Assembly: GCA_947561395.2 (NCBI GenBank)
Contig: OX387184.1
Location: 14,178,205 to 14,242,204, forward strand
From: Buxus sempervirens
Lineage: Eukaryota; Streptophyta; Magnoliopsida; Buxales; Buxaceae
Direction: 5' to 3'
Length of the DNA stretch: 64,000 nucleotides
Below the pieces are notes generated by a model. It ran no database searches. It had not been told where the DNA came from and saw nothing but the letters and a program-made list of their open reading frames with translations. Below, piece by piece: positions 1 through 64,000 of the stretch. How positions within the stretch are numbered: position 1 is the stretch's first letter; each line of letters starts with the position of its first letter. The position numbers were made by a program, and so were the translations under genes.

Positions 1-1167
1 ATCGCAGTTGGCAAGAAGTACAACAATAAATAGACACGTAAAGTTGGCGTTTATTCGCAGAATCTGCCATTTATCAGAGTGCTCCTAATTTATGCAGTTC
101 TTTTCTTTCTTTTTCCTTTTTCTTATTTTTTTTCATTCTAAAGATTGCCTCTTGACAAGGCGAAACGGGGAGCAAAACAAGCCGAAGGATGGCTTCCAGC
201 GTCCAAAATCAGACCTTAACTCCGTCCATCACTACCATTGAATTTGCGTTTGTCACGTGCTTATGTGAATGAGCAAAGGTGCCGCACCTACCATGACTGC
301 CATCCGAAATCAAAGTCTCAAGACTCTCAACAACCCCTTTAAAATTTAATGGCCACCTTAGCTTCCTTGCGGTGACGACGACAGCCGACAGGTTTGCTTT
401 ACCACCAATAAGGGCAGCTAGTCATTGCATTTGTTTTGTGCGAAGGGAATATCCTCTGCATTGTTCTTTTCTCCCGTTTTTTAAACGAAACCTGAAAGTT
501 AAAAAAACGAAAAAGTAACAACCGATTAAGATAGAAACATATAGAATCAACGGTCTAAGTGAGTTCTGTCACTCTGAATTCTCTTCGTTTCATTTCATTG
601 AGGAAACATTTCCATACTTATATTTTTGCTAAATTTGCAAGATTGATTCAGAGATTGTTTTCATTAATCCAAGTTCGTTACATTTCAAACAATTGAAGGT
701 ATTTATCATCTTGAGGAAACCAAAATTTTATTATATCCAATGCTCCTGCCGGTAGTTGACTTCTCATCTCCATATTTTTTTCCAATTAAAAAATAACAAT
801 AAAATAAAAGATTTGGCCGCCTGATTACTTGAATCGTCGGATAAGATGCGACGAAATAGTCACCGCAGCTACATCTATGCTGATTAATCGGTAACGCAAT
901 CTATAACACCACACTTAACAATGCATATGCAATTAGTAAACCACCCAAGGGAAGGGTGATGGGAATTTTTCATTTAATTTTTACAAGAACCACCAAAACT
1001 TACCCAATACAAGATCAGCTGGTGAATTTTCAATTTGATTCGCTTGTCGGCAAATGTGTAGCCCGTAACTTTTGGACAAAATTTCTTGGTTCCTTGCTCT
1101 TCATATAATCCATCCTTTCTTTTCATATGCTTATATGGTAGATATGTTTCCATCATTCTTCGCTGAA
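1..1167. other. Intergenic, no gene seen
   Basis: AT-rich sequence with homopurine and homopyrimidine runs. I see no reading frame resembling a protein family, no splice-linked exons and no delimited repeat. The right edge abuts the PIF/Harbinger relic. Confidence 0.5.
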
Positions 1168-1480
1168 TTAGGCTGCGTTTGGTAATGCTTTTGTTTTTTT
1201 GCTTCTAAAAGCAAGAAAGCAAAAAAGCAATTTTATGCTTTTCGAAAGATCTTTTCTTGAAGCAAATGCATTTGGTAAACTTTTGCTTTGCTTCTAAGAA
1301 GCAAAAAAGCATGTTTGGTAATTGCAGTAACATAGAAATTGCTTTTTGCTTCCATAAAAGTATTGTACACAATTTATGTATTGTATTTAGAAATATACTC
1401 AAAAATATAAGTCCAATATTATAAAAGATTCATAAAATAGTCATTTAATTACATTCAAATATCTAAACAAGTATCTAATA

Positions 1481-2190
1481 TCACCATTGTGCTAATCCAT
1501 ATGCACTAGCTAGTCTACGTGCAATTGAGTTTCTTAATTTTGACATCTCTCGTCGAGATCTAGCCGTCACATCAATCTCTATGGGTTGTTCTGAACTTGA
1601 ACCTTCTAGCTCATCTTCGGCCACCATTTCCTCATCTTCAAATTCTGTGAATAAATTATCTTCATGTGCTTGCATTCTGATAAAATTATGTAATGCACAA
1701 CAAGTAATAACTAGAGCTGGCAACGGGTCGGGTCATAATCGGGTTGGACTAAATTAAGGCGGGTTGGAAAACCCCCAACCCAAACCCAACCCGCCAATAA
1801 ACGGGTTCAACCCGCCAACCCATTTATTATTATTTTTATTTTTTATTTTTCAAAAAATATTATTAAAATAGGGTTGGGGGTTAATTGGATTGGGTTGTAC
1901 CGGGTTCGGGTCGGGTTTTGGGGTTAATCGGGTCGAAACATGATACTTTGCCATATTTTTTTTTTATTGGGTTACCTGTCGGGTTGACCCAATTACTTTC
2001 CGCACCCAACCCAATTAATAAACGGGTCAACCCCAATCCGTTTATAATCGGGTTGACCCGTCGGGTCGGGTGGCATTTTGCCAGTTCTAGCAATAACAAT
2101 ACGTTGTTGCTTCTTAAGTGAGTATGGAGGCATCATCTTTAATATAGGAATAAAGCAATAGGGTATCGAGGGGTTTTGAAAGCAATAAAA
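1481..2190 (-). pseudogene. Harbinger transposase C-terminal fragment, interrupted
   Basis: Two pieces of one frame are visible on the minus strand. The upstream piece (about 2098-2190) reads PILKMMPPYSLKKQQRIVIA. The downstream piece (1481-1723) begins with ITCCALHNFIR and runs to a stop after an acidic tail. CCALHNFIR is a hallmark of Harbinger-type (HARBI1-like DDE_Tnp_4) transposases, near the end of the domain. The pieces are separated exactly by the hAT MITE at 1712-2089, whose 8-bp duplication repeats the Val-Ile codons. The DDE catalytic residues are absent. Confidence 0.8.
1712..2089. mobile_element. hAT-type MITE nested in the Harbinger transposase
   Basis: The ends are TAGAGCTGGCAA and TTGCCAGTTCTA, inverted with one mismatch. 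The flanking 8-bp duplication is GTAATAAC on the left (1704-1711) and GCAATAAC on the right (2090-2097). Length is 378 bp. The inside is built of degenerate CGGGT/ACCCG repeats. No coding capacity is seen. TAGRGCTGGCAA-type ends and 8-bp targets fit the hAT superfamily. Confidence 0.85.
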
Positions 2191-2600
2191 CAATTTTGTA
2201 AAAAAATTGAGAAGCAACGTTTTGTTGCTTCCGGTGAAAAGCAATAAAATTGCTTCTTTGCTTTTAGTAAATTGCTTCTCGTGTGCGTTACCAAACGGTA
2301 CTTTTGCTTTTAAAAGCAATTTTTTGCTTTTAAAAGCAAAAAAGTACTTCCGAAAAGCATTACCAAACGCAGCCTTAGTTGGTGCTCCTGTCTCCCACAC
2401 CCGCTAACCCAAAAAAAACTTTAGGCCAATGCGAATCAAAAGGAGACTCGTGAATTTCAGGTGTAGAAATGTATGGCAGTAAACTTATAAACCGAGGCAC
2501 CAATTCCATGGTTCAAAGCATTGGCATATTCGCGAGGAGGACATGTTTCTACACAAAGTATATGCCCAGCCATATCCATCCGGACTTTGCATCATAGATT

Positions 2601-2915
2601 TGTTGAAAGTCCAACAACATATAAGAGGAGGGGCCTCAACCTTAAAGTCTAGGCATTAAGGTGAGGGAAGTCCATTTCTTATATGATGGGTGAAATAATA
2701 GTGAATTCCCAATGTGGGACAAATTCCAACAGCCCCCCTCACATTAGACAGCACAGCATGGACATGGGTAAGGTTCTGATACAATGTTGAAAGCCCAATA
2801 ACACATAAGAGGAGGGGCCTCAACCTTAAAACCTAGGCATTAAGATGAGGGAAGTCTATCTCTTATATGGTGGGTGAAACAATAATGAATTCCCAATGTG
2901 GGACACATTCCAACA
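2601..2915 (-). mobile_element. Miniature LTR retrotransposon (TRIM)
   Basis: Two direct repeats of 131 bp each (2601-2731 and 2785-2915) enclose only 53 bp. Read on the minus strand, each repeat starts TGTTGGAA and ends TTTCAACA, so both have TG...CA ends. Immediately after the 5' LTR is TGTATCAGAACC (complement of 2772-2783), close to the initiator-methionine tRNA primer site TGGTATCAGAGC. A purine-rich GAGGGGGGC precedes the 3' LTR. This is the layout of a TRIM: LTR, primer site, polypurine tract, LTR, with no coding sequence. I could not find a matching 5-bp TSD, so the flanks may have drifted. Confidence 0.8.
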
Positions 2916-3194
2916 AATGTTGCAATCTTAAACCGAATCATCATATGTTAAAGCTACTTACAACTTAACAGTCATGAATAGTGATATTATCCCTCAGGAG
3001 TTGATATTGCTTTTATTATATAGTTTCTTTTTTCCCACTTCATTGGGCTAGATATGAGATATGCTCCAAAATTGGGATTTTTCAATAGTATAAGTAATAG
3101 TCCTAGTCAAATAATTTGGGAGCAAAGCTGAAAGCTGGCAAACCCCGATCGATTGCTTCAGAGGAACCCCAATCTCGAGTATGGGATATTTTAT

Positions 3195-3552
3195 TGGGGA
3201 AATTGGTTAGTAGTGATGCTTTTTCAAAATAATTCATTTCAGTCAACAAATTCTTGATAATTTGATTTTAATAATACTTTTTTAATATAATTGAAAATTT
3301 GTGTTATTTTACTGTTCATTAATAGTTTCTTCCAAAAATGCCCTCAAAAGACTTTGAAAACCGTTTCACTCATTTTATTACAAATGAAGTTTGCAAGTCT
3401 CTTTGAGAGCATTTTTGGATGAAATATTTAATGAACAGTAAAATGACACCGATTTTCAATTATATACAAAAATATAACTAAAAACAAATTATCAAAAATT
3501 AACCGACTGAATCTGAATTATTTTGAAAGCATCACTAAAAACCAATTTTCCC
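3195..3552. mobile_element. Non-autonomous DNA transposon (MITE), family shared with 25860-26210
   Basis: The element starts TGGGGAAATTGGTT and ends AACCAATTTTCCC, with inverted similarity extending about 50 bp inward (AGTGATGCTTT, AAAATAATTCA). A perfect 8-bp repeat TATTTTAT flanks it (3187-3194 and 3553-3560). A central inverted section around 3320-3440 (AAGACTTTGAAAAC, TTTGCAAGTCT) is shared with the copy at 25860-26210. No coding capacity. The superfamily is not certain; an 8-bp target suggests hAT. Confidence 0.7.
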
Positions 3553-3560
3553 TATTTTAT

Positions 3561-4030
3561 ATGCTTCATCCATCCATCGGCAATGACCCCAATGTGGTCT
3601 CGAATGCTAACAAACATGAATACAGGCCCATGAATATGATCTTTTAATTTAATTGGGCCGGAATGAAGCAATATTCCCTTAGAAATTAACTTTCCAATTT
3701 AGACCCATAGACTGCCTTGCCTTTGCACCAAAGCCCGTTTACGAGTAGACCCTGTAAACCCACCAACTTACCCCCCATCTGGACCCATTCATTCAGGTTG
3801 GCTATTCTGACTGATGTCATGTTAAACCCGATTCGATTTCCATCCATATCCATTATCCATTATCCATTATCCGTACTTCGAGAAAGGTCGAACACATATA
3901 ACAAGCCATCTTTTTACTGAATGCCTAGCTAACAGAATGTAACGTGAATAAAAACAGCAGATTCCAGGGGAGAAAACAGTGGATCAAACAAGAAAGCAGC
4001 CATTATTACTCAGATCCTAGCCAAGAGAAA
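3561..4030. other. 3' flank of the Ole e 1-like gene
   Basis: Mixed-composition DNA with a short TCCATTATCCATTATCCATTATC repeat near 3848-3872. It probably includes the 3' UTR of the minus-strand gene that ends at 4031. No other gene is seen. Confidence 0.4.
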
Positions 4031-5160
4031 CTAATAATTCTCGTCGTTTAAATGGTATTGCTCGAGCACCTTGGGGCATACAGACATGGGCTGGTCCTTG
4101 AAGAAGCCCAAATTGTTGGCAAAACGGATGTTGGAGACGATGCCATTGTAGTTGGTAAGGATCACACGAGCACGGTCACGACCTGGATCAGCTGATGCGC
4201 AGTCACCTTGTGGGCTGCTAACAAGCACTGCCTCACAGATCTGGTCTTCATGGTCATCTGCAACTCGGATCTCGAATGTTCCTGTTGCATCTGTCTCCCC
4301 CTCCACGCTGTATAACAGGTTCACACCCGCGCTGTCTTTGCATTCCAGCCTGACCTTTGCACCTGATCCGTATGACAACAGCTTCAACTCAATCAACAAT
4401 ATTCGATATTTATGAAACAAACAGAAGATTAGCTACCAACTCATATTTCGGATCCAAGAAAAACTTTAATAAATACATATTTTTCTGCAACTTATATAGC
4501 CCACTGACCAACAAAAATGTTCATAGATGATAGATCCGGACCTTCCAGAGACATGGGCTGCTCTAGAATGGTGAACTAACCATCAGCAATAGTCCAATTG
4601 ATTCTAGAGTTGGTATCAATTCATCAATGTTAATTTATAGATAAAAAGCCTAATAATCGATAAAAATTTGGGAAGGTTTGCTCTGAATAGTATCCCCTAG
4701 AGAGCAAAAGAATCTGGAGTTGGATTACGCAATCCGGCAGATTTGGGGATGAACGAAGGATCTGCCTGCATATAATCAATCAAAGAAATGGCTGAGGATC
4801 TATGCAGTAATCGGTCATTCGGTCAAGCTACGGCTTCATGATCCAGGATCAACTAAAACGTGCAAATTCTCCATGTTTGATGTGAACAAAACCACAACCA
4901 CAACAATATTTCAGATTTCTAAAATCTATTAATGCAAAGATGAAAAGGAGGCAGCTCAAAAAGACAAAATAGATAGAAAGAAAAATGGGGATGGGGATAC
5001 CTTGAAGGTAAGTGGTGATGGTGGTCTCGAAGCCAGCCCGGCAGGTGTCGCAGTAGACTTTGCCGCGCACGAGGAAGGGGTTTTTCACGGGGCGTGTCGC
5101 CGTGACGAGGGCCGGCAAGACGCAGAGAGCAAAGAGTACCAATAATCTACCCATCTTCAT
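4031..5160 (-). CDS. Pollen Ole e 1-like secreted protein, two exons
   Basis: Exon 1 is 5001-5160 and exon 2 is 4031-4362. The 638-bp intron has GT at 5000-4999 and AG at 4364-4363, and the phases join to give 163 residues, the usual family size. Residues 1-21 form a signal peptide (MKMGRLLVLFALCVLPALVTA minus its last residue is strongly hydrophobic). The mature start carries the family signature GKVYCDTCRAGFET, followed by exon 2 with AKVRLECKD and conserved cysteines ending in MSVCPKVL. Ole e 1 family proteins are small disulfide-bonded extracellular proteins; their biochemical role is mostly unknown. The best-known relative by context is Arabidopsis DOWNSTREAM OF FLC, because a SOSEKI gene lies just upstream on the same strand. 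That assignment is inference. Confidence 0.88.
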
Positions 5161-5225
5161 TATTGATCGTCAATGAGGTAAGAGTTGAAGGACAAGAAGA
5201 AGAGGAGTGGGCTTCTGGGGTGCCG

Positions 5226-5232
5226 TTATATA
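5226..5232 (-). promoter_or_regulatory. TATA box of the Ole e 1-like gene
   Basis: TATATAA on the minus strand, 66 bp upstream of the start codon. This fits a leader of about 35 bases. Confidence 0.6.
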
Positions 5233-5997
5233 GAGATCGTCAAGGGGCAAAAGCAATCTCTAGCTGGCAATCGTCGGTGCTGGATCAGTCTCACACAGTC
5301 ACATGGGATGCCAGAAGTTTAGAGACAATTCTCTAATTTTTTTTGGTTTTCCACTTGAATGGAGGTTAGATTAAGCTTACTGGTCGTATTTAAGAGTGAA
5401 GATGGAAAAATGGCGTGGTCATCGTGTGACTTCGTCATTAAGCGGGCTCCGTCTCTGCAGGAGAATTTTATAAGAATTAAAACAAATCGGAGGGAAATAC
5501 GAAGGAAACTTGATTCCAGGAGAAGATAAATTAACTGGAGGGTAAACTTAAAAGACAATCCTGATTCCCGCGCAGTAGTGGGCGATGGTAGGGAATAGGA
5601 GCCAAAATTTGAGGTCTCAGCACAAATATCAAGTTTATCGCGTTGGCGGCATTCTTTTCTGATTTGAAAAAGATCCATGGAACTCGGTCGATAAGGTCTC
5701 GTGGCAGAAGCTTCAAGGGGAGCAAACCATGTGGGCGTAGCGTGAGTAATCGCTGAATTGAAGGGCGGGCGTAAATAACGATACAAATGATCCGATTATA
5801 CCGGCCGTTATAACTGCCGGCTGTGAAGGGAACGCACACCCTTCGAGGGGTTGCGTTAGGTTGACATTAATAAAACCCCATCGCCAATGCATGCCTTGCC
5901 TGTACAAAGAGAGCCATGAATGGACTCTAGCTTGATCTTTCCTCGATGAGTTCCCAAGACGAGCCTAGTCTTATTTTGGAGCTTAACGGTTTGGCAA
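5233..5997. other. Upstream region of the Ole e 1-like gene
   Basis: No gene is supported. Several overlapping open frames of 60-155 codons occur but have no recognisable motif and no splice continuation. Confidence 0.4.
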
Positions 5998-6472
5998 TAG
6001 GGATAGCAATGGTTCGGTGATAAACCGAATCGAACCAAATCTTTTATTGCATGTTTTGACCTAATATCATTGAAATAAATTTGTTAATTTCTTGGCAAAT
6101 GATCATGCTTAATATGTTATTGGGCTCAAATTTGAACCGAAAAGAATAATAAATGAAGAGGTTTATCAATTCACTAGTTTTGAAAATGGTTTGAGGTCAA
6201 ATCGTTGAAAGCATGTAAATTTACTAGGCTTGATATGTTACTGGGCTCAACTCTGGGCCCAACATAAATGGAAACTGAATCGATCTAAGCCGATTAAATC
6301 AAACCAACAGAGAAAATCAGTATGGTCCAGTTTCACTTCAAAATAACAAAATTAATTGGTTTTGTTTTTAAATTATTAAACCATAACGGTGTTGGTTCGA
6401 TTTCGGGTTTTATCATACACATGTTGGTTTGGTAACGGTTACCAAACCAAAATCAAACCGCTGCCATCCCTA
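5998..6472. mobile_element. hAT-like MITE, degenerate
   Basis: The left end TAGGGATAGCAATGGTTCGG and the right end AAACCGCTGCCATCCCTA are imperfect inverted repeats. The interior is rich in degenerate AACCGAA/TTCGGTT and ACCAAA motifs, as in the better-preserved relative at 22968-23548. Flanking 8-mers (TTTGGCAA and TTTTCCGG) do not match well, so the insertion is probably old. Confidence 0.6.
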
Positions 6473-8749
6473 TTTTCCGGTCCAAATAAAAAGATAGATC
6501 CATGGTTTTGCCATTCCTATTGGTGTTTGCTTTCCCTTTTAATATAAAATTATGCCCCTAGTATTTTTCTCAATCGGAATATACAAAAGTTTCAAAGTTG
6601 CTAAAGGCCCTATGCTGGCCCTAAAAGCAGTGTGAAACTCAAGATTCCTCAATTATATCGGCCTTCAGGGTGACCCCCAATCTGGCCCAAATAACGTAAA
6701 TCAGTTTGAATTTTATATTTTACAAACATGAAATACAGGAATTAAGCGTGTTGAAAAGGAAATTAAATGTCTTAAAATATAAAAAAAATATTTCCAAGTG
6801 TTAGTGTTCCTATCATTTCCGGCTTGACTTAGGGATGCATGAGTGCGTGGGTGTGCCAGCATCTGTGTCGATATAAGGAGTAAGAAATTTTGACCCTGGC
6901 ATCGATCACATGTAGAACTGAACAGATTGAGGTTCAGATACGACCCCAGCCGCTTGTAGATGTAAAAGACTTCTGATCTGGCGATTGTTGGGAGGATTAG
7001 GGTTTGTCCTCCAAGGTTCTCTCCCTCAATTTATATTGGCAATGGAATGGCCGTGGGCCATAGCAAGTGAAGGCCAGCCAATTGATGTAACAAAGAGGAC
7101 AGCCAAGTTGGTGATAGCCGTATGAAGTAAAATCTGTAGGAATTGAGTGTCATGTGGGGTAATGGCCACTTCAAGGAGAAATAAAAATAATAGATAAAAT
7201 ATAAAACGAAAACCAATAATACATTGGTACGTGCCGCCTGTTTCTCTATAGCCATGATCGGAGTATAGAAAGAAAAAAAAAAGGGCGTATCTTCACTACC
7301 CTTTCCTAAGAGGAGTAAGGGGGATCTCCATATGTTGTTGTATGAAGGTAGCAATAAAGGGGGATAGACTACTTCATGCTATAATGATAGCATAACAGTA
7401 AGGTGGTCTGAAAACACCATATAGGAGGCTTGAGGAGATCAGATAGCTAAGTGTTGTGTTGTGTTGATATATGAATCATTTTTCACTTAACGTCAAGACC
7501 GTTTTATAGGCTTCTTTACTTGATTGACAAGTTTTTCAACTAACTCTACTTTCTCCATCAGTTAAGAAGTTGGGACCCTACTTTACACTTTGATAACTTC
7601 CAACTAAATCCAGTCTTTTAATCGGTTGAGAGAATTTCCAACCGATCCCACTATTACATAGTGGGGGATTTATAAAGGACCCCACTCCCCTATTTTATAA
7701 AGTCTTGTTGACACGTGGATTTTTTTTTTTTTTTCAGGGGCTAAGGGTGGTGTAAAACAGTTAGATAATTGGCCTATGTACACAATGCCACGATAAGTCT
7801 GACTAAATGGGATTTCGGTTCGGATCGGATATTTATCCGATTCAAAGCACTTCGTTTCATATTCATTCCGTACGTATACCATCGACATAGGCATAGCTTG
7901 TACATCCGCTACACTGCACCAAAAGTAAAGGACATACAATCCCGACAATTCTCATTTACTTTCTAAACATTAGCTTTTTCCGCAATTGAAATGTTTTTTT
8001 TTTTTTTTTTTTGTTGGAAAATTGAAATGTTAAACGTCAACCCTCCAATAACTGCTAATAATTACTGTCCTTGCCTTCAGAATGGGTAAAGAGTCAGTTC
8101 AAGGCTGATGGCTTACTAATCTGCTTTGAGTAAAATTTCTTAAGTGGAACGCATTTCGCTTTCATGCCCTTCTCGTCTCCTTTCTTCTCCTCGGATGCCT
8201 CCTCTTCCAGGTTCGCCTTCGAACTTCTGACCCACCATTAACAGTACCTGTTGTTAGTCTTTGCACAACAAATTAAGCTAAGAAGATATGTCTAGTACTG
8301 TATATTTACACGAAATCCTCTCCGTGCAGGAGTAAAAGTCAGACTATCAATAATGATTTTATCAAGATTATTTCTACTTTATATACTCTCAATGATACTC
8401 TTTAATTATGTTCATTTTGAAGTCACTAACCTCTGGGTTTAACTGCAAAAAAGATGATTATGATGTCTTACGGGAAAAATTAGGTTTGGTAAGAGTCACT
8501 GCGACTATTAATTTCACCGTAAGAGCAAATCAAATAGGATAGAAAAAGGATCAAAACGTTTAAGCTTCGTCTGCTTGGTTGCCTTCTTCCCCCATTGCTG
8601 CAAATTGATCAATTTGCTGCAATGTGATTTCAGAAGGGGAAAGAAATTCACTTTTATGCCATGCAGCATTATGAATTAATATCTATGTTTGGCTAATTTA
8701 TCTGTCTATGCATATTTTGTATGTGGTGTATGCATGCGTATTAACGAAT
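6473..8749. other. Intergenic between SOSEKI and Ole e 1-like genes
   Basis: I searched both strands for a MADS-box first exon or other coding block, because FLC lies between the corresponding genes in Arabidopsis, and found none. A poly-T run lies at 7987-8012. On the minus strand near 8555-8615 there is a short possible last exon for the SOSEKI gene. Confidence 0.45.
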
Positions 8750-10226
8750 TTAGAGGCCTGGAAAGCTAGAACAGAACAGAACAGACCTTTCTTCGTTATA
8801 GGATGACGATTTCTTGAGAGTTGGCTCAGCCTCAACTCGGTTCTCCAACATCGATTCAACGATACTCCCGCTGAAGTATTCTTTCTCTTCAGATTGTGGG
8901 TTTCCGAATCGCGGGTTCTGTGACATGTAACCGATCTCGTCTTCGTCCATCATCTTTGTCACTGTTTTGCGTAGAACCCCTTTGTGAAGGCCATCACTAG
9001 TCTTTCTCACGTTCGTGTTCGTTGGATTCTTCAAAAAAGGAACATTTCTTCCCTTACTTGCAACCGAGCTACCACAAGCTATGAGTTGAAGCAGAACCGA
9101 ATTCCGACTTGTTGTGCGTTCGGTTACCCCGTCAGAGCCTGCGAATCGCTGAGAAGTGTCGCCGTTGCCATCGGGTGTCTTGTCGGAAATAGTCGATGAA
9201 GTAGACGGAGGAGAAGCGTCGTCTAGTATAAGCTCGGTCCGGTTGTTCGGACCTTTGGGATGGTTATGCTGTTCTTCAATTTCATCGGTGGAGACGCCTC
9301 TCGAGCATCTAGAGTCATGAGGTACAGTATAGGTGTGATCGTTTACCATTCCGCCCTCTTCTTCTTCCTCGCTCAGGTTCTCTACATGTTCTGTTTCGTC
9401 CTGTCGGCGAACATCGGGTAATTTCCTTCTGGGATGAAAATTTGGTTCTGGGATTTGTGGACGGTTGCTCAGCTGAAGCTGCTGAAATCGTTCTGAAAGG
9501 GGCAAACAAACACGATTGTTTAGAAACGACATGGACGGGGACAAACGAGATTAATTAAGCTGGTGAACTAGATTGTCCTACAAGTTGCCTTGAAATTAAC
9601 TAGCCAACCTGCACTTCCTTCTATTATCTCGGATCCTTTTAGAACGTATTCCGCTCCTTCTGCCGGATAGATTACGTCGTTCTCTGATAGATCGTTCCAC
9701 ACAAAACCGTTCTTGTAGCTCCTAAATCAAAACAATTAACGCATATGAAAACACAACCCACATACACAGAAAGGGGGAGGAAGAGAGAAATCAAGACTTC
9801 GTTGATAGAAGAACACGTTGGAACTAGTAAGTGGAAAAAGGTGATACCTTTTGCAGGACCAGGAGAAGAGAGAAGGCATGCCTTTACCTCTGAGAGCTGT
9901 AAGCCGATCGACGACATCTTTTTATGAAAAGCATCAAAAGGAAAACGAATTCCCAGAAGATTCAGAACTCAGCACAAAATTAATTTGAAGGAGATGAGGA
10001 AATATTGTGTGATTATGAAATTGCATTTTGCATTTTTACCTTTCAGACGGAGCTTTTGGTTGGCTAAGTGGGTAACCTCCATGAAATGAGGATGTTCAAG
10101 CTGGCCATTTCGGCAGAGGTAATACAAGACCTGGACTTTTCTGAAGGGCTTCATCCGTGGCGGCATTTGGATTCTCACTCTGTCGGGGCTCTTCTCTCTG
10201 CTTCTCCTCGCTCGAGCTACATCCAT
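8750..10226 (-). CDS. SOK: SOSEKI-family polarity protein (DIX-like domain, DUF966)
   Basis: Four exons: 10040-10226, 9848-9917, 9609-9721 and 8750-9492. All introns are short (122, 126 and 116 bp) with GT-AG ends, and phases join to 370 residues. Exons 1-3 encode the DIX-like polymerising domain at about residues 30-122: KVQVLYYLCRNGQLEHPHF, VVDRLTALRGKGMPSLFSW, then YKNGFVWNDLSENDVIYP and AEGAEYVLKGSE. Exon 4 is acidic and low complexity but holds the family motif LLQLIACGSSVASKGRN and, near the end, TLKKSSSYNEER. SOSEKI proteins sit at cell corners or edges and report polarity axes; the DIX-like domain oligomerises. The frame ends 11 residues after SSSYNEER, where relatives usually continue, so an extra 3' exon is possible (donor AAG/GTCTGT). 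Confidence 0.93.
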
Positions 10227-11052
10227 GTTATTCGGTCCTCTGGTTGATGATGGTTGACGCTCGTCTACAAAATCGCCGTTTGCACTATTTAGTAGGAAGG
10301 TGACAGAGACACCTTGGCTTTGTAGTAACAGAAAGAGCTTTTGCTCCTGATGGTGAGAGCTTGGTTAATAACTAGACTTAAATGGTGTCATTTGCAAACA
10401 AGAGGGGGTGGGGCAGGGGCAGGGGCAGGGGCAGAGAGAATGTAATCGTTGGGTCACAATTGTATTCTCCTGTTTCAGCGGTTTGCTAAGCTTTGCCGCG
10501 GGAGTCTTCGCGTGGCACGCTGTTCAAAGCTGTAACATTAATTGACATGGCATTTCGTGATTGGTGATAGTGTACATGAACAATACCCGTTCAAGCATGG
10601 CGTTTCTAAACCTTATTACGCTATTCAACCTACAAGGTTGAACCTCTTAAAAGTCACGCTGCTAGGGCTGTAGTAACAGAAATTTTCGTCAGTTTACGAA
10701 GCGACATTTTGGAAATTTCTTCCGATCATCCTTTTCTTTTGACCATTCTTATTTACTTTTTACTTTTACGCCGTCTTCGTCCGTGAAATGTTGAATAAAA
10801 TCCACCACAGCTACAGTTGCACTGAGGGGCGAGCTACTACAGATGTAGTCCCCTGTTAAAAACCAGATTAGGAAAGAAGGAGATTGATTGTCCCCCGCGG
10901 TTACAATTAATGGGATGTGGAACGCATGAAGAAACCAATGGTTATTTTTCTTGGTGGGATCTGGGACGCACACAAAACATTTACAGAAAATGAAAAAAAC
11001 CAACCCTTGGATACTCAAGGTGGAAGCATTCCATTGCAATAGTGGGGATAAT
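10227..11052. other. 5' flank of the SOSEKI gene
   Basis: No coding block. It includes a short G-rich tandem repeat of GGGGCA units at about 10407-10434. It ends at the TSD of a LINE fragment. Confidence 0.45.
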
Positions 11053-11064
11053 TCATCCCAAATT

Positions 11065-11683
11065 GTTCTAACAAAGAAGACGGTTCCTCTCTTGGAAACC
11101 AAGACAAGGAGGAGGAGGTGGTATTCTTAGAGATGCTAATGGAATTTTTTTATCTTGGCCTTCATCTTTTTTGATCATTGATCTAACAATGAAGCTGAAG
11201 TTAAAGCTTTGTCTCATGCCTGGAAGATTTGTATATCAGCAGGTTACCATGATTTGTATATTGATTCGGATTCAAAAAATCTAATCAACTGGATGAAAGG
11301 ATTTTTTCTCCTCCTTGGCACTTGGTTTATTGGATATCCAAGATCAAATCTCAACTATCTTCATGCAATTAGCATCTCTCTCACGTCTACAGAGAAATGA
11401 ATACTGTTGCTGATTCTCTTGCAAAAATTGGTGCTAATGGTCTTTCACAACTCTTTTCCCATCCCTCTCTTTTGCTCAAAAAGAGTATTAGCCATTTTAG
11501 ATTGGATAAAACTGGCTTACCCAATCTCAAAATTATATAAATTATGCCTACTTCTACTTGTATATTTGAAGATAGAAAACTCATATAGGGGGTAATGCTG
11601 AGACGTACGTACCCCCTTCCTTGTATTTTTTTCAATTGTAATTGCAAAGAAAAATGTTATTTCAAAAAAAAAAAACAAAAAAA
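11065..11683 (+). mobile_element. 5'-truncated LINE, RNase H end
   Basis: A perfect 12-bp TSD, TCATCCCAAATT, flanks the insert (11053-11064 and 11684-11695). The insert ends in an A-rich tail (11664-11683). Plus-strand reading in broken frames shows the end of a LINE ORF2 RNase H domain: GGGGGILRDANG-type sequence (11110-11150), EAEVKALSHAWKICISAGYH, YIDSDSKNLINW, and REMNTVADSLAKIGANG before the stop. This fits an L1-like plant LINE carrying a C-terminal RNase H. Reverse transcriptase is absent because of 5' truncation. Confidence 0.88.
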
Positions 11684-11695
11684 TCATCCCAAATT

Positions 11696-14600
11696 AGCAT
11701 ACAATTTCATCCCTGATTTATTGGCCCAAGTACATGATTCTTGGTTAATTGCATGAATTGCTAATACGCATGGATCGCAGTTAATCATACGTGCATCTGT
11801 TCCGAAAAATAAAGCTTACGGTTAAGCTTGTTATAGCTTTCTAGATGCATTTTGATGTGAGAAGAACATTTTTTTTTCCTTCGTAAGTACTCAGAATGTG
11901 AAAAACACAAAAAGGCAAAACGTGTTTGAAGCTCCTCCACTAGTTTATCTTAACTAATCGAAAATTTTAATATGCGTGAAATACTCATTTGAATCTCGAA
12001 GGCGAAGTGGACTAAAATTTAATACGAGTGATACGACTAGGGTACGGCTAGGGCAAAATATTTAATTAATCATATTTCAGGTATGAAATTCGTATCACTC
12101 CATCAGATTGTCCTAAGAGATCGACCCCCTCTTAATAACATTTTATTCATATAGATCACTGTTATATAGGTAACATCTAATTATGATCTTATAAGTTAAG
12201 AACCTAGAATATGTAAGGGTCTCAATTCTCAAAATGTGCCGACACACGTAATATATGAAAAATTCATGAACGACAAGTGTTTGAGCTTCAACTCGATTCT
12301 AGAAATCCCCCGTTTTCATTCGTATACATAAGAATTCAAACTTTCTGCTAATGGTGTTATCTGGTTCAGATCATTTTGATGCTTGGCATATACATAAGAA
12401 AGACGTGTCAGAAGGAATTTCGCTATTTGTGGCGTGATGAGTTGACCTGGTGCTGGTGGGTTACCCCCTTGCAAGATCAAAGATCTGCACCCGAGGAGTC
12501 CTGGATAGGTCCTTTTCGAATCAGAGAGTCCCGGGCTGCTGTGTCGTGACGCGCAATGGATATGGACGATCTCTCGCAAGATCTCGATAGATGAGGAGGT
12601 GACGTCCGCATTTGAAGGCTTTTTGCTTCCACAGTTTCCATCGGTACTCCTAGATACGTGCCTCCCCATCAGAAACGTAAATGCTCTCGTATCCGTCAAC
12701 CGATCAAACCGGCGACACATTAACGGGGACTTTATAGTGGTGTTCACACTTTCACAGTATCAGCTCTTAAAATATTCACGGGCAATAAGTGAACGGGGCA
12801 ATGCACCAACAACCTTCGGGTGGTCGTCATCCAATTAGAGGATGTCACGGAATGCTACCGTACGGACAAAATTCCTAATGGCGACGATATCTCGCCGAAC
12901 GGATTGGACAATACAACACTGCACCTGGAATTCTCGTCTTTCCATGACCTCCTGCATGTATTTGCTGTTTGTGGTGGTTGGGCATCTTGTCGTGCTTTCG
13001 TACTTGATCTGTCTTCGTTATTAAATACCTAAGAGAGAGGGTCAGATAAGACTGATAGAGGCAAAAGAACCTTAATTAAATGAAAACGAAAGATAGGGAA
13101 CCTCGACTGCTGGGCTTCTCTCGTTGGGTCGCATCTTACTGAAAAGAGAGCGGACATTGCAAGTGCTCATCGACCGAGAGAGGAAGATTCTGAATATCAA
13201 TAGATAACAGATTGTCTACGTTCTACAGGCCCTCACATGGTCTGTGGCGACAGCGACGAACTTGCTTTCCTCTTCCAACCTAAAGCAGAAGCAGCGGGGG
13301 CCCGTCTCTCATTCTATGAGTGTAATTAATAAAGGTAAAACCCCAATAATGCCAATCGTCCAAAATTGGCAGATCTGCCAGTTTCAGATATGCGAACGGT
13401 TTTCAATTACTAGCTTCATCTTATATCCATCTTCGAGGAGGTCATCCAAAACTGGATCCAAAAGGGGGTGGTACCCTTTTTCTGTTCCATGCAGTACTTG
13501 TTTACAGACATGAGGAGGGTACGTCGTTTTCTCCAAAATAGAGCCCTTGATTTTTTCCCCTCTTTCTCTTGAACAGATATAGATAGAAATCTGACACCGT
13601 GTGGCAGTGTGGTGGATGGCGTCAGAACCTTAGCGGGTCAGCGGTTAGGCTGCTCGGGAAGTCTACAGTATAATGAGTCGTCACAGTGGAGCTGCTCCTG
13701 AATCGGATTGATTTGACCCAAAATTAGGCTGTTATTTCTTCAGGGAGCATGAGTGAGACAATGTGTAAATGCGAAGCCGTACAGCATCGCATTTCATATC
13801 TCCAAAATCATTTTCATCACAAAAAAAACAAAAAAAAAAATCTCCAAAATCATATCCTCGTTATGACACCTTCAACCATTGGAGCTCAATCTATCCACAG
13901 CATATTTAAAAAAAAAAAAAGAATAAATAATTCTGTACGCCCCGATAATCCATCAACTGCTAAAACTCAATCAACGGTCATCTCTTCCTCCATTCTCTTT
14001 GGCCTCGTCGTTTCTCGCTTTGTTTGGATGTGGCCACGTTGGCGGAATTAGACTCGCAGGTAGTGTTCAGTCTGTTACGTACGTACTCTGCCCCCACCTC
14101 CCATTTCTGTACCCGTCTTGGGGGTAGCTCGAGAATTTATCTCAACGAGTCAACAACCGTTGCCAGATCTAGGGCATGGACGCTCTTCCAAGCTATGTTA
14201 CCGTATAGAGCTCAGATCATTGGCCTTGGTATTAATCTATCAAAACTAGCTAGGCTTCATTGCATTTACGATATGTTATTAGAAGGTGATTGAGTGTTGC
14301 AGGAGAACGAGGATTTTCCTGTTCATTAATCCCATTGGACATCATGTGCCAACCAGAGTTCCTAGCCACCGGATTTTCTTGATCCAAAGTTTTACTTCCA
14401 CACGTAGATAGAGAGAGATTATATGGTTCAAGGAAGGATTGTTCGCTTAAGCAATGTAGGACTTATCCACACCCACCACCATAGTTCGAGTCTAAGACAG
14501 TTGAGTCGAGTCGATCTTTATCGGCTCAAACCATATTAACTTGGCCAACCAAAGGATCATGGCAATCTTATTCGTCACGTTCACCTCTTACCTATCCTTT

Positions 14601-15008
14601 GTTACTTCGTATTTTCATTACTTTTACCTGACAAAATTATGAGTTTTGAGGGCTTTCAATCTGAGCTTATGTCTGTTAAATTCAATCAATGGAAAATTAA
14701 CCTCAAGCTTCCCACCATGAGGAGAGCACCTTAGCTATGATGGCATTACTTGTCGCTAGACCAAAGAAGTAAAATCAAAAGAAAATTTCAGAATCAGTTC
14801 TCTCCTCAATTCCAGAATAACTCTACTCTCAGTTCAAGCCTAATTATTAGGAAAACAATTGTTGATCTTGCCATTATGCATCTGCAACTCAACAAGCAGC
14901 TGAAAATCCTCATGCATGTAATTGCGGAAAGAAACTCATAGGGCCTTGGATTGCTTTCATCGCTTTGATTATAGTTACCAAGGTATTCGATTACTTCCTC
15001 TAATACCA
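11696..15008. other. Gene-poor region, no supported gene
   Basis: The longest open frame is 12316-12747 on the minus strand (143 codons). It has no motif I recognise, and its GC content resembles its surroundings. Other frames of 80-100 codons overlap one another. A-rich runs occur at 13820-13840 and 13905-13920. I cannot assign a function. Confidence 0.4.
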
Positions 15009-15200
15009 TGAAAGAGAGCTGGAAGAAAAGGTTTGGTTCTGAATGCAAAAACCATTGGATGTAGTGTTTATTTGTAGAGAGCTATTTACAAGATAGGGAG
15101 AATATACAGTTTATCAAGAAAGAGGAACTAATATAAGCTAGCAAGATGCTATACGCCAAGAGTAGCATATTACAAATAGTGACGAAGATAGTCTACAACA
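14998..15200 (-). mobile_element. Possible single LTR plus primer site of a copia-type element
   Basis: On the minus strand a segment starting TGTTGTAGAC and ending CTCTTTCA (15009-15200, 192 bp, TG...CA) is followed directly by TGGTATTAGAG, resembling the initiator-methionine tRNA primer site TGGTATCAGAGC. No partner LTR was found, and sequence downstream on the minus strand does not encode a recognisable gag. Confidence 0.4.
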
Positions 15201-15341
15201 ATTTATGAATGAGTTCTAGTCCCATTGTTTTCTACTAGCTGGAATTGATTTTTCATATTAATTTTCTAAATTACTCTAAATGTAAGGCATTGATCTATAT
15301 GCCCAAGATATTGCACGTGACAGCAACCCACGGATGCTAAA

Positions 15342-16170
15342 TGAGTTCGGGTTAAACCCAATCTAGGATTTACTAGCCTAAACTCGTCATTAACCCACCC
15401 TAACCCAAACTCACTAAACCCAAACCCAAACCCAACCCAAACATTATTGTTTGAGTTCAGGCTGGGTTCGGGTTGGCCCAAACAAAATGTAAGATTTTGA
15501 ATTTTTTTACAATTTTTGTTATAATAACAAAATGTTGGAATATCATTCATTAATTCGTCTATCAACATGCTTTTATGTTTGTTTGTCATATATTCAAATA
15601 TTACAAATTTCTCTTGATTTGTCCTTTGATTTTGGGAAAAACACACTAAATTAATTTATTTCTTTAAAAATTTTTAAATATAATACTAGCTCACTATATT
15701 TGTGGTTTTGCATAATCTTTCTTGTAGAGTATGTGCTCCCAAATATCACATTCATTGTAACATATATGTATATGTATGTGAGTATAAAATTATTTATTTG
15801 ACAAAAATTCATAAACTTATTATCACATATTAATAATTTATGTTTAACAGTTGATTGCATAAATACAATGATAATATAAAAGAAAAAAAAACAATGATAC
15901 ATATATATACAGAAAAATATTCACTTATATATATATTTGGTGGAGTTTTATACATATATATATCTATATGAGAGCGTGTAAATAAAATCAACATTAACTT
16001 GGGGCTTTTCGGGTTGTATAGCTTGAACTCAAGCCTAACCCGAACTAAACTTCGGACTCGAAATGAAACCCAACGCCCAAACCCAAACCAAAACTCAATG
16101 CTCACTTCGGGCTCTTATTTGGGTTAGGTTGGGCAGGCTTTGGGTGGTCTGGGCTAGATTTTCAGCTCTA
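15342..16170. mobile_element. hAT-like non-autonomous element, uncertain
   Basis: The right end GATTTTCAGCTCTA is hAT-like, and flanking 8-mers ATGCTAAA (15334-15341) and ATGCTAGG (16171-16178) match at 6 of 8 positions. Both ends are packed with degenerate AACCC/GGGTT repeats, as in the hAT MITE at 1712-2089. The left end does not form a clear inverted repeat with the right. The middle is AT-rich. Confidence 0.4.
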
Positions 16171-16178
16171 ATGCTAGG

Positions 16179-16718
16179 GTCTACCGCAAGGATTTTGCGG
16201 CAAACGATTTCAACCTCTTATGATAGCCGAGTGACCGGATACCGTAGCACACCCAACAAAAAGCAGGTTTTGAATACTTGAACTTCTTCTCACCCTCTTT
16301 TTCTTTTCTTGCTGCTTTTCCCTTTTCCTTGTTACAATATTACAATAATTTGGATTTGAAAAGCTTATATTTGGGCCTCGCATTTTATATTTCATCCTGG
16401 CTTTTGCAGTGGAAATCATGCACCCTCTCTCATACACCCGCTTTTCTGGTCGGTGCATTCTACTTCAAAATAAAAATATATATATTTTTTCTCTTTTTTA
16501 AAATAGTTTTTGAATGCAACAATTATAGCATTGGTGGAGGCAGTGAGCTTTCGTCCGTTAGATTGAACAAGTCTTTGTTGTTTGTTTCGTTTGACTGCAT
16601 ATTACAATAGATAGTCCAAATTTAGCTCTGCCTAAAACTAATAGTAATTTGACGTTAAATTTCTTTGAGCTCGCTTAGCCGCCACCCAAAAAAAAGGGTA
16701 AAGAAAACTATTTCGAGC
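16179..16718. other. Intergenic, no gene seen
   Basis: A 110-codon plus-strand frame (16278-16610) is rich in Phe, Leu and Tyr because of pyrimidine-rich DNA. I see no domain. It borders the decayed hyccin-like fragment. Confidence 0.4.
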
Positions 16719-17296
16719 TCAAAACCAATGTCCAAACTCAGGGGAAATTTGTCTGTTACAAGATTTGCGAGCCAAAAGTTGTCCAACACCGGCATTATCA
16801 AAATCTTCATTGCATGAACATTTATGCCCAAGCCACCCAAAGACGCACAATAACAGATCATCCTTGGACCAGCTTGGCATGACGTAGAGGTGCTTATAAT
16901 AGTGATCGAATACAAAGCCGACAACACCAGTCCTTTGGGTTGATTTCATCGCGTTCTATTGTTAGAGTGACCTGGAAATAACGCTGACGGAGGGCTCGGG
17001 ACGGATAGCAGTGGCACGAAAAGGAATGTGATAAGGGGAGGGGTGGGATAGAACAGGAACCATAACAAATGAGGGTTCGCCAGCACGAGATAGAACTTGG
17101 GAATTGTAGATAGACAGGAGAAGGGCTTCGAAGCTAGCAAGAGACTCGTGTGCTGAGACATCGAAGGACAACGATGAGGGGAATGTATGAGATGATGATG
17201 AGACGAATGTCAAGAATGGCGGATTCGAAGGTTTCAAGGAGCCATTGATAGAGAGGGTCGTGGAGGGACCCAGATTGTGGTTCTCAAATGAAGAAT
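16719..17296 (-). pseudogene. Hyccin-like gene fragment with stop codons
   Basis: The minus-strand frame from 17296 reads ESLASFEALLLSIYNSQV, RAGEPSFVM and LSHPSPYH, then SVSVISRSL. After two in-frame stops (16962-16964 TAA and 16956-16958 TAG) the same frame continues as MKSTQRTGVVGFVFDHYYKH and MPSWSKDDLLLC. From knowledge of plant hyccin/FAM126 proteins, the order matches a region with FEAVLLALY, a PDLSHPS stretch, an ISPSL-type stretch and then RSTRRARIVG. The alignment across the stops needs no gap, so the stops look like point changes. Hyccin scaffolds phosphatidylinositol 4-kinase at the plasma membrane. The fragment lacks both ends. Homology rests on memory of the family and should be tested by search. 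Confidence 0.55.
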
Positions 17297-18026
17297 TAGA
17301 GCTGTAAGTTTTGCCTGGCCCGCCCAACCCAATTCGAATAATAGTCCGAACTAAGGTTTTATTTTGGGTTTGGGTTAGGCTTGATTTTAGGCCTGAACTT
17401 GAATTTGGGTTGGGTTTAGGTTTGCACCTCATAGCCCGAAAAACCCAAAAAGCCCGAACTATATAAAGCCAAGGTTAAATGATTTACCGTAAACTCCATC
17501 TTCTTAAGTTCTTTCAAACTCCAAGCTCTTCCTTTCTATTTTTCCAATCAATTCTCCAATAGATAAGATTTTATAGAATTTAGTATAAAGTCTCAAACCT
17601 AGAACCTTTTCAAGATTTAGGAAAGTTGATAATGTTGACTTTTGTATGGATAATAACTTGATATTTACAAAAGACCACATTTTCAGTAAGTATTTCTTTT
17701 ATAATGTTGAATGTGTTGTCTTATAATTTGGTCAATAAATCTTAGAAATGTTATAATTTAAAAACTTAATTTTTTTGCTTTCCTGTACTAAAAACATTAT
17801 AAATTTGTTGCTTTTGCTATTATATTTCATTAGATTCTTGATAGATCCCATTAATTTGGGCCAACCCGAACCCAGCCCGAACTTGAGAAATAATTTTAGT
17901 GTTGGATTTGAGTTTAAACAGTTTAGGTTTAGGATGGGCCCAGCTGAATTTGGACCAAATAATTCTAGATTGGGTTGAACCCGAACTCATCAAAATCCAG
18001 CCCATCCCGCCCTAGTTACAGCTCCG
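17297..18026. mobile_element. hAT-like non-autonomous element, degenerate
   Basis: The left end is TAGAGCTGTAAG and the right end reads TTACAGCTC, an inverted match lacking the last two bases. Both flanks carry the CCCAACCC/GGGTTGGG repeats seen in other hAT MITEs here, around an AT-rich core. No 8-bp duplication is preserved. It directly abuts the hyccin-like fragment. Confidence 0.45.
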
Positions 18027-18125
18027 CGGAGAAAAGCACGAAAACTGTTGGCCACGGGATTTTTGAGGAAAGATTGTACGGGGTTTTCAGCCTTGGCGTT
18101 GGATTTGATGCGTCGGTAAGAGTTA

Positions 18126-18824
18126 TGAGTTTGGAAAGTGCCCTTAGGCGGGTACGGGCCGTTGCCTTCGACGCAGGGGAGCGTGGTTCTGGAAGTGGAA
18201 TTGAGAAAGAAGACCAAGGGGAGTCTGCGTCACTGAGGCGTAGGTATGAGGAACAAGAGGGGCCTGATTTGCTGAGGTTTGGGTTCGGATTTGAGAAAGA
18301 AGAGGACGAAGAGGGGGCCTGCCGTGATGATGTTTCGGATTGGCTTTGAGAAGGAAAACGAGGAAGTTTCTTCTTCTCTTGGGTATGGGATTGGCTTTGG
18401 GAAGGAAAACGAGGATGCATCTTCTTCACCAGGGATTGGGTTTATTAGAATTGGGAAGCTAAAGGAGGAAGCGTCTTCTTCGACTTCTTCGATGTGGTTT
18501 GGAATTGGATTTGGAGAGGAAGTCGAGGAAAGGCCTTCTTGGCTGGGGTTTTGGATTGGATTTGGAGAGGAAGACGAGGACTAGCCTTCCTGGCTGGGTT
18601 TTGGAATTGGATTTGTGGAGGAAGACAAGAAAGGGCCTTCTTCGCAGGGGTTCGGGTTTGGATTTGAAGAAGAAGGCGAGGAGGGGCCTGATACAGCGGC
18701 CGGAATCTCCGTTGCTGATGCTCTTGATCTTGATTCTTTTGTCTCAGAGGGAAGAGTTGAAGACTGTAATCGACTTGCGCAAATGTTTATTGGTGGTTGC
18801 GCTCCATTCTGTCTTGTTAAGTAA
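18126..18824 (+). pseudogene. Unknown decayed gene with Gly/Phe/Glu-rich tandem repeats
   Basis: An ATG at 18126 opens a frame starting MSLESALRRVRAVAFDAG. From about 18270 to 18690 the protein consists of about eight imperfect units of 16-20 residues following a GFGFEEEDEEGPSSLG-like pattern, matching 50-60 bp DNA repeats. One +/-1 shift is needed near the G-run at 18310-18320, and there is one in-frame TAG at 18582-18584. The tail reads VADALDLDSFV and LAQMFIGGCAPFCLVK. I do not recognise the family. The repeat pattern persists across the shift and the stop, so this was probably coding once. Confidence 0.45.
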
Positions 18825-21800
18825 ATTTAAATGGAAGAGGCTGGTGGGATTGCGAAAATTATTTTATCAAATTAACTAATTTATTTTGTCGCAAAGATCC
18901 AGAAACCGTTGAGAAGGAAGAGGTAACAGATGGTTTACGCGGTTAATCCACAAGGTCCCTTCCCCGCCGCCAAATCAGAATTTCATATTTCATATCCTGA
19001 TTTGTTGGAACAACCAGCTATAGTTAATACCGATAATTATAAAAATATATATATGTTTTGCCTTTTTAACTAAAGAAAATTTTGTAGTTCTATCACCCTG
19101 TCTTCCTTGAACAAAGGTTTTTTTAGGGCCCGGCTCCAGGAAGGCGCCGACAATGGTCCTTGGTTAAATGGGCTTGGGGCAACTTGATAGGAACATGTCT
19201 AGACTTGGCAAGCCCATCGAGTCCATGTCCATCATATAAATCATCTAGCTGCAATGTGGATCTAGATGAGCAATTTAAATTATTACAAGCCAATAAGTTT
19301 ATCATTGTTCATGCAAATCATAATCAATCATGAAATGGAGCGGACGAGACGGTCTAAAGATTTGGAACTTGAGCAGAATTCTTTAACAGGATAATATAGT
19401 TTTGCAAAACAAATTAAATTGCACTTACTAGGGCCAATCATCATATTTTTCTGTCAAATTTTAGGGATCAATATTGTATGACAACATGAGCCTTCTTTGC
19501 CTTTTATTGGCAAAGAATTATCATTTATGGATCATTATCTCTTAACTTATATGAAGAATGTCTTCATTTGAACTTGAAAATGAAATGCTCTTCTTCTAGT
19601 TGTATAACCTGTCATTGTTCCCTCACATAGATTACAAACAACTGACACCACCTGATTGAAAGATTATAACAAACAAACTTAAAATAAAAGTGAAATGCAG
19701 CCAAAGATTACTACAGATTCTTCCTATCTCGCGGGGCAAGTCGAGGTTCCCCTCAATGTGCCATGTCAAGTATTTTGATTTCATGGATGACATGCAGACT
19801 CCTAAAGCAAATTAATTTCATTGGAATTTGCAGGGAAACACAGAAAGTAGGAAAATTTCAAGGAGACTCATGTTTCAACAAGGCTAGCAGCCTGAAGGAA
19901 CCTAAATTGATATATCTTAAATTACTAGTTGGTTCTCAGCATTCCATGTACAAATTGATATATCTTGGTCTTGTGTTACTGTGTACACTTAAGTTCATCA
20001 ATTACATCTTAAATTACTAGTTGGTTCTCAGAGCAATTGCATAGGTCGTTTGAGGCTTAGCATGCCAGAACAAAGGGTTTGTGGCCATGTTATTCTGGTG
20101 CTTTTAAGTTCAGGCCTTTATAGGGTTGGCTTAATATTGTACAGGTCATCGATGTTGCATGTGTAGGTGAACAGTGTTTGGCTGAACCCATGAATTCTAC
20201 ATAAATCCTTAAACCAAGTAGTCATTACTTCCCTTGGCATATATCCGAGGGTCATATTTCTCAGATGTTGTTAATTTGTTGGCTTACATCATCTAATGCT
20301 TGCACCCGGACCACCTACCCGAGTGACCTTTCCAGTGCTAGAAATTAAAGAAGGGATATTACAAGATAGTGTGTTATGATTGCTGAGGGGACTATAATTA
20401 GATCGGGCAGTCCCCACCGCTTCAACTCCTCTTTTTACCCAGAAAGATGAATTAAGGACGTAATGAAAGCCATAATTGGGCAGGTTGAAGCTTTTGCTCT
20501 TAATGCTAGTACTGCTGTGTGCACTGAGCACAAGAACTGAAGTGGACTCCATGACGGAAGGCTATGAAATATGAATAATGAAACCTTTGTACAAGCATCA
20601 TTCATAGCTTTAATTTGTCTATGCTTGCCATTGTGGGATACATCATCATTATAATTATCCCATTGCTCTTTGTAGCTGTGCATCACTTTAAATTAAGGAG
20701 AGAGGGGGCCCTTGATTTTGTGGCATATATAACTGCAAGTCATCTGTTTTTGATAATGAAGGGACGTTAATGATAATGAAGGTAATTAACAAACAGCGAA
20801 ATCCGAACTGAAGGGACGTTAATGTCGATCAGTTCAAAATGTGTAGGATAGGAGGAGGAATATCTAAATTTAGTAAAACTCAAGGGAGCTTCGTATAACT
20901 TTATCTTAAAAACAGGAATGATATCTTTCCAAGTTGATCAACTTGTAGAACTGTTTGATAAAGGAAGATACGTCATAAAGTTGATGGTGGAGCTCGGCTC
21001 CTTTAAGCCTTTATTGCCGTAGAAGCAACAATATCTCCAACCCAAAAGCTTCACTTGCCCAGCTTCTTAGCCGTCCCCCCAAAGCGACTACCCTGTTGAA
21101 TCTTTTTTGATAATAAATCTCTACAGTCAATTGGATGCTTACTTTAACATACTTTAAGGTCTCTAAGTGCACCCTGACTCTCTTGATTGACTTATGTGCG
21201 TCCCCCAGCTGAGCCATCTTTTCACTCCCTTTTCCTGGTTAAGAGAGGTGACAATCTTTCTTTTCTTTTTCTGTAAGAATTTCTCATATGCCCGGAATAC
21301 GAATATTAGTGTGTGATCTTATATATGGACGGGATATTATGCTGCTTAGACGTACAACAAAATTAAAAGAGGAATCAAGAGATGCAATACCATCGAATTT
21401 CTCTGTCGTTGCAGATATTACTATGAAGCTACGTACAGATATTATGCCGATTCTCTTCTTAATATCAAATTTCCTTGTTAATCTCAAGAACCCGTCCCTT
21501 TCGTTGCACCGGAGGTCACAACTGTCACGGCCACGTCAATTATCACCAGAATCGAAGATATTTTACTTCCTCTTGCAATGGTTTTATTGGTTTCAGCAGG
21601 TCATATCCCATACTTTAATGACATCCGTTTTTTTCTGCTTTAACGTTAATACAACATATTTAGAAGTAAAAATTGTTGGTACCACGTCGCATTATTCTCA
21701 GATGTGAAATTTGGTAAGTAGCGTCCCTTCAAGAAGCCCAAACGATGGGTTAAGCTCGTTTTTGAGAATCGGCGTCTCGTGGGATGGATTTAAACTCTTC

Positions 21801-22959
21801 TTTAATTATGACCTAAGAAATGAAATAATCGAATGTAAAATCAAGTCCCAAAGAGAAGGGAATAAATAAATAAATAAATGGACAAAGACTCAAAAGTTTA
21901 TTATCATACTAAATGGCTGCAATTATAGAGACTCCTTAATAATGTACGTATACATTATTTTTCTGACTAAATTTTTTAGTTAAGGATTCATATCTAAAGC
22001 AAATTTTATTGTAACAAATAGTGTATAAAGACCTGTCATCGTCTCGTGAACCATTATGATGGAGGCTACCCCTTCGATATGACATTTCAAGAGAACCTTC
22101 AAAATTAATCTTCATTATCTTTGCCAATATATAACACAAATAAGCATTAATGGCCCCATTACGTACGTACGTTGATGCATTCTAATATATGTGTACCTAA
22201 CACTAATTTTCTCCGCAAAATAAAGCTTTGATAGCAAGATTTTAAGGGATTAATGTGTGATGTTTATGCCAACAAAAAAAAATTCCCATTAATTTCCATC
22301 TCGAATAAAGAAGGCCAATACAAAAATTAATTTTAATTTTTCCTGGTCCTACAACCTTTAAACCACTTATTACCCTTTTCTTTCGTATCACTGTAGCTTT
22401 AACTTTTTCCCTGCCTTTCTCAACTTTAACTTTCCATCGCCAACTCATAGGGTGATGTTTCCACGAAATAATTCCAACAGAACATGGCTTGGGTTGAGCT
22501 AGATGCCTGAAGAGTGAGGTGACGGGTCGGTGGCGAGGAGTGGCAGATCCACCGGTCTGGGTTAACCATATGCCAATGTAATTGAGTTCGATCGTTACGT
22601 TCTGGGCCCCAACACATGACACCAGCCCATACTTTGTATGGTCAGATTATCAGATTTTTTTTTGTTTTCTCTCTTTTTTTTTATTTTTATTTTTGTTGTC
22701 CTTTTGCTCTTTTCTGTCTTTTGAAGAGACAAAAGTGGGTACATCGGGCCCCAATAATTGACGCCCTGTCGACATTATTGCTCAAAGTTATTCATGACCG
22801 GCATAACCGGCATCCTCTCCTACGATATACTCAAATTTTCGTTTTCCCAATATCGCGAGAAGTTCGATGGATCCGAGGGTGGAAACTGGATGATCGGGAG
22901 GATCTCTCACTGAAATAGTGGATACGATCATTTATTATTAGCAAGCTGTGACCGCTTCA
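18825..22959. other. 4.1-kb region without a supported gene
   Basis: Short unrelated frames occur on both strands, and none continues through plausible splice sites. An AAAT microsatellite lies at about 21862-21880. A segment near 20760-20825 contains GAAGGGACGTTAATG twice. I see no transposon ends or RNA gene. Confidence 0.4.
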
Positions 22960-22967
22960 TCTCGAGC

Positions 22968-23548
22968 TAGGGATGGCAACAGTTTGGTTTTTTAAAAAAC
23001 CAAAACCGAACCAACAAGTTTACAATCGAAACTGTAATCGTTACGGTTTACTAATTTTAAAACCAAAACCGTTTAACTTTCATATTCTTAAAACCGTAAC
23101 AGAACCGAACCAAATCATATCACATTTTTTGGAAGTTCAAATAGATTAAATTTATATTATTTTTTATCGTCTTTACACAAGGATGTGTTAATGAAACACT
23201 CTATCAAAATAATTTCCATAGAAGTACAATGAAAAAAAAAAATTCAAGTGAAATTTTTTGTTTCAATAACTATTCAAGACCATTCAACTCTAGAAGGGAT
23301 AAGTCATCTTTGCTAATCAATTAAAGGGTTATACAATTGTGCAACTCAAAGCTTGTACATATAATACATAGTTGGTTTGGTTTCTGTTCGGTTTCACCTA
23401 AAAACCGTAACTGAACCGTAACCGGATCATTTTTTTAAATTTAAAACCAAAACTGAACCAAACTGTTTATTAAAGATCCAAAACCAATCTTAAAATAGGT
23501 TTTGTTCGGTTCCGTTTGTCGGTTTTAACCGAATCGTTGTCATCCTTA
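22968..23548. mobile_element. hAT-type MITE
   Basis: The left end TAGGGATGGCAACAGTTTGG and right end CGAATCGTTGTCATCCTTA are inverted repeats. Flanking 8-mers TCTCGAGC (22960-22967) and TCTGGAGC (23549-23556) differ at one position. Terminal regions are dense in AAACCGAACC-type repeats and the middle is AT-rich. It is 581 bp, with no coding capacity. Confidence 0.8.
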
Positions 23549-23556
23549 TCTGGAGC

Positions 23557-24065
23557 CATTTAGTGGTTCCAACGTGAAACGTGTGGATAGATGACCCTTT
23601 TCAATAGGGGGCCCACACCCAAAAATGTATCCCAACCGGTGATTTCACTGAACCATCGGATTTTGGTTCTAGAAGAAATGCTCACTAGCAAGCTACAATG
23701 GTTATGGACTATGGTGAAATTAATTGTGAGAAGTTACCAAAAATGGTGCGACCGGTAGGTCCGGTAACTCGAAGATGAATCGGGATGCAGAGCAGTTTTC
23801 ACTGGTACGGCACCCTCAGAGTTTGGGTGGAAATCATAAGCTGCTGCAAGACGTAATGAAAGGCAGGGATGACGTCGGTTTCTTGTAGACCATGACCGAA
23901 AGTAACGGCCCAGATTCGGTCCTCGATGTTCGGACCCTATGTTTTATCTCCCCCTCCAGACCCTTCTCTTCTCTCCACAGCCAGATCCCTCCCCCTCGCT
24001 CAAGAGGAGAGTGCCCGCTCTCTCAACCAGCACTGGACTTCAGTGTTAAAGAGTGGGGAGAGAAG
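23557..24065. promoter_or_regulatory. Upstream region and probable 5' UTR of the FLZ gene
   Basis: The frame of exon 1 stays open upstream to an ATG at 23892. The pyrimidine-rich CCCTTCTCTTCTCTCCAC stretch near 23960 looks like a plant 5' UTR. No clear TATA box was identified. Confidence 0.4.
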
Positions 24066-24378
24066 ATGTTGCTGGGGAAGCGTCCTCGTGCTCGTCCTCC
24101 CATGGCCAGAACGACGAGCATGACGAAATTGACCTTTGATCTAAGCGAGGTGCAAGCTCCGGCGCCCTCCGATCCTCAGAGTCCCGTCGGAAATCTGCAA
24201 AGACAAAACGCGGGTCCTGGTGGTTTGGATGGACTCGATCGCCGTCTCTTGTCCACTGTCTCGCCCAGACACCAGAGAAGGAATTCAGGGGATTTCGTCG
24301 AGACGGCTCACTTCTTGAGGGCTTGTGGCCTCTGTAAGCGCCGATTAGTGCCTGGTCGAGATATCTACATGTATAGGT

Positions 24379-24413
<35 letters not shown>

Positions 24414-24951
24414 TCCTATCTTCTGCTATAACAAGAATCTGGCCATCAAATAGTTTTGCTTGTTAATACTATTGTTTTGATTAAGTGATGGGCGTTAATT
24501 TTATTACGTCTTCATCTAGTGGGTTGAATTTAGAAACACCAGACTGATCACTGATGAAGGATATATATCTTCTTGTTAGGCTTCCCCGTTTTAAGATCGT
24601 TTCATTTATGGTTACGAAGCAATCAGTAGAAAGACAACAAAAAAAAAAGGAACTTTTGAGTAAATAATGTCTCCCCTAACAACCAGATCTGTCTTTGATC
24701 GGTGGTGGGCTCAGTTCTATTTTGATGTTTTTTTGATTTAATTGCTCTCTATTTCAATTACTAGCTAACCAGTATGGGTTGGGTTCATCTGCAGAGGCGA
24801 TAGCGCATTTTGTAGCCTAGAATGCCGGCAACAGCAGATGAATCAAGACGAGAGGAAAGAGAAGTGCTCACTGGCATCAAAGAAAGAAGGTGCACCATCT
24901 ACCACCACATCGGAAGCATCGAGCAAAGGCGAGACACTTGCCGCTGCTTAA
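24066..24951 (+). CDS. FLZ: FCS-like zinc finger (FLZ) protein, two exons
   Basis: Exon 1 is 24066-24376 and exon 2 is 24795-24951. The 418-bp GT-AG intron splits an Arg codon, and the product has 155 residues. I chose the ATG at 24066 because MLLGKRPR followed by RTTSM is the usual FLZ start; an in-frame ATG at 23892 would add 58 residues with no family similarity. The FLZ domain is at about residues 83-127: [20 protein letters not shown], then [15 protein letters not shown] across the splice junction, giving a Cys-x2-Cys ... Cys-x3-Cys zinc site. FLZ proteins bind SnRK1 kinase subunits as plant-specific adaptors. The C-terminal tail is polar. Confidence 0.95.
24379..24411. repeat. CT microsatellite at the FLZ intron start
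   Basis: About 14 CT repeats begin two bases inside the intron, directly after the donor GT. A second TC run is at about 25127-25148. Confidence 0.9.
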
Positions 24952-25859
24952 GAATATCACAACTTCCATTGCCCACTCTATTTAACTTGCAAGTATTCAA
25001 GATGGGCATGGGTGATGTTTTCTCTATATATCTGCGACTGATCTAAAAGCTTTCAAATTGAGATTGGATCTCACATAGACAGGATTATGTTTCATATATG
25101 TACTTCTTCTTGACCATCCCCCTCATCTCTCTCTCTCTCTCTCTCTCTGAACTTTTCTTTTTGTATCTGTTTTATAGCTAGTTTCACCGGAAGAAAACTG
25201 AAAATTGGAAGATCTAATTATATTTCTTCCATTAATTTAGATCTTGTAATTTTATGTGAAGTTAAGTGTTACAAAAGAAAACAAAGAAAAAAAAAGTGTG
25301 TTAATTTGTGGTTTGCTGTGGATATTAATGGATCATCAACTTACTATTTTATTCAGGAGTTTAAAAGAACAAAAATGGCCATCGATCCCTAAATACATCA
25401 TCGCACGCTTGAACCCTTAGACATAACGGTTACATAAGCGAAAAAGAAGACGAAGAAGAAGATTTTCTCATGAATTAAAATCATCGATCATCTACTTAAT
25501 TTCTAGTAACTGGCTAGCTAGAGCAAGTGAACCAAGTGGACAGAAAACAAGTTGCAGACTACTTCCTTATATACGGCCAAGACACCCAAAGAAAGGGAAC
25601 CTGTGGGCTAAGCGAGTTGCTACTGAATATAGAAAGCCAAAATATCCAGAAAAACTTGTAAGATATGGCTTTACATTTCCAAAATGGCCATTGTAGCATC
25701 AGTATACTAGGATATCGAAATTATAATGCAATATGAAAAACTTGAGTGCTTTAAAGTAATAGAGGGCGATATGAGGAGGAAAAGGACAGATCGGGGATGA
25801 CATTTTTTAAGTAGATTCCATTTTGGTTCATTTCGTAGGCCAGATAGGAGTCAAGTAAC
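24952..25859. other. 3' flank of the FLZ gene
   Basis: It probably includes the FLZ 3' UTR with a (CT)n run at 25127-25148. No further gene is seen. Confidence 0.4.
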
Positions 25860-26210
25860 GGGGAGAATCGGATATTTTTTGAAATAATTCAGATTCGGTA
25901 GGTTAATGTTTGTTAATTAAGAATTAATGATAATTTTTAAACATAATTGTGAATCAGTGTTATTTTACTATTCATAGACAATTTCTTCTAAAAATACTTC
26001 CAAAAGACTTTGAAAACTTTTTTACTCATTTTGTTACAAGTAAAGTTTGCAAGTCTTTTGAGGGCAATTTCAGAAAAAATGCTCTATTAACAGTAAAATA
26101 ATACTAATTCATAATTATTTTAGAAAAGTATCACTAATCTTCAATTAACAAGAATTTGACAACTAAATCTGAATTATTTGAAAAATGTATTACTTAAAAC
26201 CAATTTTTCC
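25860..26210. mobile_element. MITE of the same family as 3195-3552
   Basis: It starts GGGGAGAATCGG and ends CCAATTTTTCC, with AAATAATTCAGATT-type inverted sub-terminal sequence. The core AAGACTTTGAAAAC and AGTTTGCAAGTCTTTTGAGG matches the copy at 3195-3552. Flanking GTCAA occurs on both sides (25850 and 26211), the remains of a TSD. Confidence 0.65.
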
Positions 26211-27323
26211 GTCAACAGTTGGACGGTGGGTGGCGTGATAAAAGCGCAAGATGGGGGAATCTGTGGCCTCGTCAGCTTTGCATGGGCTGCGTCCCACAGC
26301 CTTATAAAAGCGGAGAGATCGAGATTCATTTGTTTGTAGGTATCTGTAGCGTTAATTGGTTTTGCCTCACTGGGTGCTGTGGTGGGACCCATGACATTAA
26401 CCTGAGAATCGGTAGGCCCGTTCTGTATTCTCACCCACGCCCACTTGGCTCCGGAGCTTGGGCCCATCTTGCGTCATCACTCATCATTATGATTATGAAA
26501 GATTATTTCCCTTCTAGGTTATTTCGCATGATCCAACGGTCACAATTAATCTGATCAATTTAGTTTTACCATCGCATCATCATGACACTAAAAAAACGAA
26601 AGATTGCGAAGAAAATTATAGCATTTGAATTCCATTCTCTCTCCGTCTGCATTCGTTCAATTTTAAAATGGCATAAAATCTTCGACAGCAAAGCTGGGGA
26701 GATTTCATTGTGAATTTTCTAAGGGCGAGGTCAATGCTTCCCACAGCTCCATTTTGGGCAGTTGTGTGGCAACGTAAGGTGAACGAATAATGTAGTTTCC
26801 TTCAAGGGTTTCTCTTTCCTTGTAAAAATATATATATTGTGATGTCCGTGTCTCACTATTTCCTTACATATAAACAAGTGGTATGGATGGGCTTGTGGAA
26901 AATAGAGTTTTGTTTGGGGTGTCATCCCATTACCCCATAGAACCTGCTGAGAGTTGGTCAGTTGGGAGGCCAATGCCCCAATTATTTACAACACTTCCAC
27001 TCCCGCTACTTTATTTCAAAGTTACTTTGCTCACAATTCCCCACCTCGACTGCCCTGCCTCACCCTCATCATATATTAATGGCCCATTTGTGCAAGTGGT
27101 CATATACCTTATCAATCCTTAGTAAAAGCAAACAGTTTTTAATACCAAATCTTTGCTTAAACCATAATGACATTAAAGACACCAACTTCGATGACTGTGT
27201 CAGGATTGTCCTTGTCTTATTTTTTAGCTTCATCCATGAATTCGAGCCCTAATTGCTAATTGCGTTCCAATTAAAGCTATTAGCATGGTGTACGTGCAAT
27301 ACTGCACGATCGTGAGATGAAAC
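26211..27323. other. Intergenic, no gene seen
   Basis: A TATA-like TTATAAAAG lies at about 26302 on the plus strand, but no convincing reading frame follows. Several 60-110 codon frames overlap on both strands. Confidence 0.35.
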
Positions 27324-27606
27324 TGTAATATCCAATCTAATATCGAAAACGGATGAATGCCTAGTACGATATAAGTGTTAGGGAGAATGCTATAATTAGC
27401 GAAGCGTCTTTTGGACAAAACTATGCGGGCTTTAGGCCCAAAACGGATAATACATTGCTGGGTTAGGTCATTACAAATGGTATTGGAGTTAGGTTCAAGT
27501 CTAGTAATCCGTGGCTGGTGTGGGTCTTGACATTGCCCGTGAGAGGTAGTTGGACCGACGAGGACAAACCTATGAGGAGCTAACAAAACAGTGCGGGCTT
27601 TAGGTT
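27324..27606 (+). mobile_element. TRIM-like element, 3' LTR mostly lost
   Basis: A 152-bp segment (27324-27475) starts TGTAATATCC and ends GTCATTACA. Two bases later is TGGTATTGGAGT (27478-27489), close to the tRNA-iMet primer site TGGTATCAGAGC. At 27583-27606, ACAAAACAGTGCGGGCTTTAGG repeats an inner part of the LTR (ACAAAACTATGCGGGCTTTAGG), the only remnant of the second LTR. No coding sequence. Confidence 0.6.
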
Positions 27607-28397
27607 TCCTATTTTTCTTTTTGTTTTTCTTTTTCTTTTTAGGACCGGGTCCCTTCTTTCGCAGCCTGCTAAATTGTTTTCGACTTTAAATGCGAGGGAG
27701 TGGTCTCTTCAAAGATTCTTGCCATTTGCAAGCTTACTCGTAAAAAGAAGGAAAAGGCAAATGCACTACAGATAAACAAAAACTAAACAAAAGTCATCCG
27801 TGCTTTTTCTTGCTCACGAACCATTATACGTCTATTATATATACGACTGCTTTGGAAGTTTAGAATCTTCGGCACTTAAACATTAAGAAATTTCAGACTT
27901 CGAGCCCAGATGCATCTTGGAAGAGAAGACAAGACCTTTGTCGTAACAGAGCCACTTGTACTCCTTTTTCTAAGACATTTGAAGCTTTCTGTTTCCTCAC
28001 TCTTAACATATTTAGAGCTTTGTTTATAACTTTACTAGGGGTCTGTGCGTAGCAACGCGTAGAAAACATGGGCCCACTTTGATAAACAGCCCAATGTAGT
28101 TACAATAATGAAGAATTGTTTTGTTTGAAGAGGATAATGTTAGGAAAAAAAAAAATGGGGTCAGAATCTGGAAGGAATATTCTCCCTTCTTCTCTTTATT
28201 AATAGCATAGATATTGATAAGGACGTAACTGTTGATCTTACCCAAAATAGCGAGAAAGAAAAATTAATGAGGGTAACTGTTGGATGTTAGGTTGGCAAGA
28301 CCAAATATATTTATCCAAACTCCTGTTATATTAACTAAAACCGTTATAACACCGGTTATAACCCAAAGAGCCGACGCAAAAAGTTTAGGTTCACATC
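27607..28397. other. Intergenic, no gene seen
   Basis: AT-rich DNA with short T-rich runs. No coding block or repeat boundary was identified before the TSD of the hAT element at 28398. Confidence 0.4.
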
Positions 28398-28405
28398 GGG
28401 AATTG

Positions 28406-31400
28406 TAGGCACGAGCAACGGGCCGTGCCGGCCCGAGCCCGGCACGCCACGAGCCCTGGGGGCACGGGCTGGCCCGCGCGCGAGCCCGCTGGGCATGCGC
28501 CCAACGGCAGGCACGCGTGCCTGCCCTCCCGGCGGCCCGCCTGGCCAACCAGAGAGCTAGCCAACGCTCTCTTTTCCCTCCATACAAGTGGCTTTTAGCC
28601 AATTTTATGCCCATTTACCCCCCCAACAGCCATATAACAACTATATTGGGGGGCTATAGTTGTAATTGATGATAAAAAGACCTTTTCTACCCTTCCAACT
28701 GCAAAATAACAGTCATATTGAAGGGTAGAGGTAGTAAAAAGCCACTTTTAATTTTCTATAAATAGCCACTCCCTTTCCCACTCCAAACCACACCACTTCT
28801 ACAATCTCCTACTCTCTTCTAATTGATTATCAAATAGTTCTTTGCTCTAATTGTTGTAATTGGAAATTGGTGATACTCGATCTCTTCTAATTGTTCAAGC
28901 ATCAAAAGTGGGAAATTGGACTCTGGAGGTTGAAGGCTTCAATTGCAAAGTTCAAGATTCATTCTAAAGAGGTATTCTTCTATTTAATTTTCTGATTTTA
29001 AAATTAGTATAAATATTATTATTATAAGTAAGTCTCTCCTTCTACCTTTCTTATAAATTAATATCACCAAATAGTTATTATAATATTATTTATTAAGAAT
29101 TTTTTTTTTCAAAAAATTTGATAATGGACCCTAGGTATCCTATGTTTTTTGACACTGAAGAAAGGGAATATCTTAGACCCCTTTCTGACCCAGTATTTTC
29201 TGATGATATAACCCAACCCCAATATAATGACCCTCCCATCCAAGGTCTTGAAACAGAATTACCTTCACAGGATATGGGATCGTCTTCCCTACCACCTAGG
29301 AACACCAAGAGGAGTAGAACCTCCGGTGTTTGGCTCAATTTTACCATTGAAAGTGTAGGGAGTGAAGAGAAGGCAGTGTGTAACCATTGCAAAAAAAACA
29401 TTTTAGTTGTAAAGGCAAAGGTGATACAGGCCACTTGAACCGGCATTTGCAAAAATGCCTTCCAAAACATGGCCAAATTGACCCTAGGCAAATCCAAATT
29501 TCTACTAGTAGTGTTGCTATGAGTAATTTTATTTTTAATCAAGAAGAAACTAGGCTTGAAATAGTAAAGTGGGTAATTCAAGAAGAATTACCCTTTAGAT
29601 TAATAGATTCTAAAAGATTTAACCGTTTAATAACTAAATATTTAGCACCACAATTTAAACCTTTTTCACGCCACACTTTAAGAAAATATGCAATAAAATT
29701 ATATGGAAAAATGAAAACTGCATTAATAGAAACTTTGTCAAACAGTACTTTTAAGATAGCTTTAACCTCAGATGTTTGGACAAGTAGACAACAAATAAGC
29801 TATTTAGCTATAACTGCACATTATATTGATGAAAATTGGAATATGGAAAAAAGAATAATAACTTTTGAACCACTAGATGCTAGCCATACTGGAATGAATA
29901 TATCAAATGCTATAAGTAGAAATCTAAGAAGTTATAAAATACACAATAAAATAATGGCTCTAGCACTTGATAATGCAAGTGCTAATAATGTTGCAGTAGG
30001 AATATTAAGACAACAAGTAAACTTAAATATAGATGGAAGTTTATTTCATGTTAGGTGTGCTTGTCATATCCTTAATTTAGTTGTGCAAGATGGATTAAAA
30101 ATTGTTCAACATCATTTAATAAATATTAGAGATGCAGTAAGATTTATAAAACAATCTAGCACAACCGCTAGAGAATTTAAATATTATTGTGAAACTTTAG
30201 GAAAACAATATAAAAAAATTACCCTAGATGTTGAACATAGGTGGAATTCAACATATTTAATGCTAGAAGCTGCACTAGGATTAAAACAAGAAATTACAAT
30301 ATTTTATAAAAGTAAAATGCCTGTATGTGACTTAGAAGATCTTGATTGGCAAATAGCCGAAATTTTAAGAGATTTTTTAAAAGTTTTTTATGATGCAACA
30401 AGATATTTATCAGTAGTTTATTACCCAACATCTTCAAGTATTATAACTTGTTTATATCAAATAAATATTTGTTTTAAACAATATAGAGATGTACCCATTG
30501 CTAAGGAAATTATCCCTGCAATGGAAATTAAAATTTTAAAATATTGGCAAGAGATGCCTAATTTATATTGTTTAGCTACTACAATGGACCCTAGGATTAA
30601 ATAAGGAGTTGAAGACTTAATAGATGGAATAAATGAAAATATGAATTCTACTTTTCAAATAGATATACGTAAAATAAGAAATCTATTAGAAAGACTTTTT
30701 TGTGAATACGATACTAGTAGTAGCATACAAAGTCATACGCGAACCCAACAAACACTACCAGATAATTCCCCTTGGAATTTTTTAAGTGGGAGAAGAAAGG
30801 GAAAACAACCAGCTTCTAGTAGTGGGGGATCATCTGAATTAATGATTTTTTTAGAAAGCCCCCCAATGAGTTTTAATACTATAGAAGAGCATAATGCTTT
30901 TAACATTTTGACATGGTGGAAGCAAAATCAGGTTAATTATCCTGTGCTTTCCGCCATGGCACGTGATCTACTAACGGTTCCGGTGTCCACAGTTGCATCG
31001 GAATCAGCTTTTAGTGCAGGTGGACGAACCGTGGATGATTACAGGAGCAGATTAACGCCGGAGATGGTGCAAGCATGTGTTAGTCTTACAGATTGGTTAA
31101 GGGCAGAACTGAGAGAACAAGAATATGAAGATGATCAACTTACTGGAGACTTTGATGATTTGAATATTGATTTTAGTCAACTAGAGTAGTCTAAGTTTTG
31201 TTATAATTTTTGTAATCAAAGTATAGGAATTGTACTTTCTCTTTTTTTTTTTTGTTTCTTTTAAACTGCAAATGATAGATAGATGAGTGGGTGCCAACCT
31301 AGTTGGGATGTGCTTATACTATAGTGATGCAGTATTATTTGTTCAAGTAATTATGTAATTTTTGCAAAGTTGTAAGTGTACTTGTGCTAATTAATGAATT

Positions 31401-31710
31401 TATATTTTTTTGAGCAAAATTTATCTCAATATGTGTAAAACAATTTTGTGAATAATAAAAGTATTTTACAGAAATTTTTTGGGATTTTTTAAAGGTTTTT
31501 TAAAAAAATTTAAATTAATTGGCCCGCCGGCCCGGCGGTAGCCCGGCGGCCTGGCACGCCTGCTGGGGCGTGCCGTGCCGGGCTTGGGTATTAGGCAAAC
31601 GGGCCTGGCGTGCCGCGGCCCGCCAGGCCCGCGGCACATCAGGCCCGCGGCACGGCAGGCCGGCCCGAGCACGCCTCAGGCGTGCCGGGCCGGCCCGCCG
31701 CCCATCCCTA
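28406..31710 (+). mobile_element. Complete hAT transposon with disabled transposase
   Basis: A perfect 8-bp TSD, GGGAATTG, flanks the element (28398-28405 and 31711-31718). Ends are TAGGCACGAG and CATCCCTA, short and imperfect as in hAT elements. The terminal 150-200 bp on each side are extremely GC-rich (repeated GGCCCG, GGCACG, CCGGC motifs) and contrast with the AT-rich core. A promoter-like TTCTATAAATAG is at about 28755. Inside is a BED-hAT transposase broken by one frameshift and one stop. Total 3305 bp. Confidence 0.92.
29124..31189 (+). pseudogene. BED/hAT transposase with a frameshift and a stop
   Basis: The start ATG at 29124 opens an acidic N-terminus, then a BED zinc finger (VWLNFTIES, AVCNHCKK). 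At an eight-A run (about 29390-29397) the frame shifts; the finger resumes as FSCKGKGDTGHLNRHLQKC in the next frame. The catalytic region follows (IALTSDVWTS, ITAHYIDENW, LALDNASANN, RCACHILNLVVQDG, DVEHRWNSTYLML). An in-frame TAA at 30602-30604 interrupts it, and the same frame continues into the C-terminal dimerisation domain (YPVLSAMARDLLTVPVST, ASESAFSAGGR). The stop codon is 31187-31189. All hAT blocks are present in order, so inactivation is recent or partial. Confidence 0.92.
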
Positions 31711-31718
31711 GGGAATTG

Positions 31719-32232
31719 CTCTGATCTACATCACGTTGAGCTGTAAGATCTCGTATATACGTAACCCAACTGAATTCTCTTTTTTCCCCCTGCTTTTGTA
31801 TTTCTTGTTACAATATAGTCCACCAAGAAAGACATTAATGTCAATTTTAGTAGTCCTTTCTATGCACCTAAGGACATGATGGTCCACCTATTTGTTTTGG
31901 CGCAAGCAAAGCCCCATGTCACCCCAAAACAAGAGAATTAGGAAAAAAAATGGAACTGTGGAAGAGTATCTCTAACAACAAAAGTAGTGAGATCTGTACA
32001 GGTTGATCACCAACATGAAGTGAATAATAAATTATCTAAGTTGCCCCACACATTTTATTATATTCACTTTCATCTTCCCATACCTAACTTACACTTAATA
32101 ACTACCTCATATTATCCAAAATGCCTTTTATTTTTAATTCTATTTAGTTTTCTATCCTTACATGTTTAACAACTTTTATTCCCTAAAATGTCCTCCAATT
32201 TATTTTTTCTTTTATCGTGCACCCCGGTAGCT
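31719..32232. other. Short spacer, no gene seen
   Basis: AT-rich DNA between the hAT element and a LINE insertion. Nothing recognisable. Confidence 0.4.
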
Positions 32233-32238
32233 GAAAGT

Positions 32239-33782
32239 AATGCTTGAGTTCAAGCAAGAGGGTTTGAATCTTACTACAGAAAGGACAGGCATTTGGGCTA
32301 AGCTGATAAAAGACAAGTACTTCCCCCATCATTCCTTCCTTGAGGCAGCATTCCATCACAAACATTCCTATGGCTGGTATCAGATGAAGAACATGGCAGA
32401 ATGGATACGGAAAGAAAGTGGGTGGACAATTGCCAATGGAGCTGACATAAGTATTCTTCAGGACAACTGGGTGCAAGGACTACATCACACACTCCAAGTC
32501 CAGAAGAACCATCATCTCTTCAATCTTTCCACAGTTGATCAGCTGCGAGATCCCCTACTCAACACTTGGAATCACAGACTGTTAGCCCAATTTTGGAATG
32601 AGGAAACAGTCCACAAAATCAACTCCACACAGGTTTGTCCATCCTTACAAAAGGACATCAGACAGTGGAAAGGCACCGCTCAAGGTAAGTTCTCTGTTTC
32701 TTCTGCGTATAGAGTCTTGGCGGGAATATCTGGTCACAACTCCAACCCCTTATGGTTAAAGGTTTGGCATTTAAAGTGTTCTATTAAGGTGAAAATATTT
32801 CTTTGGAAAAGCCTTCATGATGCTCTCCCAACAGGTGATCTCCTAAGGACTAGGATAGGTAGAGTGGATAACTATTGCTATTTGTGCAGAGAGCATGTGG
32901 AGACGACGGCGCATCTTTGGCTACTGTGTCCCTTCGCTCGTGCTCTTTGGTTTAAAGCAATCGGAGGTGCTACTCAAAGCCTTGGACCCCAACACTCTTT
33001 TTTCCAATGGTTCAAGCACTTTGCCTCCTTAAAGTCACCTTCAACAGCGGTTAACATGATGGAACTTTTAGCAAACGTGGCAAATTTCGGGTGGACAGTG
33101 TGGAGCGTTAGAAATGGAGCAACGTTCAATGGCAAAAGCCAGTCAGTTGAGGATGCATGTCGAACATACAGGAAACAACAGGAGGAATCAATTATGTTAC
33201 AGCTTGAATCTCAAAAACATGTGCAGCATAACACTGAAATATTCATTAACTGGAAGGCACCTTGCTTCCCATTTGTGAAAGTCAATTTTGATGGAGCATG
33301 GAGAGCAGCAGAAAGGAGATCAGGTATTGGTGGAGTATGCAGAGACTATTCAGGCAGATTTCTTGGAGGATTTGCTTCTCAGGTGGAAGCGGATTCAGCT
33401 CTCCAAGCAGAAGCTTTGAGTGCTTTGGAAGGAATGAAGCTTGCAAAAGCCTTGGGCCACTCTCATGTTATTTTAGAAGGTGATTCATTGGTTATTATCA
33501 GGCTCTTAGCACAGAGAAGTGGCATGTTTCCTTGGAAGATTTTTGGGATATTATCAGAAGTTCAATCTCTTTGTAGTGCCTTTCAAATGGTTATTTATTC
33601 CCATAGGTGCAGGGAGGGAAACCAAGTGGCGGATGTGTTGGCCAACTTTGCCTTAGATGAATTCTCTTGTTGTTGGTTTCAGGTTTCTCCTTCTTTTTTA
33701 CAGTTCCAATTAGTAGCAGACAGTCTTAATGTATCTTTTATTCGGCATTAATATAATCTAGGTCGTTTAAAAAAAAAAAAAA
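32239..33782 (+). mobile_element. 5'-truncated LINE, 3' third
   Basis: The segment ends in a 14-base A tail (33769-33782) followed by GAAAGT, which also lies just before the left boundary (32233-32238): a short candidate TSD. It contains only the end of ORF2, without the reverse transcriptase core. It belongs to the same L1-like LINE type as 38226-54396, with parallel motifs such as GIWAKLIKDKYFP here and GIWARLMKSAYFP there. Confidence 0.8.
32240..33751 (+). CDS. LINE ORF2 C-terminal region: zf-RVT and RNase H
   Basis: A single open frame of 503 codons. In order: the region after the reverse transcriptase (GIWAKLIKDKYF, WTIANGADISILQDNW), the zf-RVT zinc-binding domain at about residues 165-240 (KVKIFLWKSLHDALPTG, CYLCREHVETTAHLWLLCPF), and an RNase H-like domain at about 345-480 (KVNFDGAWRA, LQAEALSALEGMK, LEGDSLVII, REGNQVADVLANFALD). 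The first Met is arbitrary because the element is truncated. The frame has no stops, unlike the other LINE copies here, suggesting a recent insertion. It is unlikely to be expressed as a normal host protein. Confidence 0.85.
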   Translation: MLEFKQEGLNLTTERTGIWAKLIKDKYFPHHSFLEAAFHHKHSYGWYQMKNMAEWIRKESGWTIANGADISILQDNWVQGLHHTLQVQKNHHLFNLSTVDQLRDPLLNTWNHRLLAQFWNEETVHKINSTQVCPSLQKDIRQWKGTAQGKFSVSSAYRVLAGISGHNSNPLWLKVWHLKCSIKVKIFLWKSLHDALPTGDLLRTRIGRVDNYCYLCREHVETTAHLWLLCPFARALWFKAIGGATQSLGPQHSFFQWFKHFASLKSPSTAVNMMELLANVANFGWTVWSVRNGATFNGKSQSVEDACRTYRKQQEESIMLQLESQKHVQHNTEIFINWKAPCFPFVKVNFDGAWRAAERRSGIGGVCRDYSGRFLGGFASQVEADSALQAEALSALEGMKLAKALGHSHVILEGDSLVIIRLLAQRSGMFPWKIFGILSEVQSLCSAFQMVIYSHRCREGNQVADVLANFALDEFSCCWFQVSPSFLQFQLVADSLNVSFIRH

Positions 33783-33788
33783 GAAAGT

Positions 33789-34425
33789 GGTATTTTAGGC
33801 CCGTCAGCTGGGCCTCGGATCGATGCCATGGCGTCTCATTCAGAGGCCCATGTCCTATCTAGTTCGTGTATTTGGCATGTGGAGAGTAGATGCTATACAA
33901 ATCCAGAAATTCTGTTCGGTATTTGGATATGCAATCATTGAAAATTTTGGTCTAATATGCTTATGACTTGGATATCGTTTGCTTCTATTCTAAGGATCAA
34001 CTTCCTCTTTCCAATTGCAACAGACTTTTCGTTTCTTTTGGCTATGGGATTGGGGTTCCAAAATCAAAGCCAAACCCCAACCTATAATGGGCTGAATGGA
34101 CCGCCTGCATGCTGATTCAATACATTAGCCCAGCGTGATCATAGAATTCTCCAAGCGACCAAGCCAGACCCGGCCAGCCCGGAAAACTTATAACTTTTTT
34201 CGCATTTAAAATAGAAAAAATCAAGTCTTACAAACATTTCAAAATATGTCTATAAAATACCCATTTTTTTTTCTTTTTGATGTAAAAAAATCAGCTGGTA
34301 GCCAATAATTAATTAGCAACAGTTAGGGTAAGGATTAGCAACACCACACCCATGGCCATCATTGTTTCAGTTGCAAGCGATTCAACGATTTTACCTCGAG
34401 TAAAACATCATAGGAAGTCATTAAA
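33789..34425. other. Intergenic, no gene seen
   Basis: No coding block or repeat end recognised. Confidence 0.4.
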
Positions 34426-34436
34426 GTTGGAAGCTA

Positions 34437-34591
34437 GGTTTTTTGGACTACCTGCATAAGGTCTTTGGGCTTTAGACTTACTCGGGCCATGTGGATTGCA
34501 AAGTTTTGCATATACCCTTAGGGATTAGTCGGTTGAGCGTAAGCTGGCCCGAATACCTTGAGTTCCCAAAAAACAAAAAAACAAAAAAAAG
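34437..34591 (+). mobile_element. 5'-truncated SINE
   Basis: An 11-bp TSD GTTGGAAGCTA flanks the insert (34426-34436 and 34592-34602). The insert ends with AGCGTAAGCTGGCCCGAATA followed by an A-rich tail (34567-34590). Sequences like GGATTAGTCGG...GCGTAAGC...CCGGATACC are typical of 3' ends of plant tRNA-derived SINEs. The Pol III A and B boxes expected at the 5' end are missing. Confidence 0.65.
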
Positions 34592-34602
34592 GTTGGAAGC
34601 TA

Positions 34603-34954
34603 AGTTCCACCATTTCATAAAAAAATTGAATCATCTACTGTTGAACTTGTAAAATGGACCGATCGTAGCCAGTGCCATGTAGCTACATTAGAGGTCTAAC
34701 CATAGATGATTGACTCCCTTTCATAAGACCTCTTTTGGTCCGTAACTTCCATTTTCGCTCATTTTTCCCCCATTGACCGAGAGATGAATGAAATTAAGGT
34801 AAAACAAGTAGTAGTGTGAATGTATCATATTACAGAAAACTTGGAAGAAAGAAACCTGAATCAAGGAGGGATGGCAGGCCTCATAAAAGAGAGATTTAGC
34901 ATTGAAATTCCCTTGCCACTAACTAAATTACTTTTATCGAAAGATTGATTGTGT
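34603..34954. other. 3' flank of LHCB6
   Basis: It probably holds the LHCB6 3' UTR on the minus strand. No separate gene seen. Confidence 0.4.
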
Positions 34955-35862
34955 TTACAAGCCAAGAGCTCCGAGGGGCGTCTTCCCTTGCCCGGCCTCG
35001 AAGTAGAAAACGAGCATGGCCACCATGGCAATCCGAGCATGTTTGATCTCTGCAAGCTTCAGTCTTTCCAACTTCTCCGCGTCTGGAATGTACACGCCGT
35101 TCTTAATTGTACCAGCAAGCGACAACGGATCAAAGAATTTTCCACCAGGGTAGCCCTGATCACCAGTGGCGTTGGCGAAGTTCTCGGCTGTCCTTGACCA
35201 TGGCGTAGCCCACTCCACGGACTGAGAATCGGGGTTGAAGAAATCAACCCATCTCTTGCTTTCAACCCATCCCATCAGAAGGAGCTGCGTGCCCAACAGA
35301 GAGCCGAAGGAGAATGGTGCAATGGCACCTGGGTCTGCACCCGCTTGGAACCATGGGATGCCACTCCACGCCTGCCCCACCAAGATGCCCACCACTGCCA
35401 ACATTGCCCACCGGCCATGGATCAGCTCAGCCTCTCTGTACCACTTGAGGAAGGCCGGATCCTTTCCTAGACCCAATGGGTCGAACCCGTAGTCACCAGG
35501 GAGCCTGAAATTGTCAACGAAAGTTAAAATGAGCAAAAAAGAGGATGAAAGGGATCAAAAGCAAAGCAACAAACTCTCCATCCCAGATGTGTGCTTAACT
35601 ATCTGCAACGGAGAATGATCAGTGATGGACGAACTTACGAGCCATCTAGCCACTCTGGGTCGATGAAGTTGCCACCTCCTCTAACTCCGGGAATCCAAGA
35701 CTTCTTAGGGGCGGCGGCAGCCGCAACGATGAGCTTACGAGGAGCGACGACACCGCCTACTCTAGCTGCGACGCCCGATGACAGCAAGCTCTGGCTTCTC
35801 TTTCCCCCGGACAAGAATGGTGAGCCCAAACTGTTGAGGATTGCAGCAGATGTTGCAGCCAT
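34955..35862 (-). CDS. LHCB6: Photosystem II antenna protein CP24
   Basis: Exon 1 is 35639-35862 and exon 2 is 34955-35504. The 134-bp GT-AG intron splits a Ser codon, and the product has 257 residues. The first ~50 residues are a chloroplast transit peptide rich in Ala, Ser and Arg ([20 protein letters not shown] ...), followed by [20 protein letters not shown], characteristic of CP24. Chlorophyll-binding helices carry [11 protein letters not shown] (about residue 98) and EIKHARIAM (about residue 227), and the protein ends [11 protein letters not shown]24 is a minor monomeric antenna linking the M-trimer to the photosystem II core in thylakoids. An in-frame ATG 54 codons upstream (36022-36024) has no transit-peptide character, so the start at 35862 is preferred. 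Confidence 0.97.
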
Positions 35863-36095
35863 TTCGCTGCCTCGCCGTTGCCCTGCGTTTTTGGTTGGTG
35901 TTAGTTGACAGAGAGAATGTGTCCGGCCTTTCCGATCCCCTGTTTTGACGGTTTTATTGGCACAAGCGAAGAGAGGCTTGAAACGAGCCAGGGAGGCCAA
36001 TGGAAATCTCCAGACGAAATCCAAAGATATATCGTGGATAGATTGCGGACCAATAGCATGCTGAGCTCCATCCGCATCTCTACGCTGCCCCCACC

Positions 36096-36101
36096 CACGT
36101 G
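36096..36101. promoter_or_regulatory. G-box upstream of LHCB6
   Basis: CACGTG lies 234 bp upstream of the LHCB6 start codon. G-boxes are common in light-regulated promoters; function here is inferred from position only. Confidence 0.45.
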
Positions 36102-36159
36102 AACCTGTCTTTCCCTCTTGTCCAGGGGTTCACATCCTCTCCGTAGGATCTCCATCTCC

Positions 36160-37176
36160 TAGAGCAAAGGTGCTTATCGGCCTGGCCCGGGGCACGTTTA
36201 GCCCGTGTTTGTGGCACCACGGCCGGGCATGGCACGGCTCGGCTTGGAAACAGGCTGTGCCATGCCCGGCCCATTCATCAATATACCCGGCACAGCTAAG
36301 GGTGAGTCGTGCACATGTAAAAATTAAAAAACAGAAAAAAAGGATTAAAGAAGGTTTTTGAAAAAAAAAAAGTCATTAACATAGCATACATGTTCTGTAA
36401 AACCTTCTTTACTTTTCTCTTGTAGACTTTTTGAAAATGCAACAATACTTGCATATTGGTGATACGTATTGAGATGAGAAGTTGCAAATGTGTTACTTGT
36501 ATCGATTACTGTTTGACTGTCCAAACAATAATTGATGCAAGTAACACTTTTGTAACTCTTATATAGACATGAAAGGCAAAAATGAAGAAAAAAAATAATA
36601 ACTTTGTAAGAGCCTTGTTTAAAGATTTGCCAATGGTCGGGCTCAATGATGTGCCCATGTGAGCACTCTATCTTTGCCAGGCAATGGCAAAATCTCTAAA
36701 CATGACTCTAAGAAGAAAATAAAAAAAAGCAAAAAAAAAAAAATTCATAATTTTCGTTGAGTCTTGTTAAAAGATTTGTCATTGGTCGGCCTAGGGACAC
36801 CCCCACATGAATATTCTATCGAGTCTGCTGGGCATTGGCCAAATCTTTAAACAAGACTCTAAGAAAGTAAGAAGAGATGAGAAGAGGTGTGGTTTGGAGT
36901 GGAAATGGTTATGCCTATTTATAGAAAACCAAAAGTGACTTTTTACCACCTCTTCCCTCATATATGACGGTTATTTGATTGTTGGAAGGGTATAAATAGT
37001 CATTTACAGTCAATTACAAGTATTCCCCCTAATATGGCAATTTTTCGTGCCACATGCCTACCGTTGGGCCCGTCGCGGGTATGGCACGCGTGGGCCCGCT
37101 TGATGCAGGCTGTGCTGTCTGCATGCTTTGCGAGCCACGACTTTGTCGGCCCACCGTGCCTTGCCGGGCAATGTGC

Positions 37177-37212
<36 letters not shown>

Positions 37213-37338
37213 CACGACACGGTTCGCTAGGAAGGCACAGGCCGTGCCATGCTGGTCCACGCAAGTGCCAAGCACAGGCACACTTTAAGCATGCTGGGCC
37301 GTGCCGTGCCCATGTTGGCCCGACCTGATAAACAAATA
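36160..37338 (-). mobile_element. Non-autonomous hAT element related to 28406-31710
   Basis: The left end TAGAGCAAAGGTGCTTATCGG and right end GATAAACAAATA are imperfect inverted repeats. Flanking 8-mers CCATCTCC and GGATCTCC (36152-36159, 37339-37346) match at 6 positions. Terminal zones are rich in GGCACG/CCGTGCC motifs. Sequence at 36870-37040 in reverse matches 28640-28800 of the complete hAT element (ACTCCAAACCACACC, TTTCTATAAATAG, TACCCTTCCAAC), so it belongs to the same family in opposite orientation. The transposase is deleted. It sits about 300 bp upstream of the LHCB6 start codon. The right terminal zone contains a 31-base C run. Confidence 0.8.
37180..37210. repeat. 31-base poly-C run
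   Basis: An uninterrupted run of 31 C lies in the GC-rich terminal zone of the non-autonomous hAT element. Runs this long are rare and prone to sequencing-length error; the complementary poly-G could form G-quadruplexes. Confidence 0.9.
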
Positions 37339-37346
37339 GGATCTCC

Positions 37347-38211
37347 ATTGCTTATTTAATTTTAATTTTACTGATATTTGACAATTGTTTCTTACAAGTA
37401 CATAATCTATGACACACTTGCTATCCTTTTGTAATAAATAGGTTGCGTATATGCGTTACATTAATTGATTATGAGTAATTATGAGTGAGTTAGATATTGT
37501 GAAAACGAATTAATTATGAGATAGAAATTGATATGAAGAAAGATAAAGGATTCTTTGGACAGCATGTTAGTCGAGATTTTGCGGATTTCCTTTTATAAAA
37601 TGATATAAATTCATTTCTATGTGTCATATCTTTACTTTTAATTGGTTTTATTTAATTTTTAAATATTAAATTCAAGATCTTCGTTTGTCCTTGCTTTTAG
37701 TTACTAATTATTTTTTTTAATAAGTTATTTTAGATTTATTTCTATGTTGTTTCTCAAGGAACAGAGATATTTTGTAAGACCTAACTTGCCATTATATTGA
37801 AAAGTTTATATATATTTTTCAATTATGTGTATGTGCACACTTTTTTCTTTTATAATTTTTTTAGTATGAACTTTTCAAACATACAATTGCAAAATTCGAT
37901 AATAAAGATCTAATTCCTTCACATATAAAAGTAAGCTATTTATATATAAAATAGGATAAGGAATTTTAGAATTAGAATCCTAAAAAAGTAGATATTTTGG
38001 GTATGCCAAATTAAAAAAGAAAAAGAAAACCCAATGCAAGTTATCCTTTTATTACTAGCATGAACGTCAGGTGATATTAAATTTAAAATTAGTAAATATA
38101 ATATTCACATTACAATATTCAAGAAGTACAATATCTATGATTATTTTGGAAAAAAGAACTAAATTTGTTTCTTGGTCTCTTTAATTCAATCTGGAATCGA
38201 ATTCTAGGCAT
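37347..38211. other. AT-rich spacer, no gene seen
   Basis: About 865 bp of AT-rich DNA between the hAT derivative and the LINE. No recognisable frame or repeat end. Confidence 0.45.
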
Positions 38212-38302
38212 GTATCTCTAGAAACTGGAATCTAATCCAATCTTCCTGGATTAGATTCAGGAGGAGTCTTGTCTGAATCTAATCCAATCTTCCTGGAACA
38301 GT

Positions 38303-41300
38303 ATGCCAATTGCTGATAATGTCCAACAACGTTTACGTAAACTCAGTTTCCAACTTAAAACTTGGAATCGTGAGGAAGTGGGCAACATACATCAAAAGAA
38401 ATTGGAATTAAGGGCCAAACTGCAGAAAATTCAAGAAACCATTGATACTAACTCCTCTCCTCTTCTTTTCAGGGATGAACAGCTCCTTCAACACCAATAT
38501 GCAAAGATCTTAAGACAACAGGAGACTTTTTGGGCGCAGAAATCAAGAGTTAACTGGCTTCGAGAAGGAGATCAAAATACTGCTTTTTTCCACAGAACCA
38601 CCATGATTCGCAGACAACGGAATACCATTTTATCTCTGAAGGATGGAGCTGGTATAGAAGTATCCTCATCTTCGAGCATTGAGAAAATGTTTTTGAAGCA
38701 TTTTCACCTCCTGTATGCGGAAAAGCAAAACTGGAGTAATTTTGAATTACCAGGCCTAATTCCCAGGAAAATCTCTGTGGATCAGTGTACGCTCATTGAA
38801 GAGGTGCCAACTCCCCTTGAGATTTGGAATGTTGTGAAGTCACTCGGCTCTTCTAAAGCACCAGGCCCTGACAGATATCAAGGTATATTCTATACCACTT
38901 ATTGGAACATTGTGGGAGCCCAAGTTGTAGCCACAGTCCAGGACTTTTTCAGGTTTAGACTCTTACCTAAAGGGATTAACCATACTTATATTATTCTTAT
39001 TCCCAAATCCCTTCATCCTCGAACTGTTCATGACTTTCGGCCTATTAGTCTATGTAACTTTTTGTATAAAATTATCTCTCGTATCATTGTTAATAGAATC
39101 AGGCCTTTTCTTCAGGATCTTATCTCTCCTTATCAAACTGCTTTTGTCCCCAATAGATCGATCAGAGATAATATTCTTGTCAATCATGAAATTGCTCACT
39201 GTTTTAGGAAAAAAACAAAAAAAATCAAGAACAACTTGCAAAAATCACATACTCATAATCATTCAAAAAAACAAAAAACAAAAAAAAATTCTGGTTGTCA
39301 TGGCCTTTTCACTTTAAAACTTGATTTCTCTAAGGCTTACGACAATTTAAGCTGGTCTTTTTTGGAAGAGGTTCTTAAATGTCATGGTTTTATGCCAAAT
39401 TCTGTTGCATTGATTATGGCCTGTGTCCGAACAGTTACTTACAGCATATTAGTCAATGGCAAACCTGTAGGCAATTTTGCTCCTCAATGTGGTCTGCGTC
39501 AGGGAGACCCTCTCTCCCCTTACTTGTTTATATTGTGCCAATAGGTTTTATCTTTAGCTATTTCTTGTGCGGAACTGGACAACAGATTTAGAGGTGTGAG
39601 CATAAGAAAGGGCAGTTTAGCGGTTTCCCATTTAATGTATGTGGATGACGTGTACATTTATGGTCATGTGTCGGAGACGGAGGTCCATGCTATTACTCGT
39701 ATCCTTCATCAGTACTGTGTGGAAGCAGGCCAAGCCATAAATTATGATAAATCTTCATTGCACTTCAGTCACAGTACCCCGCATATGGATAAGGTTAAGA
39801 CCATTCAGACCATGAAAATTACAGGTAAGTACAGTCATGGTAAATATTTGGGTTTACCAGTGTGGAACAGGAAACCAAAGTCTTCTGATTGCAAGGATCT
39901 ACTGGATAAGATTGAATCAAGGCTTGATGGGTGGAAAGCTTCTTTGCTTTCACAAATGGGGCGTTTGATTCTTATTCAATCGGTTTTGTGTGCACTGCCT
40001 ACTCACTACATGAATTGTTTCTTATTGCCACAGGAGATCCTGTATAAAATTGATAAGATGGCTAGGCAATTCTTCTGGGCTAAGAGGGATGACAAGCAAG
40101 CAATCCACTCAGTTTGTTGGGAGAGAATTACAACCCCATGGAGAAATGGTGGGCTCAACATTAAGAGAACACCCCTCATGAACGTGGCCCTCATTCTTAA
40201 GGCTGCTTGGCAGTTGACGACTCATCACCAAGGTATTTGGGCTCGTCTTATGAAAAGTGCTTATTTTCCTGATACCACCTTTTTTAATGCAGGATTTCGT
40301 AGATAGCATTCGTACGGCTGGAGGCAGATGCAAAGTATGGCCAAATGGATTACTAAAGGAAGCAGTTGGACAATTGCTAATGGAAAAGACATTGATATAC
40401 TCAAAGATTCGTGGATTCATGGTGAAACTGATGTTATGAAGCTTGATCAGAATGAGTCTCAATTTACTTTGGAATCGGTCAACCAGCTCCTCACACCGAT
40501 GTCCAACTCATGGAACACAGCATTACTCCACAGGTTTTGGAATAACTCGAATGTTAATAATATCACTAATACGCCCCTGTTCCCTCTTCTTTAGCACGAT
40601 GAAAGACACTGGACAGCTACTTCACATGGTAGGTTTACTGTGGCATCAGCTTACAGTTTACTTTTGGGCAACCAACTTCAGGAGAACAACCCCATCTGGC
40701 GAAAAATCTGGCATTTACATTGTCCTGGAGTCATCAAGATCTTCTTGTGGAAGTGTCTCCACAATGCTCTTCCCACTGCTGTCTTTTTAAGGAATCGGAA
40801 TATCAATGTGGACACTGCATGCTGTTTCTGTACAGATGATCAAGAGACGACTGAACACTTATGGCTAGGATGTCCCTTCTCCCGAGCCATCTGGTTTAAA
40901 ATCTTGGGTGGAACTGCCCAAGAAAAAGGACCTCAAACGAACTTCTTCCAATGGTTTGCACATTTAATAACTATGCAAAATCTCCCCCCCCCCCCCCCCC
41001 AATTTTGATTCACATGCTTTTTTTTGCAGGAATTGCTAACTTTGGTTGGACGATCTGGAAACAAAGACTAGGAATCAAGATGGAGGCTAAGCATCCATCT
41101 CTTGGTGCGGCTTGCTCCCAATTGAATCGATTGCAGGAAGATTCTAAGCTTTTAATAAAGTGGTCTGCAGCTCAACAACTTCCTGGTGTATACATTGATA
41201 TTGCATGGAAAAAGCCTGCTCATCCACTCATAAAGCTGAATGTTGATGGGGCATGGCGAACCTCTATAAATTGTGCTTCTGTGGGCGGTCTACTCAGGGA

Positions 41301-41668
41301 CTCAACCGGAAAATTCCTAGCTGGATTTGCATCGGTGGTTACTGCTTCATCGGCAATGGAAGCTGAAGCTTTGGCGGTCTATGAAGGTCTTAATTTGGCA
41401 ATTGCACGAGGTTACGACCACTTACTACTGGAAGGTGACTCCCTCATCATCATTGGTTTGTTACAATCGGATAATCCTTCCTTCCCGTGGCGCATAAGAG
41501 GAATCATGTCGGATGTGAAGCACAAGTGTAGTTCTTTCTCCTCCATTTCTTTCATCCATAGTTATCGGGAGGCCAACGCAGCGGCTGATGCGTTGGCCAA
41601 CTTTGCTTTAGATTCATTTTCATGCACTTGGTTATCTTTCCCCCCCTCCTGTAGACACCCCAAATTGC
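38303..41668 (+). pseudogene. LINE ORF2: reverse transcriptase, zf-RVT, RNase H, broken
   Basis: The frame opens in the region between endonuclease and reverse transcriptase (SRVNWLREGDQNTAFFH). RT blocks follow: SSKAPGPD, DFRPISLCNFLYKIISR, TLKLDFSKAYD, GLRQGDPLSPYLFIL, and the active-site block HLMYVDDVYIYG. Then comes zf-RVT (CCFCTDDQETTEHLWLGCPF) and RNase H (KLNVDGAWRTS, LEGDSLIIIGLL, REANAAADALANFALD). The N-terminal endonuclease is missing. Breaks: a TAG at 39542-39544, a frame change near 40300, a TAG near 40592, and a 17-base C run (40984-41000). A stretch rich in Lys/Asn codons at 39210-39290 looks like an expanded A-rich insertion. The last residues before 41649 are LINE; those after belong to the inserted LTR. 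Confidence 0.9.
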
Positions 41669-43468
41669 ACTAAAAATGAGAAAATAATTGAAAATATTAA
41701 TTGGGATTTGAAACAGGTCAAAAAAGTGTAAAATCTGGCCAAATTGGTCATGACCGTATTTTGTTTACGGACTGGTCATACCTGCAGTTGATATACGGTC
41801 ACGGCGTGCCCGTATTAATAATACGGGCAGGGCGCGACCGTAATATATATACGGGCACGGGGGTCTTTGTGCGAATTTTACCTTTTGATTTTTGAGCCTT
41901 ATCTGCACCCAAATATCTCTCTTGGATAAGCGAATTCTCTTATTTATCTGTTCGAATTATCTCATTTATCCTTGATTGGCTATGGATGGGCATTATCTCC
42001 AATTTTCACTCTATCCTGAGGATCAGGATATATCCTTCTGGACCAACCATGCCCCTGGGTGTGTCTATAAATAGAGGCTCATTCCTCTAGCTAAGGGCCA
42101 CGAAATTTTGAAGAATCAAAAGCTCCAAGAGAAGGAAAGGAATCCCTGCTGCTCTGCATGCTCAATCCAGGTAAGTCCCCTATCCCTTTTTATTTTTCTG
42201 TCTTCAATTCTAGAAGTAATAGGATCATCTCTATTGCTGTAGAATAAGGCCATATCTGTTTTTGTATTCCTAAACTTGTCTCTAAGTACCTCAAGGGTCT
42301 CTCTAGCCGTAAAACGTGAAGAGAGAACTAGGGGAAAGGGGAACAGGTGGATCCCTAGAATAGAACCCCATATATGTTTTTTTGTTTTTTTCATAGAATA
42401 AGGCCTGTGATTGTGTTTGTATACCCCAAACCTATCTCCAAGTACCTCAAGAGTCTCTCTAGCCGTAAAACGTGAAGAGAGAACTAGGGGAAAGGGGAAC
42501 AGGTGGATCCGTAGGGTAGACCCCAATGTGCTCAAATTTGTGAGATGTGGCCGTTTTAAATATCCTGATCATGTTTTAATGCTTTTATGATATATCTGAA
42601 TGAATCACATGAATCTATGATGTTTATAGCATGAGATCCTCACTTTTTGACAAAATTTGGATTTTCCACATATTTGCACCTACAGCACTATTTTTGTGAT
42701 TTTTGCGATTTTAGGCTAGGATTTTGGATTTATCATGATCAATATGGTAGATCTAAATCTAGAAGCCTGAAAGTAAATTCTAGGGTTTCATGATGTGGTT
42801 TTTAAGTTGTTTTTCATTATTGAGAGAAGACCCTACGGTCTAAATTCTCCCCTTTTGGTGTTTTTCATTAATGTGGATATTTTTGGTTTTGATTTTCAGA
42901 TTTAATGTGAAATTTGGGCTTTATCTATGTCCTGGACTATTCAGGTTAAATTTTGAAATATTTTATAAAAATCATATTTTTCTAGATTTCTAGAATTTAG
43001 CTTGAAGCCAGATTTTTGGATTTTTCACTTTAAATTGATTTTATTTTATTTTATCTCAAATTTGTTTTGATCACGAAACCCTAGGAATGGTATGATCATG
43101 TTTAATAGTTCTGGATCAATCAGACTATTCATATGAAAAAACCATATATTTTTGCCTTTTTTGTGATTTTGTGTGATTTTTATAGCAAGCTTTTTCCTTT
43201 ATTTTAACATGAACAAATACCTGGTAACCACCTTGTGTGGATGAATAGGGGTGCCTAACACCTTCCCCTGTTCCTAACTTAATCCCCTTACCCATCTCTG
43301 GTTGTTTTTTTTAGGAGGGTTATTTTTACCCTAAAATTGCCTTTTGTGCTTATTTGATATTTTGGTGTCCATTCACACCTAAATTTAATGGTGGCGACTC
43401 TTTATTTTATATAATCCCGTGTGATGATTGAGGAAATCATTAAGATTGATTTTTTCCCATGTCTCACA
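41650..43468 (+). repeat. 5' LTR
   Basis: 1819 bp. TATAAATA at 42066-42073 is a likely promoter. A consensus splice donor CAG/GTAAGT follows at 42171. An internal near-perfect duplication of about 131 bp occupies 42240-42370 and 42394-42524. The zone 41747-41862 contains ACGG...CCGT dyad motifs. Reading the two LTRs side by side I count five substitutions and one single-base indel. Confidence 0.93.
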
Positions 43469-43488
43469 ACTGGCGACTCTGCTGGGGA

Positions 43489-44979
43489 CTTGTGGATTTG
43501 AGCCTTTTGGTGTTTTAGTTCATGTTTTTGATATTTTTGGATTTGCTTGCTATTTTGTGTTCTTAAGCATGTTGAATATGTTTTAAATCTGAATTATTGC
43601 TTAAGAATTCATGGGGGTAGAAACATGCTTAATTTTGATTTATAGGATTGTTTCTACAAACATGCGTAGGGGAGGTCCGTTTTGATGAACTATGCTTATT
43701 TTTTGCTATATGTTTATGATAGCATGTTTTAATTTTTAGCATGATCTCCATGATGATTTCGGGTGTATAACATGATCATATGTTTGCATGATAGATGATT
43801 TTTTTTTATGAGCATGTTTTGGGTGCTATAGGATCGCTTTATTTACTTGTTTATTTTAAATATGCTTTCCTATTATGCCTTGGTTTGTTTATGCATGGCT
43901 GCGAAAAGAGTGGCAAGGGTTTGGGACGTTGTGAATGCACCCTATTTTTACAATGCACTGTGCACCTTTTATTTTTTACACGGCCTACCCTTAACCTATA
44001 GGAAGTTGAACCCGAATGTGTGTAGCTTGGCGCAACGAGGTCGATACTTCGGAAAGCGAAAGTGAAAACATTCACCTTAGAACTTTGAGCTAATGATGTG
44101 ATGATAATGTGGATCTGGGATTCTGGTCATCACTAGGCTTGAGTGCTAAGTTGCCATTAAGCCAAAACCCAAAACCCCTACGCTTGAAGGTGGAGTTACA
44201 CGTTTTTGGCTAAAGTACACAATTACGTGGGAATACGGGTTTGTATGATTGTGGGAAGGCCGTGTGCATGGCTTACAAACCAGGGCATAATGCGGATGCT
44301 ATATTCAAGGTAAACAAGGTAACAAGGTAATCCTATTGTTTTGCATTATTTTCATGTCATAGGGGTGTCATGGTACCCATGGGTTTGGGATAAAATTGGT
44401 CCCAAAATATGCATATTTTCTAAAAGTTGGTGCAGCCCATAGGAAGAGTTTCTAACTCTGTTTAGAATCAATCCTACCCTATGTACACACAAGAGGCAAC
44501 AAAAGGGTATCAAATTCTTGAGTATGATGTCAATTTGGAGGGTACGTGTGCCCTCCTAAGCATGTGTTTTAACAAAAAGGCCAAAGTCCACTTTGGGATA
44601 GTTTAGAAGCTCTGCAATGGGTGAACCGTACGTTTGGATGAACAATGAAAGTGATCAAACCATGTAAAAACTGGAAAAACATAACAGGGTTCCGTAAAAC
44701 CGCATTTAGTACACGGGCTGGGCTTGCCCGTATTGGTTATACGGGCTAGGCTCGCCCGTGAATTGCATACGGTCACGGCTTGCTCGTAATTTGAATACGG
44801 GCAGGGCTGGACCGTACTATGTATACGGTTTTCTCGGAATATTCAACCTTAATCAGTTTTTCTCACTAAAATCTTCCTTTAACCCTTCAATAATAATAAA
44901 GGGAAACAAGTTTGAATAAAATGCTTCAAAAAAAAAAAAACAAAATAATTGAATAAAAAATGTGAGAGAAAGGTTCCTT
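43489..44979 (+). other. Retrotransposon leader, first part
   Basis: No coding frame is recognisable. At 44710-44833 there is a cluster of dyad-symmetric ACGGGC...GCCCGT-type motifs matching those in the LTR. Confidence 0.6.
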
Positions 44980-47324
44980 GGGCTTCTGAAAGCTTTTGAA
45001 TTTCAGACTTTTTCAAAATTCTTGGGCTTCTGAAAGCCTTTGAATTTCAGACTTTTTCAAAACTCCTGGGCCTCTGAAAGCCTTTGAATTTCAGACTTTT
45101 TCAAAACTCCTGGGGCTTCTGAAAGCCTTTGAATTTCAGACTTTTTCAAAACTCTAGGGCCTCTGAAAGCCTTTGAATTTCAGACTTTTCCAAAACTCCT
45201 GGGCTTCTGAAAGCATTTGAATTTCAGACTTTTCCAAAACTCCTGGGCCTCTGAAAGCCTTTGAATTTCAGACTTTTTCAAAACTCCCGGGCCTCTGAAA
45301 GCCTTTGAATTTCAGACTTTTTCTCAATAACTCCTCGGGCCTCTGAAAGCCTTTGAATTTCAGACTTTTATCAAAAATCCTTGGGCCTCTGAAAGCCCTT
45401 GAATTTCAGACCTTTTCCAAAAATATCTTTGGGCTTCTGAAAGCCTTTGAATTTCAGACTTTTTCTCAAAAATCCCTGGGCCTCTGAAAGCCTTTGAATT
45501 TCAGACTTTTTTCAAAAATATCCCTGGGCCTCTGAAAGCCTTTGAATTTCAGATTTTTCAAAAAACCCTCAGGCCTCTGAAAGCCTTTGAATTTCAGATC
45601 TTTTGGGCCTCTGAAAGCCTTTGAATTTCAGACTTTTTCTCAAAAACTCTTTGGGCCTCTGAAAGCCTTTGAATTTCAGATTTTTTCTCAAAAACTCCTT
45701 GGGGCCTTTGAATTTCAGATCCTTTTTCCTTTTCGGGACCTGTTGGAAGCCCTAGAATATTCCAACAAACCTTTTTTGGGCCGTCTATAAGCCTCTGAAT
45801 TATAGACACATATCCTTTGGGGCCGTCTAAAAGCCTCTGAATTTTAGACAAATCATTTCTTTGGGCCATCTAAAAGCCTCTGAATTTTAGACAAATCATT
45901 TTTTGGGCCGTCTATAAGCCTCTGAATTATAGACACATAACCTTTTTGGGCCGTCTAAAAGCCTCTGAATTTTAGACAAATCATTTCCTTGGGCCGTCTA
46001 AAAGCCTCTGAATTTTAGACAAATCATTTCTTTGGGCCATCTAAAAGCCTCTGAATTTTAGACAAATCATTTTTTTGGGCCGTCTATAAGCCTCTGAATT
46101 ATAGACACGTAACCTTTTTGGGCCGTCTAAAAGCCTCTGAATTTTAGACAATCATTTTTTTGGGCCGTCTATAAGCCTCTGAATTATAGACACATATCCT
46201 TTGGGCCGTCTAAAAGCCTCTGAATTTTAGACAAATCATTTCTTTGGGCCGTCTATAAGCCTCTGAATTATAGACACATATCTTTTTCCTTTGGGCCGTC
46301 TAAAAGCCTCTGAATTTTAGACAAATCATTTCTTTGGGCCGTCTATAAGCCTCTGAATTATAGACACATATCCTTTGGGCCGTCTAAAAGCCTCTGAATT
46401 TTAGACAAATCATTTCTTTGGGCCGTCTAAAAGCCTCTGAATTTTAGACACAACTCCTTTGGGCCGTCTAAAAGCCTCTGAATTTTAGACAAATCATTTT
46501 TGGGCCGTCTAAAAGCCTCTGAATTTTAGACAATCATTTCTTTGGGCCGTCTAAAAGCCTCTGAATTTTAGACAAAACATTTCTTTGGGCCGTCTAAAAG
46601 CCTCTGAATTTTAGACAAACCTTTTCTTTGGGCCGTCTATAAGCCTCTGAATTATAGACACATATATCATTTGGGCCGTCTAAAAGCCTCTGAATTTTAG
46701 ACAATCATTTTTTTTGGGCCGTCTAAAAGCCTCTGAATTTTAGACAAATCATTTCTTTGGGCCGTCTAAAAGCCTCTGAATTTTAGACAAATCATCCTTT
46801 GGGCCGTCTATAAGCCTCTGAATTATAGACACATATCTTTTTCCTTTGGGCCGTCTAAAAGCCTCTGAATTTTAGACAAATCATTTCTTTGGGCCGTCTA
46901 AAAGCCTCTGAATTTTAGACAAATCATTTCTTTGGGCCGTCTATAAGCCTCTGAATTATAGACACATATCTTTTTCCTTTGGGCCGTCTAAAAGCCTCTG
47001 AATTTTAGACAAATCATTTCTTTGGGCCGTCTAAAAGCCTCTGAATTTTAGACAATCATTTCATTGGGCCGTCTAAAAGCCTCTGAATTTTAGACAAATC
47101 ATTTCTTTGGGCCATCTATAAGCCTCTGAATTATAGACACATATCCTTTGGGCCTCTGAAAGCCTTTGAATTTCAGACTTTTTTCAAAAATATCCCTAGG
47201 CCTCTGAAAGCCTCTGAATTTCAGACTTTTTCCAAACCTTTTCTTTGGGCCTCTGAAAGCCTTTGAATTTCAGATCTTTTTCTCTTTTTGTGGGACCTGT
47301 TGGAAGCCCTAGAATATTCCAACA
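44980..47324 (+). repeat. Tandem array of hairpin-forming units in the retrotransposon leader
   Basis: About 53 units of roughly 40-50 bp. Each contains an inverted repeat around a nearly fixed 9-base loop GCCTYTGAA. Four stem classes occur. Class A: TCTGAAA/TTTCAGA, 16 units plus one truncated (44980-45718) and 3 units (47150-47275). Class B1: GTCTAAAA/TTTTAGAC, about 22. Class B2: GTCTATAA/TTATAGAC, about 10, interspersed with B1 (45776-47149). Class G: TGTTGGAA/TTCCAACA, two units (45741-45767, 47298-47324) with an 11-base loop. Units begin GGGCC and are separated by T-rich spacers. In every B unit I read, both arms belong to the same class. Confidence 0.95.
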
Positions 47325-47518
47325 ATTCAATTCAAAAAAAAAAAAGAAGCAAATAAAGAAAAAAAAATCCAAACTCGTGTTCACCCAGCTTGCACATAGG
47401 CATTCATAGGCATGTGAATGAGTTTAAATGGGCACTGATATTTTTTCCTTTATTGTTTTGCCAGGTACCAAGTACAATTGCAACCATAGCTCCTGTAACC
47501 AGATCAAGAGCTCACACC

Positions 47519-49198
47519 ATGAATCCTATTGAAACTGAAGCTGATACTCCTCATCCAGATGTTGTCCTACTCCAAGAACAAGTGGCAGGACTAGCCCGAA
47601 TGTTAGAGAACATACTATCGGTGCAGGCCCAACAAGTTCAAGCCCAGAACCAAGCACCTCCACCTCCAATCAATATCCCACCTCCGGTTCAACCTATTCC
47701 TGAACCCATTTCTGAACCTACCCCTGAACCTATACTGATCAGGGAGGAGATGGTTGAGTCTGAGAAAGAGAAGGAAAAAGAGAGAATGAGGGATGAAATA
47801 GAAAGAAAATTCATGCACAGGCTGGAGATGATCCAAGAGGAAATGAGGGAGGTGAAAGGTATACGTAACTTTGGGGGCACCAATTTTGAAGATCTGTGCC
47901 TATACCCCGATGTATGTCTACCGGCCAAGTTTAAATGCCCAGATTTTGATAAATATGATGGCACTGGCTGCCCAATGAGCCATTTGAAGTTATACTGCGG
48001 GGCTTTATGCCAGTTTGGCCGGGATGACGGCATACTAATTCAACTCTTCCAGAGGAGTTTAACTGGAGCTGCTTTGAAGTGGTTTACCACTTTGGATCAT
48101 GGGAAAATAAGAAGGTGGAAGGATTTAGCAGATTCCTTTTTGGCACAATACAGGTTCAACTCTGAGATTATACCAGATAGGTATGACATGATGAGGATGA
48201 CAAAGAGAAATGATGAGACCATAAGGCAATATACTAAAAGGTGGAGGGAGTTGGCTGCACAAGTCAAGCCACCCATGGGAGAACCAGAAATGATTTCAAC
48301 TTTCATCATGACATTGGGGCAACCATTTTACAGTCACTTGGTGGGTCAAACTACCACCAACTTTGTTGCCCTAGTGCAAGTGGCAGACAGAATTGAAGAT
48401 GGGATCAAGTCTGGGAAAATAGTTGATTACTCTGCAGTGTTGAACCAGGAAGCTTCCACCACTTTCTCTACACAGAAAAAGGAGAATGGTAATGGAAGAA
48501 GAAAGAATGAAGAAAGGATAGAAGCAGAAGTGAATATGGTACAACTTCCCAGGGAACCCTTTCAAATCAATACCTATCCACCTCCTATCAAGCCAACCCA
48601 TCAAGTTCCTTTGCTGCCTATCCAAATTAATGTCCCTTTTGCACAGCCTGTGAAGGAGGAAACAGAAGTAAGGAAGAGAAGAGAATTTTCTAAACTGCCT
48701 ATGAGACCATCTGAACTTTTGCCTACTTTACTTCAAAAGGGTTATGTGACTTTGAAGTTGCCAAATCCTCATGCAAGTAAGGGGAAGGGTTATGATTCAT
48801 CTGCAATCTGTAATTATCATATGAGCACTCCAGGGCATACCACAGATCGCTGCTTGGCCCTAAAGCATGCAATTCAGGATTTACTGGATAATAACTCTTT
48901 ATCATTCAATTCAGTCACCCCCATCCCATCTACCGATAACAATGGGGCAGGCAGCTCAAATGCAATAGGGGCAATTTTCTCTAGAGAAAGAAGATTTGAC
49001 CCTTCTCAGCTTATCGCTCCTATTGATCCAACAGTCATGGTTTATCTTGAAAGAAATGCTCCTGGTTATGAGCAGGAAGGCTTGCCTTACTCAGCAGGAG
49101 AAAGAAATTATCTGAAAAAGGGAGAAAATTCAACTTTTGCCTTTGAGAACAGGGGCAGTTTTCGAACTCCCACGTTCTCTGAAAAGAAACCTGCATAA
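47519..49198 (+). CDS. gag: Retrotransposon Gag polyprotein
   Basis: 559 residues from ATG 47519; the frame is open upstream to 47390, but the acceptor at 47464 suggests the later start. In order: an N-terminal segment, a Pro/Glu-rich linker at about residues 45-85 (PEPISEPTPEPI), a charged coiled-coil-like stretch (EKEKEKERMRDEIERKF), then the retrotransposon gag capsid domain at about 125-290 (CPDFDKYDGTGCP, LKWFTTLDHGKIRRWKDL, FLAQYRFNSEIIPDRYDM, RQYTKRWRELAAQVKPP, STFIMTLGQPFYSHLVG). Near residue 435 is CNYHMSTPGHTTDRC, a zinc knuckle with a C-x2-H-x5-H-x4-C pattern, as in Tat/Ogre-type Gags. The frame is intact. It would package RNA in virus-like particles, using enzymes supplied by other elements. 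Confidence 0.9.
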   Translation: MNPIETEADTPHPDVVLLQEQVAGLARMLENILSVQAQQVQAQNQAPPPPINIPPPVQPIPEPISEPTPEPILIREEMVESEKEKEKERMRDEIERKFMHRLEMIQEEMREVKGIRNFGGTNFEDLCLYPDVCLPAKFKCPDFDKYDGTGCPMSHLKLYCGALCQFGRDDGILIQLFQRSLTGAALKWFTTLDHGKIRRWKDLADSFLAQYRFNSEIIPDRYDMMRMTKRNDETIRQYTKRWRELAAQVKPPMGEPEMISTFIMTLGQPFYSHLVGQTTTNFVALVQVADRIEDGIKSGKIVDYSAVLNQEASTTFSTQKKENGNGRRKNEERIEAEVNMVQLPREPFQINTYPPPIKPTHQVPLLPIQINVPFAQPVKEETEVRKRREFSKLPMRPSELLPTLLQKGYVTLKLPNPHASKGKGYDSSAICNYHMSTPGHTTDRCLALKHAIQDLLDNNSLSFNSVTPIPSTDNNGAGSSNAIGAIFSRERRFDPSQLIAPIDPTVMVYLERNAPGYEQEGLPYSAGERNYLKKGENSTFAFENRGSFRTPTFSEKKPA

Positions 49199-52100
49199 GA
49201 AGAATGCACATTTCCTGAGGATCCTAAGGAGCCTTGTTCTCAGGAAGTGATTTTAATAAAGGCTCTTCAAAAAAAAAAGATTTTTCCCTTTAACATTTTT
49301 CTAGAAAAAAGAAAAAAAAAGTTTTCAGCAAGGCCCTTTTACTTATGAATCATATCTCTTATTGAATTTCATTGAGTTGAATATGACTTCGACATTGGGC
49401 TCAATTTTGAGACCAAAATCGAAGAAAAAGACATTTTATGTGAAAATTCAAATCTTTTTAAGTGTCATGAGAAGAATATTCTGCAAAATTATGAAGTGAC
49501 CAGTTTTATGGCCTTTGGAACCAAAGATGACCCACAGTCTTCAACAGAAAAGATAGAAGAAGATTTGGAGTTTCTTCATTAGAATACAGAAAGGATCGCA
49601 TCACTTGCTGATTCGTTCAAAGGGAAGTTGATAATATTGTTTGAAGAAATTTTGAGGCTTTGCACTTGAAAATATGGGAGAAGATTTGACATTTTCGTTG
49701 GAAATATAATTGGGCATCATTTGATTGAAAGAATCCAAATTCATAAGATTGATCAAAAGGTGAAGAACTTGTTCATAACAGAAGTTCTATTTAAAGAGGC
49801 TTTCACGTTGACAGAAGGTGATTAAGAAGAAAAAAAAGAAGAAAAATTTCCTGAACTAGTCATGTAGTACAACTTTACCAAGTCTGATAATTCAATTTTT
49901 TCTTAAAATGATAAGAGGCCTTTCTTTCTTATATCCCCAAAAATTTTGAAATCCCTAGTTAGACCCTTTGAGCTTGATACATTTTTCCAAGTAACCTAAA
50001 CTGAGAATTGTAACCCCACACTGGGGCAAATTTATTAAGGCATAAAAAAAAAAGGGGAATGAAGGGACAGTTATTGAAGTTAAAAGGGATTTTGAATATG
50101 TTTTCAGAAAATGGGGCAAAGAAATGAGAAAAAAAAAAGAGAAGAAAAAGAAAGAAAAAAAAGGGAAGAAAAAAAAAGATAATCAAATGTTATTTGGAGA
50201 ATGTCTTCAAAATTGTGAAGAAAAGAATGAAAAAAAAGAAGTTCAATACTGGAGAATAAGTTTCAAATGAAGAAATCAAATTGAGGAAAGAACTTCATTA
50301 TTGGGAGCAATTTTGTATTCATTCCAAGGGAAGAAATGCCTTAAAAATTACAATTTCAGTTAACCCATTTGATCATATGATATTTGAGCCTTTTATTCCT
50401 TTTCTTTCTAAACTAACACCAAGCCTTCGTTTCGTCCCATTCATAAGTCCTCTTTGATTAAGAAATTTTGAATTAAGACAGCTTTGACTACATAGTTGCT
50501 GGTGATGAAGGATTAAAAAAAAAAAAAAAGGAAAAATGAAGGAAATGTAGTGAAAACCCGGGAGGGCGCTACATGGCAAATAATCAGCTATCTACAAGAA
50601 GGAAATCGTCAGAGAGGAAAGTCCAAAATTGGCATAGATCCAGATGAAGTCCTCATGTTGGTGGTTATTTTGAGATACAGCCACTCTTCAAGTGATTGAG
50701 GAAAATTCTCTTTTCAAGACTGAAGCAACATAATCAGAACTATGATATGAATCATCTATGAACAAGTTGATGGCCATCAAAATTGCCATTAGGAAATTAT
50801 TGCTGAAGTTGAAGTCATAAATTCACATATCATGGATACAATGGAGAAACAATTGCTCTTCAATTGGATGAAGGAAAATGTCTTTCTAAACTGGGGCAAA
50901 ATAGTCAGATTGAAAGAGTCGTCATATCTGGAGCATCAATTGATAGGCCGATGGTCATGGGAATGATTCTAAAGGTTCCGAAGGCTTATTTTGGTCTTTC
51001 TTCATTTTCTGAAATAATCTTCTCATTATTCAACTTGATTTTAATTCTTTTGGACTATATGCTAATAAGTGATTGGATCAATTTTCAAAAAAAAATCAAA
51101 ACACAAAAAAAAAGGCAAAAAAATATATTTTTGGCCTATGATGAGAATCTATATCTTTTCATAAAACATTTGTTTTGCAAGCATTAGAGAATTCTGAGGC
51201 CACTAGTATAAAACATATTTTCTTATGTTTGCATTTGCATTCTTCTATTAGGGTTTCTTTTTGGCAAAGGCTAAAAAAAAAAAAAAAAAAAGAAAAGAGA
51301 AAAAGAAAAAAGAAAAAAAAAAGAAAAAGGAAAAAAGAGGATCATCTCCACTGAGGGGCAAATACTTCTTCAAACAATCAAAACCGGGGCATGCTCAGTG
51401 TCTTCTGGGTTTTCATTGGAATGAATTCCAACATCTAGAAGAAGCAATCAAGCTTTAGTCTTCGAATTTGAAAGAAAAAGAAAAGGCTTCGAAGCAATGG
51501 CATGTTTTCTTCATTAAACAAGGGTTCCCAATTCTTCAATCATGAAGAAGGATTTTACTGGGGCAGCAAAAAGGCATGAAAGACAGATCATGGGTTGTAA
51601 AGGCATGAGGTTAGATCAACAGATCATGATCCATCAATCAAGATGAGGGCATTCACTTGGGCAATTAAAAAGCATGAAGACGGGTTATGGGCAGCAAGGG
51701 CACATACATCGTTATTGAGAGAGCAAGAAAATAAATAAGCAAAAGCAAGTTGCAGAATATTCAAGCACAGGTTTGGGCATCAAATGGCACCCAGGTATAT
51801 CAAATAAGAAAATCAATCAGGAAAATTCAAAAAGTGAAAAACATCAAAATCAATTGAGTTTGCAGTGGTCAATTTTAAATCCACACTCTTTTCAAAAATT
51901 GCTTGTCTCATATTTCTTTTCATAGCCACGAGAGCTCCAAGAAATCTGAGATAAGGAAGAGACGCCATCTCATCAAACTTCAAGCAGGGGTTTCATTGGC
52001 TATCTTCGAATCCATGTTTTTATCATTGTTTGACCAAAGCAAGTTCAATTAATGAGATGTTTTTCAAATGTGTAATTTTGAGTTGTGTCTGTTATTTGCT

Positions 52101-52460
52101 GTTCATTGTGCTACAACTGCAGGCCACCCAGAAAAATTGTCTTTTTCATCATTTTCTCCGCACTTTTCAGGAGATCAATGTTTATATTAGTTGTAAGTTG
52201 CAAGGATTGCCACCTTACCCACTTTTGTTTAAAAATTTTGTCTCAAATCTCACTTCATAGCCACGAGAGCTCAGTGAGAAGAGAGAGGAGGATTTGGCCC
52301 TTAAGCTGAGGGACTTCTTAGCAAATCTTCCACAATCAATTCTTTTTTCAAAAATCATCCATTTAATCCTTGCAAAGTGCAATTGATTAGACAAAAATCT
52401 TAGAAAGTGCAATTGGTGGGTCTTTTTGCTCTCTGCTCGTAATTGGTTCCAATCACCAGC
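49199..52460 (+). other. Non-coding 3' part of the LTR element
   Basis: No pol domain in any frame. A-rich with several GAAAAA-type purine runs (49300-49320, 50120-50180, 51270-51340). Around 51906-51942 and 52240-52276 a direct repeat TTCATAGCCACGAGAGCTC occurs twice. Short patches reading as Gag-Pol-like sentences were not found. Confidence 0.65.
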
Positions 52461-52474
52461 AAAGAGGGGGCAGC

Positions 52475-54292
52475 TGTAGACACCCCAAATTGCACTAAAA
52501 ATGAGAAAATAATTGAAAATATTAATTGGGATTTGAAACAGGTCAAAAAAGTGTAAAATCTGGCCAAATTGGTCATGACCGTATTTTGTTTACGGACTGG
52601 TCATACCTGCAGTTGATATACGGTCACGGCGTGCCCGTATTAATAATACGGGCAGGGCGCGACCGTAATATATATACGGGCACGGGGGTCTTTGTGCGAA
52701 TTTTACCTTTTGATTTTTGAGCCTTATCTGCACCCAAATATCTCTCTTGGATAAGCGAATTCTCTTATTTATCTGTTCGAATTATCTCATTTATCCTTGA
52801 TTGGCTATGGATGGGCATTATCTCCAATTTTCACTCTATCCTGAGGATCAGGATATATCCTTCTGGACCAACCATGCCCCTGGGTGTGTCTATAAATAGA
52901 GGCTCATTCCTCTAGCTAAGGGCCACGAAATTTTGAAGAATCAAAAGCTCCAAGAGAAGGAAAGGAATCCCTGCTGCTCTGCCTGCTCAATCCAGGTAAG
53001 TCCCCTATCCCTTTTTATTTTTCTGTCTTCAATTCTAGAAGTAATAGGATCATCTCTATTGCTGTAGAATAAGGCCATATCTGTTTTTGTATTCCTAAAC
53101 TTGTCTCTAAGTACCTCAAGGGTCTCTCTAGCCGTAAAACGTGAAGAGAGAACTAGGGGAAAGGGGAACAGGTGGATCCCTAGAATAGAACCCCATATAT
53201 GTTTTTTTGTTTTTTTCATAGAATAAGGCCTGTGATTGTGTTTGTATACCCCAAACCTATCTCCAAGTACCTCAAGAGTCTCTCTAGCCGTAAAACGTGA
53301 AGAGAGAACTAGGGGAAAGGGGAACAGGTGGATCCGTAGGGTAGACCCCAATGTGCTCAAATTTGTGAGATGTGGCCGTTTTAAATATCCTGATCATGTT
53401 TTAATGCTTTTATGATATATCTGAATGAATCACATGAATCTATGATGTTTATAGCATGAGATCCTCACTTTTTGACAAAATTTGGATTTTCCACATATTT
53501 GCACCTACAGCACTATTTTTGTGATTTTTGCGATTTTAGGCTAGGATTTTGGATTTATCATGATCAATATGGTAGATCTAAATCTAGAAGCCTGAAAGTA
53601 AATTCTAGGGTTTCATGATGTGGTTTTTAAGTTGTTTTTCATTATTGAGAGAAGACCCTACGGTCTAAATTCTCCCCTTTTGGTGTTTTTCATTAATGTG
53701 GATATTTTTGGTTTTGATTTTCAGATTTAATGTGAAATTTGGGCTTTATCTATGTCCTGGACTATTCAGGTTAAATTTTGAAATATTTTATAAAAATCAT
53801 ATTTTTCTAGATTTCTAGAATTTAGCTTGAAGCCAGATTTTTGGATTTTTCACTTTAAATTGATTTTATTTTATTTTATCTCAAATTTGTTTTGATCACG
53901 AAACCCTAGGAATGGTATGATCATGTTTAATAGTTTTGGATCAATCAGACTATTCATATGAAAAAACCATATATTTTTGCCTTTTTTGTGATTTTGTGTG
54001 ATTTTTATAGCAAGCTTTTTCCTTTATTTTAACATGAACAAATACCTGGTAACCACCTTGTGTGGATGAATAGGGGTGCCTAACACCTTCCCCTGTTCAT
54101 AACTTAATCCCCTTACCCATCTCTGGTTGTTTTTTTTAGGAGGGTTATTTTTACCCTAAAATTGCCTTTTGTGCTTATTTGATATTTTGGTGTCCATTCA
54201 CACCTAAATTGAATGGTGGCGACTCTTTGTTTTATATAATCCCGTGTGATGATTGAGGAAATCATTAGATTGATTTTTTCCCATGTCTCACA
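52475..54292 (+). repeat. 3' LTR
   Basis: 1818 bp, about 99.7% identical to the 5' LTR by eye. The TATA box is at 52891-52898, with the same internal 131-bp duplication (53065-53195 and 53219-53349). Confidence 0.93.
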
Positions 54293-54410
54293 CCTCCCCA
54301 AATATCTGCTGTACTTCTTGCGGATACTGCGGGCGTTTCGACTCCCAGATGTGTCCGGCAGTAATGTATGTCTCACTTGCCACCAAAAAAAAAAAAGTAT
54401 CTCTAGAAAC

Positions 54411-54711
54411 AAGAGCATAAATTAATAAATAGCCATTTTTTGCAGACCTACACGCACACTAACAAAGCCAAAAGGATTGGTGGTTGTGGATCTTCTTTTA
54501 AAAAGTCAAATCACACTCATTTGTTAATTTCTTCTAAATTTTTGGATAAAATATTTTAAAACTAAAACAATAGGATTTTTTGTTTCATCCAACATTTTGT
54601 GTTATCCCTAAAGATTCTTCTCTTGCTATTCAGCCAAATAGACCATAAAGTATATTTCTAGGAACATTTAGGTCAATATTTAATTTATGTAGTTTTCTTT
54701 TAGCCACTCCC
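54411..54711. other. Spacer, no gene seen
   Basis: AT-rich DNA downstream of the LINE insertion. No recognisable feature. Confidence 0.4.
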
Positions 54712-54885
54712 AAGAGGTTTTAGAAGAGAATGCCCCTTTGCCCTTCTACTAGTGTTCCATTTGCTGGTCCAATGGCAATGCATGTGTCCACATAGGTGTG
54801 TGAAGCTGACGTGTACACATGCATTGCCATTAGACCAGCAAATTTTCCAGCAAGAGGGTCTAGGTGATATGCTCTCCCTTCCAAG
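54712..54885. mobile_element. Probable MITE with a long near-perfect hairpin core
   Basis: Arms 54760-54786 and 54816-54842 are 27 bp inverted repeats with one mismatch (TTTGCTGGTC...GCATGTG). Weaker inverted similarity continues outward (CCCTTCTACTAGTG vs CCCTCTTGCTGG, AGAGAATGCCC vs GGGAGAGCATA). No clear TSD. Confidence 0.5.
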
Positions 54886-54896
54886 TATTTAATTTT

Positions 54897-55056
54897 TTTG
54901 TTATGATAAAATAAGTCCAAATGTTCCTATCCAGTGTAATTATCTTTTTATTTTGTTATGATAAAATAAGTCGAAGGGTTCCTATCCAGTGTAATTATCT
55001 TTTATTTTGTTATAATAAAATAAGTCCAAAGGTTCCTATCCGCTGTAATTATCTGT
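54897..55056. repeat. Three tandem copies of a ~54-bp unit
   Basis: Units start at about 54897, 54952 and 55006, each reading TTTGTTATGATAAAATAAGT, then a variable base pair, GGTTCCTATCC and TGTAATTATCT. Divergence between units is a few bases. Confidence 0.85.
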
Positions 55057-55657
55057 TAGCCAACGTTGGCAAAGAGGGAATTGACTTTTTCGATTAGTTA
55101 ACTTTAAACAAATTATAACTGGTGACCTAGTTAACATAGAAACAAATTACAACTTGTCATTTTAAGTAGAAATTCAAATTTGGATTCAAATCATCCGGTG
55201 TCAACAGCTAGTTGCCATATCATCAACTAGTCGTAACAAATAAAAAAAAAATTTGTAATTCTTTTTTTGTGTTTGGATAAAAAGGGGATGAAATTACTTG
55301 CAATTTGTGCCTGTGTTGTGTTGATTATTACTAGTGGTGTGAGTTGTTACCACGTGGTTTAATGTTTCCAAGTGTTATAAACGTTTGATATAAGGCCCAC
55401 TTTAAAAAACACTGATCATGAGATGTTAATATATATATTTTTTTGGTGAAAAAAAAAAAAACCTAAGGTACCCGTTATTGACGTGGAAACTTATTATTGG
55501 CATTACGTGGTGACAATTAATTGGTTTTATCGAGAGGATCCAGAACCATTAATGGGATGAAATCGTCTTCAAGGTCTTCTTTGAATTGGGGGTTGAAATC
55601 GTCTGTTGCATGAACTTGCAACAGATGTTGTTGTACATATGAAATGCTTACATGTGA

Positions 55658-55750
55658 AGCATCTCACGACCCTTGTTTTTCACATTTATTAATGTGAAAA
55701 AACAAATTCACATTGGAAAACACAAGGGTCGTGAGATGCTCTATATGGAA
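55658..55750. repeat. Inverted repeat with 18-bp perfect arms
   Basis: AGCATCTCACGACCCTTG (55658-55675) and its exact complement (55733-55750) enclose 57 bases that themselves contain a smaller inverted repeat CACATT/AATGTG. It may be a MITE core or a hairpin RNA locus. Confidence 0.75.
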
Positions 55751-56337
55751 GCATCTCATGGCCACAGAGATTTTATCCCCTGAATTGCTATTTAAGTGTT
55801 TTATGTAGAACCATTTAAAAAAAACTAGGGATGCTCCACGTGGTAGCATCCCACTTGAGCAGCAGGTGGGATGCCACGTATACCTTTGGTGAGTTAACAG
55901 CCGTCTATGATGTACAATATCTATATTTTCCGACGACACAGTGGCATCTTGTCCGTTGGTTCAGAGACCCGTCTGCATCAAAGATCCGACGCGTATCTGT
56001 GTGGTGGGCCACATGAGGTAAATTTCGTTCCCAGATGTTCCCATCAAAACCCGCAGCGTCATCGCCCAACAGGGATCAGCGCCTCCTCGAGCTATGTTGC
56101 AAGTTGCAACGGGTGCGCTCTGCGAGGACGGGTCAACTCCTCTAAACGGATAACTCATCCTCGCTGGCTGACCACCGTGATCCACGCGGACAAACGACGC
56201 ATGAAACTCTCCGTCACGTGTCCTTTTCGGTGCCGACCTCCTTCCTTACTTACTAGTTACTACCCACTGGATCAACTCTTCCGTCGTCAAGCCCTAACGG
56301 AGTTATATTATGTTATAAATCTCTTCGCATATCGGGA
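55751..56337. promoter_or_regulatory. Upstream region of the PP2C gene
   Basis: It contains GGGATGC...GCATCCC inverted repeats near 55828-55875 and a TATA-like TATAAAT at about 56313, only 25 bp before the chosen ATG. That is too close for a normal leader, so this TATA may be coincidental. Confidence 0.35.
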
Positions 56338-59300
56338 ATGGCGGACTCCGTGGGTGGGTCTCTTGACTTCTGCTCCTTTAAGTTATCCAGGTTTCATATT
56401 CTCTCTCATTCCTGCAGCATATCTCCGAAACCGTTCGGCGGTATAACCCGAATTCCTCCAGTTCTCCGATCTCCGAAGCCAAGATTATCTAAACAGCTTG
56501 TCGTAAAACAATCTCCGCCGACGACATCCTCACCGGACCCTGTTTCTTCTGACTTTGATCTCATTTCGACTACTGGTACGCCGTTTCTCTAGGAGCCTAA
56601 TCTTCCTGTTTTTTTCCCGAATTCTGTTTAATTTGTTGAAGATTTCGTGTTGTTGGTGGTTATCTTTGTGATTGGATGTTAATCTTACACCAGTACAATT
56701 GTGCATTTCTTGTTGCCTTTTTATTTTGTGCGTTTTTGGTGGTTTCGTCAGAGCACCGGGATGGAAGCATTGTTTTCCATTTTGGAAACGCGACGGGGAA
56801 GAGTAGGGACGTTGAGCACCAAGAAAAGAGTGATTTAGAAGAAGGTGTCAAGGTCGAACGATCCTCTTGTGTTGAGGAGACAGGTGAACCTTCCAGTAAC
56901 GTAGTTGCAGAGAAGACAGAGCTATCTGAAGGCGGTGTTAGTTCTGTAAATATACATAGGAAATTGGAAACTGTGGGTCTTTCGGATTTTGATCGTGAAA
57001 CAGAGATGAGTTCTAGGGAATTCGGCGGAACTCCGGAGAAGAAAGATTGTTATGACGCAGGGAAAGAACACGGAAATGGCTCAACTTCTGTAATTGGCCT
57101 TGTTGACGATATGCCTCTGCTTCGAGGAGATGAACGCAATTTTGAGAATAGTGGTAACGTTATTGAAGCCGCACATGACCAGAAATTGGAATCATATGAG
57201 AGGCTGGAAGATCCTGAGGGAGTAAAAGTTCCCGTTATTAAGATTCCTTACACCATTTTGGATATCCAAAAAAGTGAAGCAGATTATGAAGACGCATATT
57301 CCACCAGAGTCGTACTTCCTTCAACTCGAGATCCTGACTCTGTTCTTGATGCAGAAACCACAACTGAGTCTGAGGAAGATTCCGAACTGAAGGATAATGA
57401 TAAAATTATTACTCCACAGCCTGATAATGATTTTGACATTCGAAGTAATTATTCCTCTATGGATGATTTTGACAATACGACGATGGATGAAATTATGTCT
57501 CCTACCACTGCTCTAGAGATGGATGATATTCCTGACATAGAGAAGATTAATGCCTCTGAGGGAGTCAAGAATGAGGATGAAACTACTCTACTCTCAATTT
57601 CTAACGATTCCAACTCTCTTCTGAAAGTACCTGGTGTTTCTTCCTCTGATACTAAATTTGAAGACAAAACTGAAGATGTGCCTTTGACTTCTGCTACTGA
57701 GATCAATTCTGTTATTGGAAATAGTGATGCTTTTAAGGGTTATGGCAGGGAAGATATTAAGGTTGAAACAACATATCTATCTGCTTCGTATGAAGACAGG
57801 AGTTATCCCATTGACGAAGATAGTGAGAAAGGCCCTATGTCTATTTCTGCAGAGCTTGACTCAACTCTGGAGGGGGCAACAAGTCATAACATTGTGGAAG
57901 ATAATGTGACCATAGATAAAATTGAAAGCTCACGAATGGTGAGCCGTAATTTCTTTCTCATGCTTACTAAGTTTTACTCTTGAAGAATATGGTTAATTAT
58001 CATAGCTTGATGCCTTATTGTCTCAAGAGTTTAAGTCCGGGGTGCTGACATTTATGATCTGATAGTATGGTGAAAAGTAGCTAATCATAGCAAGAGGCAC
58101 CGAATATAATGTAAAATATACAGGAAAAGAATAAATGTGATCCTGGACTAGTTCAAATATTTAATCCATGGTCCCATGGAACTTGCTGAATATTTCTGGT
58201 CATTTTTAAGGAAATGGAGATCTATGCAATTAGTTCTAGTTTTAGAAGTTTTGTATCTGGGCTTTTCTTCAGTGATCATGAGCAAAGAGGCATTATATTG
58301 TGTGTGTTGATGGTGCATGTAGCATAATTAGTGCACCCTCTTGATATTTTCATGAATTTTCTAATTCTAATCTCTAATTTTTAACTGTAGGAAATAATTT
58401 ATACATCAATAGATAATCTATGTATGATTTGTATCAATAGGAAAATAATAGTTTTGTTCCTAGTGTGGGATAAAGAAGTCTAGTGACTTAAATTAATTTA
58501 AAATTATGTTTGGGGTTTTTTTGTTGTTGGGGAATTTAGTCCAATGTGCTAAATCAAAATTAATTATTTTATTAAATAAAAGTGGTGAGACTTTTAATGA
58601 TTTTGAATTATTTAGTTTTTTTAGGAATATATTTAGGTTGTTGGAGAATTTATTCCACTATGCTAAATTAAAATAAATTCATATTTCTAGTAAGTTATAG
58701 AATTAATATCATAAAATTTTTAATGAGCTTGAAATATTTAGGTTTGTTTTAAGTTTATATTTTTTATGGGTTATTTTAGGATTCTATTTAAATTTTTTTT
58801 TAATATTTGGTTACTGATAATTCATGAAATTGACAAATGAAAATTAATGAAGAAAAAACCTTTAAAAAGGCTATTATTTATCTTACTTACTGAAACTTTA
58901 AGAAAGGCTCTTATTTACTTTAAAACTTTAAAGAAGACTGGGTCTCGTAGGATCATCTATTGGTCTTATGGTAAATGCCTCAGATTTCCAACATGAGAAT
59001 GTTAGAATTTGAGTGCAATCACTTGCGCACAAATATGATGAAGTCACTTTGCCTGCTCTACCCCTTTTGAGACCCTTCTTCTTTAGTGAGGCCAACACCA
59101 GTTTGTAGTCCTTTATGGGTCCCATTGGATATAGTTTATCTATGTATGTGGTTTGTAATATATTAATTCCTTTTTGAATCTAATTCCATGTAATTCAAAT
59201 TATGTCCTAAATGAGTTGGGTGTGTATCCCATAATTCTTTTTAATTCTTTTGGAAACTGCTCAAACATTTGAAGTCTATTTATTAAAGAAAAAATATGTG

Positions 59301-62300
59301 AATATTCCAGGACAAATATTAAGAAGGATAAAAATGTTCCATACAAGAAAAATAAAGATAAAAATGTATAAACATTAAATGCAAAAACTTCTTTCATTTG
59401 TTATGGCTTTGAAAAGCTAATCATTTGTTTTAGATATTGTTTTATATTTATGTAATTAAAGTGATTTGTATGTTTCTATTCTTTGTAGCTAGAAAATATT
59501 TAACCTTCCTCAAAATTTCAGATGGAAAAAACTGGAGTTGATGAACAAACTAGTTATAGTCTGGAAGCAGGTGACAATTTGGTAGAGCTGCAAGGATTTG
59601 ACACCACTTCTAGTCTGAATGGGTATAGCACTTCCCCTTTCTCTCATTAAGATGGTTTCCATTCACACAAAAATTTGGCAAAAATAGGTTAACAGGATTA
59701 CTATCTGTCTTTAGAGTGTCTTTCTATGAAATGTGTTTACAATATATATCTACAGTATTTATTACATTGTATCTTTGCATATGTTAATTTCGTCCATACT
59801 CTTTTTCCTTCCAGATACCTTAACGTTTACTAATACTGTATTTCCTATCTAAATTAAAATTTATAGTGTATTATTTGTTCTCTCTCTCTCTATGTGTGTG
59901 TGTGCGTGTGTGTGGGGTTTTCAGATAATCATTTCATCTGTCTCTTATTCTAGTGTACTATATTTATAAAACAGGGGCAAAGAAATCTTGAGACCTGAGC
60001 TTTTCCTATCATCTGGAGCTGCTATGTTGGCGCATCCTTCGAAGGTATCTCAACATGTAAATTTAAGCTTTGTCTTGGTTGTGTTCCCCCTTAATTTAAA
60101 GGAATACATGCTTGTAGAATCCTTCAAAATTTAATGGACTACTCAGCTGCTAAAAAAAATATGGATTTCAGTAGGAGAAAAGCTGGAATTATTTGTATAT
60201 GTTTCCAGGAATTTTATTTGACATTAATGGAATGATCTTAACCAAATGTCCCAAGGGATACATCCATGAGGGAAAAAAGAAAAGAAAAGACAATGCTGCC
60301 TTAAGACCCTTAATAGAGAACTCGATAAAAATTGAGTGTTGAAGTTCCTCCAATACTCTATTTATCTGTTTGAAGGTTTAGTCTAGCCATCAAAGTGCTG
60401 TTTACGATCATAGCTAAGGTTGCTCATGTTTAGCTTTCCATGTGAGGAATGTATTTATGTTTAAAGCCTTTGTAATTGCTACCCACTATCTAACTACTAT
60501 AAGTCCCATCAATATCTCATGTTTCATTCTTCAATTCAAGTATGCACATGTCGCAAATAAATTGTGGAACTTGCCAGGCAAAATCAAATAAAAATTAGGA
60601 CATGAAAATTTTCCCACAAAATCTTGTCTATTTTGAGTTAATCAAGTCTTATGTTGTTTCAGTCTTCTATCGTTATGGCTTGTTCTTTTTTAATTACAAT
60701 TTTCCATTTTCATGCTTGATGCCCTGAATATTTTATCTGAACAGGTATAGAATTTGGAGATACTTTGCGCCGGGGGGGGGGGGGGGGGGGGGGTGTGTGT
60801 GGTGTGTGTGTGTGTGTGTGTGTTTAAGCTTGGCTAACTTGTATTGAGCTAGCTCAACCTAGTCATTAAGTCAGTCTGGGTCAAATTTCCATTTTCCATG
60901 TTTCAATGGTTGAAGAATGGGAGTTGAAAATGAATTTAGAGAAAATTGCTCTAGAAATAGATGGAGTCTCTTCCTTATCAATGATTTTTGGCTGATCAGA
61001 TTTGAGGTCTCCTCCTAAAAGACGGTAATGAAATAAAAAGTTATCAAAGCCTGATTTAACTTTAGAAATAGTTGATTAGATTATGACCTTATGTGGGAAG
61101 CAATGTTGGGAAAATGGGGCTAAAAGATGGGCTTTTCTTTTATGGCTTTTTGCATCCATATCCTTACATTATGTCATATTTGCGTCTATCCTCTTGTTAT
61201 TTATTTATATTTGTACCCCTCCATTTAGCATAATCATTGCAGTCGTACCCCAATATTAAAATCTGTTACCTTTTATTGTTTATTTTGTTAAATGACTAAA
61301 TTAGCTTTATATAAAGTTGAAAATATTTTGAATTTAGCCCTCCTATATTGTCTTATATTTCATTGTATTATTATATTTATTGCGTTTACACCTTAAGTCA
61401 TTGATATTAATTTGCTGAGTTGATAATTATTCATTGGAATTTGCTTAACCATATAGTCATTTAGCTATTTAATATTTTTTTTTATTATAAAAGGTTATTT
61501 AGCTATTTAATGAAAATAAATAATAAAAGTTAACGGAATTTAACATCAAGGTTACAGCTATAGTGATTATGTTAAATGGAAGGGTACATATACAAAAACT
61601 AAAAACAAGAGGATATAGATGCAAATATATCATAATGTAGTAGGGGTATGGATGCAAAAAGCCCTTTTCTTTATGTGTGTTTGATGGTGAAGATAGGGAG
61701 AGGCAACTTTTCATTCCAACTCTTATAAACTCATTTCTTACTCAAATATATTATCATACACATTTGGACAAGCTATGTTACTGGCACTTGCTTATGATTG
61801 GACTATTGGAGTGACAACTATAAAGTCTAAACTGTCTATAAATCTGTATGATTGTGTCTCATCCTTTTTATTTTACTTTTTAAATTATTGGTTGTTGATT
61901 TATTTCATTGTTTAATAAATTATTTTGGATTTAGATATAGTGATTGAATTATCCTAAATGTTATGTTATCATATTTGTTGCTTGACAACATGTAGTTTGT
62001 GTTTGCAACTTACTTATGATACATTGTTCTTATTCGATAATTTAATGTCTCAGTTTGCAACAATCCTTTTCTTTAGCATATCCTCCTGTTCAACTGAAGT
62101 TTTTGACATTTAACTATTAAACCAGAAATGGGTATATTTTCCTACGAAATTAAGATCTTGCTTTTTCAATCAAAGGGAAAAAGTGTAGAAGGTTTGTTGT
62201 GGCTAAATATGGTAGCAGTGCCAGAGATTGGGATGCAGATCTTTTATAGGTTCATATGGGATGACCTTTTTGAATGATTTTATCTTGTAGCAGACTTGTT

Positions 62301-63832
62301 TAGAAAAGGTTTACAGTTCAGAGTGAAAAATTGTTCGAGGATGAGTTTGGGACGATGCATGTATGGGGGGTTGTTTTGTTAATGGAGATTTTTTCAGAAT
62401 TACTTGACGGGCTTTGATTAAGTGGTCTTGGATTAGTGAACTCAATATAGTATCTTTACTTTCTTTGTTCAATTTAAACAGGTGTGGCCAGTGGAAAATT
62501 TTCAGCTTAGTTCATCCTTTTAGCTCCTTTATCAGGATGTTGCTTCTTTTGTACCTACTAAGTTGACTTGGAAATAATGGAAAGAAAAGGGCTCTTTTAC
62601 TTTCTTTTCATTGGTTCTCCACCTTACCAGACTTGGTCTTAGGATTTTATGGAAAAGTTTTTTTTGTTCTTAAAAAAAAATCATATTGATATATCATGTT
62701 AAAAATTAAGGTGGTGCAATTGCCCCATACTGCCCCGTTGCTACTCCTTTGCATGTCCAATGAAGAATGATACATAAACTTCCTAGTTTATTGTTTAAAA
62801 TAAAATTTCTTGGTTTCTATTCGAGTGTTGGTTTTTTGTTCTTGAGACATTACTGAAGAGAAGATTTGGAAGTCATGGGAGAGTGAGAGCATGTCATGTA
62901 TAGGCAGAATTTATAATTACTAATTTTGATTTGAAATCTTTAACTTCATTGTTGAGTATTCTTTCTATCATTGCTAGACAATTAATCTGAATATGTTAAC
63001 TGCCCTATGATATTTCATTGCACAATCATTTGCCACGGAATGTATTTTTCCAAGTTAGTGATTCTTAGATTAATAATGCCAGGCATTTACAGGTGGAGAA
63101 GATGCTTATTTTATAGCTTGTCAAAACTGGTTAGGCGTGGCTGATGGAGTTGGTCAGTGGTCATTTGAAGGTATTCCTGTAAAATAATATTTTCTTACAT
63201 GGATCAATATACTTATGAAAATACCTGGGGAAGGTTATCTGTTGGAACTGCTGTTTGCCTATGAGAGCACTTGGAATATCTTGAAGTGGAAAATATAAAC
63301 TACTGTGTGTGCATGTATGCTTGGGCATGTTGTGTTTCGGGGAGGTGTGCATAGAACTTTCTCCATCTTACAAGTAGCTGTAATCCCCATTGAATTCTGC
63401 AACATATAAGTGGATCAGAATTATTCCTGTTCTTCCAAGTACAAAGGGGCATCTGTTTATTACTGACCAATATTTACTAATGGGTTGATCCCTTTGTTCC
63501 TCGAAGTACAAAGGGACATCTGCATAACTTTTCAGATAGGAAATAGACTCTTTGCTGGGGTTGGAGAATTCCTTTTGTTGAAACAATGAAGAGTAGCACT
63601 AATACTGTGTGTCACTGCAATAGTCATTCCAGATTGAACCACATATGAATTTGTTATTTCAGGGATTAATGCAGGACTATATGCTCAAGAACTAATGCAG
63701 AACTGTAAAAATATTTTGTCTGAATGTGAAAGGATTCCAGTAGCTGAGCCAGGCCAAATTCTTATCCAAAGTGCTTCAAAAGCACATTCTCCTGGTTCAT
63801 CTACGGTGTTGGTTGCTTGCTTTGATGGTCAG
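56338..63832 (+). CDS. PP2C-family protein phosphatase with long N-terminal extension, partial
   Basis: Six exons are in the window: 56338-56575, 56752-57938, 59522-59622, 59975-60044, 63083-63170 and 63663-63832. All introns are GT-AG and phases join; 618 residues are encoded before the right edge, and more exons must follow. Residues 1-60 are Ser/Arg/Pro-rich, like a chloroplast transit peptide. Residues about 80-475 (exon 2) are acidic and low in complexity. The phosphatase domain starts at about 533: [40 protein letters not shown], then [21 protein letters not shown] and ADGVG correspond to the metal-binding Asp motifs of this PP2C subgroup. The layout resembles Arabidopsis At4g33500 (PP2C 62), from memory. 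Substrate unknown. Confidence 0.88.
57939..59521. other. PP2C intron 2
   Basis: 1583 bp, AT-rich. It contains an imperfect duplication: GTTGTTGGGGAATTTAGTCC near 58522 and GTTGTTGGAGAATTTATTCC near 58637, each followed by a related ~90-bp stretch. Confidence 0.5.
60772..60823. repeat. G22 run with GT microsatellite
   Basis: Twenty-two G (60772-60793) followed by about 15 GT units with one interruption. Intronic. Confidence 0.9.
61141..61663. mobile_element. Mutator-like MITE in PP2C intron 4
   Basis: A perfect 9-bp TSD CTTTTCTTT flanks it (61132-61140 and 61664-61672). Ends are GGCTTTTTGCATCCATA and TATGGATGCAAAAAGCC, with inverted similarity for about 110 bp (ACATTATG, TTTGCATCTAT, CCTCTTGTT, TACCCTTCCATTTA). 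Nine-base targets and long inverted repeats fit Mutator-like MITEs. No coding capacity. Confidence 0.8.
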
Positions 63833-64000
63833 GTATGTTCTTTGGGCATTTCATCCCTTGCATTTAACCCTGCATGGTTAAATTGTGCATCAAGGTTGTT
63901 CACTGCAAGTACCGCCTTGTCCAGTAATCAATTTTCCCCAAACATAATCATCCGTAAATCTCTGATTATCAGCATAGCTTGAAGATGAGCTGAATGTTAA
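63833..64000. other. PP2C intron 6, cut by the window edge
   Basis: It starts with GTATGTTC after exon 6. The remaining exons lie outside the window. Confidence 0.7.

What the first reader, a model, noticed from the sequence alone, without database searches (positions are those of the whole stretch)
44980..47324. About 53 tandem hairpins with compensatory stem changes in a retrotransposon leader
Units share a constant 9-base loop GCCTYTGAA but have four different stems: TCTGAAA/TTTCAGA, GTCTAAAA/TTTTAGAC, GTCTATAA/TTATAGAC and TGTTGGAA/TTCCAACA. The differences between B1 and B2 (A-T vs T-A at an inner pair), and between A and B1 (G-C vs A-T), are compensatory. In about 32 B units I saw no mixed arms. 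This is the pattern expected if the RNA or cruciform fold, not the sequence, matters: for example genome packaging or dimerisation, a bound protein array, splicing bridging across a long leader, or a source of small RNAs. Homogenisation by unequal exchange can spread whole units, but it does not by itself explain new complementary stem classes around a fixed loop. I know of no described element with this architecture.
Basis: partly seen in the sequence, partly recalled or inferred. Interest (0 to 1): 0.9.

Follow-up and report, generated by a model that had tools for sequence, protein, structure and literature searches.

The report
Hairpin array in retrotransposon leader intron
A family of plant jumping genes carries dozens of repeated small RNA-hairpin sequences just before its gag gene, inside a stretch that is apparently cut out of the gag message but kept in the full-length RNA, so the hairpins may mark the copy that gets packaged.

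Summary
The array is real. Window 44984-47324 holds 54 units: 20 A (one truncated), 22 B1, 10 B2, 2 C. It lies in a young, gag-only plant LTR retrotransposon (LTRs 99.67% identical). All 21 leaders read (one a near-duplicate) carry it just upstream of gag, with 11-54 units. A sister family with reverse transcriptase has an array with another stem and a 76-bp period at the homologous spot. Across classes, 5 of 8 stem pairs show Watson-Crick double changes.

New here: array and primer-binding site lie inside a predicted leader intron, with its donor in the LTR and its acceptor about 54 nt before gag. Exact joined junctions occur at 5 genomic loci; two are copies lacking LTR remainder, PBS and array.

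That the fold rather than the sequence matters is only partly supported. Loops are about as conserved as stems. Genome-wide single mutants do not prefer G.U (761) over A.C (879). Two classes with one mismatch are amplified. Template-switch mutation could make compensated stems without selection.

Best guess: a multivalent signal found only on unspliced genomic RNA (packaging or dimerisation). The anatomy is shown; the function is inferred.

The parts
41645..41649 (.). target-site duplication CCTCC (left; right copy 54293-54297)
   Evidence: sequence
41650..43468 (+). 5' LTR, TG...CA
   Evidence: self-BLAST 99.67% over 1820 columns to 3' LTR; ends read
42066..42073 (+). TATA box TATAAATA; a transcription start about 30 nt downstream is assumed, not measured
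   Evidence: 102-128 nt before the donor in 20 of 21 rows
42168..42173 (+). 5' splice site CAG|GTAAGT inside the LTR (intron starts 42171)
   Evidence: CAGGTAAG in 20 of 21 rows (L032 has lost the LTR); joined junctions
43471..43489 (+). primer-binding site TGGCGACTCTGCTGGGGAC
   Evidence: next to LTR end; found in 19 of 21 rows with small variation at its end (not in L032, L044) and in the sister family; match to tRNA-Arg is recalled
44713..44828 (+). short palindromes ACGGGC..GCCCGT upstream of the array
   Evidence: (TRF)
44984..45720 (+). A block: 16 units plus one truncated
45741..45767 (+). C unit TGTTGGAA-GCCCTAGAATA-TTCCAACA
45783..47138 (+). B block: 22 B1 and 10 B2 units
47150..47280 (+). 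second A block, 3 units (ends approximate)
47298..47324 (+). terminal C unit, last unit in all 21 rows
42171..47464 (+). predicted leader intron (5.3 kb) holding the rest of the LTR, PBS and array
   Evidence: joined junctions at 5 loci
47462..47464 (+). 3' splice site, pyrimidine tract + CAG|GTAC
   Evidence: CAG|GTAC in 20 of 20 aligned rows
47519..49198 (+). gag (Retrotrans_gag)
   Evidence: PF03732 E 7.7e-13
52475..54292 (+). 3' LTR, preceded by a G-rich tract GAGGGGGCAGC

Best explanation
A non-autonomous, gag-only LTR retrotransposon makes two RNAs. Splicing from a donor in the LTR to an acceptor about 54 nt before gag removes the rest of the LTR, the primer-binding site and the hairpin array, leaving a short leader that can translate gag. 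RNA that escapes splicing keeps the PBS and array and is the genome that is reverse-transcribed. The array is then a cis signal found only on unspliced RNA, made of dozens of small hairpins with a fixed core (GGGC flank, 7-8 bp stem, GCC...GAA loop). It most likely works as a multivalent binding or pairing platform for Gag and genome dimerisation, much as retroviral packaging signals lie downstream of the splice donor. Shown: position, conservation, covariation between classes. Strongly indicated by joined junctions in the genome: splicing. Inferred: use in packaging. Unit number and class order turn over quickly, by strand transfer or unequal exchange (inferred).
For: Array just upstream of gag in 21 of 21 rows and at the homologous place in a sister family with RT and RNase H. 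Donor in 20 of 21 rows, acceptor in 20 of 20. Exact joined junctions at 3 loci of this family and 2 of the sister family; the two sister loci are U3-TATA-exon1|gag copies without PBS and array. With an assumed start site, splicing lowers upstream ATGs from 67-105 to 0-1 (20 rows). Core diversity is .000-.020 against .049-.250 in same-length spacers (9 groups) and .071/.086 in single-copy leader flanks. Watson-Crick double changes in 5 of 8 pairs.
Against: No RNA, Gag-binding or packaging data. Standing mutations do not favour G.U over A.C. Mismatched classes and a loop-replaced class are amplified. The number of units varies five-fold, so no exact number is needed. The A block does not fold better than shuffles. 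The joined junctions could in principle be deletions between two CAGGTA microhomologies, and the three loci of this family look like one event.
Confidence: 0.4

Rival explanations
1. By-product of replication: the hairpins themselves make reverse transcriptase or DNA polymerase switch templates, which both creates compensated stems in one step and expands and homogenises the array. The array has no function, like the hypervariable minisatellites of Tat/Ogre elements.
For: Template switching can make and repair stems (PMC8794818: abstract and one results section read). Tandem arrays in Tat 3' regions are hypothesised to arise by strand transfer (PMC7004042 passages). No sign of pairing selection in standing variation. 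Array size varies 11-54 units.
Against: Fixed position in 21 rows and in a sister family about 75% identical in parts of the leader. Core far less variable than adjacent spacer and single-copy flanks. C units look stepwise: the sister terminal unit CTTGGAA/TTCCAAC (L071, L072, L074) has a C.C mismatch, while the window has G-C and the sister inner units C-G. No inverted loops found.
Confidence: 0.3
2. Splicing control: the hairpins shorten or structure the long intron, or slow splicing so that enough full-length RNA survives.
For: The array fills 14-44% of the 3.4-5.3 kb intron (the .52 printed for L043 is inflated by a stray hit and left out). A, B1 and B2 3' arms contain CAG or TAG that a stem would hide (sequence).
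Against: C, C' and B3 3' arms contain no CAG or TAG. Unit number varies five-fold. A copy with 11 units (L038) keeps the same splice sites.
Confidence: 0.15
3. Sequence-specific protein-binding array in DNA or RNA (host or element factor) in which the palindrome is part of the binding site.
For: Stem and loop sequence are both conserved within classes. A second palindrome set occurs in U3 and leader, and it differs between families.
Against: Stem sequence changes between classes while pairing persists, unlike a fixed DNA site.
Confidence: 0.12

Closest known systems
Hypervariable tandem-repeat regions of Tat-lineage elements (Ogre, Retand, GmOgre minisatellites)
   Same: tandem, family-specific, length-variable arrays inside plant Ty3/gypsy elements (PMC7004042, PMC3305785, PMC11963269: passages seen)
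   Different: described arrays lie between pol and the 3' LTR; this one lies just upstream of gag, inside an apparent leader intron, with a conserved hairpin core. The words hairpin and secondary structure do not occur in the main text of PMC3305785 or PMC11963269
Retroviral packaging signals lying downstream of the major splice donor
   Same: present only in unspliced RNA, between PBS and gag (general principle recalled)
   Different: dozens of near-identical 9-11-nt-loop hairpins rather than a few distinct stem-loops; no binding evidence
BARE retrotransposon RNA pools
   Same: a spliced RNA dedicated to Gag, separate from the packaged RNA; parasitic gag-less partner with conserved packaging signals (PMC3735527 passages)
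   Different: BARE removes a 104-nt intron at the end of gag; here a 3.4-5.3 kb leader intron before gag
TR-GAG non-autonomous elements
   Same: LTRs plus a gag ORF and no pol (name known from the listing and recall)
   Different: about 12.6 kb with a long leader and array

Membership tests
Tat/Ogre clade Ty3/gypsy element | additional RNase H between RH and integrase in autonomous members | not tested
   only a 3-kb piece with RT and RNase H of the sister family was scanned; feature from PMC6317226 passages
Tat/Ogre clade Ty3/gypsy element | PBS of the clade (tRNA-Arg type) | tested here: inconclusive
   TGGCGACTCTGCTGGGG conserved in 19 of 21 rows and in the sister family; tRNA identity recalled, not searched
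Tat 3' hypervariable tandem repeats | array lies between coding region and 3' LTR | tested here: not met
   array is 5' of gag; TRF finds only A-rich low-complexity repeats at 49.2-52.4 kb
TR-GAG non-autonomous LTR element | LTRs, TSD, PBS, gag ORF and no pol ORF | tested here: met
   no other ORF of 150 aa or more in the element
Retroviral-type packaging signal | located in RNA removed by splicing, kept in genomic RNA | tested here: met
   joined junctions at 5 loci, subject to the microhomology caveat; no RNA seen
Retroviral-type packaging signal | binds Gag and is needed for packaging | not testable with these tools
   needs RNA and protein experiments
Template-switch-made hairpins | double compensating changes in one step, occasional inverted loops | tested here: inconclusive
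   double changes between classes; 0 inverted loops in the window plus 19 copies

The most novel reading that the evidence does not exclude
A plant retrotransposon clade uses a variable-number array of dozens of hairpins, confined to an intron and therefore to genomic RNA, as a multivalent packaging/dimerisation signal. Its stem 'code' is swapped between families and classes while the loop and GGG flank (possibly forming a small pseudoknot, GGG(C) with loop GCC(Y)) stay nearly fixed, letting gag-only elements compete for or borrow the machinery of autonomous relatives.
Probability: 0.25. Interest if true: 0.85.

Novelty: new variant of a known kind. Interest (0 to 1): 0.62.

Why it matters
How plant LTR retrotransposons separate translated from packaged RNA, and what their packaging signals look like, is little known. 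This family offers thousands of natural units, a reverse-transcriptase-bearing sister with another stem, and fossil junctions that indicate a leader intron, so selection and function can be tested directly. It is also a good natural test of whether hairpin covariation comes from selection or from template-switch mutation.

Tried and rejected
Rejected: a first guess that exon 1 is ATGGCTTACAAACC..AAG|GTAAAC (44267-44308), joined in frame to GTACCAAG. 6 of the 20 rows printed have a 1-nt gap just after the acceptor that breaks that frame, so the LTR donor is preferred. Rejected: known RNA family (best Rfam hit in the array SCARNA6, 17.1 bits against a cut-off of 68, minus strand). Rejected: small-RNA hairpin precursor (7-8 bp stems are too short; argument from recall). 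The shuffle comparison (757 of 826 perfect, shuffled mean 293) is not used as proof because units are clonal. One search's fuzzy scan missed many units and was replaced. MAFFT placed the C gap in a stem, so the pair counts use a split at the loop. In one search my A and B1 stretches were badly cut and did not fold as the hairpin; one search repeats this with whole units. Paper searches bearing on tandem repeats or hairpins near gag gave nothing matching: 10 papers; 64 papers, 20 listed; 34, 20 listed; 0; 0; 1, on palindromes as insertion targets, listing only. Most subscription papers are not in the library. Not obtained: the second mixed B1/B2 orientation, the total of A units, the B3 count, and the search GGGCNVNNNNNNGCCTYTGAA (service busy).

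Full report
What is there. The window is plant DNA: it holds a chlorophyll-binding-protein ORF, and the genome held is 676 Mb in 247 contigs. The array sits in an LTR retrotransposon at 41650-54292. The two LTRs are 99.67% identical over 1820 columns, begin TG, end CA and are flanked by CCTCC. The only long ORF is gag (PF03732); no other ORF of 150 aa or more lies inside. The gag query gave 78 scored hits of 11871 candidates, those 78 being 91-100% identical. The top protein-database match is a 41% identical Tetracentron sinense protein.

The array. 54 units at 44984-47324 follow the order A16, truncated A, C, B32, A3, C. I fetched 20 further leaders (L031-L050). All 21 rows including the window carry an array of 11-54 units just upstream of gag, ending in a C unit; 5 of 21 have a C unit directly before the first B block. 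L032 has lost its upstream leader, and L036 is a near-duplicate of L035 and was dropped before counting. All 30 gag loci, each with about 1.5 kb upstream, contain A-type units.

Conservation. One search found 622 units in 20 copies; 6 with more than 6 mismatches (three of them far stray hits) were dropped, leaving 616 (291 A, 208 B1, 89 B2, 28 C). Stem and loop differ from the class sequence about equally often.0096 and .0080 for A.0135 and .0112 for B1.0035 and .0037 for B2.0089 and .0065 for C. Using only units whose following spacers have equal length, so that no alignment gaps enter, the inner core has diversity .000-.020, the spacer .049-.250, and the GGGC(C) flank .013-.100 (9 groups). 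Single-copy leader before and after the array has .071 and .086, the first 310 or so nt of gag .045 (L032 and L037 left out of the first). So the core, stem and loop alike, is constrained or specially homogenised.

Covariation. The pattern GGGC-N2-V-N6-GCCTYTGAA, which excludes the known B stems, hit 79 places against 1 control. Reading 20 regions around some of these places showed many uncompensated single changes (a biased sample, since I searched for changes). It also showed a divergent subfamily (L067, L068) with a fully paired class GTTTGAAA/TTTCAAAC, beside variants of it with a mismatch. The pattern for CTTGGAA/GTTGGAA/ATTGGAA with the 11-nt loop hit 6546 places, control 0. Reading four of these arrays showed a sister family with a 76-bp period and a CTTGGAA/TTCCAAG stem at the same place. 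In 33 distinct units from window, L068, L071, L073 and L074 (the truncated window unit left out), 83.7% of cells are standard pairs (shuffles 74.1%, maximum 78.0%; slid 37-62%). 5 of 8 pairs have Watson-Crick double changes, one with three pair types; one of the five is the outermost pair, which is mostly unpaired. The number of independent events is small and unknown.

Results against a pure structure reading. Single mutants of the 7-bp stem in 29 copies: 22 G.U, 24 A.C, 31 other mismatches, no Watson-Crick double. In hairpin A the change giving G.U and the change giving A.C at the fourth pair are the same mutation on opposite DNA strands. Genome-wide they number 761 and 879; 99 and 98 of the first 100 listed have the A loop. 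So no RNA-pair selection is visible in standing variation, most of which may date from after insertion; units are not independent. The outermost B1 pair is A.C in 30 of 208 units. The sister family has an amplified T.T class and, in L073, five units with the loop replaced. Mixed B1/B2 arms are rare: 2 of 297; 30 of 7116 for one orientation. Tight linkage of whole units also explains that. Whole A, B1, B2, B3, C and C' units fold as drawn, the T.T class does not. The A block as a whole does not beat shuffles.

Leader intron. The LTR has TATAAATA and, 102-128 nt later, CAG|GTAAG: the donor is present in 20 of 21 rows, L032 having lost the LTR. A pyrimidine-rich tract with CAG|GTAC lies shortly before gag in 20 of 20 aligned rows. 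With the start assumed 32 nt after TATA, the unspliced leader holds 67-105 ATGs and the spliced one 0-1 (20 rows). The joined sequence CTGCTCAATCCAG|GTACYAA occurs at 3 places, control 0. All three have the last 15 or so nt of exon 1 placed before the gag exon with the intron end and array still upstream, so they look like one template switch between spliced and unspliced RNA, later copied. Both are U3-TATA-exon 1 joined to gag, with PBS, LTR remainder and array absent, and they differ from each other. Deletion between CAGGTA repeats is possible but less likely for repeated exact junctions.

Sister family. A 3-kb piece has G-patch, reverse transcriptase and RNase H domains (integrase not examined). 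Its leader is 66-77% identical in pieces to the window element, with the same PBS; a CAG|GTAAG donor after TATA is seen in L077, the one sister piece that reaches it. Its gag-side pieces are 67-70% identical in DNA (L071, L074); those of the hybrid L075 are 76-81%.

Mechanism. I think the array marks unspliced RNA. It is absent from the inferred gag message and lies downstream of the PBS in the RNA that must be copied. It is kept at this place in both an RT-bearing and a gag-only family, and it is multivalent. BARE, where spliced gag RNA is not the packaged RNA (PMC3735527 passages), shows that such separation exists in plants. The conserved GGG flank and loop GCC could pair as a small pseudoknot: 742 of 826 units have GGGC with GCCT. 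The loop-replaced class lacks this and the idea is untested.

Known kinds. Tandem arrays in Tat elements are known, but 3' of pol (PMC7004042, PMC3305785, PMC11963269; passages). PMC6317226 (passages) gives the clade features. I found no paper on hairpin arrays upstream of gag, of which 57 and 64 list only 20 papers each.

Noticed in passing
41741-41865 (U3) and 44713-44828; sister L083 2-115 and L071 about 181: A second palindrome set: ACGGGC..GCCCGT / ..GACCGT in U3 and again just before the array; in the sister family L083 has TATCCGG..CCGGATA in U3 and L071 one TATCCG..CGGATA before its array, so both places seem to change together. L082 and L077 gave none with that filter (7 of 21 rows and 4 sister pieces looked at).
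   Followed up: partly
genome C6:53750156/53759450, C1:68477165/68486912, C4:40618008/40627591: Pairs of gag hits 9.3-9.7 kb apart on one strand, with the same unit order in the one pair read (L035/L036): tandem element units, perhaps sharing LTRs.
   Followed up: no
L068/L075 (C11:10533000-10537500): A hybrid leader: sister-type C' units followed by B units including B3, suggesting recombination between families.
   Followed up: partly
38303-39544 and 40951-41673: A reverse-transcriptase ORF (RVT_1) and a second ORF that looks RNase H-like (unscanned), LINE-like, directly upstream of the insertion.
   Followed up: no
about 42157, 5' LTR: The window's 5' LTR has an ATG in exon 1 (CTGCATGCTC) where its 3' LTR reads CTGCCTGCTC: an upstream ATG that probably arose after insertion.
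   Followed up: no
54759-54843: Sub-threshold microRNA-like matches on both strands, probably a palindromic small transposon.
   Followed up: no
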